DNA of 64,000 bases from an uncultured Pelagibacteraceae bacterium (lineage in GTDB: Bacteria > Pseudomonadota > Alphaproteobacteria > Pelagibacterales > Pelagibacteraceae). Numbering within the stretch: the first letter of the stretch is position 1; every line of letters begins with the position of its first letter. Where the stretch lies: positions 56,954-120,953 of the forward strand of contig CACGDZ010000003.1 of assembly GCA_902571955.1 (NCBI GenBank). The letters run 5' to 3'. The notes beneath the pieces were generated by a model. It was not told where the DNA came from and ran no database searches. It saw nothing but the letters and a program-made list of their open reading frames with translations. The position numbers were made by a program, and so were the translations under genes. Shown piece after piece: positions 1-64,000 of the stretch.

Positions 1-603
1 GAAGCCTCTTTGCTTGAAGCTGTTAAAGCTTCTAAATTAGAATATACTATTAATAAAGGTGAGGGAGCATTTTATGGTCCTAAAATTGAATTTGTTTTAC
101 GAGATGCTATTGGCAGAGATTGGCAATGTGGAACTTTACAAGTAGATTTAAATTTACCTGGAAGATTAGATGCTTCTTATGTTGATAAAGATGGTACTAA
201 AAAAGTTCCTGTTATGTTGCACCGAGCATTATTTGGTTCTCTAGAGAGATTTATTGGAATTTTAATTGAAAACTATGCAGGCAAGTTTCCATTTTGGATA
301 TCTCCTTTACAAACTATGGTAATACCTATTTCAGAAGAATTTAATGACTATGCAGTTGAAGTATCAAATAAAATTAAAAATTCAGGTATAAGTTCTGCTG
401 TAGATTTAAAAAATCATAATTTAAATTATAAAATTAGAGATCATTCTTTAGCAAAAATACCACTTTTATTAATTTGTGGTAAAAAAGAAGTTGACTCCAA
501 TTCAGTAACGATTAGAAGATTAGACTCTAATAAACAAGAAAATATGGGTATAGATCAATTCTTAAAAACATTCTCTGCTTTAAATAAAGCATCATCAAAC
601 TAA
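1..603 (+). CDS. thrS: Threonyl-tRNA synthetase, C-terminal part (truncated by window start)
   Basis: Translation GEGAFYGPKIEFVLRDAIGRDWQCGTLQVDLNLPGRL...HRALFGSLERFIGILIENYAGKFPFW is characteristic of ThrRS; followed directly by infC. Confidence 0.97.
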   Translation, partial: EASLLEAVKASKLEYTINKGEGAFYGPKIEFVLRDAIGRDWQCGTLQVDLNLPGRLDASYVDKDGTKKVPVMLHRALFGSLERFIGILIENYAGKFPFWISPLQTMVIPISEEFNDYAVEVSNKIKNSGISSAVDLKNHNLNYKIRDHSLAKIPLLLICGKKEVDSNSVTIRRLDSNKQENMGIDQFLKTFSALNKASSN

Positions 604-1149
604 GTGGCAGACTTCAAACAAAATTATTTTCAAAGAAGAACTAAGGACAGAGGTCCAAGATCTAATAATAGAATTTCTTCTCCTGATGTTCAGGTTATAG
701 CAAGTGATGGAGAAAATCTTGGAGTGATGAATACCAATGAAGCTATTTCCATGGCAAAAAATCAAGGTTTAGATTTAATTGAAATAGCAGCTAACGCAAA
801 TCCTCCTGTATGTAAAATAATGGATATGGGTAAATATAAGTATGATGCTCAGAAAAAAGCAAATCTTGCAAAAAAAAAACAAAAAATTATTTCTTTAAAA
901 GAAATTAAAATGAGACCTGTTACGGAAACTCATGATTATGAGTTTAAAGTCAAAAATGCTAAAAAATTTATAGCCAAAGGAGATAAAGTTAAATTTACCA
1001 TAAGATTTAAAGGTAGAGAACTTCAGCATTCCCATCTAGGAAACGAACTAATGGGCAAAATTAAAGAAGATATGAAGGATATCGGTAAGGTAGAATTGCA
1101 TCCCAAGTTTGATGGGAAGCAAATGATTATGGTAATTCAGCCTTTATAA
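604..1149 (+). CDS. infC: Translation initiation factor IF-3 (GTG start)
   Basis: NNRISSPDVQVIASDGENLGVM, IKMRPVTETHDYEFKVKNAKKFI; upstream of rpmI-rplT. Confidence 0.97.
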   Translation: MADFKQNYFQRRTKDRGPRSNNRISSPDVQVIASDGENLGVMNTNEAISMAKNQGLDLIEIAANANPPVCKIMDMGKYKYDAQKKANLAKKKQKIISLKEIKMRPVTETHDYEFKVKNAKKFIAKGDKVKFTIRFKGRELQHSHLGNELMGKIKEDMKDIGKVELHPKFDGKQMIMVIQPL

Positions 1150-1202
1150 GCCTTAATAGAGGTTGTAAATTTTTATCTTTCTTTGTATAAGACCGCAGAA
1201 TT

Positions 1203-1409
1203 ATGCCAAAATTAAAAACAAAAAGCTCAGCAAAAAAAAGATTTAAAATATCCTCTAAGGGAAAAGTTATATCTGCTCAGGCAGGTAAAAGACATGGCAT
1301 GATTAAAAGAACTAATTCACAAATAAGAAAACTAAGAGGCACCACAACATTGTCTAAACAAGATGGAAAAATTGTTAAGTCATACATGCCTTACAGTTTA
1401 AGAGGTTAA
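1203..1409 (+). CDS. rpmI: 50S ribosomal protein L35
   Basis: [22 protein letters not shown]. Confidence 0.97.
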
Positions 1410-1411
1410 TA

Positions 1412-1768
1412 ATGGCAAGAGTTAAAAGAGGTGTAACTAGTAAAGCTAAACATAAAAAAGTTTTAAAAGCTGTAAAGGGTCAATGGGGCAGAAGAAAGAA
1501 TACCATTAGAGTTGCTAAGCAAGCTATGGAAAAATCCATGCAATACGCTTACAGAGACAGAAGAAATAAAAAAAGAGATTTTAAATCATTGTGGATACAG
1601 AGAATCAATGCTGGAGTAAGAGCTGAAGGCTTAACTTATTCAAAATTTATCAATGGATTAAATAAATGTGGTATTGCAATAGATAGAAAAATTCTTGCTG
1701 AAATTGCTTACGATAGCCCAGAAGCATTCAAAACAATTGTACAAAAAGCTCAATCAGCTTTAAATTAA
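1412..1768 (+). CDS. rplT: 50S ribosomal protein L20
   Basis: [38 protein letters not shown]. Confidence 0.98.
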
Positions 1769-1811
1769 TCTTCGCTATTGTTTTTATTTCTTAAGGAAAT
1801 AATCTACAAAT

Positions 1812-2879
1812 ATGTCAGAGATAAAAAATATTAGAGATCAGTTTATATCAAAGCTAGAAAATGATTTAAGCATTGATCAAATAAATGAAATCAAAACCGA
1901 TCTATTTGGTAAAAATGGATTAATTTCATCAAAATTTAAAACAATAGGGTCAATCCCAGAGACTGATAGAAAAAAATTTGCATCAGATTTAAATCAAGTT
2001 AAAGATGAGCTTCAGAATTTGATAACTTCTAAAATTAACGAGATAGAAGGAAAAAAGATAAACGAAAAATTAGAAAAGGAAAAAGTTGATATAACTTTAC
2101 CTGAAAGACCATTCGTTAGAGGAAAAGTTCATCCAGTATCACAAACTATTGATGAAATTTCATCTATTTTCTCTGAAATAGGATTTAGTGTTGAGGAAGG
2201 CCCTGATGTTGAAAATGAATATAACAACTTTACTGCTTTAAACACACCTGACAATCATCCAGCAAGAGATATGCATGATACATTTTATTTAGATGTTAAC
2301 AAAGAAGTTTTGTTACGAACTCATACTTCACCAGTTCAAATTAGAACTATGCTAAAAGACAAACCTCCATTTAAGATCATTGCTCCTGGGAGAACTTATA
2401 GATCTGATAGTGATCAAACACACGCACCAATGTTTCATCAAGTAGAAGGTTTGCATATTGATACAAATATTAATATGGGACATTTAAAAGGATGCTTAAA
2501 TTATTTTATTAAAGAATTTTTTGAAGTCGAAAAAATTAAAATGAGATTTAGACCTAGTCATTTTCCATTTACAGAACCATCTGCAGAAGTTGATATTGGT
2601 TATGAAATAAAAGATGGCAAAATAATTATCGGAGAAGGAGATAAGTGGCTTGAAATTTTAGGCTGTGGCATGGTGCATCCTAATGTTTTAAAAAATGTAA
2701 AAGTAGATCCTTCAAAATATCAAGGATATGCCTTTGGAATAGGTATAGACCGATTAGCAATGCTAAAATACGGCATTAATGATTTAAGAGCGTTTTTTGA
2801 TTGTGACTACAGATGGCTAAATCATTTTGGTTTTGATCCACTTGATGTTCCTTCAAATTACAGAGGTTTAAGCAGATGA
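1812..2879 (+). CDS. pheS: Phenylalanyl-tRNA synthetase alpha subunit
   Basis: [50 protein letters not shown]. Confidence 0.97.
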
Positions 2880-5284
2880 AAATAACATATGATTGGTTAA
2901 AAGATCATTTAAAAGTAAGTGCTAAAGAAGATAAACTTCTTGAGAAACTAACAAACATAGGTCTTGAGGTTGAGAGTATAGAAAACTTATCTGAGGGATT
3001 AGATTTATTTAAGATAGCAAAAATTATAAAAACAGACAAACATCCTAATGCAGATAGACTTAAAGTTTGTGATGTTGATGTTGGTAATAAAGAAATCAAA
3101 AAAGTTGTTTGTGGTGCTACAAATGCAAGAGAGGGCCTTCTTACTGTATATGCCCCACCAGGCGCAATAATTCCAAAAAATAAAACCAAACTTGTTATTG
3201 CTAAAATAAGAGATGTTACATCTCATGGAATGCTCTGTTCAGAATCTGAATTGAATTTATCAGATGAAAGTGATGGGATTACTGAGCTGTCGCCATCTAA
3301 ATATGCAAAAAGTATTGGAAAAAGTTATTTTTCTAAATCAAGCTCTAATCTTATTGATTTATCAATTACACCAAATAGACCAGATTGTCTTGGAGTTCGG
3401 GGGATAGCAAGAGATTTATCAGCTGCAGGTTTTGGAAACTTAAAAACAGAAAAAGATAAAAAAATTAAATCTAAAAAAAAACAGACCTTAAAAGTAAAGA
3501 TAAAAAATCAAAAAAATCAAGGCTGTTTATCTTTTGGTAGTTGCTTGATAACTAACGTCAAAAATACAGAAAGCCCTCAATGGTTGAAAGATAAATTAAT
3601 TTCTATAGGCCAAAAATCAATATCTGCAATTGTAGATATTACAAATTATGTCATGATTGATATTAATCGTCCTTTGCACGCATATGATGCTGATAAAATT
3701 GATAAGGGAATAATTGTTAGAAATTCAAAATTAGGAGAAGAATTTACTGCTCTAGATAATAAAAATTATAAACTAGATGATGGAATGTGTGTAATTAGTG
3801 ACAACAAAGGTGTCTTAGGCCTAGGAGGAATTATTGGAGGAACAAGATCTAGTACAGAGTTAGATACAAAAAATGTTCTATTAGAATCTGCTTATTTTGA
3901 TCCAAGATCAATTAGAAAAACTGCTAAAAAATTGAATATCGATACAGATGCTAAATTTAGATTTGAAAGAGGTATTGATCAGTTATCTATTGAAGTTGGA
4001 TTAAATAAAGCAGCTTTTTTAATTAAGGAAATTTGTGGTGGTGAAATTAGCAATATAGATATTCAAAAAATTGAATCTCATAAAAACAAAGTCATAAAAT
4101 TTGAACCTAAAATGTTTGAAAAAATTACTGGTTTTAAAATTTCAACCAAGGAAATGATTAGCATTTTAGAAAAACTCGGTTTTAAATTAAAAAAAGAAAA
4201 AAAATTCTTTAAATTATTAGTTCCATCTTGGAGACCAGATATCGTTCAAGAAATTGATATAGTTGAGGAACTTGTAAGAATTAGTGGCTATGAAAAAATA
4301 AAAATAGAAAATCCTATTAAAGAAAGATCAAAGAATACTTTAAATCCAACTCAAAAGTTATTCCATTTTCTTCAAAGGGCAATAGCATCCAAAGGGTATT
4401 TTGAGGCAATTACTTGGTCTTTTACAGACTCTAAATATAATGATCACTTTAAAGAAGCCAGTAAAGAAATAAAAATTATAAATCCAATTAGCTCTGAATT
4501 GGGAGTATTAAGAAATTCTATTTTTTCAAATTTAGCAATCTACATGAGCAAAAACTTAGATAGAGGAATTAAAGATTTATCAATATTTGAAATAGGGCCA
4601 ATATTTTATGGTCCACAACCTGGAGAACAGAACACAGTTGTTTGCGGCTTGTCAGCTGGAAAAAAATCTAGACTTTCATGGATTGAAAAAGAAAGAAATG
4701 TAGATGTTTTTGATATTAAAAGAGATGTTATACAAACTTTAGTAGAAGCAGGCTATGACTCAGAAAAATTTTATATCGATGATGAAAGCCCCAATTATTA
4801 TCATCCGGGGAAATCAGGTAGAATATTTTTAAATAAGGGAAAAGATAAGGTAGCTGCTTATTTTGGTGAAATTCATCCAAACGTTATTAAAACGCTAGAT
4901 ATTAAAACAGACTCTTTAGTAGGTTTTGAAATATTTTTAGATAATTTAAAATTACCTAAAAAACCTCTAAAAGATCAAAAAACAAAATATTTAGTTTCCG
5001 ATTTTCAAAAATCTGAAAGAGATTTTGCATTTATAGTTGATAGAAAAGTAAACGTGCAAGATTTAGTAAGTGTTATATCAAGTATTGATAAAAATTTAAT
5101 TTCAAACATTAGAGTATTTGATATTTACGAGGGAGATAATATTCCTGAAAATCAAAAATCAATCGCAATAAGCGTTACAATTCAATCATCAGAAAAAACT
5201 TTAACAGATAATGATTTAGAAAAAATTAATAATTTGATAATAGACACAGTTGAAAATAAAACTGGCGCTAAAATTCGTTCCTAA
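2876..5284 (+). CDS. pheT: Phenylalanyl-tRNA synthetase beta subunit
   Basis: [52 protein letters not shown]-type motifs. Confidence 0.97.
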
Positions 5285-5293
5285 AATAAATTA

Positions 5294-7102
5294 ATGAGTT
5301 CAATTGATAATATAAGAAATTTTGCAATTATTGCACATATTGATCATGGAAAATCTACTATTGCTGATCGGATTATTCACAGCTGTGGTGGATTAACTGA
5401 ACGAGAGATGAAAGCTCAAGTTTTAGATTCTATGGATATTGAACGTGAAAGAGGAATCACAATTAAAGCTCAAACAGTTAAATTAAATTACAAAGCTAAA
5501 AATGGTAAAAATTATATTTTAAATATTATTGATACTCCAGGACATGTAGATTTTAGTTATGAAGTAAGTAGATCCTTATATGCATGTGAAGGTTCAATTT
5601 TGATAGTAGATAGTACACAAGGTGTAGAAGCTCAAACTTTAGCAAATGTTTACCAAGCTTTAGATACTAATCATGAGATAGTTCCAGTTTTGAATAAGGT
5701 TGATTTACCTGCATCGGATTTAGATAGAACAAAAAAACAAATTGAAGAAGTGATAGGAATTGATACTGAAAATGCAATTCCATGTTCAGGTAAAACTGGA
5801 GAAGGAATAGATGATATTTTAGAACAAATAATTACAACACTACCCGCTCCCAAAGGAGATAGTTCAGCAGATTTAAAATGTTTATTGGTTGATAGTTGGT
5901 ATGACACATATCTAGGAGTAGTGATTTTAGTGCGAGTGATAGACGGTAAACTTTCAAAACACATGAAAATAAAAATGATGTCTACTAATCAAGAATATAT
6001 TGTTGAAAAAGTCGGGGTCTTTACTCCAAAACCAGTAGACATAAATGAGTTAAAAACAGGTGAAATTGGATTTATAACAACAGGAATTAAAGTTTTATCT
6101 GAGACAAAGGTTGGAGACACAATATGTGATACTTCAAAACCATTAAAAGAGGCTTTACCAGGATTTAAACCAAGTAAACCAGTAGTTTTTTGTGGTTTAT
6201 TTCCTGTAGATAGTTCTGAGTTTCAAAAACTTAAAGATGGTTTAGCTAAATTACAATTGAATGATGCAAGTTTTTCATTTGAGCCAGAGTCATCATCTGC
6301 TTTAGGATTAGGTTTTAGATGTGGATTTTTAGGATTACTTCATTTAGAAATTGTGACAGAGAGATTAGAAAGAGAATTTGATGTTAATTTATTAACAACT
6401 ACACCTGGTGTTGTTTATAAAGTTTTCCTTAATAATGAAAAAATAATTGATCTTCAAAATCCATCAAGTTTACCTGATCCAACTTTAATAAAATATATAG
6501 AAGAGCCATGGATAAAAGCAACAATCATTACTCCTGACCAATATTTAGGATCAATTATAAAAATGTGCCAGGATAAAAGAGGAATTCAGACTAATTTGAG
6601 TTATTCAGGTAATAGAGCTGTAGTTAATTATGAGTTACCATTGAATGAAGTTGTTTTTGATTTTAATGATAGATTAAAATCTATGACTAGTGGTTATGCT
6701 AGTTTTGACTATGAGATCATTGAGCATAGAGAAGGAGATTTGGTAAAACTTGGTATTTTAGTGAATGGAGAACCAGTTGATGCTTTAGCGATGATGATAC
6801 ATAAAGACTTTGCGCAAAAAACTGGGAGAGAGGTTTGTGAAAAATTAAAAGATTTAATACCTCGACATAATTTTATGATTCCAGTTCAAGCTGCAATAGG
6901 GGGTAAAATTATTGCCAGAGAAACAATTAAGGGTTTTAAAAAAGATGTTTTAACCAAAATTCACGGTGGGGGAGCAACTGATAGAAAAAGAAAACTTTTA
7001 GAAAAACAGAAAAAAGGAAAAGCTAGATCAAAACAATTTGGAAGAGTCGAAATTCCACAAGAGGCATTTATTGGTGTACTTAAGATTTCAAAAGAAAAAT
7101 AG
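5294..7102 (+). CDS. lepA: Elongation factor 4 (LepA)
   Basis: [39 protein letters not shown]-terminal [26 protein letters not shown]. Confidence 0.98.
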
Positions 7103-7104
7103 CT

Positions 7105-7194
7105 GGAGAGGTGGCCGAGTGGTTGAAGGCGCACGCTTGGAAAGCGTGTAAAGGAGCAATTCTTTCATGGGTTCGAATCCCATTCTCTCCGCCA
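7105..7194 (+). tRNA. tRNA-Ser (GGA)
   Basis: Class II cloverleaf: ggagagg...anticodon stem cacgc-TTGGAAA-gcgtg, long variable arm, T loop TTCGAAT, encoded gCCA. Confidence 0.95.
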
Positions 7195-7305
7195 TCAAAT
7201 AAGCTTTATTTATCAAGGGTAATTTAGGCATTTTACAGTTTTTTTCTTAAGATAAATCAGCAATTTTTATAAAAAATGTTATAATTTTCTTTTTCCAAAA
7301 ATTAA

Positions 7306-9372
<2,067 letters not shown>

Positions 9373-9374
9373 GA

Positions 9375-10655
9375 ATGAAGTTGTTTGAAACTTCAAAATA
9401 TCATTTTTTTAAAAAATCAACGTATATAACTCTTAGATGGATTGGAATTATAGGACAGTTAATTGCAGTAAATTTTGTATATTTATTTCTAAATCCTAGT
9501 TTTGATTTTATTACGTCAAATTTAGTTATATTTTTAGGAATATTAAGTAATTTATATTTAATTTTTATTTATAAAAAAACACAATTATCAGATAGATCTG
9601 CTTTTATCTTCCTGCTTATAGATATTTTGCAATTAGGTATCCTTCTTTATTTATCAGGAGGAATAACTAATCCATTTATAATTTTTATATTAATACCAAG
9701 TGTTTTCTCCTCATCAAATTTGAGCTTAAGAACTAATATATCATTAGTAAGTTTAACAATAATTATAATTATTTTTCTAACTTTTAACTATGAAGATTTG
9801 CCAATTAATTTAAACAGTGATTTTCATAACAATCATTATTTTTACTATTCTATACCGACATCCTTAATTGTTGCCTTGGTCTTTTTAAATTATTTTGCAA
9901 TGACATTTGGCACACAATCTAGATTAAGAAAAGAAGCTTTAGGAAAAATGGAAGAGGCAATGGCTAAAGAACATGAATTATTATCTTTAGGTGGTCAAGC
10001 TGCTGCAGCAGCACATTCTTTAGGTACGCCGCTTTCTACGATAACAATAATTACACATGATTTAATGAAACAATTTAAGGGGCAAAAAGATTTAGAAAAA
10101 GATATAGAGTTATTGAATAGTCAAGTAGAGCGATGTAATGCAATTTTAAAGCGATTAACTTTAAATCCTGTTGAAGAAGATGAATTTATTGATAAAGATA
10201 TTAATATCCGAGATTATTTGCATGAAATTATTTCTTCATTTAAGGAAATAAGCAAAAAGGAATTTGTCTTCAATTTTGACCAGGACTCAAACTCAAAAAA
10301 GATAACCAAATCTATAGAATTAGTTTATGGGTTAAGAAATTTTATTGGGAACGCGAATAAATTTGCCAAAAATACAATTTTTATTAATTTGAAAAGTGAT
10401 AGTGAAATAACGGAAATAACAGTTGAGGATGATGGTGATGGTTATCCAAGAGATATAATCTCAAAAATTGGTGAGCCATATTTGAAATCAAATTATTCTA
10501 GAGATAAATCTAAAGAGGGTCTAGGTCTAGGCTTGTTTATTGGAAAAACTTTATTGGAAAAAAATTTTGCATCAGTTAATTGTAGAAATTCTAAAACACG
10601 GAATGGTGCTGAAGTTGTTATTAGATGGAAGAATAAGGAATTATTTAATATTTAG
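9375..10655 (+). CDS. regB: RegB/PrrB/ActS-like redox sensor histidine kinase
   Basis: N-terminal membrane domain with GGITNPF; H-box [18 protein letters not shown]; HATPase [15 protein letters not shown]. Confidence 0.85.
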
Positions 10656-12451
10656 TGGTATTTGTTCTTTGTTTCAAATAATGAGCTTAATTGAGATATC
10701 ATAACATCTCCTAATTCATTTACGTCGGTAATTTTGATAGCTTTATTATAATATCTTGAAACATCATGACCAATTCCTATAGCCAAAACTTCAATATCCG
10801 ATTTATTTTCAATAAACTTCACAATCTTTTTTAAATGTTTTTCTAAAAAATCACCTGAATTTACAGAAAGAGTTGAGTCATCCACAGGGGCTCCATCAGA
10901 AATTACCATCAAAATTTTTCTTTCCTCTTTTCTTTTTTTAATTCTATTGTAGGCCCATGATATTGCTTCTCCATCAATATTTTCTTTAAGCAAGCCCTCT
11001 TTAAGCATTAGTCCCAAATTATTTTTTGCTTGCCTCCAATGAGTATCAGCACCTTTGTATATAATATGTCTTAAATCGTTTAATCTACCAGGTGTTTTAG
11101 GTTTAGAATTTTTTGTCCAAAACTCTCTACTTTGACCACCTTTCCAATTTTTAGTTGTGAAACCTAAAATTTCAACTTTAACTGAGCATCTTTCCAGCGT
11201 TCTAGACAAGATATCTGCACATATAGCTGCAATAGTGATAGGTCTTCCTCTCATAGATCCAGAATTGTCAATTAATAAAGTTACTACTGTATCTTTAAAG
11301 TCTAAGTCTTTTTCTTTTTTAAAAGATAAAGAGTTATAAGGATCCATTATTATTCTTGGAAGTTTAGAGCTATCTAACAACCCTTCTTCTAAATCAAATT
11401 CCCAAGCCCTATTTTGTTTTGCAAGTAATTGTCTTTGAAGTTTATTCGCTAATTTTGTTATAACATCTTGGAAACCAATTAGTTGTTGATCTAAACTTTT
11501 TCTAAGTTTAGTTGCTTCATCAGCGTTTTCTAAATTCTCAGCTTTTACTATTTCATCATACTGTGTAGTAAATATTTTGTAATCAAGATTAATATTATCT
11601 ATATTTTTTTTTACTATTTGTTCTGAACTTTGTTCATCTGATTCAACTTCATTGAGTTGTTCATCTAGGTTAAATTCATCAATGCTATATTCAGCGTCTA
11701 GAGAGGCTTGAGTTTCCTGGTCATTGTTTTCATCTTTATTGTCTTCTTTATCGCTGTTTTGATCATCATTTGAAGGATTGTCTTGTCCTTGATCCTGATT
11801 TTCTTCCTCTTTTTCGTTATCTTCATTATTTTGAAAAATATCCATTTCTTCCAATATTTGAGAAAACCTTGAAGAGTAAGTGTTTTGATCTTCTAAATTA
11901 TTCATCAAAAATTCTCTATGTTTTTCAATAGAATTTTCAAAATCTTTCTCCCAAAAATTTAACATTTTAGAAGTTAGAGAATTTAATTTTATTTTATGAA
12001 AGTTTTTAAGCATATATAATTCAAAAGCCTCTGACACAGGTACATCCTCTTTTGTTTTTAATTGATCTTTTCTTTTACGATTAATTATTTGTGAATAGTT
12101 TTCATGAAAATTTTTTTCTATACCTTTAAGCATTTGACCACCTAAGGCCTCGTATCTAATCTTTTCAGCAATGTTATAAAGTGATCTAGAGGAAGTATTG
12201 CTAGGTAAGTTTTTTTTATAAATTAATTCATCAGAAAATTTTTTTTTAAGGGCACTTGAGTCAGTCTCAGCACGCAGTCTTATAAAATCACTTGGATTGG
12301 TAAGATTATCGATTTCAAATGAAATCATATCTTTATTTTTTTTGTCTTCTAAGTTTTTTTTATTTAAATCAAAGTCATCTGAAATTACTTTTGCTGTCGA
12401 ATTTAAAGCAATTCTGAATTTTTCTTTTAAATTATTTTCTTTAGTGCTCAT
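10652..12451 (-). CDS. cobT: CobT-like VWA protein (cobaltochelatase subunit CobT family)
   Basis: VWA MIDAS-like [31 protein letters not shown]; acidic Asn/Asp/Glu-rich linker; paired with CobS-like AAA+. Confidence 0.88.
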
Positions 12452-13425
12452 TAAATTTGAATATTAATCAATGATTCTGGTAACTCTTCACCAAAACATC
12501 TTTGATAATATTCCGCGATAGTATTTTTTTCAATATCATCACATTTATTCAGAAAAGTTACTCTAAAAGCGTAACCACTGTCTTTAAAAATCTCAGAATT
12601 TTCAGCCCAGTGTAATACAGTTCTAGGGCTCATTACCGTTGAAATATCTCCAGCTATAAATCCTTTACGAGTAAGAGATGCTACTTTTATCATATTAGCA
12701 ACTTTTTCTTTACCTTTTGCATTATTTAAATTTTTATTTTTAGACAACACAATATCCATTTCTCTATCTAGGCTAAGATAGTTTAACGTTGTTACGATAT
12801 TCCATCTATCCATCTGACCTTGGTTTATTTGCTGTGTACCATGATAAAGACCTGTCGTATCACCAAGTCCAACAGTATTTGAAGTAGCAAATAATCTAAA
12901 AAATTTATTTTGTTTAATTACTTTGTTTTTGTCTAGTAATGTAAAATTTCCCTCAGCTTCCAAAACTCTTTGAATTACAAACATTACATCAGGTCTACCA
13001 GCATCATATTCATCAAACACAAGTGCAACTGGATTTTGTATAGACCATGGTAAAATTCCTTCGTTAAACTGTGTTACTTGTTTGCCATCTTTAAGAACGA
13101 TCGCATCTTTTCCAATCAAATCAATTCTACTTACATGACTATCTAAATTTACACGGATACAAGGCCAATTTAATCTTGCAGCAATTTGCTCAATGTGAGT
13201 AGATTTTCCAGTGCCATGATATCCTTGAACTAAAACTCTCTTATTAAACGCAAATCCTGAAATAATAGCTAAAGTAGTATCTCTATCGAACTTGTAATTT
13301 TTGTCAATTTCAGGAACATATTCATTTTTTTTTGAAAATGCGTCAACTTCCATTTCTGAGTCAATTCCAAAAGTTTGTTTTAATGAAACTTTAATATCTG
13401 GTTCTGTATTAAGATTTGGTGTCAA
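12451..13425 (-). CDS. cobS: CobS-like AAA+ ATPase (cobaltochelatase subunit CobS family)
   Basis: Walker [19 protein letters not shown]; Walker [24 protein letters not shown]. Confidence 0.9.
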
Positions 13426-13957
13426 TTTTTTCTCTATAGGTATTTTTTAGTTGGGTGTAAGCCAATGTTATTAGTTTAAGTTTTTCTTCGTATTTTTTAT
13501 TTCCAGAATTCATATCAGGGTGAAATTTTTTCACAAGTAATTTGAATTTATCTTGTATTTTCTTCCACTTTAAACCTACAGAAACTCCCAATATTCCAAA
13601 AGCTTTTATATCTTTATGATCGAATTTAAATTGACGCATATGATTATAATCTCCATTTATTTTTTCTTTATCTAACTCATCTCTCAAAGTTGTATTCCAT
13701 AACACTTTAAAAAAATTATCTGAAGAGCTAAAGCTTTGTGTTGGTTTGTGCCAAGTCATGTCAGATTTTAAAAAATCCATTACTTGATCATCATTCATTC
13801 CTGAAAAATAGTTCCAATTTTTATTAAATTCTTTTACATGCTCAAGACAAAGCATTCTAAATTTTCTGCTATTATCTTTTTCAATCGGCGCCTTATATTC
13901 ACCTATTTCATTACAATTATTCCAGTCACAAATATTTTTCATGATATATAATAACAT
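13409..13957 (-). CDS. DnaJ-like domain protein
   Basis: C-terminal J domain with [36 protein letters not shown] (HPD motif). Confidence 0.85.
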
Positions 13958-13959
13958 AT

Positions 13960-14220
13960 ATGGATATAAATGAGTTAATTACAATTGTAAAAAATAAATT
14001 ATTAAATGAAATAAATATTGAAAGTATAAATATTGAAGATAAATCTTTTCTTCATAAAAATCATAAAGGAAATCAAGAAGGAAAATATCATTTAAAATTA
14101 ATTATCGTTTCTCAAGAACTAAAAAAAATGAATAAAATTGAAAGTAATAAAAAAATTTATAAGATTTTAGATCAAGAATTAAAAGAATTTATTCACTCAA
14201 TCCAAATTTTAATTAATTAA
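13960..14220 (+). CDS. BolA family protein
   Basis: Short 86-aa BolA-like fold pattern (HKNHKGNQEGKYHLKLIIVSQEL...RNKKIYKIL); divergent from the DnaJ-like gene. Confidence 0.75.
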   Translation: MDINELITIVKNKLLNEINIESINIEDKSFLHKNHKGNQEGKYHLKLIIVSQELKKMNKIESNKKIYKILDQELKEFIHSIQILIN

Positions 14221-15315
14221 AAATTTTTTCAGAAATAAATTCAACTTTTTTTTGGAGTATTGTTTGTTGAAAATTGGCTTACCAATTTTTTTTAACAAAA
14301 CTAAGTTAATTTTTTTTGAATTATTTTTTTTATCTTTGATCATAAAGGATAAAATCTTATTTAAATCTCTGATAGAAAAATATTTTTTTATAGAAGAAGG
14401 AAGACCAGAATTACCAATATGATTTATAATTAAATTGTATTCACTTTTACTAAGCATGTTTTCCTTAAAACTAAAACTCAGTGCCGTTTTCATTCCAAGT
14501 ATCACGGCTTCACCATGATTTAGTTTATGGCTGTACCCTAAGCTTGCCTCATAAGCATGGGCAAATGTATGGCCAAAATTTAATACTTTTCTTAATGCTA
14601 TTTCTTTTTCATCTTTTTCAACTACTTTTTTTTTAATTTTACAACTTTCATAAATTGCTTTTTCAATAAATGGAGAAGAAAGACTTAAAACCTTTTTAAG
14701 ATTTTTATTTAAGAAAATAAAAAATTTTTTATTATGAATTAATGAATGCTTCAATATTTCTCCATATCCACAAATTATTTCTCTTTTTGATAAAGATTTA
14801 AGAAATTGAATATCCGAGAGAACCAGTGACGGTTGATAAAAGCTTCCTATTAAATTTTTACCATGTTTAGAATTAACTCCAGTTTTTCCCCCGATTGATG
14901 AATCAACTTGAGCTAAAAGAGTTGTTGGAATATTTACAAATATAAGGCCCCTTTTGAAAAGACTAGCTGCAAAACCACTTACATCGCCTGTAATTCCTCC
15001 TCCTAAAGAAATTAAAACGTCATTTCTTGAAAAGTTTTTAATTAATAAAACTTCTAGAATTTTATTAACGCTATTAATATTTTTATTTTTTTCACGAGCA
15101 TTAAAAAATAACAGAAAGATACTTTTATTTTTAAAAGACCTTTTAATATTTGAGACAAATTTTTTTGGAACATTTTTATCAACAACAATCAAACATTTAT
15201 CAAAATGAATTGAATTTGATTTAAAAATTTTTGAAATGCTTGAGGTTAAATTTGAGCCAATAATTATTGGATATTTTTTGGTTTTGGTTACTACATTTAA
15301 TCTAGTTTGTTTCAT
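14209..15315 (-). CDS. aroB: 3-dehydroquinate synthase
   Basis: SLGGGITGDVSGFAASLFKRGLIFVNIPTTLLAQVDSSIGGKTGVN. Confidence 0.96.
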   Translation of the reverse strand: MKQTRLNVVTKTKKYPIIIGSNLTSSISKIFKSNSIHFDKCLIVVDKNVPKKFVSNIKRSFKNKSIFLLFFNAREKNKNINSVNKILEVLLIKNFSRNDVLISLGGGITGDVSGFAASLFKRGLIFVNIPTTLLAQVDSSIGGKTGVNSKHGKNLIGSFYQPSLVLSDIQFLKSLSKREIICGYGEILKHSLIHNKKFFIFLNKNLKKVLSLSSPFIEKAIYESCKIKKKVVEKDEKEIALRKVLNFGHTFAHAYEASLGYSHKLNHGEAVILGMKTALSFSFKENMLSKSEYNLIINHIGNSGLPSSIKKYFSIRDLNKILSFMIKDKKNNSKKINLVLLKKIGKPIFNKQYSKKKLNLFLKKFLIN

Positions 15316-15877
15316 AAATTTTTACAACTTTATTTACTATTTCACTTTTAGTAAGATTATCACACTTTATCTCATATAAAGCTTTAGAATAAATGTTAGA
15401 TCGTTTCCTAATTAAATTAATTAACTCAGTATCGGTTGCATTAATCGTTAATGGCCTTTTTTTACTGTTTTTAATTCTATTTAACAATGTTTTGTCATCC
15501 CAATTAAGCCAAAAAGATAAATGATTTTTTAAAATCTCTTTCCTAATATTATTATTTGTAAAAGCTCCCCCACCAAGTGAAATCACAGTAGAGCTTAATT
15601 TAAGTTTTTTTAAAGTTATTTGTTCCTCAATTTTTCTAAAATAATCCTCACCCTTAACTTCAAAGATTTTTTTAATTGTAATGTTAAAATTTTTTTCAAT
15701 TTCTTTATCGATATCTACAAAATTTAGTTTTAATTTTTTAGCTACTAAGGTTCCAATAGAGCTCTTACCAGAACCCATCATCCCCAAAAAAACTAGATTT
15801 TCTTTTGATTTCATAAGTTTCTTTGTTAAAAAAACATAAATATGTCTTAATTTGAAAATATCTAAAAGTATATGCAA
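15302..15877 (-). CDS. aroK: Shikimate kinase
   Basis: VFLGMMGSGKSSIGTLVAKKLKLNFVDID; VISLGGGAF; RPL. Confidence 0.93.
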   Translation of the reverse strand: MHILLDIFKLRHIYVFLTKKLMKSKENLVFLGMMGSGKSSIGTLVAKKLKLNFVDIDKEIEKNFNITIKKIFEVKGEDYFRKIEEQITLKKLKLSSTVISLGGGAFTNNNIRKEILKNHLSFWLNWDDKTLLNRIKNSKKRPLTINATDTELINLIRKRSNIYSKALYEIKCDNLTKSEIVNKVVKIYETN

Positions 15878-16054
15878 TTCATTAAAAACACAAGTTCAGG
15901 CAAGGCAAGTATCATAGGGCTTGTGATTAAATCTATAATTGGATTAGGGGTTATTTTAGGTATTATTTTTTTTCTAAGTACAATTGATTTTCCTGCACCT
16001 AAAAAAGAAATTGAAAAAATTATTCCAAATGAAAATTTTAAAATTGTTAAATAA
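15872..16054 (+). CDS. Small single-pass membrane protein
   Basis: 60 aa with TM segment SIIGLVIKSIIGLGVILGIIFFLS; overlaps the next gene's start. Confidence 0.6.
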   Translation: MQFIKNTSSGKASIIGLVIKSIIGLGVILGIIFFLSTIDFPAPKKEIEKIIPNENFKIVK

Positions 16055-17792
16055 GAAAATTCTCTTAATTAAATTAGTTTGTCTTGTTTTTCTCACACCT
16101 GCTTTTGCAGAGGAGAAACCAATTGATATTTGGAACATACAAAAAAAAGATAATCAAGTTATTTCCGAAACAAATATTTCAAGTGAAAATTCTAGCGGCA
16201 CTACTCAGAATGGTGTTTACAAACTTCAAGCAAATAAACAAATAGATACAATTAAACTTGATAAAGAATTTTCGTCAAAAGAAATTAAAATTGTTGGATT
16301 ATATGATCCTAGTGAATATGGTCTGAGTATGGATATGTGGTCAAATTCTGATGGAACTAAATTAAAAAATTTATTTAAGAATATTAATAAGTTTAAACTT
16401 TCAGAGGATGCATCAGATATAATGCACATATCTTTATTGACTAATGCTTATTCTCCAACTCAAAACATTACAGAGCAAGAATTTATGAGTTTTAAATCTG
16501 ATTGGTTAATAAAAGATGCAAACTTAGAATTGATAGAAGAATATTTAATTAAAAATCAAATAATTAATTTACATCCAAATTTAACAAGATATTTAGTTGA
16601 TAGTTATTTATCAGAATCAAATTTAAAAAAACCTTGTGAGATTTTTTCTAAATACACAGAACCTATCCAAGATGAATATCTATCTAAATTTAATTTATAT
16701 TGTTTAATCAATTATGGAAAAAATGAAGAGGCACAACTAATCTTAGATTTAAAAAAAGAGTTAGGTTTTGAAGATGAATATTATGAAAATAAAATAAATT
16801 ATTTATTTGGATATTTAGATGAAGCAGATAAAGAAATATCAATAAACTCGATTTTAGATTTTCATTTAGCGCACAGAACTAATCCTGAATTTTCTTATGA
16901 ACCGAATGAAGACACACCTAAAATTATTTGGAAATATCTTTCAACTGCTAATTTACTTTTCAAAATTCAAGATATAGAAATTACGGATGTAGAAAAAATT
17001 TCTACAATAGAAAAAGCTGTCAATGATAAAAATTATTCTGAAGAGGAGTTATTCGAATTTTATAAAAAATTTCAATTTAATATAAATCAATTTTTAAATG
17101 CAAAAGAGGCATATAAATCTCTATCTTCAATCGAGGGACGAGCTCTTTTATATCAAAGAACTCTTTTAACTGAAGAACCAAAAATCAAATTAGAATTTAT
17201 AAAGATCTTAAAGGATCTATTTATATCTGATGAAATAGGTGATGCTTTTGATTTGGAATTAAAAAAATTTTTAGGTGAAATTAATGTTGAGGATGTGCCC
17301 TCAAATTTTACCACATTTTATAAAAGTAATCTAAACAAGAAAGAGACAGAAGAAAAAAAAATAAAATATAATAGTAAAATTTTACATCAATCAAAACTTA
17401 TAAATTATTTCAATGGGGACTATGCTAAATCTAAAATTGAAGAGGATTTAAATAAATTTTTAAAGAAAATTAAAAAAGATAAAAAATATTTTTTATCAAA
17501 AAAAGATATAATTTTTCTAGAGGCGCTTAAATCTGATGGAGTTGAAATTTCAAAAAAATATGACAGTCTGTACGAGGTAAAGCAATCAGAAATGCCTGCC
17601 GATATTCAAACAATGATAGACAATAATGAGATGGGTGCTGCATTGTTGAGAATTATTGAGGTAATTGGACCTGACAAAATTGAAAATATTGATGAAGATA
17701 CAGTTTATTTTATTATCAATACTTTAAATCAATTAAATGTTGATCTAATTAGAAATAAACTATTACTAAAAGTTCTTCCTTTAAAAGTATAA
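16029..17792 (+). CDS. Exported protein of unknown function (signal peptide)
   Basis: From internal ATG: MKILKLLNKKILLIKLVCLVFLTPAFAEEKPIDIWN = signal peptide; remainder rich in helical repeats. Confidence 0.75.
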   Translation: MKILKLLNKKILLIKLVCLVFLTPAFAEEKPIDIWNIQKKDNQVISETNISSENSSGTTQNGVYKLQANKQIDTIKLDKEFSSKEIKIVGLYDPSEYGLSMDMWSNSDGTKLKNLFKNINKFKLSEDASDIMHISLLTNAYSPTQNITEQEFMSFKSDWLIKDANLELIEEYLIKNQIINLHPNLTRYLVDSYLSESNLKKPCEIFSKYTEPIQDEYLSKFNLYCLINYGKNEEAQLILDLKKELGFEDEYYENKINYLFGYLDEADKEISINSILDFHLAHRTNPEFSYEPNEDTPKIIWKYLSTANLLFKIQDIEITDVEKISTIEKAVNDKNYSEEELFEFYKKFQFNINQFLNAKEAYKSLSSIEGRALLYQRTLLTEEPKIKLEFIKILKDLFISDEIGDAFDLELKKFLGEINVEDVPSNFTTFYKSNLNKKETEEKKIKYNSKILHQSKLINYFNGDYAKSKIEEDLNKFLKKIKKDKKYFLSKKDIIFLEALKSDGVEISKKYDSLYEVKQSEMPADIQTMIDNNEMGAALLRIIEVIGPDKIENIDEDTVYFIINTLNQLNVDLIRNKLLLKVLPLKV

Positions 17793-17813
17793 AAATTATA
17801 ATAAAATCAAGTT

Positions 17814-18332
17814 ATGGCTATCAGAACTATAATAACAGAACCTAATAAATTGCTTAGACAAATTTCTAAACCAGTCAATGGCGTTGGAAAAGATGAACAA
17901 AAATTGATGGATGATATGCTTGAGACAATGTATGACGCAAATGGAATTGGTCTCGCAGCAATACAAGTTGGTGTACCAAAGAGAATTATTGTAATGGATA
18001 TAAGTAAAGATGAGACTAAAAAAGAGCCAAGATATTTCGTAAATCCAGTTATTAAAAATAAAGACACAGAAAAAGCAACTTATGAGGAGGGATGTCTTTC
18101 TGTGCCAAATCAGTTTGCAGAAATTGATAGACCTTGCAAGTGTGAAGTAGAATATCTTGATTATCATGGAGAAAAGAAATTGCTAAAGGCAGATGGTCTT
18201 CTTGCAACATGTATTCAGCATGAAATGGACCATTTAGAGGGGATACTATTTATTGATTATCTTTCAAAATTAAAAAGGTCAATGATAATTAAAAAATTAT
18301 CTAAGAAAAAATCTACAGCAGCAGTTCTTTAA
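17814..18332 (+). CDS. def: Peptide deformylase
   Basis: GIGLAAIQVGVPKRI, EEGCLSVP, CIQHEMDHLEGILFID motifs. Confidence 0.97.
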   Translation: MAIRTIITEPNKLLRQISKPVNGVGKDEQKLMDDMLETMYDANGIGLAAIQVGVPKRIIVMDISKDETKKEPRYFVNPVIKNKDTEKATYEEGCLSVPNQFAEIDRPCKCEVEYLDYHGEKKLLKADGLLATCIQHEMDHLEGILFIDYLSKLKRSMIIKKLSKKKSTAAVL

Positions 18333-18334
18333 AT

Positions 18335-19258
18335 ATGCTAAAGAAAATAGTTTTTATGGGTACACCCATGTTCGCTGTTCCAATTTTAAAATCACTTTAT
18401 CAAAATGGATATCCTATTTCTTGCGTTTATACACAACCACCTCAAAAATCTAAAAGAGGTCAAAAAATTAACAAGTCACCAATCCAATTAATTTCAGAAA
18501 CTTTAAACATAGAATTTAGAACACCAAATTCATTAAAAGAAAATTTAGAGGAATTAGAGTATTTTAAATCTTTAGAGGCAGATTTAGTAATAGTTGTTGC
18601 TTATGGTCAAATTATACCCAAGTCATATTTAAATTTAACTAAAAAAGGATTTATCAATATACATGCATCTATTCTTCCAAAATGGAGAGGTGCTGCTCCT
18701 ATTCAAAGATCAATTATGAATTTAGATAAAGAGACAGGAATTAGTATTATGAAAATAGGAGAGGAACTAGATACAGGACCTGTATGTAATATTTATAAAA
18801 TTAATATTGAAAACAATTTAAACGCTGAAGATATTAATGAAAAGCTATCAAGTTTGGCTGCAGAGAAAATTTTAGATAATATCGATGATATATATGAGGA
18901 TAAAGCAAACTTTATAGAACAAGATCACTCATCAGCGACATACGCACCAAAAATTCAAAAATTAGAGGGGCAGATTAATTGGAAAGAAGATGCTAAAATT
19001 ATAATTGGTAAAATAAATGGACTTTATCCAGTTCCAGGAGCTTATTTTATGTTTAGTGGTGAGAGATATAAAATACTAAAAGCAGAAATTGGACAAGCAC
19101 AAGGAAAACCAGGTGAGGTTTTATCTGAACACTTAGAAATTTCATGTGGAGATAAAAAATCAATAAAAATTAAAGAAATACAAAGACAAGGAAAAAAACC
19201 TCAAAGTATTGGGGAATTTGTTTTAGGAACACAAATTAAAAAGGGTTCATTTTTATAA
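18335..19258 (+). CDS. fmt: Methionyl-tRNA formyltransferase
   Basis: VFMGTPMFAVPIL; INIHASILPKWRGAAPIQRSI. Confidence 0.97.
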   Translation: MLKKIVFMGTPMFAVPILKSLYQNGYPISCVYTQPPQKSKRGQKINKSPIQLISETLNIEFRTPNSLKENLEELEYFKSLEADLVIVVAYGQIIPKSYLNLTKKGFINIHASILPKWRGAAPIQRSIMNLDKETGISIMKIGEELDTGPVCNIYKINIENNLNAEDINEKLSSLAAEKILDNIDDIYEDKANFIEQDHSSATYAPKIQKLEGQINWKEDAKIIIGKINGLYPVPGAYFMFSGERYKILKAEIGQAQGKPGEVLSEHLEISCGDKKSIKIKEIQRQGKKPQSIGEFVLGTQIKKGSFL

Positions 19259-19998
19259 TGAATAGATACCAAATACTTATTGAGTATGTAGGGACAAATT
19301 TTAGAGGTTGGCAAATTCAAAAAAAGGGCCCAACAATCCAAGGATTAATTCAAGAAAAATTATCAAAATTATTAAAAGAAAAAATTATTTTACATGGTCA
19401 AGGAAGAACTGATGCAGGGGTTCATGCATTTGAGCAATCTGCACACTTTGATTGCAAAAAAAAAATAACCGATAAAATTAAATTTTTAAAATCCATTAAT
19501 CATTTTTTAAATTTAAAGGACATTGCAATTAAAAATATTAAAAAAAGAAATAATAAATTTCATGCTAGATTTTCAGCAAAACAAAGAATTTATAAATACT
19601 TTATTTTTAATCAAATAAGTCAACCAATAATTGAAAAAAATAGAGCATGGCATGTTCGAATGCCTTTAAATTTAGAATTAATGAAAATGGGTGCAAAAAA
19701 GTTATTGGGAACCAATGATTATTCAACTTTTAGATCTTCTAGCTGTAATGCAAAAAGTGCAATTAAAACAATTAAATCAATAAATATCAAATCGTCAAAA
19801 AATAAAATTGAATTTCAATTTAGTTCTCAATCTTTTTTGCAACATCAGGTTAGATCTATGGTTGGTTGTTTAAAATACTTGGGAGAAAAGAAATGGGATT
19901 TGAAAACATTTGAAAAGAGATTTAAATCAAAAAAAAGAACACTGTGTGCTCCCCCAGCACCACCAGTTGGTTTATTTTTATTTAGAGTTCTTTATTAA
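19258..19998 (+). CDS. truA: tRNA pseudouridine synthase A
   Basis: YVGTNFRGWQIQ...GQGRTDAGVHAFEQSAHFD. Confidence 0.97.
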   Translation: MNRYQILIEYVGTNFRGWQIQKKGPTIQGLIQEKLSKLLKEKIILHGQGRTDAGVHAFEQSAHFDCKKKITDKIKFLKSINHFLNLKDIAIKNIKKRNNKFHARFSAKQRIYKYFIFNQISQPIIEKNRAWHVRMPLNLELMKMGAKKLLGTNDYSTFRSSSCNAKSAIKTIKSINIKSSKNKIEFQFSSQSFLQHQVRSMVGCLKYLGEKKWDLKTFEKRFKSKKRTLCAPPAPPVGLFLFRVLY

Positions 19999-20469
19999 TT
20001 TATTTTTATTGCTCATAGAAAACTTTTTATTTATTCGCCATCTAGACTCAGCTCTTACAATATAGCCACAACAGTTTTTTGATTTACATTTACAGGGAAA
20101 TTGTTTGTAGTTTTCATCATAACCAAATCCATAATCACATGTAAATTCTTCACCTTTTTTAATGTTTTTGATTGCCTTAACCCAAACTTTCAATCCCTTT
20201 CCATCATAATCACAATTATTATCACAAGAATGATTAATTAAGCCAGCAGTATTCCAAGAAAAATCTCCATCTAGATCGTATCTTTTATTTATTGTAAATA
20301 AATATATCGGTTTACTATTATCGTACTTATCAGAGTCTTGTGTTTGTTTTTTTGTTATAAGTTTTCCAACATAGTCAATTATTTTAGTTCCCTCTTTAAT
20401 GTCACGAGTTGCATAAAGTCCTCTACCATTATTATCAATTCCAGATTTTTTTATTTTATATAACTTCAT
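19978..20469 (-). CDS. SET-domain protein (putative protein-lysine methyltransferase)
   Basis: GRGLYATRDIKEGTKIIDYVGK...GLINHSCDNNCDYDG...IKKGEEFTCDYGFGYDE...PCKCKSKNCCGYI (SET plus post-SET-like Cys cluster). Confidence 0.88.
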   Translation of the reverse strand: MKLYKIKKSGIDNNGRGLYATRDIKEGTKIIDYVGKLITKKQTQDSDKYDNSKPIYLFTINKRYDLDGDFSWNTAGLINHSCDNNCDYDGKGLKVWVKAIKNIKKGEEFTCDYGFGYDENYKQFPCKCKSKNCCGYIVRAESRWRINKKFSMSNKNKLIKNSK

Positions 20470-20502
20470 GAAAATTTTTATTTAGAGTTTTCTCAAGAAT
20501 TA

Positions 20503-21432
20503 TCAATGAAATTCTAAAAGAGCATCAACATGTCTTTTAGTACTGTCTCGAAGTGCATTTAGATCATAACCACCCTCTAAAATTGAAACAACTTTTCCAT
20601 TACAAAATTTTTTAGAAGCTTCTAATATTCTTTTGGTAATAGTAAAATAATCCTCTGTTTTTAAATTAAATTGACCAAGAGGGTCATCCTCATGGGCGTC
20701 AAAACCAGCGCTAATCAATATAAACTCTGGTTTAAACTTTGCTAATTTTTTTAGTGCACGGTCGAATGCGTTTAAGTATTCATCTGAGCTTATGCCAGCT
20801 GGCAAAGGTATATTAAAGATATTGTTAAACTTCCCTTTTTCTTGCTCCGAACCAGTTCCTGGATAGTAGGGATATTGGTGAGTTGATATAAAAAGAACAT
20901 TTTCATTTTCATAAAAAATGTCCTGTGTTCCATTACCATGATGTACATCAAAATCTATTATGGCAACTTTCTTATATTTATATTTTTTCAACAAATAATT
21001 TGCACCAATGCTCACTGAATTTAAAATGCAAAAACCAGCGGCCTTATTTTGTGAGCTATGATGTCCAGGAGGTCGAACACCACAAAATGCATTTCTAAAT
21101 TCTTTTTTTTCTAATCCATCAATTGCAGTAATTATTGATCCAACTGCATCAAAAGTCGCATCTTTGCTTCCAGGTGAAATGATTGTATCACCATCAAGTG
21201 AAGAAAAACCTTTTTTTGGAAAAGAACTTTTTACTAAATTTAAATAATTTTTTTCATGTGTCATTAAAAGAATATCATCTGAAACTTTAGTTGGTTTCTT
21301 CCATAAAAGATTTTTATTATTATATTTTTTAAAATTTTCTTCTATGACAGATACTCTTGCTATTTGTTCTGGATGACCAGGACCTGTATCATGATTTTGA
21401 GATGTATTTGATGTAATTAAACCAGTTTTCAC
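20503..21432 (-). CDS. Histone deacetylase-family amidohydrolase
   Basis: HDTGPGHPEQIARV; RPPGHHSSQNKAAGFCILNSVSI; IDFDVHHGNGTQDIFY; SAGFDAHEDDPLG. Confidence 0.93.
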   Translation of the reverse strand: MKTGLITSNTSQNHDTGPGHPEQIARVSVIEENFKKYNNKNLLWKKPTKVSDDILLMTHEKNYLNLVKSSFPKKGFSSLDGDTIISPGSKDATFDAVGSIITAIDGLEKKEFRNAFCGVRPPGHHSSQNKAAGFCILNSVSIGANYLLKKYKYKKVAIIDFDVHHGNGTQDIFYENENVLFISTHQYPYYPGTGSEQEKGKFNNIFNIPLPAGISSDEYLNAFDRALKKLAKFKPEFILISAGFDAHEDDPLGQFNLKTEDYFTITKRILEASKKFCNGKVVSILEGGYDLNALRDSTKRHVDALLEFH

Positions 21433-22586
21433 TTAAAGTAATTATCTAATATCTTAGTATAAATTAAAGTTAATCTTTTTAAATCAGATAAGGCCACACA
21501 TTCCCCCACTTTATGCATAGTTTTCCCAACTAATCCAAATTCTAAACATGGAGCTATTTTTCTTATGAATCTTGCATCCGAAGTACCACCAGTCGTTGAT
21601 AATTTTGGTTTAATTTTAGTAATTTTTTTAATTGTATTTTGAATCATAAATGTAGTTTTATTTGGTTGAGTTAAAAAAGCCTCACCGGAAACACTATATT
21701 CAATTTTAAATTTTGATTTATTTTTATTACAAAATTTTTTAATTATTTTATTTATCTTTTTCTTTAATTTGAAAGATGTATGTTTGTTATTAAATCTTAT
21801 ATTAAAGGAAGCACTTGCCAATCCTGGAATTACATTATCGGCTGAATTATTAATGTTTATTTTTGTTATTTCTAAATTTGTAGGTTGAAAATCTTTTGTT
21901 CCTTTATCAAATTTAATTTCTTTTAACTCTTTTAGTATTTGGACTAAAGCTGTTGACGGATTGTTAGCTCTTTTTGGGTAAGCGACATGACCCTGAATTC
22001 CAATGACAGATAATTTTCCGGTCATACTACCTCTACGACCAATTTTTATCATTTCTCCTAGCTTATTTGGATTGGTAGGCTCTCCTACCAAGCAAAAATC
22101 TATTTTTTCTTTTCTTTTTCTCAAATATTCAACAACTTTTTTTGTTCCATTAATTGCAATTCCTTCTTCGTCTCCAGTAATTAGAAGACTAATAGACCCA
22201 TCAAATTTTTTGTTTTTCCTAGAAAAGTCATTTACCGCAGTAACAAATGCGGCTATCGAGCTTTTCATATCATTTGCACCTCTGCCAATTAAGTATCCTT
22301 TCTTAACAGCAGGTTTGAATGGATTAACAATCCAATCATTTAAATTACCAGGTGGCACTACATCCAAATGGCCTGCATAACAAAAATTTGGACTTGTGTT
22401 ACCAAGTCTTGCATAGAGATTTTTTACAGGATAACTATTTTTATCTTTGAACTCGAGTACTTTAGTCTTAAAGCCAAGTTTATTTAATTTTTTTTCCAAA
22501 AATTTAATTACACCTGCATCAGTTTTTGTAACAGATGGAAACCTAATTAGCTCTTTAGCTAATTGTAGTTCATTAATTTTTTGCAT
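21429..22586 (-). CDS. dapE: Succinyl-diaminopimelate desuccinylase
   Basis: YAGHLDVVPPGN, GRGANDMKSSIAAFV, ITGDEEG; next to dapD. Confidence 0.95.
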   Translation of the reverse strand: MQKINELQLAKELIRFPSVTKTDAGVIKFLEKKLNKLGFKTKVLEFKDKNSYPVKNLYARLGNTSPNFCYAGHLDVVPPGNLNDWIVNPFKPAVKKGYLIGRGANDMKSSIAAFVTAVNDFSRKNKKFDGSISLLITGDEEGIAINGTKKVVEYLRKRKEKIDFCLVGEPTNPNKLGEMIKIGRRGSMTGKLSVIGIQGHVAYPKRANNPSTALVQILKELKEIKFDKGTKDFQPTNLEITKININNSADNVIPGLASASFNIRFNNKHTSFKLKKKINKIIKKFCNKNKSKFKIEYSVSGEAFLTQPNKTTFMIQNTIKKITKIKPKLSTTGGTSDARFIRKIAPCLEFGLVGKTMHKVGECVALSDLKRLTLIYTKILDNYFK

Positions 22587-22588
22587 TT

Positions 22589-23416
22589 TTATTCTCTTAA
22601 AAGATCATTAACTGATGTTTTTGATCTTGTTTTTTCATCAACTTGTTTAATTATTACTGCGCAATATAAAGATGGTGCTTGTGGATTATTTTTATCTGGC
22701 AAAGATCCCGGAACTACCACTGAATAAGGTGGAATTTTTCCATAAGTGATTTCACCATTTTTTCTATTAACAATTTTTGTTGATTGTCCAATATACATTC
22801 CCATACTTAGAACAGAGCCTTCTCCAACTATTACACCTTCTACTACTTCAGACATTGCTCCTAAGAAAACATTATCCTCAATAATTGTTGGTAATGCTTG
22901 AGCAGGTTCTAATACACCTCCAACTCCAGTACCAGCTGAGATATGACAATTTTTTCCAATCTGACAGCAACTTCCTGCACGACTGAAAGTATCCATCATA
23001 GTACCTTCATCAATGTATGCTCCAATATTTACATAACACGGCATCAAAACCGCATTTTTTCCTACAAAAGATCCTTTTCTTACAGGTGAATTAGGCACCA
23101 TTCTAAAACCAGCTTTTTCATGATCTTCTTTTGTCCATCCAGCTGTTTTCCCTTTAAGTAAATGAGCTTTGTCATACCAGCTACTATAAGGACCATTTAA
23201 ATTTTCCATTGGATACATTCTAAAACTTAACATGATAGCTTTTTTAAGATGTTGATGAGTAACCCATTCTCCATTGATTTTTTCAGCTACTCTTACTTTT
23301 CCACTGTCTAAATCATCAATAATTTGATTAACAGCATCCTTTAAAGATTTATCTGAATTCTGACTCACTTGGTCTTTATTTTCCCAAGCATCATTTATAA
23401 TATTTTCAATACTCAT
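22589..23416 (-). CDS. dapD: Tetrahydrodipicolinate N-succinyltransferase
   Basis: Hexapeptide-repeat protein VRKGSFVGKNAVLMPCYVNIGAYIDEGTMMDTFSRAGSCCQIGKNCHISAGTGVGGVLEP. Confidence 0.97.
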   Translation of the reverse strand: MSIENIINDAWENKDQVSQNSDKSLKDAVNQIIDDLDSGKVRVAEKINGEWVTHQHLKKAIMLSFRMYPMENLNGPYSSWYDKAHLLKGKTAGWTKEDHEKAGFRMVPNSPVRKGSFVGKNAVLMPCYVNIGAYIDEGTMMDTFSRAGSCCQIGKNCHISAGTGVGGVLEPAQALPTIIEDNVFLGAMSEVVEGVIVGEGSVLSMGMYIGQSTKIVNRKNGEITYGKIPPYSVVVPGSLPDKNNPQAPSLYCAVIIKQVDEKTRSKTSVNDLLRE

Positions 23417-23420
23417 AATT

Positions 23421-24092
23421 TTATGAGTTTTTTAATAACCTTATTTCTTTTAAAAATAAAGAAAGATTTTTTATTTTGTAATCAATATAATCTTTATCAG
23501 ACTCTTTTTTACCCCAGTATTCATCATTGATTAACCAAACTGTTTTTGCTCCTCGCTCTTTTCCAATAGATAAGTTTTTTGCAATATCTTCGATATAAAT
23601 CGTCTCTGTTGGATCAATTTGAAATTTTTTGACCATAAGGTCAAATGCTTTTCCTGTAGGTTTTGGACTGTATTCAGCATCAACAATATCAAATACCCCT
23701 TCAAATTGATCATCAATTCCTAAGTGAGTAGTAATATTTTTAACATGTTCTTTGCTACCATTTGTAAACACAAATTTGTTTAGATTAATATTTTCTAGTT
23801 CATTTCTTAAAATAGTGTCTTTTTCTAAAAAATCTAAATTAATATCATGTACGTAGTCTAAAAATTCTTTTGGAGGTATATCATGATGGATCATTAACCC
23901 GTTAAGGCTAGTGTTATATTTATGAAAATAATTTGTTTGTAATTCTTTTGCTTCTTTTAAATCTACATTCAATTTATTTGAAATATATTGGGTCATTTTT
24001 TTACTGACCTGTCCAAATACTCCTTCAAGATCAGCATACAGCACACCGTCGCAATCAAACAAAATGTTCTTAATATTTTTTAATTCTTTCAT
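23421..24092 (-). CDS. HAD-family hydrolase, pyrimidine 5'-nucleotidase-like
   Basis: ILFDCDGVLYADLEGV; VFTNGSKEHVKN; YIEDIAKNLSIGKERGAKTVWL. Confidence 0.85.
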   Translation of the reverse strand: MKELKNIKNILFDCDGVLYADLEGVFGQVSKKMTQYISNKLNVDLKEAKELQTNYFHKYNTSLNGLMIHHDIPPKEFLDYVHDINLDFLEKDTILRNELENINLNKFVFTNGSKEHVKNITTHLGIDDQFEGVFDIVDAEYSPKPTGKAFDLMVKKFQIDPTETIYIEDIAKNLSIGKERGAKTVWLINDEYWGKKESDKDYIDYKIKNLSLFLKEIRLLKNS

Positions 24093-24937
24093 TGTCTTAT
24101 TAAAGTTCCTGACCCCTTGTCAGAGAATATTTCCCATAAACATGAATGTGGCTTTGTACCATTAATTATACCTACAGCAGTGACACCATTATTTATTGCA
24201 TCTAAGCATGCATTTATTTTAGGTATCATACCCTCAGTCACAGTCTCGTCTTTAATCATTTCTAAAATTTTAGATGAAGAAATTTCTTCTATTAGTTTTT
24301 TATTTTTATCTAGTACACCATCTACATTTGTCATCAACAAAAGTCTTCTTGATTTTAAGGATTTTGCTACAGCCATTGCAGCTGTATCTCCATTAATATT
24401 ATATGTTTGATTTTCTTCCCCTAAGCCTAATGGTGAAATTATTGGAATTTTATTTTGATTAATTATATTTAATATTTGTTCATTATTTATCTCATTAGGT
24501 ATGCCTACAAATCCTAGCTCTTCTGCTTCTGGTATAGTTTTTATAATGTTATTTTTTTTTGTATGAATAGAGATTGCTTCTGTTCCTTTGTCTTTTAAGG
24601 AACTAACAATATCATCATTAAAATCAATCAAAACAGACTCAACAATATTAATTATATTTTTATCAGTTACTCTTAGACCTCTTATAAATTTTGATTGAAT
24701 ATTTGATTTTTCTAGCTCTCTTTTAATTCTAGGTCCACCGCCGTGCACTACAACAGTTGCAAGGCCCAATTTATTTAAAACACTAAGATCAGTTATAAAG
24801 TTATTAAATACGTTTCTATCAATTAAAACGTTTCCACCATATTTAATAACTATTAAATCATTTTTGTATTTTTCAATATATTTAGTTACTTCTCTTAGTG
24901 GTGGCCCATCTTTAGGCAATATACATTCAAGGTTCAT
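24089..24937 (-). CDS. argB: Acetylglutamate kinase
   Basis: VIKYGGNVLID; VVVHGGGPRI; INGDTAAMAVAKSL; MIPKINACLDAI. Confidence 0.96.
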   Translation of the reverse strand: MNLECILPKDGPPLREVTKYIEKYKNDLIVIKYGGNVLIDRNVFNNFITDLSVLNKLGLATVVVHGGGPRIKRELEKSNIQSKFIRGLRVTDKNIINIVESVLIDFNDDIVSSLKDKGTEAISIHTKKNNIIKTIPEAEELGFVGIPNEINNEQILNIINQNKIPIISPLGLGEENQTYNINGDTAAMAVAKSLKSRRLLLMTNVDGVLDKNKKLIEEISSSKILEMIKDETVTEGMIPKINACLDAINNGVTAVGIINGTKPHSCLWEIFSDKGSGTLIRQ

Positions 24938-24954
24938 TTATTATATTTAAATTA

Positions 24955-26634
24955 TTAGGTTACAGTTTTAACTTTAGTACGTTTCATTATGACAACCTGC
25001 TGAGCCATCGTTAAAATATTATTAACTGTCCAATAAATTACTAGCCCACTTGGGAACGGTGCAAGAATGACTGTTAAAAATAAAGGGAAAAACATAAATA
25101 TTTTTGCTTGCATTGGATCTGTTGGAGCTGGATTTAGTTTTTGTTGGACCCACATTGATACCCCCATAGCAACAGGCCATGCCCCAATAACTAGAAAAGA
25201 GGGCACATCATATGGTAACAATCCAAATAAATTAAATATAGAAGTGGGATCTTTAGCACTTAAATCTTGGATCCAACCATAGAAAGGCATGTGACGCATC
25301 TCTATTGTTACAAATAAAACTTTATACAAAGCAAAAAATACAGGTATTTGAATTAAAATTGGCAAACATCCAGACATGGGATTTACTTTTTCCTTTTTAT
25401 AAAGAGCCATCATTGCTTGTTGTAATTTCATCTTGTCATCTTTATGAACCTCCTTAAGTCTTGTCATCTCAGGCTGTAGAGCTTTCATTTTAGCCATGCT
25501 TCTGAATGAAAAATTAGCAAGTGGAAAAAATGCTAAACGAATACAAACGGTAACAGCAATAATTGCTAATCCATAATTACCAAATATTTTAAAGAAATAT
25601 TCTAAAGCAGTGAACAAAGGACGTGTTAAGAAGTATAAGAATCCCCAATCAATCGTGAGATCAAATTTATCAATTTTTAAAGATTCTGCGTATCCATCAA
25701 TTACGTCTACTCTTTTTGCAGCTACTATTATTTGCAAGTTTTCTTCTATAGAGGAATTTCCACTTAACTCTAAAGGTTCAGTTGTAACAAAGTTTATTCG
25801 ATATTTGTTCTTGTAATCCATTGTAGTTTTAAATTCTTTTCCTCTTGGTGGAATAAGTGTTGATATGTAATATTTATCTCCAATCCCTAACCATCCTTTT
25901 TGAGCAGTTCTTGAAAATTTTTTTTCCTCAATATCGTCATAATCTTCTTCAATTAATTCCTCGTCTAATGTAGCGATAGGGCCTTCATGGAGAATATAAA
26001 AATCAGTTAAACCTTCTGGGATCTGATTTCTTATAATTTGACCATAAGAATAGAAGTCGTAGTTATTATTTGAAGAATTTATAACTTTTTGTTTTATTGT
26101 GAATAAAAACTTGTCATCTAAAGCAATTTCTTTTTCAAAAGTAATTCCTTGGTCATTGGTCCAATTAAGTTTGATAGGCGATTGATCAGTCAATTTGCTA
26201 TTTCCTGTAACTGACCAAATTGTATCTGAATTTGGAATGTCTATATTTTTGTCAGTAGTTATAAAGCCACTTTCTATTATGTAGCCTTCTTTGGAACTTC
26301 TTGGAGCAAGAAATTTGACTTTTTCGTCACTTTCTAAACTGACATTGTAATCTTTGAAAGTTAGGTCGTCTATCGCAGCTCCTTTTAAAGAGATAGATCC
26401 AGTAATACTTTGGTTTTCAAATTTAATTCTTTCACTTTCTTTTAAAGCCTCTTCTCTCGAAATTTCAACCACATTTTGTTTTTGATCAAGACTTGGGGCA
26501 TCTGAATTTTGTTCAGTTTTATTTTTTTCGTTAATGTTTTCTTTTTTTACAGGCGGAGGTGCAAAAAACAATGAGTACAAAATTATAACTGCTGCTGACA
26601 AAGAAATTGCTGCAATAATGTTTCGTGTATCCAT
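24955..26634 (-). CDS. yidC: Membrane protein insertase YidC
   Basis: [85 protein letters not shown]. Confidence 0.97.
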   Translation of the reverse strand: MDTRNIIAAISLSAAVIILYSLFFAPPPVKKENINEKNKTEQNSDAPSLDQKQNVVEISREEALKESERIKFENQSITGSISLKGAAIDDLTFKDYNVSLESDEKVKFLAPRSSKEGYIIESGFITTDKNIDIPNSDTIWSVTGNSKLTDQSPIKLNWTNDQGITFEKEIALDDKFLFTIKQKVINSSNNNYDFYSYGQIIRNQIPEGLTDFYILHEGPIATLDEELIEEDYDDIEEKKFSRTAQKGWLGIGDKYYISTLIPPRGKEFKTTMDYKNKYRINFVTTEPLELSGNSSIEENLQIIVAAKRVDVIDGYAESLKIDKFDLTIDWGFLYFLTRPLFTALEYFFKIFGNYGLAIIAVTVCIRLAFFPLANFSFRSMAKMKALQPEMTRLKEVHKDDKMKLQQAMMALYKKEKVNPMSGCLPILIQIPVFFALYKVLFVTIEMRHMPFYGWIQDLSAKDPTSIFNLFGLLPYDVPSFLVIGAWPVAMGVSMWVQQKLNPAPTDPMQAKIFMFFPLFLTVILAPFPSGLVIYWTVNNILTMAQQVVIMKRTKVKTVT

Positions 26635-26873
26635 TACTTGTTATCCTCTATTTCTTTTTTAACAGGATCAAATCCACTATTTCCCCAGGGGTGACATGAT
26701 AAAATCCTTTTTATACTCATATAAAAACCTTTAAAAAAACCATATTCTCTTAATGCTTCTATGCTGTACTCTGAACATGTTGGTAGATATCTACAAGAGT
26801 GACCTATTAAGGGACTAATTAAAAATTTATAACCCTTAATTAGTTTAATTAAAATTAAAGTAAAAATATTCAT
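26634..26873 (-). CDS. yidD: YidD membrane protein insertion efficiency factor
   Basis: [35 protein letters not shown]...[11 protein letters not shown]. Confidence 0.95.
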
Positions 26874-27214
26874 TATTTTATTTTTTCAAAATCACGAAAG
26901 ATAGTTTTTTTTATAATTTTGTATTCATTGTTTAGCATAGAAGACTTTGCTATAACAAGAAATGAATAATTAAAGTTTATTGTTATATTTTTAACAGCCT
27001 CATTCATAATATTTCTTAACCTTCTTTTAATTTTATTTCTCTTGACTGCGTTCCCAATTTTTTTTTTAGTAACAAAACTTATATTTAAGTTTTTTGTATT
27101 TTTATTCAATAATTTCCCAAAAAATATAGTTGTATATTTGTTTGTTATTTTTTTTTGCTTAAGTAGTCTCTTAAATTCTTCTTTTTTTGAAAGAGCAATT
27201 ATTTTGCTTTTCAT
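26873..27214 (-). CDS. rnpA: Ribonuclease P protein component
   Basis: [26 protein letters not shown]. Confidence 0.92.
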
Positions 27215-27218
27215 TATC

Positions 27219-27359
27219 TTAAACAGAGACTGTTAGTGATTTTCTGCCTCTTGCTCTTCTTCTAGCTAATAGTTTCTTACCACCTTTAGTTTTCATTTTT
27301 GATCTGAAACCATGTTTACGAGCTCTTTTTTTATTTGAGGGCTGATAAGTTCTTTTCAT
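27219..27359 (-). CDS. rpmH: 50S ribosomal protein L34
   Basis: Not in ORF track; reverse strand reads [46 protein letters not shown]. Confidence 0.96.
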
Positions 27360-27457
27360 AATTAGATTTGATAAAGTTTTTAAATAAATTTTGCCCCTTT
27401 ATATTAGTAATAATTAAAATAGCAAATAGAAGATTAAGCATTAAAATAGGTAGAATC

Positions 27458-28180
27458 ATGGAAAATACAAAAAAAATTAAATTATTTATTGGGTTATGCT
27501 ATTTATTAATTGTTTGTATATTTTTATATTTCTTTTTCTCAAAATTTACTCTCCAAGAAATTATGTCCTATGATTTTTTAAGAAATAACAGATCTTATTT
27601 AGCTGAAATAAAAAATTCAAATTTATTTTTGATGTCTTTAATTTTTTTAATACTCACTATTCTTTGGGTTTTCCCTTTTCTAGGTTTTGGATCTCCTATT
27701 GCTTTGGTGGGAGGTTTTGTATTTGGAAAATGGATTGGTACATTTGTAGTTGTTTTAGGTCTTAGTATAGGAGCAACATTTTTATATATTTTTGGAAATT
27801 TTTTTTTAAAAGAAATAATTAGGGAAAAATTTTTAAATAAATTTCAAAACTTAGAAAATAAATTTAAAAAATCCGAATTTATTTATTTATTAATGTATCG
27901 TGTTGTAGGGGGGATTCCCTGGCAATTACAATGTTTATTACCGGTTTTATTTAATGTGAAAATTAAAAACTATTTTTTTTCCACATTAATTGGAATTGTT
28001 CCAGGAATTTTTCTAGCAGTTTCAATAGGGAGTGGGTTAGAAAAAATTATTGAACAAAATTCTGAAGTTCCCAAAATAAAAGATATTATTTTCTCACCTG
28101 GTATATATATTCCTCTAATTGGTTTTTTTGGATTAATAATTATTACAATTATTTTAAGAAATATTTTTTATAAAAAGTAA
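27458..28180 (+). CDS. TVP38/TMEM64 family (VTT/SNARE-associated) membrane protein
   Basis: Internal ATG start MENTKKIKLFIG; GFGSPIALVGGFVFGKWIGTFVVVLGLSIGATFLYIFGNFF; RVVGGIPWQLQCLLPVLFNVKIKNYFFSTLIGIVPG. Confidence 0.82.
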   Translation: MENTKKIKLFIGLCYLLIVCIFLYFFFSKFTLQEIMSYDFLRNNRSYLAEIKNSNLFLMSLIFLILTILWVFPFLGFGSPIALVGGFVFGKWIGTFVVVLGLSIGATFLYIFGNFFLKEIIREKFLNKFQNLENKFKKSEFIYLLMYRVVGGIPWQLQCLLPVLFNVKIKNYFFSTLIGIVPGIFLAVSIGSGLEKIIEQNSEVPKIKDIIFSPGIYIPLIGFFGLIIITIILRNIFYKK

Positions 28181-28256
28181 TGGTGCTCCCACCCTGTACT
28201 GACCAGGGAACTAGTCATTACCAATGACTTGTTATACCATTTAACTACAGGAGCTA
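28181..28256 (-). tRNA. tRNA-Thr (GGT), with atypical T loop
   Basis: Reverse strand GCTCCTG TA GTTA..TAAC A AGTCA-TTGGTAA-TGACT, T stem CCCTG/CAGGG with loop GTCAGTA, acceptor TGGGAGC, A73, CCA. Confidence 0.85.
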
Positions 28257-28354
28257 AGAGACAATTTATATTTTATTGATAATAAAGCATTTTTTTCAAA
28301 TTATTGCCTTAATTTTTTGATTAATATGATTTATATCTATTTTAGGAAAATGTT

Positions 28355-28555
28355 ATGGGAATTCATTACGATTACAAGTCAACTAAAGGTAACAAGCTTA
28401 TGGAAAAGCAAGCTAAAAGAGAAAAAAAGCTTGCTGAAAAAAAAGCTAAGCGCTTAGCTAAAGAAGGGTCCAAAAAAGAAGAAAACAAAACTCAAGTACT
28501 AGATCCAAACAAACCAATTTCTCTAGATTTTTTGACTAACCCAAATAAAGAATGA
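28355..28555 (+). CDS. Small charged protein of unknown function
   Basis: 66 aa Lys/Glu-rich ORF; ATGA overlap with the next small ORF. Confidence 0.6.
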   Translation: MGIHYDYKSTKGNKLMEKQAKREKKLAEKKAKRLAKEGSKKEENKTQVLDPNKPISLDFLTNPNKE

Positions 28556-28653
28556 ACTCTAAAGATAAAAATGAGCGTTTAAGCTTGGCGCTTAGAAAAA
28601 ATTTGAAAAAAAGAAAAATTTTTCAGAAAAAAAATAAAAAGAAAAACAAATAA
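28552..28653 (+). CDS. 33-aa basic microprotein [33 protein letters not shown]
   Basis: Not in ORF track; start overlaps the upstream stop (ATGA) and stop overlaps the dcd start (TAATG), suggesting translational coupling. Confidence 0.55.
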
Positions 28654-29213
28654 TGTCAATTCAACCTGATTCTTGGATAAAAAAAATGTGCGAAGAGCAC
28701 AATATGATAGAGCCATTTTTGGATCATCAAGTTTCTGAAGGTAAAATTTCCTATGGATTAAGTAGCATGGGATATGATGTAAGAATCTCTGATGAATATA
28801 GAATATTTACTAATGTAAATAGTTCTTTGGTTGATCCAAAGAATTTTTCTGATGATAACTTTATAGAACGAAAAGGACCACACTGTATTATACCTCCAAA
28901 TTCATTCGTATTAGCTAAAACAGTAGAATATTTTAGAATACCGAAAGACGTTTTATGTATTTGTGTTGGAAAAAGCACTTATGCAAGGACAGGAATTATT
29001 TGCAATGTTACTCCAATTGAAAATGAATTTGAGGGGAATATTGTAATTGAACTAAGTAATACAACACCTAACCCTGCAAAAATTTATTCAAACGAGGGAA
29101 TAGCGCAATTTTTATTTTTCAAATCAGATACTCAGCCAGAAACAACTTATAAATCAAAGAACGGTAAATATCAGGGTCAAACCACAATTCAAGTTGCTAA
29201 GATTAAAAAGTAA
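28653..29213 (+). CDS. dcd: dCTP deaminase
   Basis: [64 protein letters not shown]. Confidence 0.97.
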
Positions 29214-29216
29214 TTT

Positions 29217-30476
29217 ATGGATAAGTTTGTGATTAATGGTCCTTGTAAAATCAAGGGTAATGTTTCAATTTCAGGTTCTAAGAATGCATCCCTACCTATA
29301 TTAGCTGCAACATTATTATTTGATAAACCTGTAGTTATCAAAAATCTACCAAGGGTTAGAGACATTAATACAATGTTAAATTTATTAAAGTCCCTTGGTT
29401 CTAAAATAATTTTATCACGAGATAAAAAAACGGCAAAAATTATAAATAAAAAAAATATGAAAACTTTTGCTAGCTATTCTTTAGTTAAAACAATGCGTGG
29501 TTCAATTTTGGTTTTAGGTCCATTAATATCAAAACATCACCAATCAAAAACTTCTTTACCAGGTGGTTGTTTAATAGGTGCGAGACCAGTTAATTATCAT
29601 TTAGAGTCACTAAAAAAGCTTGGGATGGAATACGAGTTAAAGGATGGATATATTTTGGCAAAATCCAAAGGAAGGCTTATTGGTACAAATATAAATTTTC
29701 CAAAAATAAGTGTTGGAGCAACTGAAAATTCTATTATTGCTGCATGTTTAGCAAAAGGAAAAACTATTTTGAAAAATTGTGCGATTGAACCTGAAATCAA
29801 AGATCTTACAAATTTTTTAAATAAAGCTGGAGCAAAAATTAAATGGTCAGGTAGGACGTGTAAAATTATTGGAGTAAATTCCTTGAATAAAACTGAATAT
29901 TCCGTTATGCCCGACAGAATAGAAGCAGGCACATTCTGTATAGCCGCAACACTTGCAAAAGGCAATTTACAAATTAATAATTTTAATCCTAGGATTATCG
30001 ATACAGAAATAAAAGTACTAAAAAAATTTGGATCTAAAATTAAAACTACCGAAAACAAAATTTTTATTAAAGGACCTCAGAAGATAAAATCAATAAAAAA
30101 TATAAAAACCAAAGAATTTCCAGGTATTCCGACTGACCTCCAGGCACAATTGATGGTTTTAATGTGCAAAGCAGATGGCAAAAGCTCAATTACAGAAAAT
30201 ATTTTTGAAAATAGATTTATGCATGTGGCTGAACTACAAAGACTTGGAGCAGAAATAAATATTAAAAATAATATTGCTATGATAAAAGGAAATACTAAAT
30301 TTATTGGAGCTGAATTAATGTCTAGTGATTTAAGAGCTTCTGTCGCTTTAGTTTTAGCAGCTATAGTTTCAAATGGTAAATCACATATTAATAGAATTTA
30401 TCACTTAGATAGAGGTTATGAAAAAATTGAAAATAAATTAAAAAAAATTGGCGTTAAAATTAAAAGATTAAAATAG
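29217..30476 (+). CDS. murA: UDP-N-acetylglucosamine 1-carboxyvinyltransferase
   Basis: ISGSKNASLPILAATLLF; MRGSILVLGPLISKHHQSKTSLPGGCLIGARPVNYHL. Confidence 0.97.
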   Translation: MDKFVINGPCKIKGNVSISGSKNASLPILAATLLFDKPVVIKNLPRVRDINTMLNLLKSLGSKIILSRDKKTAKIINKKNMKTFASYSLVKTMRGSILVLGPLISKHHQSKTSLPGGCLIGARPVNYHLESLKKLGMEYELKDGYILAKSKGRLIGTNINFPKISVGATENSIIAACLAKGKTILKNCAIEPEIKDLTNFLNKAGAKIKWSGRTCKIIGVNSLNKTEYSVMPDRIEAGTFCIAATLAKGNLQINNFNPRIIDTEIKVLKKFGSKIKTTENKIFIKGPQKIKSIKNIKTKEFPGIPTDLQAQLMVLMCKADGKSSITENIFENRFMHVAELQRLGAEINIKNNIAMIKGNTKFIGAELMSSDLRASVALVLAAIVSNGKSHINRIYHLDRGYEKIENKLKKIGVKIKRLK

Positions 30477-30868
30477 TGAATAAATATTTAGCAAAAATAA
30501 TTGCTAGTGACAAAGAAGGTTTGCAAATTATTTCAGCTTGTAGTTCAGGGGCTAAAGTAAAAGTTGCAGATATAAAATATCTCGCATCCAATAAGGTTTT
30601 TTTATTATCAATTCAAAGAACCAAGGTTGAAAGTGATCAGGAAGATAAAAAAATTAATAGCATTTGTAGGTTTGATTTTGTTGATAAAGTAAGATCAAAG
30701 AACATTGATCAATCAAATCAAGAAAAAGTTTTAGAACTAATAGGTATAGATTATTTGAAAAATAATGATGTTTATGAAATAAATCTTATATTTAACAACA
30801 ATGCTCATATTGCTTTAACTACAGAAACAATTGAAGCAAGATTAGAGGATCAAAGTGAAATTAAATAG
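30476..30868 (+). CDS. DUF2948-like protein
   Basis: 130 aa between murA and hisD, a conserved alphaproteobacterial arrangement; LAKIIASDKEGLQIISACSSGAKVKVADIKYL. Confidence 0.7.
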   Translation: MNKYLAKIIASDKEGLQIISACSSGAKVKVADIKYLASNKVFLLSIQRTKVESDQEDKKINSICRFDFVDKVRSKNIDQSNQEKVLELIGIDYLKNNDVYEINLIFNNNAHIALTTETIEARLEDQSEIK

Positions 30869-30870
30869 TT

Positions 30871-32154
30871 ATGAAGATATTAAATAGTAACAGTAAAAAT
30901 TTTGACAAATTATTAGAGAATTTACTTTTAAAGAGAAAAAAAAAAATTCAATCAGAATCTATTTCTGTAACAAATATAATTAAAGATGTTAAAAAAAATG
31001 GAGATAAAGCATTATTAAAATACGAGAAAAGATTTAATCAAAACAACGTAATTATTCCAAGCTCAAAACAAATAAAAAAATCTATAAATTCACTTGATAA
31101 AAAAGTAAAAAAGGCAATTGATACGGCCTATAATAGAATTTATAAATTTCATTCTCTTCAAAAATTTAAAAATATTTCTTATACAGATAAATTAAAAAAT
31201 AAACTCGAATATAAATACGTACCTTTAGAGTCAGTTGCAATTTATGTTCCCGGTTCTACTGCATCATACCCATCGAGTGTATTGATGAATGCTATTCCAG
31301 CAATTGTTGCAGGTGTTAAGAGAATAGTTATGATTAATCCAGGCCATAAAGGAAAACAAAATCCAGCCGTATTATACGCCGCAAAAAAATGCAAAATAAA
31401 AGAAATTTATTCTATTGGGGGCCCTTCTGCTATTGCAGCAGTCTCTTACGGGACTAAAAAAATTAAAAAAGTTCATAAAATAGTTGGTCCAGGAAATGCA
31501 TATGTTGCAGCAGCAAAAAAAGAAGTTTTTGGTGTTGTTGGAATTGAAGGTATGACTGCTGGTCCTTCAGAAGTGACTGTAGTTTGTGATAAATTTTCAA
31601 ATCCTGAGTGGGTTGCAAGTGATTTAATTGGACAAGCTGAACATGATATTCTTGCACAATGTATATTGATTTCAAAAGATAAAAATTTGCTAGATAAAGT
31701 AAAAATTGAAATTACTAAACAATTAAAAGAAATTCCAAGAGCTTCTGTTGCAAGAAGAAGTTTAATTAATAATGGAATTCTTATGTATATTTCTTCAGAC
31801 GCTAAAATAACAAGTGTTGTAAATAAAATTGCACCAGAACATTTGGAATTAAATATTAAAAATTATAAATCGTTAGTTCCAAAAATAAAAAACTCAGGCT
31901 CAGTATGTTTAGGAAAATATGCAGTGATGGCAATGACTGATTATAATGTTGGATCAAACCATATATTGCCAACTAATGGTTCTGCAAAATATTCAAGCGG
32001 CATAAGTGTAAATGAATTTTATAAAAGAATTTCGTACATAAACTTATCAAAAAAGGGTATTGAAAGTCTTGGACCATCAGTTATAACACTTGCAAATTAC
32101 GAAGGATTAGTGGGGCACGCTCAATCTGTAGTAAAAAGGATAAGGAGAAAATAA
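30871..32154 (+). CDS. hisD: Histidinol dehydrogenase
   Basis: [61 protein letters not shown]. Confidence 0.97.
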
Positions 32155-32156
32155 AT

Positions 32157-32422
32157 TTGTCAAAACAAGACTTATTAGAATTTAAAGGGACAGTAATTGA
32201 TTTACTGCCGAATGCTATGTTTAGAGTTAAATTAGAAAATGGGCATACAGTTACTGCTCATACAGCAGGAAAGCTGAGAAAAAACAGAATTCGAGTTTTA
32301 CAAGGGGGCTAACCCCCAACTCTATGAGTTGGGGGTTAGTCACTCTTTAAATTGGTGATAATGTTACAGTAGAAATGACTCCCTATGATCTTACTAAAGG
32401 AAGAATTATCTTTAGGGGATAA
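32157..32422 (+). CDS. infA: Translation initiation factor IF-1, reading frame interrupted by a 50-nt insert
   Basis: TTG start after AAGGAG (32142-32147); [51 protein letters not shown] then TAA (32310-32312); conserved C-terminus [22 protein letters not shown] resumes in another frame at 32354-32422. Confidence 0.9.
32304..32353 (+). other. 50-nt insert within infA carrying a perfect 14-bp stem-loop (candidate translational bypass/recoding element)
   Basis: Arms ctaacccccaactc (32309-32322) and gagttgggggttag (32326-32339), loop tat; upstream GGGGG can pair instead with CCCCC around CTAA. Confidence 0.75.
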
Positions 32423-32426
32423 ATAA

Positions 32427-32501
32427 GGCTGAGTAGCTCAGGAGTAGAGCAGAGCCCTGAAAAGGCTTGTGTCGGAGGTGCGAATCCTTCCTCAGCCACC
32501 A
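32427..32501 (+). tRNA. tRNA-Phe (GAA)
   Basis: Acceptor ggctgag/ctcagcc, anticodon arm GAGCC-CTGAAAA-GGCTT, T stem GGAGG/CCTTC with loop TGCGAAT, encoded ACCA. Confidence 0.92.
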
Positions 32502-32580
32502 CCAAAAGTTTCATCTTGAAATAATCGTAAAAGAAATTAACTTTAAGTTATAATAAATAACAAAAGGACTAAGAAATAAG

Positions 32581-32793
32581 ATGAGTACACTACAAGGAAA
32601 AATTAAATGGTATAATGGTAAAAAGGGATATGGCTTTATTGAAAGAGATGATAAAGAAAAAGATGCCTTTGTTCACGCTTCAGCGGTAAAAGCTGCTGGT
32701 ATGCGATATCTCAATGAAGGTGATAAACTTGAATTCACATTAGAAGATGGTCCCAAAGGTCCTTCTGCAGTTAATTTAAAAAAAATAGACTAA
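32581..32793 (+). CDS. Cold-shock domain protein
   Basis: LQGKIKWYNGKKGYGFIERDDKEKDAFVHASAV (CSD RNP motifs). Confidence 0.95.
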   Translation: MSTLQGKIKWYNGKKGYGFIERDDKEKDAFVHASAVKAAGMRYLNEGDKLEFTLEDGPKGPSAVNLKKID

Positions 32794-32807
32794 TTTAGAA
32801 ATTATTT

Positions 32808-32850
32808 AAAAGGGCGTTTTATCTATCAAATAGATTAACGTCCTTTTTAT
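32808..32850 (+). terminator. Rho-independent terminator after the cold-shock gene
   Basis: Inverted repeat aaagggcgtt...atctat-caa-atagat...aacgtccttttt followed by T-rich tail. Confidence 0.75.
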
Positions 32851-33024
32851 ATTTAGACCTTGAATATTAATTTTTTTTGTCTAAAAGACTGCTCATGAAT
32901 ATAAATATTACATACAGAAAGACTTTTAGAAGTACTCACAGAAACTGTTTCCATAGCCAGTAGGCTATTTATTTATATTATAATTTTAAATCCACATAAA
33001 ATAAGATAAAAACAAAGAGGATAA

Positions 33025-33099
33025 GCCCGGGTGGTGTAATGGTTAGCACGGAAGTTTGTGGAACTTTAAGTTTGAGTTCGACTCTCAGCCCGGGTACCA
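33025..33099 (+). tRNA. tRNA-His (GTG)
   Basis: gcccggg...cccgggt acceptor (G1:T72, A73, CCA), anticodon arm GAAGT-TTGTGGA-ACTTT, T loop TTCGACT; 4 nt upstream of hisS. Confidence 0.92.
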
Positions 33100-33103
33100 A
33101 AAA

Positions 33104-34498
33104 ATGAATAAAGAAAAAAAATTAATTCCTGGATTACCTTCAGGATTTGAAGATCGTTGGGATAAAAAACTTCTTCTCAAAAAAAAGCTTTTAAAAGCTA
33201 TTGAGAATAATTTTATTAAATTTGGAGCAGAGGCTCTGGAAACCCCTTCGTTTGAGATAAGTGAAAATATAGGATCTTTTTTGGCAGAAGATGACGCTAA
33301 TCCTATGTCTGATGTATTCTCATTTCAGGATGGAGAAAAAAGCATTACTCTTAGGTATGACCTTTCAAGCCCACTAGCTAGATTTGTTGCTCAAAATAAT
33401 CAAGAGCTACCATCAATCTTTAAAAGGTATGCTATTCAAAATGTCTTTAGAAATGAAAAGGCTGGTAATGGAAGGTACAGAGAATTTATGCAAGCGGATT
33501 TTGATATTGTTGGAAATGTTAATCCTGCACAAGCAAATGCGGAGCTTTGCAATTTAATATCAAGTACTTTGTTAGATTGTGGTCTAAAAAAAGATCAATT
33601 TACAATCAACGTTAGTAACAGAAAAATAGTTCAAGGATTAATTGATGATTTAAAAATATCAAAAGAAAAGCAAGCAAAAGTAATTAGGGCAATTGATAAA
33701 TTAGACAAACCAGGTTTTGGTTTAAAAGGTGTTGAAGATTTACTTAAAAAAGAGAGAAAAGATATAAGTGGCGCAATAACTAAGGGTGCAGATTTAAACG
33801 ATGAACAAGCCTCTGAAATACTTAATTTTCTAAAAATTAAAGATTTAAATGAATTAAAAGAAACATTAAAAAATCCACTGTCTCAAGAAGGTATACAAGA
33901 ATTAGAACAAGTATTTGAAGTATTGGGTTACAGTTCAAATTTAAATCAGGTCAAAACAAATTTTACAATTGTTAGGGGATTGGCATATTATTCAGATTTC
34001 ATTGTTGAAACAAATTTAAATTTTAAAGTCACAAATAATAAAGGTAAAGAGGTCGATATAGGTAGTGTTTGTTCTGGTGGAGCCTATGCAAAATTAATCT
34101 CAAGATTTAAAGGTGTGGATATTCCAGGCACTGGGATTAGTTTTGGAGTGGATCGATTGTTGTTTGCTTTGATGCAATTAGATCAAATAAAAGTAGATAG
34201 TCAAAAACCAGTTTTAGTTTGTGTAATGGATGAAAAATATCTTAAAAATTATTATGAAATTTTAGATCTATTAAGAAATAATAATATCAATGCTGAAATT
34301 TTTTTAGATACAAAGAAAAATTTAGGTAAGCAACTAACCCTAGCAAATAAACGCGAGTTGGATGTTGCAATTATATGTGGTGAAAATGAATTTAATGAAA
34401 ATACAGTCACTATAAAAAGCCTTAAAGGTGTTAAGGGTGAAAATAATAAAACATTTCCAAAAGAAAATTTAATCGATGAAGTCAAAAAACTTATCTGA
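33104..34498 (+). CDS. hisS: Histidyl-tRNA synthetase
   Basis: Start corrected to ATG 33104 (MNKEKKLIPGLPSGFEDRW); ITLRYDLSSPLARFVA; FKRYAIQNVFRNEKAGNGRYREFMQADFDIVG. Confidence 0.95.
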   Translation: MNKEKKLIPGLPSGFEDRWDKKLLLKKKLLKAIENNFIKFGAEALETPSFEISENIGSFLAEDDANPMSDVFSFQDGEKSITLRYDLSSPLARFVAQNNQELPSIFKRYAIQNVFRNEKAGNGRYREFMQADFDIVGNVNPAQANAELCNLISSTLLDCGLKKDQFTINVSNRKIVQGLIDDLKISKEKQAKVIRAIDKLDKPGFGLKGVEDLLKKERKDISGAITKGADLNDEQASEILNFLKIKDLNELKETLKNPLSQEGIQELEQVFEVLGYSSNLNQVKTNFTIVRGLAYYSDFIVETNLNFKVTNNKGKEVDIGSVCSGGAYAKLISRFKGVDIPGTGISFGVDRLLFALMQLDQIKVDSQKPVLVCVMDEKYLKNYYEILDLLRNNNINAEIFLDTKKNLGKQLTLANKRELDVAIICGENEFNENTVTIKSLKGVKGENNKTFPKENLIDEVKKLI

Positions 34499-35528
34499 AA
34501 ATATCCTTAGATCAGTAAAATCTAAGGGTTTTAAATATATTGATTTACCCTCAGTAATTGAGGCTAATCATATTGTTCAAAGATCGGGAGAAAACTTTAG
34601 AAAATTAATCTTTTCTTTTACGGATCAAAATGGAAGTGAGTTATGTCTAAGACCAGATTTAACAATTGCATCTTGTTTAAGATATTTAGAAAATAATTTA
34701 AAAGGTAAGGAAAAAATTTTCTACAGTGGTCAAGCTTATCGAAAATCACAAAACAAAAAAGACTCGATCATTAGAAATCAAATTGGATTTGAAATTTTAG
34801 GATCTAAGGATGAGAAAAATGATGATAAAGAAATTATAAATACATCTCTTAAATCGCTTAAAAATATCAAATATTCCTCAGGAACACTTACTATTGGAAA
34901 TGTTGAAATATTTAATTTGTTAATTTCAAAATTGGATATTCCAAAGAGATGGAAGCTAAGATTGTCCAGACACTTCTGGAGAGAGGAATATTTTAATGAT
35001 TTATTAAGAAGATTAGAAACTAATTCAGATGTTGATCCAACAATTGTCGAAATAGATAAAAAGCGTTACTTGAAAATGCTTAAAGAAGATTTATCAAATG
35101 TTGTAGCCGGAAGAACAATAAATGAAATATTAAAAAGATTTGATCAGAAAATAAAAGATCCTAGAAGAGCCAGCAAAGGAAAAAATGTTTCAAAAATAAT
35201 TAAAGATTTCTTAAAAATTAAATGTCCAATAAATAAAGCAGCAATTGAGTTAAATAAATTTTTTAAAAAAAACAGAATAAATTTAGCTGTAGATCAAAAA
35301 TATTTTCCAATTTCTAATAACAAGGTTTCAAAATTAAATGTAGTATTTTCAGCATCCTTTGGAAGGCAATTAGAATATTATACCGGAATGGTTTTTAAAA
35401 TTGATATTAAATCTAAAAATTCATTAAAAAATATTATCAATGGTGGTCGTTATGATGGCCTAATTTCAGACTTAGGATCAAAAAAACAAACTCCGGCAGT
35501 AGGTGCTGCTTTAAACTTAAATTACTAA
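34476..35528 (+). CDS. hisZ: ATP phosphoribosyltransferase regulatory subunit
   Basis: HisRS-like paralogue lacking full catalytic motifs (LCLRPDLTIASCLRYLEN, FYSGQAYRKS, GGRYDGLISDLGS), between hisS and hisG. Confidence 0.88.
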   Translation: MKSKNLSENILRSVKSKGFKYIDLPSVIEANHIVQRSGENFRKLIFSFTDQNGSELCLRPDLTIASCLRYLENNLKGKEKIFYSGQAYRKSQNKKDSIIRNQIGFEILGSKDEKNDDKEIINTSLKSLKNIKYSSGTLTIGNVEIFNLLISKLDIPKRWKLRLSRHFWREEYFNDLLRRLETNSDVDPTIVEIDKKRYLKMLKEDLSNVVAGRTINEILKRFDQKIKDPRRASKGKNVSKIIKDFLKIKCPINKAAIELNKFFKKNRINLAVDQKYFPISNNKVSKLNVVFSASFGRQLEYYTGMVFKIDIKSKNSLKNIINGGRYDGLISDLGSKKQTPAVGAALNLNY

Positions 35529-36220
35529 TGACAAAGAATATTTTAAATATTGGAATTCCAAGCAAAGGTAGACTTAGAAAAGATGTTTTAAATATTTTTA
35601 AAAAAAATAAATTAAATCTCATTTCTGAAAGAGGAGAAAGAGATCTTTTAGGATCAATAAAGCAATATAAAAATATTAAGATTTTATATCTTCATGCAAG
35701 AGAGATCATCGAAAGACTTGGAGATGGATCTTTGGATATAGGTTTTTCTGGTTTTGATTTATTAAAAGAGAGTGAAATAAACACTCAAAAAAAAATAAAT
35801 GTTTTAAAAAAATATAATTTTGGTAAGGCCACATTAGTAATCGCAATTCCTGATCAATGGATAGACGTGCAAACTGTTGCGGATTTAGAAGAAATTGCAT
35901 TTGAATTTAAAGATAAGAAAAAGAAAAGATTAAGAGTTGCAACAAAATATCCAAATTTAACAAGGGAATTTTTGTTTTCAAAGGGTGTTACCCAATTCAA
36001 ATTAATCGATAGTTTAGGTGCTACCGAAGCTTATCCTTTTACAGGCTCTTCAGAAATAATCACAGATATCACTTCTACTGGAGAAACCTTAAAAGCAAAT
36101 AATTTACGTATTTTAAAGGATGGAGAGATACTAAAATCAGAGGCTTGTATGATGATTTCTAAGTCATCCAATAATAAAATGGGTCTTAAAAAAATAGTAA
36201 AATTACTTTCTAAAAATTAA
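35528..36220 (+). CDS. hisG: ATP phosphoribosyltransferase
   Basis: NIGIPSKGRLRKDVLNIF; ATKYPNLTREF; SLGATEAYPFTGSSEIITDITSTGETL. Confidence 0.95.
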   Translation: MTKNILNIGIPSKGRLRKDVLNIFKKNKLNLISERGERDLLGSIKQYKNIKILYLHAREIIERLGDGSLDIGFSGFDLLKESEINTQKKINVLKKYNFGKATLVIAIPDQWIDVQTVADLEEIAFEFKDKKKKRLRVATKYPNLTREFLFSKGVTQFKLIDSLGATEAYPFTGSSEIITDITSTGETLKANNLRILKDGEILKSEACMMISKSSNNKMGLKKIVKLLSKN

Positions 36221-36334
36221 GTCTTTCCAATAAATAAGAATAATTTTAATAATATCTAAATTTCTTATCACAGCATAAAGCGCAATAACAACACCTATAA
36301 GAAATAAAATTTTTAATATAAAAAGAAATTCCAT
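36203..36334 (-). CDS. Small putative membrane protein (43 aa)
   Basis: Not in ORF track; MEFLFILKILFLIGVVIALYAVIRNLDIIKIILIYWKDLIFRK*; convergent with hisG and at the island boundary. Confidence 0.4.
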   Translation of the reverse strand: MEFLFILKILFLIGVVIALYAVIRNLDIIKIILIYWKDLIFRK

Positions 36335-36363
36335 AAGTAATTATAAATATTTTATTGTACTAT

Positions 36364-37539
36364 TCAATCAGAAGTCTTCTCTTTACCAGTAAAGTAAAGT
36401 TCTTTAGTATTAGCTTTAATCATCCAGTCATGATGATAAGGGATTGGTTTATTTTTTTTATTTAGAGCTTTTTTTACTTCTCTCATAATAATTTTGGCAC
36501 CATCCACGGGTACAGCCATCCCAATCTGTCTTCTTACAGACTCTTTTCCACCTTTGAAATTATATTTGTCAGGAAAAGTTTGAAGTCTTGCTCTTTCTCT
36601 ATTTGTTAATGCTCTGTGTTCTTTATAATGATAAACATGAGTTCCACCTCCACCACTGCCCGTTACAGTATAAGCAGGTTTAGAACTATCTAATCTTTTA
36701 TAAATGTGACTCATTCTCGCCTTTTTAACACCAGGAAGACCGTCTTTATCGTCCCCCAAGTCCCAGACGTTTTTACCTTCTTGTGTCTTTTTTAATCTTC
36801 TTATTACTCTTTCATCATGTTTTGTCAGTTCTTGATGTTGAGCCCATTCTGGAATAGGGGGATTTTCTAAAGCATCTTTACAGGTTCTCAACTCGTTATT
36901 ACTTTTCTCAGGTCTCTTAAAGCTTATATTATTTTCTGTAAAAAAATTATTTCTAAAACCAACTAATATAATTCTATGCCTTGTTTGTGGAATACCATAT
37001 TCCTCAAATTTATAATTATCAGCATATATTGTATATCCATGTTTAGAACACTTTGCTAGATCACCCATTATTTTTTTAAAGTTTTTATAATTATCATTTT
37101 GCAGTTGTTCCTTATCAAATATTTCATCAACCTTTTCTTTTTTTGAAGAATTAAATTTTAATTTTTTTCCAAGCGCAGTGACATTTTCAGCTACAAAGTA
37201 TTCTGGTTGAAAAAAATCTAATACATTACATGCATATTTGTAAAGACCTCCATATTCACCCTTCATTTTCTTATTCTTTCCTACAAGACTGAAGTCATTG
37301 CAGGGAAATCCAAATAGAAGTCCGTTTATATTACCATGTTCTTTTTTAATTTTTTTTAAATTATCTTCTTTTGCAAAATTTTTAATATCTTCAAAATAAG
37401 CCTCACAATTTTGGTTGTTCTTGAATGATTTACATGAATCTTCATGGTTATCTACACCCCAAACATGCTTGAAACCTGCTTTTCTTGCACCTTCAGCAAA
37501 CCCCCCTGCACCACAAAATAATTCAGCAATTTTAAGCAT
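36364..37539 (-). CDS. DNA (cytosine-5) methyltransferase
   Basis: Start at MLKIAELFCGAGGFAEGARKAGF; GFPCNDFSLVG catalytic PC; AENV; PQTRHRIILVG; LTNRERARLQTFPDKYNF. Confidence 0.95.
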   Translation of the reverse strand: MLKIAELFCGAGGFAEGARKAGFKHVWGVDNHEDSCKSFKNNQNCEAYFEDIKNFAKEDNLKKIKKEHGNINGLLFGFPCNDFSLVGKNKKMKGEYGGLYKYACNVLDFFQPEYFVAENVTALGKKLKFNSSKKEKVDEIFDKEQLQNDNYKNFKKIMGDLAKCSKHGYTIYADNYKFEEYGIPQTRHRIILVGFRNNFFTENNISFKRPEKSNNELRTCKDALENPPIPEWAQHQELTKHDERVIRRLKKTQEGKNVWDLGDDKDGLPGVKKARMSHIYKRLDSSKPAYTVTGSGGGGTHVYHYKEHRALTNRERARLQTFPDKYNFKGGKESVRRQIGMAVPVDGAKIIMREVKKALNKKNKPIPYHHDWMIKANTKELYFTGKEKTSD

Positions 37540-37594
37540 AATCTTAATTTTTTTTGTATTTATTATATAGAATACATATAACAAATAAATACTA

Positions 37595-37623
37595 TTGACA
37601 AGTATATTTATTTTAAGTATAAA
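37595..37623 (+). promoter_or_regulatory. Sigma70-type promoter of the defence operon
   Basis: TTGACA (37595-37600), 17-nt spacer, TATAAA (37618-37623); ATG of the small ORF at 37634. Confidence 0.65.
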
Positions 37624-37633
37624 AATTGATATT

Positions 37634-37939
37634 ATGGAAAAGAAAAATATCGTTGAATTTAGAGGTGCTAGGCAAAAAACAAAAAACTGGTCTCCTGAAA
37701 AAAAATTTAGAGAATTTTCATCAATTAGAGTTCCAAAACTATTAAGAGCTCTAAAAAATGTTCAAAATTTATCTACCGTTTATAATCCTAAAACAAAAAT
37801 TGGATATACCTATACAGAGGCAGAGAAAAGAAAAATCTTAAAGGATGTAAAAGAAGCTTATCAATCAATGCTTAAAGCATGGGATAATGCAGGAAAAAAA
37901 ATTAGAGAAAACCAAAAGAAATCATATTGGGATGAATAA
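37634..37939 (+). CDS. Small protein of unknown function, first gene of the island operon
   Basis: ATG 37634 MEKKNIVEFRGARQKTKNWSPEKKFREFSSIRVPKLLRAL...; start chosen downstream of promoter. Confidence 0.65.
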   Translation: MEKKNIVEFRGARQKTKNWSPEKKFREFSSIRVPKLLRALKNVQNLSTVYNPKTKIGYTYTEAEKRKILKDVKEAYQSMLKAWDNAGKKIRENQKKSYWDE

Positions 37940-37960
37940 AATTTTAAATATTAAAGAATT

Positions 37961-38160
37961 GATGCACGTTGTAAAGAGGAGGTTGTCATACACGGTATGC
38001 AACTCTATCGTTAGAACTTATAGCAAACCTCTCGCCAGAGTGCATCCTGGTTTTGTCTTATGCTTAAGTTCAAAAGTTGCAATTAGCAAGTTAACTGTGC
38101 AAATTTTAATGCGTGCGAAGCTACACCTTTTTTTCTTTCTGTGTAGCTTCTACGCATTAA
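37961..38160 (+). ncRNA. Candidate structured non-coding element inside the island operon
   Basis: Nested inverted repeats GATGCAC/GTGCATC, AGAGG/CCTCT, GTTGtCATAC/GTATGCAAC and a long hairpin TTAATGCGT..AAGCTACAC / GTGTAGCTT..ACGCATTAA; visibly less AT-rich than its surroundings. Confidence 0.45.
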
Positions 38161-38176
38161 AAAAAGATTTTTAAAT

Positions 38177-40102
38177 ATGGTTAATAGTTCAAAACCACAT
38201 TGGGTCAAAACAGAATGGGGAAGTGGTCTATATTTTGCTCCATCTTTAGAAGGTTTTAATACAGAAGAAAAGCAATTAAATACAAATATTGCTAATGAGG
38301 ATGGTCAAAACAGAGGAGATGAACAATTAAATAAAAACAAGCCTGTAATAGTTAAAATTTCTGAAAAAATAATTAATGATGCCAGTTTTTATTCTAAATA
38401 TCTTTTTGGGATGCAAGAAATTTTAAAAATTAATCCAAAAAATAAAATTTATCCTATAAATGATAAAAAAATTAGAGTTATCATAATTGAATGTTTCAAC
38501 ACAAATGGGTTAACAGGCTCATTCATTGAAACTGATAATCAAAATTATGAAAGATTTTTTATGGGTTCAGAGTTATCAAAAACAGGTGGTAAATTAGGAA
38601 GAAGACAGTTGGGTCGCCACGTATACATGTTAGCTTCTAAACTTAGAGGTTTTTTAGCGCTGTCAATCGACAAAGAGAATAAAAAGGAATTTCTAAGAGG
38701 TATACAATTTTTGGATAAATATAGTTATCAAGGAAAAAAAATGAATCCATATGGATTTTATGGATATTCAAAAGAAAATAAAGAGAAACAAAACCAACAA
38801 GAAAGTTTACCAATTTTAGATAAGGATATTATTGAAGACTTTAAAAATTTAACTGGAATAAAAAGGAATAAAGATGATACGGGACTTTCAATATTAATTC
38901 CAGAGCCACATGACGATATAACAGCGGAAAGAATTTTCAAAAAATATTTAAATAGATTTTTTCCAAGTATTTTGATTGGTACGATGAAAATTGACTATAA
39001 AGGGAAAATTATCTCAGCTGAAAATATTAAAGAAATTTTAATTAAAGAAAGAATGTTATCTGAAAAATGGTTATCATTTTTTGATGAAGTTTATACAATG
39101 CCAGATGACAAGAAGCATTTCATCTCCGATGTTGAAAAATATAATTTTGAAACAGTATTAAATTTAGATGAAATAGGTGATAGTCAATTAGAAAAAATTA
39201 AACACGATTACTTTGATAAAAAACCAATTGTATTTAAGTTTAAGGTTAAATTACCTTTTTTAAAATCATATTTAAACAAAACAGGAATAAAATTTGGTTG
39301 GTTTAATGTTGCACTTCAAAAAACAGAGAGTTCAGATAAGCCCATAAGGCCTATATTTTTGAGAGGCAATTTACAAATTCCAAATGAAGCAAGATATTTT
39401 AAATTTCAAAAAAGTGCATATGCTGCTTTGTGGGTTGATGGACAGGAAGAAAATAATTTAATTGAGGTGTTGGGCGACTCTGAGGGTATGGCTCACGATA
39501 GCTGGAATATGAACCATCCTGAAATTGAGAATTCATATGATCCAGATATCAAAAAAGTCTTTCAGTATATAAAATCTAGTCTTACAACAATTTTTAATTT
39601 TGTAACCGATAAGAAGGATCAACTTGATCTTGAAACATTCTCAGATGATTTACCTACATTCGAGGATATTCAAGAAAAAGAAAAAATAATTCAGAAAGAG
39701 GTAATATTTGAAAATCCTGAATTGCCACCAGTTAATCCTCCTCCACCACCTTCGCCAAGTCAAAGAAAAATGGTTAAAGAAATTAAAATTGATGGAGGTT
39801 TTAAAGTAATTAAAACAGATGAATGTGAGGAAAGTAATTTTCCAATGAAAGTCAGAGTAAGATTCGCTTATAGGGCTAGAAACAAAAACTCTTTTAAATG
39901 TTATAATCCAGAACTACATTTTAATTTAACTAAAGATGAAGGTGTATCAATATCTGAAAAGAAAAAAATTACAGATATTGAAACTATAGGAAATGGGGTT
40001 GATTTTTTAGCCACTGAACCTGATTTTGAAATTAGCATTACAGGTTTTTCTGAACTAGGTAAAAAAGATTTAGACGTTAGAGCAAGGAAACTTAAGGGAT
40101 AA
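38177..40102 (+). CDS. GHKL-type ATPase, resembling the MutL/MORC-like ATPases associated with R-M loci
   Basis: N-box-like NEDGQNRGDEQ; KIRVIIIECFNTNGLTGSF; GGKLGRRQLGRHVYMLASKLRGFLALS; adjacent C5-MTase and Vsr-like genes. Confidence 0.7.
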   Translation: MVNSSKPHWVKTEWGSGLYFAPSLEGFNTEEKQLNTNIANEDGQNRGDEQLNKNKPVIVKISEKIINDASFYSKYLFGMQEILKINPKNKIYPINDKKIRVIIIECFNTNGLTGSFIETDNQNYERFFMGSELSKTGGKLGRRQLGRHVYMLASKLRGFLALSIDKENKKEFLRGIQFLDKYSYQGKKMNPYGFYGYSKENKEKQNQQESLPILDKDIIEDFKNLTGIKRNKDDTGLSILIPEPHDDITAERIFKKYLNRFFPSILIGTMKIDYKGKIISAENIKEILIKERMLSEKWLSFFDEVYTMPDDKKHFISDVEKYNFETVLNLDEIGDSQLEKIKHDYFDKKPIVFKFKVKLPFLKSYLNKTGIKFGWFNVALQKTESSDKPIRPIFLRGNLQIPNEARYFKFQKSAYAALWVDGQEENNLIEVLGDSEGMAHDSWNMNHPEIENSYDPDIKKVFQYIKSSLTTIFNFVTDKKDQLDLETFSDDLPTFEDIQEKEKIIQKEVIFENPELPPVNPPPPPSPSQRKMVKEIKIDGGFKVIKTDECEESNFPMKVRVRFAYRARNKNSFKCYNPELHFNLTKDEGVSISEKKKITDIETIGNGVDFLATEPDFEISITGFSELGKKDLDVRARKLKG

Positions 40103-40104
40103 AA

Positions 40105-41022
40105 ATGCCATTTTTAAATTATACAAATAGAATAAATATAATTTGTAATGATGAACAAAATAGTGACATTAGAGTTTATGCCTCATCTCAAAATAATCAT
40201 TATTATGTTTTTCAAGAAAATCTTGAAAGAGTTAAAAAAGAGGTAAAAAAAAATTTTCCTGAGATTAAATTTTCAGAAATTAAAATATTTGTAGAAGCTT
40301 ATAGAGATGCTTATAGAAAAGAAGTTCAATGGGGTGATTTAGAAAATCCATTAACTGACAAAATTGATTTTTTTAAAAAGAAAGTTTTGATTGCTGAAAA
40401 TATGAATAGAACTCTAGATGAAATAGATTCATCAACAGCAAGATTCAGAATTATCATGGTTAGTGGAGAAAAAAATATTGCTACTTCTGAGGGTTTCCGA
40501 CCGTTTGTTGTAAAAACTAAAGAAGAAATTCAGAAACAACAAGTTCCAGTAAAATCATCACTGATCGGTACTTATGAAAAAGAAATGGAGGAATTATTTT
40601 ATTGCGACTTTCATAATGAGGAACCTAATATGGGGCAGCCAGTTATATATTTAAATAAAAAGTTAGGAATCAAGTCTGATATGAATTCAGATTTAAGAAT
40701 AAGAACTCTGATTTTTTCAAAATGTTTTAAGGAGCTTTTGAAAAAATCAATAATATTGCCAGATAATGAGTATAAAAAAAAATTATTAAAATACGCACAA
40801 ACTCATAATGATCAAAAAAATTGGGAAGACATTAGTGAGCTTTATCAAAATTCAAATGTCAGTGCTAATGAATTTTATGAAAATTTAGAACTAGATGAAT
40901 TTATCGATAACGCAACCCAAGGTTATATTTCAGAAAAAGATTTTTTAGAGAAATATTTAGAGGACAAAAATAGATCAGATATTGAAAATAATTTTACAGG
41001 AGAAGAACAAGATGAAGCTTAA
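40105..41022 (+). CDS. Uncharacterised partner protein of the GHKL ATPase locus
   Basis: 305-aa ORF 3 nt downstream of the ATPase; its stop overlaps the ATG of the next gene. Confidence 0.65.
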   Translation: MPFLNYTNRINIICNDEQNSDIRVYASSQNNHYYVFQENLERVKKEVKKNFPEIKFSEIKIFVEAYRDAYRKEVQWGDLENPLTDKIDFFKKKVLIAENMNRTLDEIDSSTARFRIIMVSGEKNIATSEGFRPFVVKTKEEIQKQQVPVKSSLIGTYEKEMEELFYCDFHNEEPNMGQPVIYLNKKLGIKSDMNSDLRIRTLIFSKCFKELLKKSIILPDNEYKKKLLKYAQTHNDQKNWEDISELYQNSNVSANEFYENLELDEFIDNATQGYISEKDFLEKYLEDKNRSDIENNFTGEEQDEA

Positions 41023-41728
41023 AATAAGAAGCTTTAATGATGAAGGTAATTTAAAGTTTAAGAAATTTGTAATTTAAAAAAAAAAAGAGTTTAAATCGAA
41101 AAAAACAAAAACTTTCAAAGTTCCTTTTCACTTAATTAAAGATAAAAAATTAACAACTGAGGTTAAAGACTCAATGGAAATTGATTTAGATAAAAAATTT
41201 AACAATGCATATGAGTATGCAAGTTATCTAAATGAAAAAATATCAAATATTGATTTAAAAAAATATAGATGGGATAGAGGTTTATTTAATTGGGTAAGTG
41301 CAGCATATTTTCCATCTTTTTTTCCAGGGATAAGATCAGGAACTGATGAAAAAAATAGATTTTTGTCAGAAGAAAAAGGGAAGTGGAGAAGACAATTGGC
41401 AAGAACTTTGTGGGAAATTTATTATGTTTATAAAGAAGATAGTTTGTGTCTTTTATATAAACCCACAAATAATTATTCTGATGAGCTAGAAACAATAAGT
41501 AAATCTCCAATTATGTTTAGTTCAAAAGGAGTTGTACAGGCTTACTCTGCTTTATATTTTAAAAAAAAATCAAGCACATCAGGAGAGCAAGCATACAAAA
41601 GAGGTGAAGTTGGAGATTTTAGAGATTTTATAGAGGAGCTTTACCAAATAGAATTAAATCTTGATATTTACAGAATGTCTAAAGATCAAATATTAAATAA
41701 ATTAAATGAGAAATTTTCAAAAAAATAA
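41012..41728 (+). pseudogene. DUF6339-like protein gene interrupted by an in-frame TAA (41075-41077)
   Basis: ATG 41012 overlaps upstream stop; MKLKIRSFNDEGNLKFKKFVI*KKKEFKSKKTKTFKVPFHLIKDKKLTTEVKDSMEIDL... all in one frame; ORF reopens after an 11-A run. Confidence 0.55.
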
Positions 41729-42095
41729 TAATAAATCAAAAAATACCAAACCTGAAAAAGCCATTAGATCTTTACTTTATAAAAATGGTTATCGGTTTAG
41801 AATTCACAAAAAGGAACTACCTGGTAAACCTGATATTGTAATAAATAAACATAAAACGATTATAAACGTTCATGGTTGTTATTGGCACTATCATGGCTGT
41901 GCTCATAGCAATGTACCAAAAACAAAAACTCAATATTGGATAGAAAGATTAGAGCTTAATAAGAAAAGAGATTTTATTAACAAAAGTAAACTGATTAAAT
42001 TAGGCTGGAAAGTAATTGATGTATGGGAGTGCACTTTAAAAAGAAAGAATATAAATAAAACTTTTAACACTCTGGAACGTCTAATCATTGCCTAA
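41706..42095 (+). CDS. Very-short-patch-repair (Vsr)-like endonuclease
   Basis: TKPEKAIRSLLYKNGYRFRIHKKELPGKPDIVINKHKTIINVHGCYWHYHGCAHSNVPKT...W; overlaps upstream gene end. Confidence 0.9.
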   Translation: MRNFQKNNNKSKNTKPEKAIRSLLYKNGYRFRIHKKELPGKPDIVINKHKTIINVHGCYWHYHGCAHSNVPKTKTQYWIERLELNKKRDFINKSKLIKLGWKVIDVWECTLKRKNINKTFNTLERLIIA

Positions 42096-42378
42096 AGATA
42101 TTTATCAAATAACTGACAAGGGTCACCTCATGGAATTAAAACTTCCTGAGCTTAAAACTGAAAACCAAAAAGAATTATTTTTTAGATATTTATCTATAGC
42201 TGAACATTATATTTCTACGGAAAATGTTAAAGAGGCAGAAAAAATTTTAATAAATTTAGGTTTTAGTAAAAAAATTATTCAATCATTTATAAAAACAGTT
42301 CAAAATCATGTGGAAACAGAATTTTCTGATATGAAGGAAATAATGATGGGGAAGGTTCCAAAAAGGTTACTCAATTAA
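42088..42378 (+). CDS. Uncharacterised small protein
   Basis: 96-aa ORF, probable start at internal ATG 42130; abuts the next ORF. Confidence 0.5.
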   Translation: MPKDIYQITDKGHLMELKLPELKTENQKELFFRYLSIAEHYISTENVKEAEKILINLGFSKKIIQSFIKTVQNHVETEFSDMKEIMMGKVPKRLLN

Positions 42379-42587
42379 TGCTTATTTTTAATTATAGTTC
42401 AAAAAAAAAGCTTAAGGCTAATATTGGCAAAAAGCTTAATTACACAGAAACTAGCATTTTTGGTGCGGAATATAAGTCTAATGGCATTTTGGTTGGCAGC
42501 AATAGACCCCATTTAACAAGTAATTCTGGAAGAGAATTTTTTGCAGAAGTTACTTTAAAAAACAACTTAATCGTAAAAGTAAATTGA
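42378..42587 (+). CDS. Uncharacterised 69-aa protein
   Basis: MLIFNYSSKKKLKANIGKKLNYTETSIFGAEYKSNGILVGSNRPHLTSNSGREFFAEVTLKNNLIVKVN; TAATG coupling with upstream ORF. Confidence 0.6.
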   Translation: MLIFNYSSKKKLKANIGKKLNYTETSIFGAEYKSNGILVGSNRPHLTSNSGREFFAEVTLKNNLIVKVN

Positions 42588-42629
42588 AAAAAACTTTAAA
42601 TATAATCACGGAGGTATAACATACGAATC

Positions 42630-43727
42630 ATGGATACAGTTTTATTAATTATTTTGGTTTTATTATTAGGAGTGGCTTTAGCCATCCTATATTTAAATTT
42701 GAAATCTAAACCTAAAGAAGAAAACGAAAATAAAGAGGCTGAAGAAATATCTAATTTAAAATTAGAAATTTCGAGCTTGAAAGATACTTTAAATACTACG
42801 ATTAACAGCTCACTTGGTGCAATGTCGACTTCATTTAACAACCTATCAACTGGGGTTACTAAAGATATGACTGAAACTTTAACTAAGGTAGAGGAAAAGG
42901 TTGGTAATTTTAACCAACAAGTACAATTGTTAAATCAAAGCCAAGAGGGGATAACAAAAATTTTAGCTGGAGTTAAGAAATATGGAACTCTTGCAGAATT
43001 TAGCCTAGACGCTCTTATTAAAGATTTGCTGCCAGCCTCTCAATTCATGACGAATGTAAAAATGAAGGAAGATACAAGTGAAAATGTGGAATTTGCAATA
43101 AAGCTTCAAGGAGATGTTTTGGTTCCTGTAGATAGTCATTTTCCTGTAGAAAAATTTAAAGCAATTACCGATGGTCATGACGCGGAAGACAAAAGGGCTG
43201 TTGCAGATGCTAGAGCAAAATTAGCCTCAGCGTTTAAAGCAAAAGCTAAAAGCGTTAATGAAAAATATATTGTTCCACCAAAAACTACTGATTTTGCGAT
43301 TGTGTATGCTCCTACAGAAAGCTTATACAAAGAGTTAACTGAATACCAAGATCCAAGTACAAAAGAATTATTAACTCAAGAGTTAATGAAAAAATACAAA
43401 GTTGTAATATGTGGGCCTAATACTCTTTCTGCTTACTTACAATCTTTACATATGGGGTTTCAATCATTGAAAGTACAAAAAGGTGCAACTGAAATTTATA
43501 ATCATTTAAAAACAATCAGTACAAGATTTTCTAAACATTTTGACAACATTATAGTTCTTAGAAAAAAATTAGAAGATGCTATGGGAGTTGTTGATAAATT
43601 TGGAACGGATGCAAGATCAATTTCAAGAACTTTAGAAAACATTAAAGATCCCGAGCAGGTTGAGAAAGCTGTACAAACTGAAAACGTGGAAAAATTTGTT
43701 GAACGAAATAGGCAGCTTAAAAATTAA
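42630..43727 (+). CDS. rmuC: DNA recombination protein RmuC
   Basis: N-terminal TM, coiled coil, then VEFAIKLQGDVLVPVDSHFPVEKF...VPPKTTDFAIVYAPTESLYKEL. Confidence 0.9.
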   Translation: MDTVLLIILVLLLGVALAILYLNLKSKPKEENENKEAEEISNLKLEISSLKDTLNTTINSSLGAMSTSFNNLSTGVTKDMTETLTKVEEKVGNFNQQVQLLNQSQEGITKILAGVKKYGTLAEFSLDALIKDLLPASQFMTNVKMKEDTSENVEFAIKLQGDVLVPVDSHFPVEKFKAITDGHDAEDKRAVADARAKLASAFKAKAKSVNEKYIVPPKTTDFAIVYAPTESLYKELTEYQDPSTKELLTQELMKKYKVVICGPNTLSAYLQSLHMGFQSLKVQKGATEIYNHLKTISTRFSKHFDNIIVLRKKLEDAMGVVDKFGTDARSISRTLENIKDPEQVEKAVQTENVEKFVERNRQLKN

Positions 43728-43764
43728 TTTCTTTTTTTCTTTAATAACGTCTATAAGAAATCTC

Positions 43765-44451
43765 ATGCAGTGGAATCAAAAATATGATTATCCAAAATCA
43801 TCAAGAGCAACAGTTGATGGTATTAGAAGATACTTATTAGGGGAAACAAAATTACCAAGTGTCACTTCAATTTTAGATGCAACTCGATCTGAAGAAGATA
43901 AAGCGGCATTGGCAAATTGGAGAGAAAGAACTGGGCAAAAAGAAGCTGAAGCAATTACAAAAGCAGCAAGTAGCAGGGGATCTCAAATGCACAACTATTT
44001 AGAATCTTATTTACTTGGAAGAGAGAATTTAAGTTTTTTTGAAGATAACGAACAATACAAATTAATGGCTAAAGAAATTATAGAAAAAGGTTTAAAAAAT
44101 AGATTGGATGAAATTTGGGGGGTGGAATGCACTCTTTATTACCCAGAGAAGTATGCAGGTACTGCTGATTGTGTTGGAGTGTATGAAGGAAAAGAAACAA
44201 TAATTGATTTTAAACAAAGTAATAAACCCAAAAAAGCTGAGTATATCGACTCATGGCTTCTTCAAACAAGCGCCTATTCATTAGCTCATAATATTGTGTA
44301 TAACTCCAATATCACTTCTTGTGTAATTTTGGTTTGCACAGTAGATAAATTATTCCAAGAATTTAAAATTCAAGGACATGATTTAATTGTTTATCAAAAT
44401 TTGTTTTTGGGAAGATTAAATAAATTTAATGAGCTATCGAATATAACCTAA
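43765..44451 (+). CDS. PD-(D/E)XK exonuclease, RecB/MGME1-like
   Basis: Start at internal ATG (MQWNQKYDYPKSS); SRGSQMHNYLESYL; YAGTADCVGVYEGKETIIDFKQSNKPKKAEYIDSWLLQTSAYSLAHN. Confidence 0.8.
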   Translation: MQWNQKYDYPKSSRATVDGIRRYLLGETKLPSVTSILDATRSEEDKAALANWRERTGQKEAEAITKAASSRGSQMHNYLESYLLGRENLSFFEDNEQYKLMAKEIIEKGLKNRLDEIWGVECTLYYPEKYAGTADCVGVYEGKETIIDFKQSNKPKKAEYIDSWLLQTSAYSLAHNIVYNSNITSCVILVCTVDKLFQEFKIQGHDLIVYQNLFLGRLNKFNELSNIT

Positions 44452-44457
44452 GATTTT

Positions 44458-45894
44458 ATGGATAAAATAGTAATTTATGATACAGAAACAACAAATAGCA
44501 CAATTTGGGGATCAATAATTGAAGTAGGTGCTGTAGTTGTCGATAAAAATTTAAAAGAAATTGGTAAGCTAAATATTCGTGGGCGTATGCCTGAGGGAGA
44601 AGTGCCTTCAGCCAAAGCGTTACTTGTTAACTCAACAAGTATTGATTTACTTACTAAAGGCAATTACTCGCATTACGATTTTTTAGGAGCAGTAGAAAAT
44701 TTTTTCTCCAAAGCTGGTCCAGCATTGTTTATGGGCTGGAGTAACTTAAATTTTGATAGGAGAATGTTTCATTTTAATTTTTTTAAAGGGAACAGATATC
44801 CTTATATTACTCATTCTTCGCCTAATAAAGAGCACGATGGTTTGCATGTTGCAAGAGTAGCTCAAACCTTAAATCCTGAAACATTAAAGACTGAATTAAC
44901 AGAAGCTGGAAATGAAAGTCTAGCTTTAGAAGGCTTAGCTAGACAACAAGGATTTGATACATCTCAACAACATACAGCTTATCATGATGCGTTCACAAGC
45001 TTAAAAATTCTTAGAATTATAAAAGATAAACATAAAGACAATTGGGAAAATTTTTTAAGTACATCTACAAAAAATAGCGTTGAAACTATCTTAAAAAGTG
45101 AGGGGATTTATTCAATTTTCGAAAATGTTAAGGGAAAAAATATGATGTATCTTGTCTCTACATTACATCCAGATCATTGTTTTCATCCATCATATGCATC
45201 TTGGGGATATTTATTTGATTTAAGAAGAGATCCTGAACCTTTGTTAAATTTATCAATAAATGATCTTAAAGTTTATTTAAAAAAGTTTAGTCCAAAAGCG
45301 TTTAGAGTAATCAAAACCAACAAAGCTCCTGTAGTTTTAGATAAAAAGTTTGCATTAAAAGAGAAGGTATATGCTGACTTAGATTTAGAAACAATCCAGA
45401 AAAGAGCAAAAATAGTTAGAAATAGTGAAAATTTTTGTAAAAATATTCAAATCATTAATAGAGAAGCCGCTGAAGAAAAAGCTCAAACTCAAACCCAGGA
45501 AGATCTGTTACCTGAAGAAACTTTATATGAAAAATTCATTCCTAATAAAGACACCCAATTATTTAAAACTTGGCATAGCTCTTCTTGGGAAGATAAATTA
45601 AGAATGTTGGACAAGTTTCAAGATAAAAGATGTAGTTGGTTTGGTCAAAAAATTATCTATCAAGAAGCACCACAAATTTTGCCACCAGATTTATATAAAA
45701 ATATTAAAAGTGAAATCGCCAGAAGAATTTTAAGTAAAAATAGAGAAAAATGGCAAACTATAGGAATGGCTTACCAAGAAATTGACACCTTAAGAGATCA
45801 AGCATCAAATCGAGATGATGAAGAGGAGCTAAAAAAATTAGATGAAATAAATGAATTTATTATGTCTATAGAAAAAAAATATGAAATTGCCTAG
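44458..45894 (+). CDS. sbcB: Exodeoxyribonuclease I-like DEDD exonuclease
   Basis: IVIYDTETTNSTIWGSIIEVGAVVVD; GWSNLNFDRRMFHFNFF; HTAYHDAFTSLKIL. Confidence 0.85.
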   Translation: MDKIVIYDTETTNSTIWGSIIEVGAVVVDKNLKEIGKLNIRGRMPEGEVPSAKALLVNSTSIDLLTKGNYSHYDFLGAVENFFSKAGPALFMGWSNLNFDRRMFHFNFFKGNRYPYITHSSPNKEHDGLHVARVAQTLNPETLKTELTEAGNESLALEGLARQQGFDTSQQHTAYHDAFTSLKILRIIKDKHKDNWENFLSTSTKNSVETILKSEGIYSIFENVKGKNMMYLVSTLHPDHCFHPSYASWGYLFDLRRDPEPLLNLSINDLKVYLKKFSPKAFRVIKTNKAPVVLDKKFALKEKVYADLDLETIQKRAKIVRNSENFCKNIQIINREAAEEKAQTQTQEDLLPEETLYEKFIPNKDTQLFKTWHSSSWEDKLRMLDKFQDKRCSWFGQKIIYQEAPQILPPDLYKNIKSEIARRILSKNREKWQTIGMAYQEIDTLRDQASNRDDEEELKKLDEINEFIMSIEKKYEIA

Positions 45895-45928
45895 TTGACT
45901 TTAAGACTGCAATTTATAGAAAGGATGT

Positions 45929-46246
45929 ATGCTTACAAATTTTAAAGACGAAGATTTTGATACTAAAATTAAAAATGAAGATGTTTCAGTAATTCAGTTT
46001 TCAGCCGAGTGGTGTGGACCATGCAAGGCACTAAAACCAGTAATGGATAAATTATCTGATGAATATAAAGATAAAGCTGGTTTTTATTATGCTGATGTTG
46101 AAGATGGTGGAATTAATACAGGTTCAGCTGCTGGCATTAGAGGTGTTCCAACAGTTATTATCTATAAAAAAGGTGTTGAAGTAGATAGAAAAGTTGGTGG
46201 AGTTCCTGAGAGCCATATGAAAGAATTTTTAGATAAAAATATTTAA
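45929..46246 (+). CDS. trxA: Thioredoxin
   Basis: VIQFSAEWCGPCKALKPVMDKL; GVPTVIIYKKG. Confidence 0.95.
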   Translation: MLTNFKDEDFDTKIKNEDVSVIQFSAEWCGPCKALKPVMDKLSDEYKDKAGFYYADVEDGGINTGSAAGIRGVPTVIIYKKGVEVDRKVGGVPESHMKEFLDKNI

Positions 46247-47520
46247 TTTAAACTTAATACTTCAGCAGCCCCATACAAAGATCCTGTAACTAATAAAAGA
46301 TCACCTTCTTTTAAATCAATTGATTTAATCGCTTGCTTGATATCTGGTTGATATTGAACATTGGTCATACTTTTGAATTTTTCTTTCAAATCTTTTCCAC
46401 TAATAGAGTTAGGCTGAGTTTTTAAATCTATAGTTGTTATGGAAGAAACATCTTTAAAGTAACTGATATATTTTTCATGTTCCTTGTTTGCCATCATTCC
46501 AATTATAATATGTTTGTTACAACTCAAGCTTTGAAGATATTCATTTAATGCTTTAGCACCACCTTCATTGTGGCTTCCATCTACTATAAATCTGTTGTTT
46601 TTAACTAATTCTTTTAATTTACCAGATTTAATTTCCTGAAGCCTAGCTAAGCTAGATATATTTTTAATACCTTTTTTTACGTGTTCATCCTTAATTTTAA
46701 GATCTAAAGTTCTTAGAGTTGCGATTGCAGTAGATATATTTTCTAATTGATATTGACCAAGCACATTAGGCATAGGAAGTTTTAATCCACCAAATTTATC
46801 TTCATAGTAGAAGAAATCATTTTCATTGACTGAATAACTAAAATCATCATTAAAAAATACTTTATTAGATTTATTTTGAGAGATAGTCTTTTTAATACAA
46901 TCCATCGTCTCTTTAGTGTTTTGTTTGGCTACAATAATGTTTGAATTTAAAAGTGAAGATGTTTTTTCAAATATAATTTGTTTGATTGTTTGTTTATCTT
47001 TTGGAAGCCAATCTAGATGATCTTTGCTTATGGATGTGACAATGCTTGCCAGATTAGTTTTTAGAATATTTACAGCATCAAAACGATGAAACAAGCCACT
47101 TTCTATTAAGTTAATGTTATCTGGATATTGCGATGCTTTATAAAAAAAGCAAGCTGATAACATCTCAAATACTGTGATTGGTTGATTATTATTTATTTTT
47201 TCAACTTCTTCCAATAAATCAGCTAACTCATCATCATTTAATTCCTGGTTACTGAAAATAAACCTTTCATTAATTTTTTGAATATGCGGACTTGTGTAAA
47301 CATTGCATTCAAAATTTGCTTCTTTTAGAATTGAATAAGCAGCTTGAATCGTAGAATTTTTACCATTAGTTCCTACAATTGATATTGCTTTAATTTTGTT
47401 TTGTGGATTTCCTAGTTTTTCACAAAGATTTTTAATTCTATCAAGTGATAGGTCTATTTCTTTAGGATGCAACTTTTGAAAGTTGCTGAGAATCTTCTGA
47501 AGTTTCATTTTGTTCAGCAC
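46243..47520 (-). CDS. folC: Folylpolyglutamate/dihydrofolate synthase
   Basis: AISIVGTNGKNSTIQAAYSILKEANFECNVYTSPHI; FVDGSHNEGGAKAL. Confidence 0.94.
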   Translation of the reverse strand: MLNKMKLQKILSNFQKLHPKEIDLSLDRIKNLCEKLGNPQNKIKAISIVGTNGKNSTIQAAYSILKEANFECNVYTSPHIQKINERFIFSNQELNDDELADLLEEVEKINNNQPITVFEMLSACFFYKASQYPDNINLIESGLFHRFDAVNILKTNLASIVTSISKDHLDWLPKDKQTIKQIIFEKTSSLLNSNIIVAKQNTKETMDCIKKTISQNKSNKVFFNDDFSYSVNENDFFYYEDKFGGLKLPMPNVLGQYQLENISTAIATLRTLDLKIKDEHVKKGIKNISSLARLQEIKSGKLKELVKNNRFIVDGSHNEGGAKALNEYLQSLSCNKHIIIGMMANKEHEKYISYFKDVSSITTIDLKTQPNSISGKDLKEKFKSMTNVQYQPDIKQAIKSIDLKEGDLLLVTGSLYGAAEVLSLN

Positions 47521-48394
47521 TTATATCAGAATTCTTCTTTAACAATATTGATAATAAAGTTCCAATTTTAGATGCAAGATCTTTACGCTCAACAATGAAA
47601 TCAACAAAACCAGTTTTTTCAACATATTCACTTTTTTGGAAACCTTCAGGAAGTTCTTCTTTAACAGTTCCTTGAATTACTCTTGCACCCGCAAATGCAA
47701 TTAAAGCACCTGGTTCTGCAATTTGAATATCACCTAACATAGCGTATGATGCAGTTATACCACCTGCCGTTGGATCAGTGATACAAACTAAATACGGAAG
47801 TCTATTTTTTTTTAATTCATTAATTGCAAGTGTTGTTCTTGTCATTTGAGATAATGATATTAAACTTTCCATCATTCTCATTCCACCACCTGCGCTAATA
47901 CATAAAAAAGGTGTTTGATTTTCTATGGCATGTTGTATTCCATATAAAAAAGCTTCACCTTCTGCAGCTGCCATTGAAGCTCCTAAAAAATCAAAATCAG
48001 AGGCTACAGCTGTAATTTTAATATTATTTATAGTTCCAGAGGCAACCATCATTCCACATTCTAATCCTGTTTTTTTCCGAGCATTTTTTAATCTTTCTTT
48101 GTAAGGTTTAGAATCTGTCCAATTTAGTGGATCATCTTTTGGTATTGGAGTTTTGAAAACCTCATAATTATTTTTTCCAAATAAAATATCAAATCTTTGA
48201 TGTGGTTTAATTCTATGATGACGCTTACAATCTGGACATACCCATAAGTTTTCTTCTAAATCTTTTTTTAAAATTGGACCCTTGCAACAAGATGTCCAAT
48301 CACTTTTTGCAATATCTTCTTTTGTAGCTCTTTCACGTATAGCAGTTTTAATTTTTTCACCTGCTTTAATTATTTTTGTTATCCAATTGACCAT
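47462..48394 (-). CDS. accD: Acetyl-CoA carboxylase carboxyltransferase subunit beta
   Basis: WTSCCKGPILKKDLEENLWVCPDCKRHHRI; LCISAGGGMRMMES; DPTAGGITASYAMLGD. Confidence 0.96.
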   Translation of the reverse strand: MVNWITKIIKAGEKIKTAIRERATKEDIAKSDWTSCCKGPILKKDLEENLWVCPDCKRHHRIKPHQRFDILFGKNNYEVFKTPIPKDDPLNWTDSKPYKERLKNARKKTGLECGMMVASGTINNIKITAVASDFDFLGASMAAAEGEAFLYGIQHAIENQTPFLCISAGGGMRMMESLISLSQMTRTTLAINELKKNRLPYLVCITDPTAGGITASYAMLGDIQIAEPGALIAFAGARVIQGTVKEELPEGFQKSEYVEKTGFVDFIVERKDLASKIGTLLSILLKKNSDISAEQNETSEDSQQLSKVAS

Positions 48395-48395
48395 T

Positions 48396-49199
48396 TTATT
48401 TTAATACCTCTGAAAAACTTTTAACTTGTTTCCCAAAACTTTGTGTTAAATCTGGGGCACTTAAGTTATCTTGAATATATTTGACAAATGTTGATCCAAC
48501 AATAACTCCATTACAACCGCTATTAGCTACTTTTTTTGCATCTTCAGGGCTTTTAATTCCAAATCCAGAACAAACAGGAATATTTGTTATTTTTTTGATT
48601 CTTTTAACAAAATTTGTAACATCAGTTTCATCAGCAGATTTTACTCCAGTAACACCACTAACGTTTACTTGATAAATAAAACCAGAGGATATTTTAATAA
48701 TATCTTCAAGCCTTTTTTGATCTGTAGTAGGTGCTGCTAATTTAATAAGTGATAAACCATTGTCATTTAAAGCATCTCTTAATTCATTTTCTTCTTTTAA
48801 TTCATGAGGTGCATCAACTACTAGTACAGCATCTGCGCCAGCTTTTTTAATATCAGTTACAAATTTTTTTATCGGGTATCTATATAGATTAGAAATGTAG
48901 CCCATCAAAAGGATCCCTACATCTTTGTTGTAAGACCTTATTTTATCAACAAGTTTAATAGTATCGTTTAAAGAATATCCACTTTTTAAAACATGATCAT
49001 GAGCAGCCTTGATTACAGGTCCTTCCGCTGAAGCCTCTGAAGTACAATACCCAATTTCTAAAATGGAGACCCCATTGTCAATTGCTTCCTTGATTAGTTC
49101 AAAACTTTGATCTGGAGTAGGGTAGCATCCAACAAAATACGAAACTAGTTTTGTTTTTGGATTTTTATTTTCAAATATTTTTTTAAATCGTTCACTCAA
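48396..49199 (-). CDS. trpA: Tryptophan synthase alpha chain (TTG start overlapping the trpB stop)
   Basis: LSERFKKIFENKNPKTKLVSYFVGCYPTPDQS; KKAGADAVLVVDAPHEL; SGFGIKSPEDAKKV. Confidence 0.94.
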   Translation of the reverse strand: MSERFKKIFENKNPKTKLVSYFVGCYPTPDQSFELIKEAIDNGVSILEIGYCTSEASAEGPVIKAAHDHVLKSGYSLNDTIKLVDKIRSYNKDVGILLMGYISNLYRYPIKKFVTDIKKAGADAVLVVDAPHELKEENELRDALNDNGLSLIKLAAPTTDQKRLEDIIKISSGFIYQVNVSGVTGVKSADETDVTNFVKRIKKITNIPVCSGFGIKSPEDAKKVANSGCNGVIVGSTFVKYIQDNLSAPDLTQSFGKQVKSFSEVLK

Positions 49200-50385
49200 A
49201 ATCTTTACCAATATTTTCTTGGATAGTATCCAGATCTTTTTCACCACGCCCACATAGAGATAAGCAAATAGTATAATCTTTAGGTTTATTGTTTGCTTGT
49301 CTGAAGATAACTTCTGCAGCTGCTGCCATAGGTTCTAATGCAGAGCAAATTCCCTCAGTTCTTGCTATAATTTTATATGCTTCAAGCATTTCTTGATCAG
49401 TAGCTGATGAATAAGTAACTGCTTTTTGATCTCTTAAATAAGAGTGAAGTGGACCAACTGAAAAGTAAGTTATACCTGCACCCAAACTCATGCCTCCTAA
49501 AGATTTTGCACCATCGTCGGTTTGCAGCATGTAAGTTTTCATTCCCTGCATAATTCCAGGTGTTCCATTTGAAAGTGCTGCAGTTTCATGAGCCTCAACC
49601 CCAATTTTAGAAACACTAGGTTCATCAAGAAAATCATATATTGCTCCCGCGAAATTACTTCCTCCACCAACACAGCCAACAATCATATCTGGTAATTTTC
49701 CCTCTTGTTCAAGTGATTGTTCTCTTATTTCTCTTCCAATAATACTTTGTGCAAATGCAACAATTTTAGGAAATGGGTGCGAGGAAACAACAGACCCGCA
49801 TATATAAGCAAAGTCTGGATTTGTAGTCCAAGTTTTGATTGCATCTGTTATAGCTTCCTTTAAAGTTCCTGGTACGGCTTTTAACTTTGCTCCATAGTGT
49901 TTTGCTTTAATAATATTTTGATTTACTCTTGCTATATCTACTTCGCCCATTACTCCAATTAAAGGCATTCCAAATTTGGCAGCTACTGCTGCAGTTGCAC
50001 TATAATGTTGTCCCGCACCACTTTCACAAATTAAACTTTTTTTACCCATTCTTTTTGCAAGCAATACTTGAAACAAGCTATTTGTGATCTTGTGGCTACC
50101 CGTATGATTTAAATGTTCTTGCTTAAATAAGATGCGTGCACCTCCTAATTCTTTAGAAAGATTTTCTGCAAAATATAAAGGAGATGGTCTTCCTATGTAG
50201 TGTTTACAATAATAAGCAAATTCATCTAAAAATTCTTTATCTTTAATTGCTTGTTCAAATCCTTGATTTAACTCATGTAAAGCAGGCATCAAAGTTTCAC
50301 CAACTGCCATACCTCCCATAGCAGCATCACCTTCACCATAGTAACCTAGCTCATCTGGACCTGTTTTATATGAATTTTTTGTCAT
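49192..50385 (-). CDS. trpB: Tryptophan synthase beta chain
   Basis: LFKQEHLNHTGSHKITNSLFQVLLAKRMGK; CVGGGSNFAGAI; LCGRGEKDL. Confidence 0.97.
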   Translation of the reverse strand: MTKNSYKTGPDELGYYGEGDAAMGGMAVGETLMPALHELNQGFEQAIKDKEFLDEFAYYCKHYIGRPSPLYFAENLSKELGGARILFKQEHLNHTGSHKITNSLFQVLLAKRMGKKSLICESGAGQHYSATAAVAAKFGMPLIGVMGEVDIARVNQNIIKAKHYGAKLKAVPGTLKEAITDAIKTWTTNPDFAYICGSVVSSHPFPKIVAFAQSIIGREIREQSLEQEGKLPDMIVGCVGGGSNFAGAIYDFLDEPSVSKIGVEAHETAALSNGTPGIMQGMKTYMLQTDDGAKSLGGMSLGAGITYFSVGPLHSYLRDQKAVTYSSATDQEMLEAYKIIARTEGICSALEPMAAAAEVIFRQANNKPKDYTICLSLCGRGEKDLDTIQENIGKDFE

Positions 50386-50394
50386 AGATAATTT

Positions 50395-51015
50395 TTAAGA
50401 ACTTATATTATGGACTGTATTTAAAAACTTATCAATTTTATTTATATCCTTAACACCTTTTTTTGACTCTAAATTACCACTGACATCTATTAAAAAAGGC
50501 TTATCTTTAAAATTATTTAGATCATCAGTTTTGATATCACCAGCGACCATAATTGGCCTAGAACTATTTAGATTATATAAAAGATTATGATTAAATGACT
50601 GAGTTTTTTCATAACCTTTAGAGTCGAAAAGTAATATGTCTGCAACATCTTCAAAAGCTTTGTATTTATTAATGTCATATTGATTAGATACAGTCAGAGC
50701 AGTAATAATTTTTTTATTATACTTATGTTTAATTTCTTTTATTTCACCAGGTGTGCTGTCATAAATTTGATAATAATCAAAGGGCAGATGTTTAATTTCC
50801 TTTAAAATATTCTCATCAGGTTTTACAAGCACTGCTACAAAATTAGATTTCTTTTTATCTAATTTCAGTAACTCATTTAGCTTTTCAACTTCAACATATC
50901 TTGAGCTTTTTTTATAGTTACAAATAAAGCCAATAAATTGAGGTGGAAATGGATGATTGATTATAAAATTGAGAGTATCGAGATCTGAGATCCCACAAAT
51001 CTTACAACCTTTCAT
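50395..51015 (-). CDS. trpF: Phosphoribosylanthranilate isomerase
   Basis: KGCKICGISDLDTLNFIINH; upstream of trpB in the same operon. Confidence 0.9.
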   Translation of the reverse strand: MKGCKICGISDLDTLNFIINHPFPPQFIGFICNYKKSSRYVEVEKLNELLKLDKKKSNFVAVLVKPDENILKEIKHLPFDYYQIYDSTPGEIKEIKHKYNKKIITALTVSNQYDINKYKAFEDVADILLFDSKGYEKTQSFNHNLLYNLNSSRPIMVAGDIKTDDLNNFKDKPFLIDVSGNLESKKGVKDINKIDKFLNTVHNISS

Positions 51016-51698
51016 TAGTTTAAATGATTGATTAATGTTTGAATATTATTTTTAATGTTACCATTTGTAATTGGTCTTCCAATTACAAGCCAATCACTTC
51101 CATTTTTATATGCTTGTTTAGGAGTTAAGACTCTTTTCTGATCATTTATGTTTGACTTTAATTTTGAATTAAATCTTATTCCTGGTGTAATAATTTCTTT
51201 TTTAAACACTTTTTTAACTATTTTAACTTCTTGAGCACTACAAACAACCGCATCTAATTTTGCTTTGTTTGCTAACTTAGCTTGATGATGAACTAATTTT
51301 TTAACACTTTTATTAAAACCAATTTCTTTAAGAGCTTTATTGTCCAAAGACGTTAAAATTGTTACTCCAACTAATTTAGTTCTACCAGAAGATTTCTTTG
51401 CTGCTTTTAATGCCTCCAATCCTGAACTGATGTGCATTGTGCAATAATTAAATTTAAGATCTTTAATTGCTTTTATAGCTGAAGAACAAGTATTTGGGAT
51501 ATCTGAAAATTTATAATCTCCAAAAGTTATTTGATTTTTTAATTGTGAAACAAACTTTCTTCCATGTTTGGAATTTAAAAACTCTAATCCAAACTTGTAA
51601 CCAATTTTTAACTTAGAAGTTTTTGATTTCTTTATTATTTCTTTTATTCTTTGAATATTTGTACTGTCACAAGCTATGAATATTTTATTCTTCTTCAT
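51015..51698 (-). CDS. pyrF: Orotidine 5'-phosphate decarboxylase
   Basis: IFIACDSTNIQRIKEII; FGDYKFSDIPNT; VTILTSLDNKALKEIG; ITPGIRF; WLVIGRPI. Confidence 0.92.
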   Translation of the reverse strand: MKKNKIFIACDSTNIQRIKEIIKKSKTSKLKIGYKFGLEFLNSKHGRKFVSQLKNQITFGDYKFSDIPNTCSSAIKAIKDLKFNYCTMHISSGLEALKAAKKSSGRTKLVGVTILTSLDNKALKEIGFNKSVKKLVHHQAKLANKAKLDAVVCSAQEVKIVKKVFKKEIITPGIRFNSKLKSNINDQKRVLTPKQAYKNGSDWLVIGRPITNGNIKNNIQTLINHLN

Positions 51699-51978
51699 TG
51701 TTTAATTTTTTAAACAAGTCTTTTGACATTTTAAAGTGAATTGTTTTCTTTTCTGGAGTATTTACCTTTTCACCGGTTTTGGGGTTTCTACTGATCCTGG
51801 CTCTTTGAATATTTGTTGAAAATACACCAAAACCTCTCAGTTCAACCCTGTCACCTCTTTTAAGGGCACGCTTAATTTCATCTAAAATTATATTAGTAAA
51901 TTTTTCTAAATCTTTTTTAAGGAAATTTGGATAGCTGTTTGAAAGTTGTTTTAAAAGCTTAGATTTTACAACAGCCAA
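51685..51978 (-). CDS. ihfB: Integration host factor beta subunit
   Basis: GDRVELRGFGVFSTNIQRARISRNPKTGEKV; directly downstream of rpsA. Confidence 0.93.
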   Translation of the reverse strand: MAVVKSKLLKQLSNSYPNFLKKDLEKFTNIILDEIKRALKRGDRVELRGFGVFSTNIQRARISRNPKTGEKVNTPEKKTIHFKMSKDLFKKLNNEEE

Positions 51979-51998
51979 TTTAAATCTTTCCGCTAATA

Positions 51999-53726
51999 TT
52001 AATCTTTCTCTTCATCTTTTTTTTTTAAATCTTCAGATAAAGATGAAAAAGGTAAATTTTTACCTGATCCCTCAGATCCATATTTTTCCAGTGCTTCTTT
52101 TTTTTCTATTTCTTCTAAAAGTTTGATGCTTAATATAACTTTTCTTTTATCTAGATCTAAATCAGCAATTGCGCAGTCTAATTTTTCACCACCTGTCCAT
52201 CTACTAGGTCTTGCATCAGATGCATTAATCGCTATTGCTGATTTTTTAATTTGGAAATCCATTTCACATCCCTCAGGTCTTACTGTTAAACCTTTATTAT
52301 CTGTAGAAATAACTTTCACGGTTATTGTTTGGTTTTTTGATTTATTTTTAAACCAATCAAATGGATCAGGTTGAGTTTGTTTATAACCAACTCTAATTTT
52401 TTGATCAGTTTTTTTAATTTCTAAAATTTTTACTTTTATTTTTTCACCTTTTTTGTATTTTGTCAGTTCTTCTTCACCATTATTAGAGTAAGTAAGGTCA
52501 TTACAGTGTAAAAAAGCGTCAACATCTAAGTTTTCAACTTTTACAAACAGTGAGTATTCATTTTTACTTACTATTTCACCTTCTACTATTGAACCAACAG
52601 GATATTTTTTTTCAAAAGTTTCAAAAGGGTTTTCTTGTGTTAATCTATGAGAAATTGCTACACGTCTTTTGTCTTTATCAATTTCTGTAATTACACAATC
52701 TATCTCATCACCAATTTTAAACATTTTTTTAGCAGAAACATTTTTTTTTGTCCAACTAAGTTCACTAGAATGAAGTAGAGTTGTAAGACCCGGTTCTAGT
52801 TCACAAAATGCCCCAAAGTCCATTATTTTGACTACCTTAACTTTATAATTTTTATTTAGTTCATAATTTTCTATGTGCTCGAAAGGATCAGGTGATAATT
52901 GTTTGACTGAGCATCCAACTTGTAATTTATCTTTATCGACACTTATAACTTTTAAATCGTGTTTTTCTCCAATATTAAAAACTTCATCAGGATGATTTAC
53001 TCTTGAATAGGAGATTTCTTGTAAATGGACCAATACATCAAGTTCCCCGTTAACATTGAAAAAACATCCAAAAGTACTATAACCTTTTACTTCAGCACCT
53101 TTAATAATATCCCCAACTTTATATTTTTCGATAATTTTTGCTTTATCCTCTTTTTTAAAAGAGGAAATAATTTCTCTTCTAGAAACACACGCATTTCCTC
53201 TAACTTTATCAAGCTTTATAAGTGCGAATTTTTGTGGTTCATTCATCAGATGACTAATATCTTTGAGCGGTTTATCGCTGATCTGAGACCCTGGGAGAAA
53301 CATTAATGAACCAGTATCTATATGTTCAACAATACATCCACCTTTACACTTTGAGGTAATCTTGCCCATAATCGGTTCATTTTTTTCATAAGCTTCAACT
53401 AATTTATCCCAACCTTTAATTTTTTGAGCTTTGCTTGCTGAAACTAAAACTTCACCGTGTTTGTCCTCAATTTTTTCAAGGAGAACAGGAATAGACTCTC
53501 CAATTTTGATTTTATCAGTTAACCCCATACTTTTTAATTCATTTATATCAAGAACAGGCTCAGATTTTAAACCTTCAACAAAAAGGAAAACAAATTTTTC
53601 TGTGATTTTGTTTATTTTTCCCTCAATTATTTTTCCTTCTTCGATTTGAATTTTTGAGAGCTGACTATTTAAGAGTTTTTCAAATTCTTTTGAAGCCGGA
53701 CTTGATAAATCTTTATAAATTTCCAT
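51999..53726 (-). CDS. rpsA: 30S ribosomal protein S1
   Basis: Repeated S1 domains (DKIKIGESIPV, GFGCFFNVNGELDVLVHLQEISY, DFGAFCELEPGLTTLLHSSELSW); cmk upstream. Confidence 0.96.
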   Translation of the reverse strand: MEIYKDLSSPASKEFEKLLNSQLSKIQIEEGKIIEGKINKITEKFVFLFVEGLKSEPVLDINELKSMGLTDKIKIGESIPVLLEKIEDKHGEVLVSASKAQKIKGWDKLVEAYEKNEPIMGKITSKCKGGCIVEHIDTGSLMFLPGSQISDKPLKDISHLMNEPQKFALIKLDKVRGNACVSRREIISSFKKEDKAKIIEKYKVGDIIKGAEVKGYSTFGCFFNVNGELDVLVHLQEISYSRVNHPDEVFNIGEKHDLKVISVDKDKLQVGCSVKQLSPDPFEHIENYELNKNYKVKVVKIMDFGAFCELEPGLTTLLHSSELSWTKKNVSAKKMFKIGDEIDCVITEIDKDKRRVAISHRLTQENPFETFEKKYPVGSIVEGEIVSKNEYSLFVKVENLDVDAFLHCNDLTYSNNGEEELTKYKKGEKIKVKILEIKKTDQKIRVGYKQTQPDPFDWFKNKSKNQTITVKVISTDNKGLTVRPEGCEMDFQIKKSAIAINASDARPSRWTGGEKLDCAIADLDLDKRKVILSIKLLEEIEKKEALEKYGSEGSGKNLPFSSLSEDLKKKDEEKD

Positions 53727-54382
53727 TAACTATTTTTTTTCTCGTCTATTATTTTTTTTATTTTTAAAAAACATGCACTTTTAGTAAGGTTTGTCGTATT
53801 AATCAATAGAGAATCTTTGGTTTTTTTTAATGGTGAAATTTTTCTAGTAAGGTCATTTTTATCACGTATTTTAATACTTTTTAAAACTTCAGAGTAAGAT
53901 ATTTCTCTATTTAATTCCTTTAACTCTTTATATCTTCTAAGTGCACGTGTTTTTAGGTTAGCAGTAATATAAAATTTAAAGTTTGCATCTGGGACTATTT
54001 TGTATGTTATATCTCTTCCATCAAGACAAGAACCTTTATATTTTTTTGGTGGATTATAAGCAATGTTTACTTGAAAAGAATGGACTATTTTTCTTATTTT
54101 TTTATTTTTTGCAATTTTTGATGCCTCTGTGCCTATTTTATCTGACAGAAGAGTTTTGTTAGTTAAATCTCTTACTTTAAGTTTTTTGATTTTTGATTTC
54201 ACGAATATTAGATTAAATTTCTTAGGATTTTTTATTTTATTGTATGCAATAAATCTATAAATCTTACCCGTATCAAGATAGAATAAATTATAATGTTTTG
54301 ATATAGATTTGGCTAGAGTACCAGCTCCTGCAGCAGCAGGTGAGTCAATTGCAATTTTTAAAATATTTTTTCTTTTTATCAT
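53726..54382 (-). CDS. cmk: Cytidylate kinase
   Basis: IAIDSPAAAGAGTLAKSISKHYNLFYLDTGKIYR; CLDGRDITYKIVPDANFKFYITA. Confidence 0.93.
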   Translation of the reverse strand: MIKRKNILKIAIDSPAAAGAGTLAKSISKHYNLFYLDTGKIYRFIAYNKIKNPKKFNLIFVKSKIKKLKVRDLTNKTLLSDKIGTEASKIAKNKKIRKIVHSFQVNIAYNPPKKYKGSCLDGRDITYKIVPDANFKFYITANLKTRALRRYKELKELNREISYSEVLKSIKIRDKNDLTRKISPLKKTKDSLLINTTNLTKSACFLKIKKIIDEKKNS

Positions 54383-55704
54383 ATATCTCTAAATTGATTT
54401 AATATTTCTAAAAAATTTGGAAATGATGTTTTAATTGAATCTTTATCATGTATTTCCCAACTACCTCCAAAGGACAGAGCAGCTATTACACTTGACATAA
54501 AAACACGATGATCTTTAAGAAAATTTTTAATAACTATATTTTTTTTTATTTTTAACTCAGGATTTCCAAATATTTTTATTGAATTCTTTTTTACGACTGT
54601 TTTAATACCCATTTCATTCAAAATTTTATGACCCCATTTAAGTCTTGGACTCTCTTTTTGATTTAATTCCTCTAGATTTTTAAAATACGATACTCCTTTA
54701 GCTTTTGCTGCAACAAGAAAAATAACTAAAAATTCATCAATTGCTTCACTATTTAATTTTGTGGGACAGTTGATTGGTTTTATTGATTTGGGACCAATTA
54801 CATTAATGTCAGCTTTTTTTTCTCCTTTATATTTTTTTTTATTTGTAAGTTTAATTTTGACACCCATTTTTGATAAGATTTTTATTATTCCTATTCTTGA
54901 AGGATTAATATTTACATTTCTAATTACAAGTTTAGACTTGTAATTAAGCGCAGCTAAAACAATAAAAAAAGCACTGGAACTTATATCGGCAGGTATATCG
55001 TAGTTTAAAGGATTAATTTTTCTTATTTTTTTTATTTTAATTAAATCATAATTTTTTTTTTTTCTCACTAAGACAGGTAAGTGAAGATATTTACAAAGTA
55101 GCTCCGTATGATCTCTTGATTTTTTTGCTTTTATATATGTGGTCCCATAAGCTCTCATTCCTGCGAAAATTACTGTACTTTTACATTGTGCTGACCCTCT
55201 ATTTTCTAAATAATTAATTCCTTTTAATTTTTCAGAGCCAGATATTTTAAGAGGTAAGTTTTTATTTTTTGTTAATTTAAATTTTGCTCCAAATTTACTC
55301 AATGGGTCTGATATTCTTTTAAAGTCTCTCTTAGAAAGACTTTTATCTCCAATTAATTTTATTGAATAAGGTGTGTTAATTAAAAAACCAAGTATTAATC
55401 TCCCTAAAGTACCAGAGTTCTTTGCATTTATAACTATATTTTTTTTATATTTATATCCATTGATACCTTTACCAAAAATTTTACACACACCATTAGTGAA
55501 AATAACTTTAATTCCAAATTTTCTTATACAATTTATTGCTGCGAAAACATCTTCTGACATTAGCAAATTTTTTGATTTTGAGATGCCATTTGCTAATGAC
55601 GAAAGTAAAACCCACCTTATGCTAATACTTTTATCACCACTAACAGTTATAGTTTTTTTAAATTTTTTTATTTTTTTATTAATTATTATTGAATTGACCA
55701 TCAA
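54379..55704 (-). CDS. aroA: 3-phosphoshikimate 1-carboxyvinyltransferase
   Basis: VSGDKSISIRWVLLSSLANG; NAKNSGTLGRLILG; NRGSAQCKSTVIFAGM. Confidence 0.95.
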   Translation of the reverse strand: MMVNSIIINKKIKKFKKTITVSGDKSISIRWVLLSSLANGISKSKNLLMSEDVFAAINCIRKFGIKVIFTNGVCKIFGKGINGYKYKKNIVINAKNSGTLGRLILGFLINTPYSIKLIGDKSLSKRDFKRISDPLSKFGAKFKLTKNKNLPLKISGSEKLKGINYLENRGSAQCKSTVIFAGMRAYGTTYIKAKKSRDHTELLCKYLHLPVLVRKKKNYDLIKIKKIRKINPLNYDIPADISSSAFFIVLAALNYKSKLVIRNVNINPSRIGIIKILSKMGVKIKLTNKKKYKGEKKADINVIGPKSIKPINCPTKLNSEAIDEFLVIFLVAAKAKGVSYFKNLEELNQKESPRLKWGHKILNEMGIKTVVKKNSIKIFGNPELKIKKNIVIKNFLKDHRVFMSSVIAALSFGGSWEIHDKDSIKTSFPNFLEILNQFRDI

Positions 55705-55707
55705 ACA

Positions 55708-56484
55708 TTAATTAAACTTAAAACTTTCACCAAAATATGCATTTTTGGCATTTATGTCTTTAACTAAATTTGATGGAGTATTTTGAGCGATTACTTTACC
55801 ATTGCTAAGGATCATAGCAATGTCGACACAAGCAAGAAGATCCCTTGCCTGGTGGTCACATATACAAATTGTTATATTACTTTCTTGTTGTAAATTTACT
55901 ATAGTCTCTTGTAACATTTTTATAGTTAACACATCTAAAGCAGCAAAACATTCATCTAAAAGTAATACTTTTGGAGAACTAAGAAGAGATAAAACTATAA
56001 CTAATTTTTTTTTCTGGCCACCAGATAAATATTTAGCTTTAATATCTTTTAAACCGTCAAGTTCAAATTTAGAAATGAGATAATTTATTCTCTCATTTCT
56101 TAAATTCTTGTTATCTATAACAATTTCACTGATTGCTTTCATATTTTCAATTAAAGTTAAATCACCAAAAAAACCACCATATTGGGGAACATAACCAACT
56201 TTAAATTCTTTAGTTCTTAAATATATTGGATAATTTGTAACATCTTGCCCTTGTATCTTAATTTTTCCATTTCTGGGCTTAACCAATCCTGTAATTAGAT
56301 TAAATATTGTAGATTTCCCAACCCCATTTGGTCCAAGCATTCCAAAGATTTGACCTTCATTGATTTTAAAATTTATATTATCTAAAATAATTCTATTTCC
56401 ATATGATATAGAAATATTTTCAAATTCAATTACAGATTTTATATTCTTAAATGATTTTATTCTGAATTTTTTAATTATTGCCAT
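55708..56484 (-). CDS. lptB: LPS export ABC transporter ATP-binding protein
   Basis: GMLGPNGVGKSTIFNLITGL; YLSGGQKKKLVIVLSLLSSPKVLLLDECFAALD; downstream of a LptC-like gene. Confidence 0.87.
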   Translation of the reverse strand: MAIIKKFRIKSFKNIKSVIEFENISISYGNRIILDNINFKINEGQIFGMLGPNGVGKSTIFNLITGLVKPRNGKIKIQGQDVTNYPIYLRTKEFKVGYVPQYGGFFGDLTLIENMKAISEIVIDNKNLRNERINYLISKFELDGLKDIKAKYLSGGQKKKLVIVLSLLSSPKVLLLDECFAALDVLTIKMLQETIVNLQQESNITICICDHQARDLLACVDIAMILSNGKVIAQNTPSNLVKDINAKNAYFGESFKFN

Positions 56485-56485
56485 T

Positions 56486-57082
56486 TCAATTTTTACTTTT
56501 TACGTTTACCTTTTCTTTGTTATTATATCTAGAAATTTTTGTGTCTTTTGTTTTAATATTTATTTCAATTAAATCAGCTTCTAAAACATTCTTAAAATTT
56601 GTATAAATTACATTTTTAGAAATTATCATTGAGTTTCTTTTAATAGAAAAGTCTAAATATTCTCCCTTAATTGTGTTATCTAAATATTCTACTATTACAT
56701 TTTTAGAAAAAATAGTATCAAAATTGTTTATATTATATTTACCATAATCAGAATTTATAATTATTTTATTTGAGTCTTCTAATTTTATAAGACCTTGTAC
56801 TTCTGTAAGATAAACAACGTTAGTATTTTTATAGTCAATTTCTCCCTGGGATGCAAAAATTATATATTCATTACCTCTACTGTCTTTGGATGAATAACTT
56901 ACATCTTTAATTATGTTCGAACTATAAATACTTTCATTTTCATTTTCATCTTTAATGTTCCCAGGTTTTTCAACTTTTTTTTCAATTTCTTTAAAAGATA
57001 TATGCTTAGTGTTTTTGAAAAGTAAAAATAAAACAAATATAAGAGAAAAAATTATAAATAAAAAAACAATTTTTCTCTTCAT
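56486..57082 (-). CDS. lptC: LptC-like LPS export periplasmic protein
   Basis: N-terminal TM anchor and beta-rich domain with NEYIIFASQGEIDYKNTNVVYLTEVQGLI; adjacent to lptB and kdsD. Confidence 0.72.
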   Translation of the reverse strand: MKRKIVFLFIIFSLIFVLFLLFKNTKHISFKEIEKKVEKPGNIKDENENESIYSSNIIKDVSYSSKDSRGNEYIIFASQGEIDYKNTNVVYLTEVQGLIKLEDSNKIIINSDYGKYNINNFDTIFSKNVIVEYLDNTIKGEYLDFSIKRNSMIISKNVIYTNFKNVLEADLIEINIKTKDTKISRYNNKEKVNVKSKN

Positions 57083-58051
57083 TTAGGATATATTAGACTG
57101 CAGTATATGGTGAATATGTACTACTCCAATAGTTTTTTTGAGATTTTTTCCTTTAAAAACACATAAAGACGTAATTTTTTTATTATTCATTAGAGCAAGA
57201 GCTTTTGCAGCTAAATCGCTTTTATCTATTGCAATCGGTTTTCTGGTCATAATATTTTTTACTTTTACTGTCTGCAAGCTATGTTTTTTTTGATTAAATC
57301 TTCTTATTTGACCGTCTGTAATAATACCAACTGTTTCTCTTTTTTTATTTTGACAAATTAAGACGCCTAATTTTTTGTTATTTAAAATTTTTAAAGCTTC
57401 TTTCATTTTGATGTTTTCATTAACGAAAGGAATTTTTTTTCCTACTACCATAACATCCTCTACAGTTTTTAATTGTGCCCCAAGACTGCCTGCGGGATGA
57501 ATTTTTTTAAAATCTAATTTCCCAAATTTTTTATATTGCATAGTTGCGATAGCTATAGCATCGCCTATTGCTAGCTGTGTTGTAGTACTTGAAGTAGGCA
57601 CAATTCCTCCAGATTCTTTTACTTGAGGAGTTAATATTTTTATATCTGATGCTTTATATAATATTGATTCTTTTTTAGATACTATTCCTATCAACAATAT
57701 TTTATTTCGATTTGCATATTGAATTATGTTTTTTAATTCATTTGTTTGTCCTGAGTAACTGATTAAAATTAGAATATCTTTTTTTGAAATACTTCCGAGA
57801 TCTCCATGTGAAGAATCGCCAGCTGATAAATTAAAGGATGGTGTACCAACCGATGATAATGTTGCAGCAATTTTGGAGGCAATAAGACCACTTTTGCCCA
57901 CCCCACATAAAATTACTTTTGATTGACACTTGGCTATTTGAATAACAGCTTTGTTAAATTCATTATTTAAATTTTTTTTTAATTTTTGAAGAGCTTTTAT
58001 TTCCAGATTAATTACATCTTTTGCAATTGATGTGAACTTTTTATTATTCAT
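57083..58051 (-). CDS. kdsD: Arabinose-5-phosphate isomerase (KdsD/KpsF)
   Basis: VILCGVGKSGLIASKIAATLSSVGTPSFNLSAGDSSHGDLG; tandem CBS domains. Confidence 0.92.
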   Translation of the reverse strand: MNNKKFTSIAKDVINLEIKALQKLKKNLNNEFNKAVIQIAKCQSKVILCGVGKSGLIASKIAATLSSVGTPSFNLSAGDSSHGDLGSISKKDILILISYSGQTNELKNIIQYANRNKILLIGIVSKKESILYKASDIKILTPQVKESGGIVPTSSTTTQLAIGDAIAIATMQYKKFGKLDFKKIHPAGSLGAQLKTVEDVMVVGKKIPFVNENIKMKEALKILNNKKLGVLICQNKKRETVGIITDGQIRRFNQKKHSLQTVKVKNIMTRKPIAIDKSDLAAKALALMNNKKITSLCVFKGKNLKKTIGVVHIHHILQSNIS

Positions 58052-58662
58052 CAGTGGGACCAGACATCTTCCTTAAATAAGGCTAAATCAAGATCAACTC
58101 TTGTTTTTAAAAATTTTAAACAGTCTTTATAAAGTTGTAATCTACTTTCTCTATCTAGAATTTTAATCAATTCTTCATGGATTTTATGTAAATATATAAC
58201 ATCGTTAGCACAGTATTTAAGTTGAGCTGCTGTTAAATCACCTCCAAAATCTGAGTTTTGAAATTGTTTGCTTATGTCAATATTTATAAATTCTTTGATT
58301 AAAGCTTTCAATGAATGATTGTCTGAATACGATCTAGCTAGCTTAGATGCAATTTTAGTATCAAGAATATTGTTTGTTTCTGTTTTAAGATAATACTTGA
58401 TATGTGCCATGTCTGCTCTTCCGTAATGAAAAATTTTAGTAATTTTATCATCTCTCATTAGGTTTACTAAATTTGGCGCTGAATAGTTACCTCTATCAAA
58501 CTGAATTATATGTGCGTCTGAATTTCCTGAAGATATTTGAATTAAACATAATGGATCACGTCTTACATTTAAACCCATAAACTCACCATCTACAGCTATT
58601 ATATTGCCTAATTTCAAATCATCTGGTAGATCATTTTTGTACAATTGAATATTATTACTCAT
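58051..58662 (-). CDS. Ribonuclease D-like 3'-5' exonuclease
   Basis: IAVDGEFMGLNVRRDPLCLIQIS; FHYGRADMAHIKYYL; LKYCANDVIYLHKI. Confidence 0.88.
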   Translation of the reverse strand: MSNNIQLYKNDLPDDLKLGNIIAVDGEFMGLNVRRDPLCLIQISSGNSDAHIIQFDRGNYSAPNLVNLMRDDKITKIFHYGRADMAHIKYYLKTETNNILDTKIASKLARSYSDNHSLKALIKEFINIDISKQFQNSDFGGDLTAAQLKYCANDVIYLHKIHEELIKILDRESRLQLYKDCLKFLKTRVDLDLALFKEDVWSH

Positions 58663-58678
58663 TGTTAAACATATATAT

Positions 58679-59644
58679 ATGAAAGCAAAAAATTGTCTAA
58701 TCTTTGGTGGCAGTGGCCAAATTGGTAGAAACTTAATAAGAAAACTTACAAAAAATAATTATAAAGTCACTGTAGTAACAAGGAATATTCATCAAAAAAG
58801 TTACATTATTAAAACCCAAGCTAATGTAGGGTATATTGATATTGTGGAGTCAAACATATTTGAGGAAAGCAAGATAAGAGAACTTTTTAAAAAAGCTGAC
58901 ATTTGTATTAATTTAGTTGGAATTTTATTCGAACAAAAAAAAGGTAATACTTTTAGAAATATTCACACAATTTTTCCCTCTCTTTTAGCAAAACTCTCTA
59001 AAGAATATAATCTTGAACATTTTATTCACCTATCAGCATTGGGAATTAACGAAGCAATAGACTCAAATTATGCTAGGAGTAAAATTGAAGGGGAAAATGA
59101 AATTTTAAAAAATTTTCCACTATCTACAATCTTAAGACCTTCAATAGTATATTCAGTTGATGACAATTTTACTACAAATTTTATGACTTTGTTAAATAGA
59201 CTTCCTATATTTCCTCTTTATTATAGTGGTAATACCAAATTTGCTCCTATACATTGCTCAGATTTAACGGATATTATACATCATATAATATCAAAAAAGA
59301 TAAGTTCTAAAATAATAGAATGTGTTGGGCCTGAGATAATAACATTTAAGGAAATATTAATTAAATTACTTAAACTTATTGATAAAAAAAGAATTTTATT
59401 ACCAATACCTTTATCTTTGGCAACTATTTCTGCTAAATTGTTTGAAATTATGCCTAGACCATTACTAACGAGAGATCAGCTCAGGCTTTTAAAATACGAC
59501 AATGTACCAACTAAAAAATATAAAACTAATTTTGATATAGGCGTACCGAGCTTAAGATTATTCGATGAAGAAGTTAAAAAATATTGCTATATGTGGAGAG
59601 ATGGTGGACAGTTTTCAACCGATAAATATTTCTCAAATAAATAA
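58679..59644 (+). CDS. NDUFA9-like complex I-associated NAD(P)-binding protein
   Basis: CLIFGGSGQIGRNLIRKLTKNNYKVTVVTR; FIHLSALGINEAIDSNYARSKIEGENEIL; STILRPSIVYSVDDNF. Confidence 0.85.
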   Translation: MKAKNCLIFGGSGQIGRNLIRKLTKNNYKVTVVTRNIHQKSYIIKTQANVGYIDIVESNIFEESKIRELFKKADICINLVGILFEQKKGNTFRNIHTIFPSLLAKLSKEYNLEHFIHLSALGINEAIDSNYARSKIEGENEILKNFPLSTILRPSIVYSVDDNFTTNFMTLLNRLPIFPLYYSGNTKFAPIHCSDLTDIIHHIISKKISSKIIECVGPEIITFKEILIKLLKLIDKKRILLPIPLSLATISAKLFEIMPRPLLTRDQLRLLKYDNVPTKKYKTNFDIGVPSLRLFDEEVKKYCYMWRDGGQFSTDKYFSNK

Positions 59645-59669
59645 AAATATTAAATTACCTTAACAATAT

Positions 59670-60164
59670 CTACGCTGATTTAATTTTTTTTTCAATAAAT
59701 TCAGGAACCTCTTCTTTATTAGGAATATCATCTTTTTTATTTTTTGGTTGGTATGCATAAAGCAAGTGTAACTTACAATATGAAAATTCTTTTAGTGAAT
59801 TTCTTCCACAAAAATAAAATGATTTCTCATTCGGGTGTCCAATTGGCCATTTACACGAACTCTCATCTAATTCTTCTAACTGTTTAGGATTTTCCGGTTC
59901 AAAATCTTTTTCTATAATTAAAGATTTAAATTTACTCCTACGACCTCTTTTTAACTTAATGTTTTTTTCATCTTTAGAATTCTCAAAATTTTGGTTAGAG
60001 GGAGCTGAGCGCGTCTTTATTTTTGCAGACAAATTCAAACGATGAGCTTTACCAATTACTGCATTTCTGCTTATACCACCTATGATCTGTGCAATCTGAC
60101 TAGCGGTATTTCCTTTTCCCCATAATTCTTTTAATTTTGTTACTTTTTCCTCTGTCCAGCTCAT
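59670..60164 (-). CDS. gcrA: GcrA cell-cycle regulator
   Basis: MSWTEEKVTKLKELWGKGNTASQIAQIIGGISRNAVIGKAHRLNL; SCKWPIGHPNEKSFYFCGRNSLKEFSYCKLH. Confidence 0.95.
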   Translation of the reverse strand: MSWTEEKVTKLKELWGKGNTASQIAQIIGGISRNAVIGKAHRLNLSAKIKTRSAPSNQNFENSKDEKNIKLKRGRRSKFKSLIIEKDFEPENPKQLEELDESSCKWPIGHPNEKSFYFCGRNSLKEFSYCKLHLLYAYQPKNKKDDIPNKEEVPEFIEKKIKSA

Positions 60165-60332
60165 TTCTATATGTTGTATATATTTTTAATTTCATAACAA
60201 TATACTGATATAAAATTAAATTAAACAATGAAAAAAATAGAGTTATCAACAATAAATTGAATATAAAAACAAAATTCATTTTCAATCATAACTTGTATCT
60301 AATAATTAAAATTTATAAAACAAACTGAACTT

Positions 60333-61499
60333 ATGAGTTATTTAGCAAAAAATTATAATAGAAAAAAAATTTCATTTGAATATGGCGAGGGAAGCTACTT
60401 ATATTCCACTGACAAAAAAAAATATTTAGATTTTGTGCAGGGAATAGCTGTTAATTCTTTAGGTCATGCTCATCCTAAATTAATAAAAACTTTAAAAAAT
60501 CAGTCAAAAAAATTATGGCATGTATCAAATGCATTTCAAATTCCCGAAGGTGAAAAATTGGCAAAAAAGTTATGTAAAAAAACTTTTGCAGACTATGTAA
60601 TGTTTCAAAATAGTGGTGCTGAGGCTACAGAAGCAGCAATAAAAGTAGCTCGAAGGTATTTTTACTCAATAGGAAAACCAAACAAAAATAGAATTTTATG
60701 TATTAAAAACTCTTTCCATGGAAGAACTTTAGCAGCAATTTTTGCAAGTGGATCAAAGAAAATGACAGAGGGGTTTGCTCCCAAAGTAACAGGGTTCGAT
60801 CATTTTAGCTTTGGTGATCATAATACTCTTAAAAAGAAAATCAATAAAAATACAGCCGCAATTATGGTTGAAACAATTATGGGTGAAGGAGGAATTAAAG
60901 TGATTCCAGATTGGTGTTTAAAAGAATTAAGAGCATTATGTAACAAGAAAAAAATATTGTTAATCCTTGATGAAGTTCAATGTGGAATAGGAAGATCTGG
61001 TGATTTTTTTGCTTTTGAAAAATCTAAAGTAAAACCTGATATTGTACCAATTGCGAAAGGAATAGGTGGAGGATTTCCTATTGGAGCAGTTTTAATGAAT
61101 AAAAAAGTTGCATCGGGCATGACACCAGGTACTCATGGATCAACATTTGGAGGAAACCCTTTGGCGATGGCCGTTGGAAACACCGTAATGGATATCATAT
61201 CAAATAAGAAATTTTTAAATAATGTAAAAATTTTATCAAAATATTTTTTATTTAAACTAAATAAAATTCAAAAAAAATATCCAAATCTGATTAAACAGAT
61301 AAGAGGAAAAGGTTTTTTGATTGGAATACAGTTATATAAAGATCAAACAGAATTTATTAAAAAATTGATGAATAATCAGCTATTGACTATACGAGCAGCA
61401 GAAAACGTTGTTCGTATTTTACCTCCATTAAATGTTAAAAAAAATGAGATAGATTTAGCAATAAAAATTATTGAAAAGGTCTGTTCACAGATTAAATAA
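60333..61499 (+). CDS. argD: Acetylornithine aminotransferase
   Basis: FVQGIAVNSLGHAHPKL; NSGAEATEAAIKVARRYF; LDEVQCGIGRSGDFFAFE. Confidence 0.95.
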   Translation: MSYLAKNYNRKKISFEYGEGSYLYSTDKKKYLDFVQGIAVNSLGHAHPKLIKTLKNQSKKLWHVSNAFQIPEGEKLAKKLCKKTFADYVMFQNSGAEATEAAIKVARRYFYSIGKPNKNRILCIKNSFHGRTLAAIFASGSKKMTEGFAPKVTGFDHFSFGDHNTLKKKINKNTAAIMVETIMGEGGIKVIPDWCLKELRALCNKKKILLILDEVQCGIGRSGDFFAFEKSKVKPDIVPIAKGIGGGFPIGAVLMNKKVASGMTPGTHGSTFGGNPLAMAVGNTVMDIISNKKFLNNVKILSKYFLFKLNKIQKKYPNLIKQIRGKGFLIGIQLYKDQTEFIKKLMNNQLLTIRAAENVVRILPPLNVKKNEIDLAIKIIEKVCSQIK

Positions 61500-61500
61500 T

Positions 61501-62430
61501 ATGAATCATTTCATCAATTTAAAAGATATACCCGCAAAAGATCTTAGAAAGATTATTATTGATGCTAAAAAAAGAAAAAATTTAAGAAAAAAACTTAGTA
61601 CTTTAGAGGTTGATAAAGGTGCACCCTTAAAAGGAAAGTTATTAATTCAAATGTTTGAGAAATCTAGTTTGCGAACAAGATTAAGCTTTTATTTAGCTAT
61701 CAAACAATTAGGTGGTGGCACCTTGACTTTAAGATCTAATGAACTTCATTTAGGTCAAGGTGGAGAAAGTATTGCTGATACGGCTAAAATTCTTTCTACT
61801 TATGGTGATGGGTTTATGCTTAGAACTGATAGTGATAAAAAGGTTGAAAATTTTGAAAAATATTTATCAATACCTGTCATCAATGGTTTAAGTCCCTCAT
61901 CTCATCCAACGCAGGTTTTATCAGATGTTTTTACTGTTGAGGAAATAAAGAAGAAACCAATTTCTAAATTAAATATTTGTTGGATAGGTGACTCCAACAA
62001 TGTTTTAGATAGTTTAATAGCAGCATCAGTAAAATTTTCTTTCAAGCTGAATATTGGTTGTCCAAAAAAATTTGAACCAGGAAAAGAAGTTAGAGCTTGG
62101 GTCAAGAGAAATAATAAAAAAATTTATATTTATAATGATGCTAAAAAAGCAGTTGTAGGTGCTGATGTGATTTTTTCTGACAAAGTTATTTCTTTAAATG
62201 ATAGAGTTAATAAGAAGAAAAAAATACAAGCATTTAAAAATTTTAAAATCGATAAAAAATTAATGAGTTATGCAAAAAAAAGTTGCATTTTTTTACATTG
62301 TTTGCCAAGAGGAGATGAGGTAAGTGATGGTATTTTTTTAGGTACGAAATCTCACGTATGGCAACAAGCACTCAATAGAGTTCACGTACAAAAAAGTATA
62401 TTATTATATTGTTTTGGAAAATTAAGGTAG
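61501..62430 (+). CDS. argF: Ornithine carbamoyltransferase
   Basis: ATG 61501 (MNHFINLKDIPAKDLRKII); MFEKSSLRTRLSFYLAIKQLGG; FLHCLPRGDEVSDGIF. Confidence 0.95.
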   Translation: MNHFINLKDIPAKDLRKIIIDAKKRKNLRKKLSTLEVDKGAPLKGKLLIQMFEKSSLRTRLSFYLAIKQLGGGTLTLRSNELHLGQGGESIADTAKILSTYGDGFMLRTDSDKKVENFEKYLSIPVINGLSPSSHPTQVLSDVFTVEEIKKKPISKLNICWIGDSNNVLDSLIAASVKFSFKLNIGCPKKFEPGKEVRAWVKRNNKKIYIYNDAKKAVVGADVIFSDKVISLNDRVNKKKKIQAFKNFKIDKKLMSYAKKSCIFLHCLPRGDEVSDGIFLGTKSHVWQQALNRVHVQKSILLYCFGKLR

Positions 62431-62961
62431 CGGCAAAGGGCTGTCTGAATTCTCATTTAGATATTTTATTACAGAGGCTCTATCTTTTTCTTTTCTAAGA
62501 CCTGCATATGCCATCTTTGTTCCCTTAATCCATTTTGCAGGTTTAATTAAAAATCCATTTAGTTCTTCAAAAGTCCATTGTTTATCATACGCTGCTAATG
62601 CTTTAGAATATTTATATTCTTCAACCGCTCCAACTTTTCTTCCTACAACATTATATAGCGCTGGACCTATAGCATTCTTTCCTCCTTTAACAATTGAATG
62701 ACAAGCTGCGCATTTTTTAAAAACTTTTTCGCCATGAGCAATATCTCCCATTGCCATCAATGCTGATATATCAATTTTGTCTGACGTCGTGCTTGAGCTG
62801 GTTGTGGATATAGTAGTGGCAGCTTCTACTTCAACTGAATAACCAGGCGTTTCAGGTTTCTCTACATGGAATATAACATCAGATAATTTTCCAATACCGA
62901 TAACAAGCAGGGCAACCATTAAAACTGCAGCAACTATTTTATTTATTTCGAAAGAATCCAT
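62422..62961 (-). CDS. Membrane-anchored c-type cytochrome
   Basis: N-terminal TM; GEKVFKKCAACHSIVKGGKNAIGPALYNVVGRK (CxxCH); GTKMAYAGLRKEKDRASVIKYL. Confidence 0.95.
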   Translation of the reverse strand: MDSFEINKIVAAVLMVALLVIGIGKLSDVIFHVEKPETPGYSVEVEAATTISTTSSSTTSDKIDISALMAMGDIAHGEKVFKKCAACHSIVKGGKNAIGPALYNVVGRKVGAVEEYKYSKALAAYDKQWTFEELNGFLIKPAKWIKGTKMAYAGLRKEKDRASVIKYLNENSDSPLPLP

Positions 62962-63074
62962 TTTTTCTAAATTTTGTAGTGAACGTATAACACGATAAAT
63001 TAAAAAAAAGCTAAAATTTAATGTATAAATTTGCCTCTATAGTTGTTTAACGAGTATAATAATTTGAAAATATA

Positions 63075-63806
63075 ATGAAAACTTTAGTAATTATACCCTC
63101 TAGAATGTCTGCGACTAGGCTTCCAGGTAAACCGTTATTAAAAATAAATGGTTTATCAATTATATCACATGTGTCTAAAAAAGCTGGAGAAGCCAATATT
63201 GGAGACGTGATTGTAGCTACAGAGGATCAAGAAATTATTGATGATGTTAAAAGTAATGGTTTCAATGCTATTTTAACAAGCAATAAACATAAGACAGGAA
63301 CAGATAGAATTTACGAAGCACTTAAAAAATCAAATGTTAGAGATGTTGATTTTATTATGAATTTGCAAGGTGATGAACCAGCAATCGATATTGATGATAT
63401 CAAAAGTTTGAATGACAAAATGGTAAAAAATAATTCTAATTTAGGAACTCTTGCCGCAAAAATAAAAGATAATAAAAACCTTATGAATGAAAATATTGTT
63501 AAGGTCATTACTGAAAATAGCCTAGACAGTGATCATTTTCCAAAGGCTGTGTCCTTTTCAAGAAAATCTGAGCAGGTAGAAAATATTTATCACCATATTG
63601 GAATTTATTGTTATTCAAGAGATTGTCTAGAAAAATTTGTTCACTTGGATCAATCTAAAAATGAAATAGAAAATCGACTAGAGCAGTTAAGAGCCTTAGA
63701 TAATAATATTGATATCAATGTTTCACTTGCTATGTCATCTCCAATAGGAGTGGATACAGAAGAAGATTATCTAGCCTTAAAAAAAATAATGGAATATAAG
63801 AATTGA
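63075..63806 (+). CDS. kdsB: 3-deoxy-manno-octulosonate cytidylyltransferase
   Basis: VIIPSRMSATRLPGKPLLKINGLSIISHV; VATEDQEIIDDV; NLQGDEPAID. Confidence 0.96.
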   Translation: MKTLVIIPSRMSATRLPGKPLLKINGLSIISHVSKKAGEANIGDVIVATEDQEIIDDVKSNGFNAILTSNKHKTGTDRIYEALKKSNVRDVDFIMNLQGDEPAIDIDDIKSLNDKMVKNNSNLGTLAAKIKDNKNLMNENIVKVITENSLDSDHFPKAVSFSRKSEQVENIYHHIGIYCYSRDCLEKFVHLDQSKNEIENRLEQLRALDNNIDINVSLAMSSPIGVDTEEDYLALKKIMEYKN

Positions 63807-64000
63807 TGAGTAAAATTTATTTTCAGGGAACCTTTGGTGCATATTCTCATTTAGCAGCTATTTCAATTGATCCTAAAGCTGAGATTTTGCCATGTAAAAC
63901 TTTTGATGAGTGTTTTAACAAAGCTTCAGAGGAACCCGAAAGTAGAATAATAATACCAGAGTCTAATAGAATTACAGGCAATATTGGTATTGAATACTTA
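63806..64000 (+). CDS. pheA: Prephenate dehydratase, N-terminal part (truncated by window end)
   Basis: MSKIYFQGTFGAYSHLAAISIDPKAEILPCKTFDECFNKASEEPESRIIIPESNRITGNIGIEYL; ATGA overlap with kdsB. Confidence 0.9.
   Translation, partial: MSKIYFQGTFGAYSHLAAISIDPKAEILPCKTFDECFNKASEEPESRIIIPESNRITGNIGIEYL

Follow-up and report, generated by a model that had tools for sequence, protein, structure and literature searches.

Short hairpin inserts in infA and other conserved genes of SAR11 bacteria: candidate translational bypass elements

Background

To our knowledge, firm cases of translational bypassing, the jumping of a ribosome over part of a message, have so far been limited to one phage gene and some yeast mitochondria. 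In the phage case, T4 gene 60, the gap of 50 nt (AF158101, 2803-2852) breaks the reading frame, a stem-loop starts at the A-site codon after take-off, a stop directly follows the take-off codon, take-off and landing codons are both GGN, and a nascent peptide of the KKYK type is needed. Processivity of the T4 bypass is constant for gaps of up to 56 nt (PMC11194080). The mitochondria of Magnusiomyces capitatus carry 81 short inserts (byps) in many genes, some of which hold several; these are compensated in expression, and their take-off and landing sites are not always perfectly matched (PMC5009743). Group I and group II introns likewise interrupt genes precisely, at conserved sites, with an in-frame stop near the 5' junction. 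Rickettsia palindromic elements are palindromic repeats within the genes of AT-rich alphaproteobacteria, where they lie in frame and are translated.

Results and discussion

The interrupted infA gene

The window, that is the whole 64,000-nucleotide stretch of DNA analysed, comes from a SAR11-type genome (G000) that is 88% complete, with 1.15 Mb spread over 31 contigs. The window carries in a row hisD, infA, the gene for tRNA-Phe and a cold-shock-like gene. infA starts at TTG 32157 and in frame 0 meets TAA at 32310-32312; past a gap, the conserved C-terminus of IF-1 continues in another frame. Alignment with intact relatives (L008, L023, L018, L020) places exactly 50 surplus nucleotides between CAA and GGT, the same length as in T4 gene 60; sequence, coordinates and frames proved to be as the earlier note had read them. 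The parts of the gene, all on the forward strand, are as follows.

32157-32306, forward strand: first part of infA, IF-1 residues 1-50 ending in RIRVLQG; open reading frame with 98% tblastn identity to IF-1
32304-32306, forward strand: putative take-off codon GGG, the last codon decoded before the gap under the uniform rule for 23 tabulated elements
32307-32356, forward strand: skipped 50 nt, missing in intact relatives (up to the GGG/GGT ambiguity), the removal of which restores IF-1
32307-32341, forward strand: take-off stem-loop with 16-bp stem GGCTAACCCCCAACTC/GAGTTGGGGGTTAGTC and loop TAT; folding z-score -5.8, covariation in the family, covariance-model match of 48.1 bits
32310-32312, forward strand: in-frame stop TAA at codon +2, read from the sequence
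32342-32353, forward strand: G-free tail ACTCTTTAAATT from stem to landing triplet, with its last 8 nt counted as unpaired; 2 G in 155 nt of unique family tails
32354-32356, forward strand: putative landing triplet GGT, re-paired and not decoded; GG is kept at every Gly site despite differing tails
32357-32422, forward strand: second part of infA with stop TAA, 100% tblastn identity

None of 200 shuffled sequences folded as stably as the hairpin, which stands where it had been proposed, at the take-off and stop site, with a stem of 16 bp in place of the perfect 14 bp first described. As had also been argued, simple frameshifting is unable to restore IF-1, and the stops and frames rule out readthrough as well. 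The earlier note had placed take-off at GGC, with one extra glycine in the product; this had to be given up, as the codon at +1 is not conserved across the inserts and varies freely (GGC, GAC, CGC, CGG, TAC, CGA, TGA, TAG, TTT). Since take-off is assigned to GGG 32304-32306, which stands just before GGC TAA, and the skipped 50 nt to 32307-32356, no additional glycine is needed. A second copy of infA, which the note had proposed to look for, was not found in G000 (a genome 88% complete). The same insert, identical in sequence, occurs in a second genome, G273, and the exons of the two genes are separated by 7 synonymous changes and no nonsynonymous ones.

A family of inserts in five genes

Covariance-model and split-gene searches gave 26 inserts in 21 SAR11 genomes, spread over 12 sites of five genes, a count that may miss other hairpin types, the models being derived from these same genes. 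Beyond the five inserts of the first covariance model (R1), further elements came from a second model (R2), from a search with trxA and from scanning fetched neighbourhoods for split genes. The sites are distributed as follows.

infA: 2 sites
trxA: 7 sites, one of them in G536, a genome of another genus
HDAC-like gene: site RPPG^HH
sbcB: site SNIG^FDDE
exonuclease-like gene: site LG^AYT

The last gene is presumably an exonuclease; Pfam gave no family for its homologue in the window. When 201 genomes of the same genus were searched with the joined IF-1, the gene was mostly intact, and 95 loci around intact infA contained no elements. Three genomes (G053, G105 and G158) have infA split at the other site, KLR^KNRI, and G158 is interrupted at both infA sites; two inserts within one gene also occur in trxA of G069 and of G395. 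No infA match was seen in 42 of the 201 genomes, mostly incomplete ones, and scored candidates among these (e.g. G056 and G065) might hide heavily interrupted copies. Whole-genome model searches gave no convincing case elsewhere, in a survey where most genomes were incomplete, and a model search of 149 well-completed genomes of the order gave no elements beyond four, of the same genus, already known or newly found. None of the element-bearing genomes was recognised as a cultured isolate. Weak model matches included ordinary terminators, which were recognised and set aside. The literature searched made no mention of elements of this kind in SAR11. The infA insert belongs to a family of short coding-gap elements in SAR11 that appear to be mobile.

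Common anatomy

A single rule describes all the elements: the take-off codon is decoded, the gap including the landing triplet is skipped and decoding resumes, so that removal of 28-53 nt restores the conserved protein in every case. The alternative of starting the second exon with the landing triplet was rejected, as it would replace the catalytic Cys or a conserved Trp or create TGA. The hairpin is conserved and lies in the sense strand, and in 26 of 26 elements its stem starts between -3 and +1 nt relative to the codon after take-off. Both-sided changes affect 10 of 15 stem pairs, and 98% of cells are paired against 74% in shuffles, in an alignment chosen with this structure in mind, on which shifted structures pair far worse. 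The conserved insert site and arm covariation that the earlier note had suggested looking for in related genomes are thus present, the same sites recurring in independent genomes. Of the 26 elements, 19 have an in-frame stop at +1 or +2, and just 4 of these have it directly at +1; the remaining 7 have none at either position, and in some the stop has been lost with the stem still paired (e.g. CTTG/CAAG in G287). Element lengths take any residue modulo 3 and stops usually lie inside. In the sbcB element of G079 (C1:55264-55300, L199) the skipped 51 nt are a multiple of three with an in-frame stop inside; the homologue in G219 skips 49 nt.

The tails between stem and landing triplet are strikingly poor in G, with the 2 G in 155 nt of unique tails standing against 22 expected. 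Middle G is found in 11 of 12 take-off codons, compared with 12.9% of codons (P 2e-9), a bias that might partly reflect a preference for GG at insertion, and in 24 of 26 landing triplets. At 9 of 12 sites take-off and landing begin with the same two nucleotides (P 0.0005 by permutation); at Gly sites the match could also stem from target preference or from duplication at insertion. Poor matches are seen at Cys sites (TGT to AGA, AGT, TTT, AGC), at the Ala site (GCC to ACT) and, among the 5 elements at infA site A (infA-A), in 3 (CGG to TGA or AGA), and the matched codon pair put forward in the earlier note therefore does not extend to a general rule.

Bypassing as the best-supported reading

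Translational bypassing is the best-supported reading of these inserts and, judged from their sequences, probably the right one. Peptidyl-tRNA would detach from the take-off codon, the ribosome would slide over 28-53 nt by way of the G-poor tail, and the tRNA would re-pair at the landing triplet, usually the first with a middle G and in most cases identical to the take-off codon at its first two bases. Decoding would restart at the codon after the landing triplet, yielding full-length IF-1 with no added residue. A middle-G rule, in which an anticodon with central C passes a G-free tail and stops at the first G, would describe most elements, although it is drawn from these same data. Bypassing is favoured by the lock of the hairpin to the codon frame, the stem-loop at the A site, the gap length, the GG kept in Gly-site landing triplets and the T4-like loop of the trxA-W class; it is weakened by the poor matches of the Cys, Ala and some Arg elements, by the absence of nearby stops from part of the family and by the lack of an evident common nascent peptide.

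Part of the likeness to T4 gene 60 that had been proposed for infA is borne out across the family. All 26 gaps break a conserved protein that is restored on joining, and the longest of them, 53 nt, lies within the length that T4 tolerates, its processivity staying constant up to 56 nt (PMC11194080). The stem-loop begins at the A-site codon in every element, Gly sites go from GGN to GGN, a stop adjoins take-off in many elements, triplets mostly match, and the trxA-W class (TGG|TAGCCC-TTAG-GGGCTA) is a near copy of T4 gene 60 (GGA|TAGCC-TTCG-GGCTA) in its TAGCC/GGCTA stem. Not borne out are the GGC take-off and, as a rule for the family, strict codon pairing. The SAR11 family also differs from the phage gene in spanning several conserved chromosomal genes of many genomes, in its longer and variable stems, and in a stop that is not always present and seldom directly follows take-off. 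Upstream peptides differ between hosts, with no common nascent peptide evident before the gaps and KKYK absent upstream of those in IF-1 or TrxA.

In layout, the byps of Magnusiomyces resemble the SAR11 inserts in being short and numerous, in many genes (five in SAR11), some with several, and presumably also in being compensated in expression (PMC5009743). The SAR11 elements, however, lie in a bacterial chromosome, presumably read by standard-type ribosomes, and form a GC-rich, strongly conserved hairpin family clustered in one neighbourhood. With Rickettsia palindromic elements they have in common palindromic repeats within genes of AT-rich alphaproteobacteria; they differ in lengths of any residue modulo 3, usually with stops.

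Alternative explanations

The inserts could instead be very small introns, the hairpin RNA being excised and the exons joined by a ribozyme or protein of a new kind, with the in-frame stops barring ribosomes as in phage group I introns. This we consider unlikely, though it accommodates several observations: precise removal restores every protein, no tRNA re-pairing is required and poorly matched landing triplets are thus unproblematic, and elements without stops are tolerated. It leaves unaccounted for, however, the codon-frame lock, the middle-G take-off codons and the GG kept in triplets that are not decoded, and the junction sequence is not consistent. At 28-53 nt the inserts are shorter than known self-splicing introns permit and differ from group I and group II introns in having no catalytic core; no Rfam intron match was obtained over the infA locus. 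Splicing with ligation by RtcB was rejected, the ligase being found in none of 25 SAR11 genomes (18 of them with elements, many incomplete), with 9 of 14 controls positive. That there exists a new class of miniature introns of 28-53 nt in bacterial protein genes, for which a hairpin and G-poor tail are enough for precise excision and joining, seems slightly less probable still.

It is improbable that each gene yields two separate polypeptides, or that the interrupted copies are decaying while a working copy goes unseen. Split proteins do occur elsewhere, and the window genome is only 88% complete. Nevertheless, both exons are under purifying selection: dN/dS of the joined exons is mostly below 0.13, reaching about 0.25 where one of the pair is the divergent trxA of G287, with some pairs saturated at synonymous sites. 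Homologous inserts moreover occupy the same sites in several genomes, the resumption points on inspection have no start codon with ribosome-binding site, and breaks fall inside the CGPC active site of thioredoxin. An assembly or amplification artefact is extremely improbable, for although many SAR11 genomes were assembled from amplified single cells, a procedure known to give inverted chimeras, such an origin of the whole family is refuted by the recurrence of homologous inserts at the same sites in independent genomes and by the covarying stems, and G000 and G273 have a common insert but differing exons.

Genomic neighbourhood and possible movement

In genomes with fetched surroundings all elements lie in one neighbourhood, which in the window spans from the HDAC-like gene (20.5 kb) to trxA (46.2 kb), a puzzling confinement for a mobile-looking family. 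No two of the element-bearing genes found are more than about 26 kb apart, and they flank a variable island on either side (window 20503-46246; L209-L226). The island sits between hisG and the sbcB-trxA genes and its contents differ from genome to genome. In the window it covers 36364-42095, between hisG and rmuC/sbcB/trxA, and is restriction/defence-like, with a C5 DNA methylase (PF00145), a Vsr endonuclease (PF03852) and three large proteins to which Pfam assigned no family. The island is not required, since G158 and G095 bear elements and have no island there. No homing endonuclease was recognised beside the elements when island proteins were inspected by eye and those of the window island with Pfam, a search that was not exhaustive. 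Many genomes with elements also encode, in the island region, an RmuC-like protein of about 330-400 aa (L217-L220 and others).

At the KLR^KNRI site (site A), the inserts of G053 and G158 (L132/L133) are identical at 46 of 47 nt, though infA differs at over half of synonymous sites. This suggests transfer of elements into the same site, by recombination or homing, with strong constraint as the other possible cause. A viral source was considered and rejected, as pattern scans of viral contigs gave no matches, chance-level matches without model support, or intergenic terminator-like hairpins, and phage DNA gave no more than weak matches to the infA insert. The 18-nt hairpin core of trxA-W, TGGTAGCCCTTAGGGGCT, occurs in 12 viral contigs (L460-L471), above chance, upstream of genes and terminator-like, not within a split gene.

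Conclusions

As each insert interrupts a conserved gene, the cell must skip it, most likely by a ribosome jump. If excision were the true explanation, bacteria would possess a minimal intron of unknown type. If bypassing is, it would be the property of a mobile-looking element family and not a lone phage oddity, the dozens of natural variants would reveal its requirements, and gene finders would mislabel essential genes as broken or missing. SAR11 bacteria, whose cells are some of the most numerous in the ocean, would then express essential genes by way of ribosome jumping.
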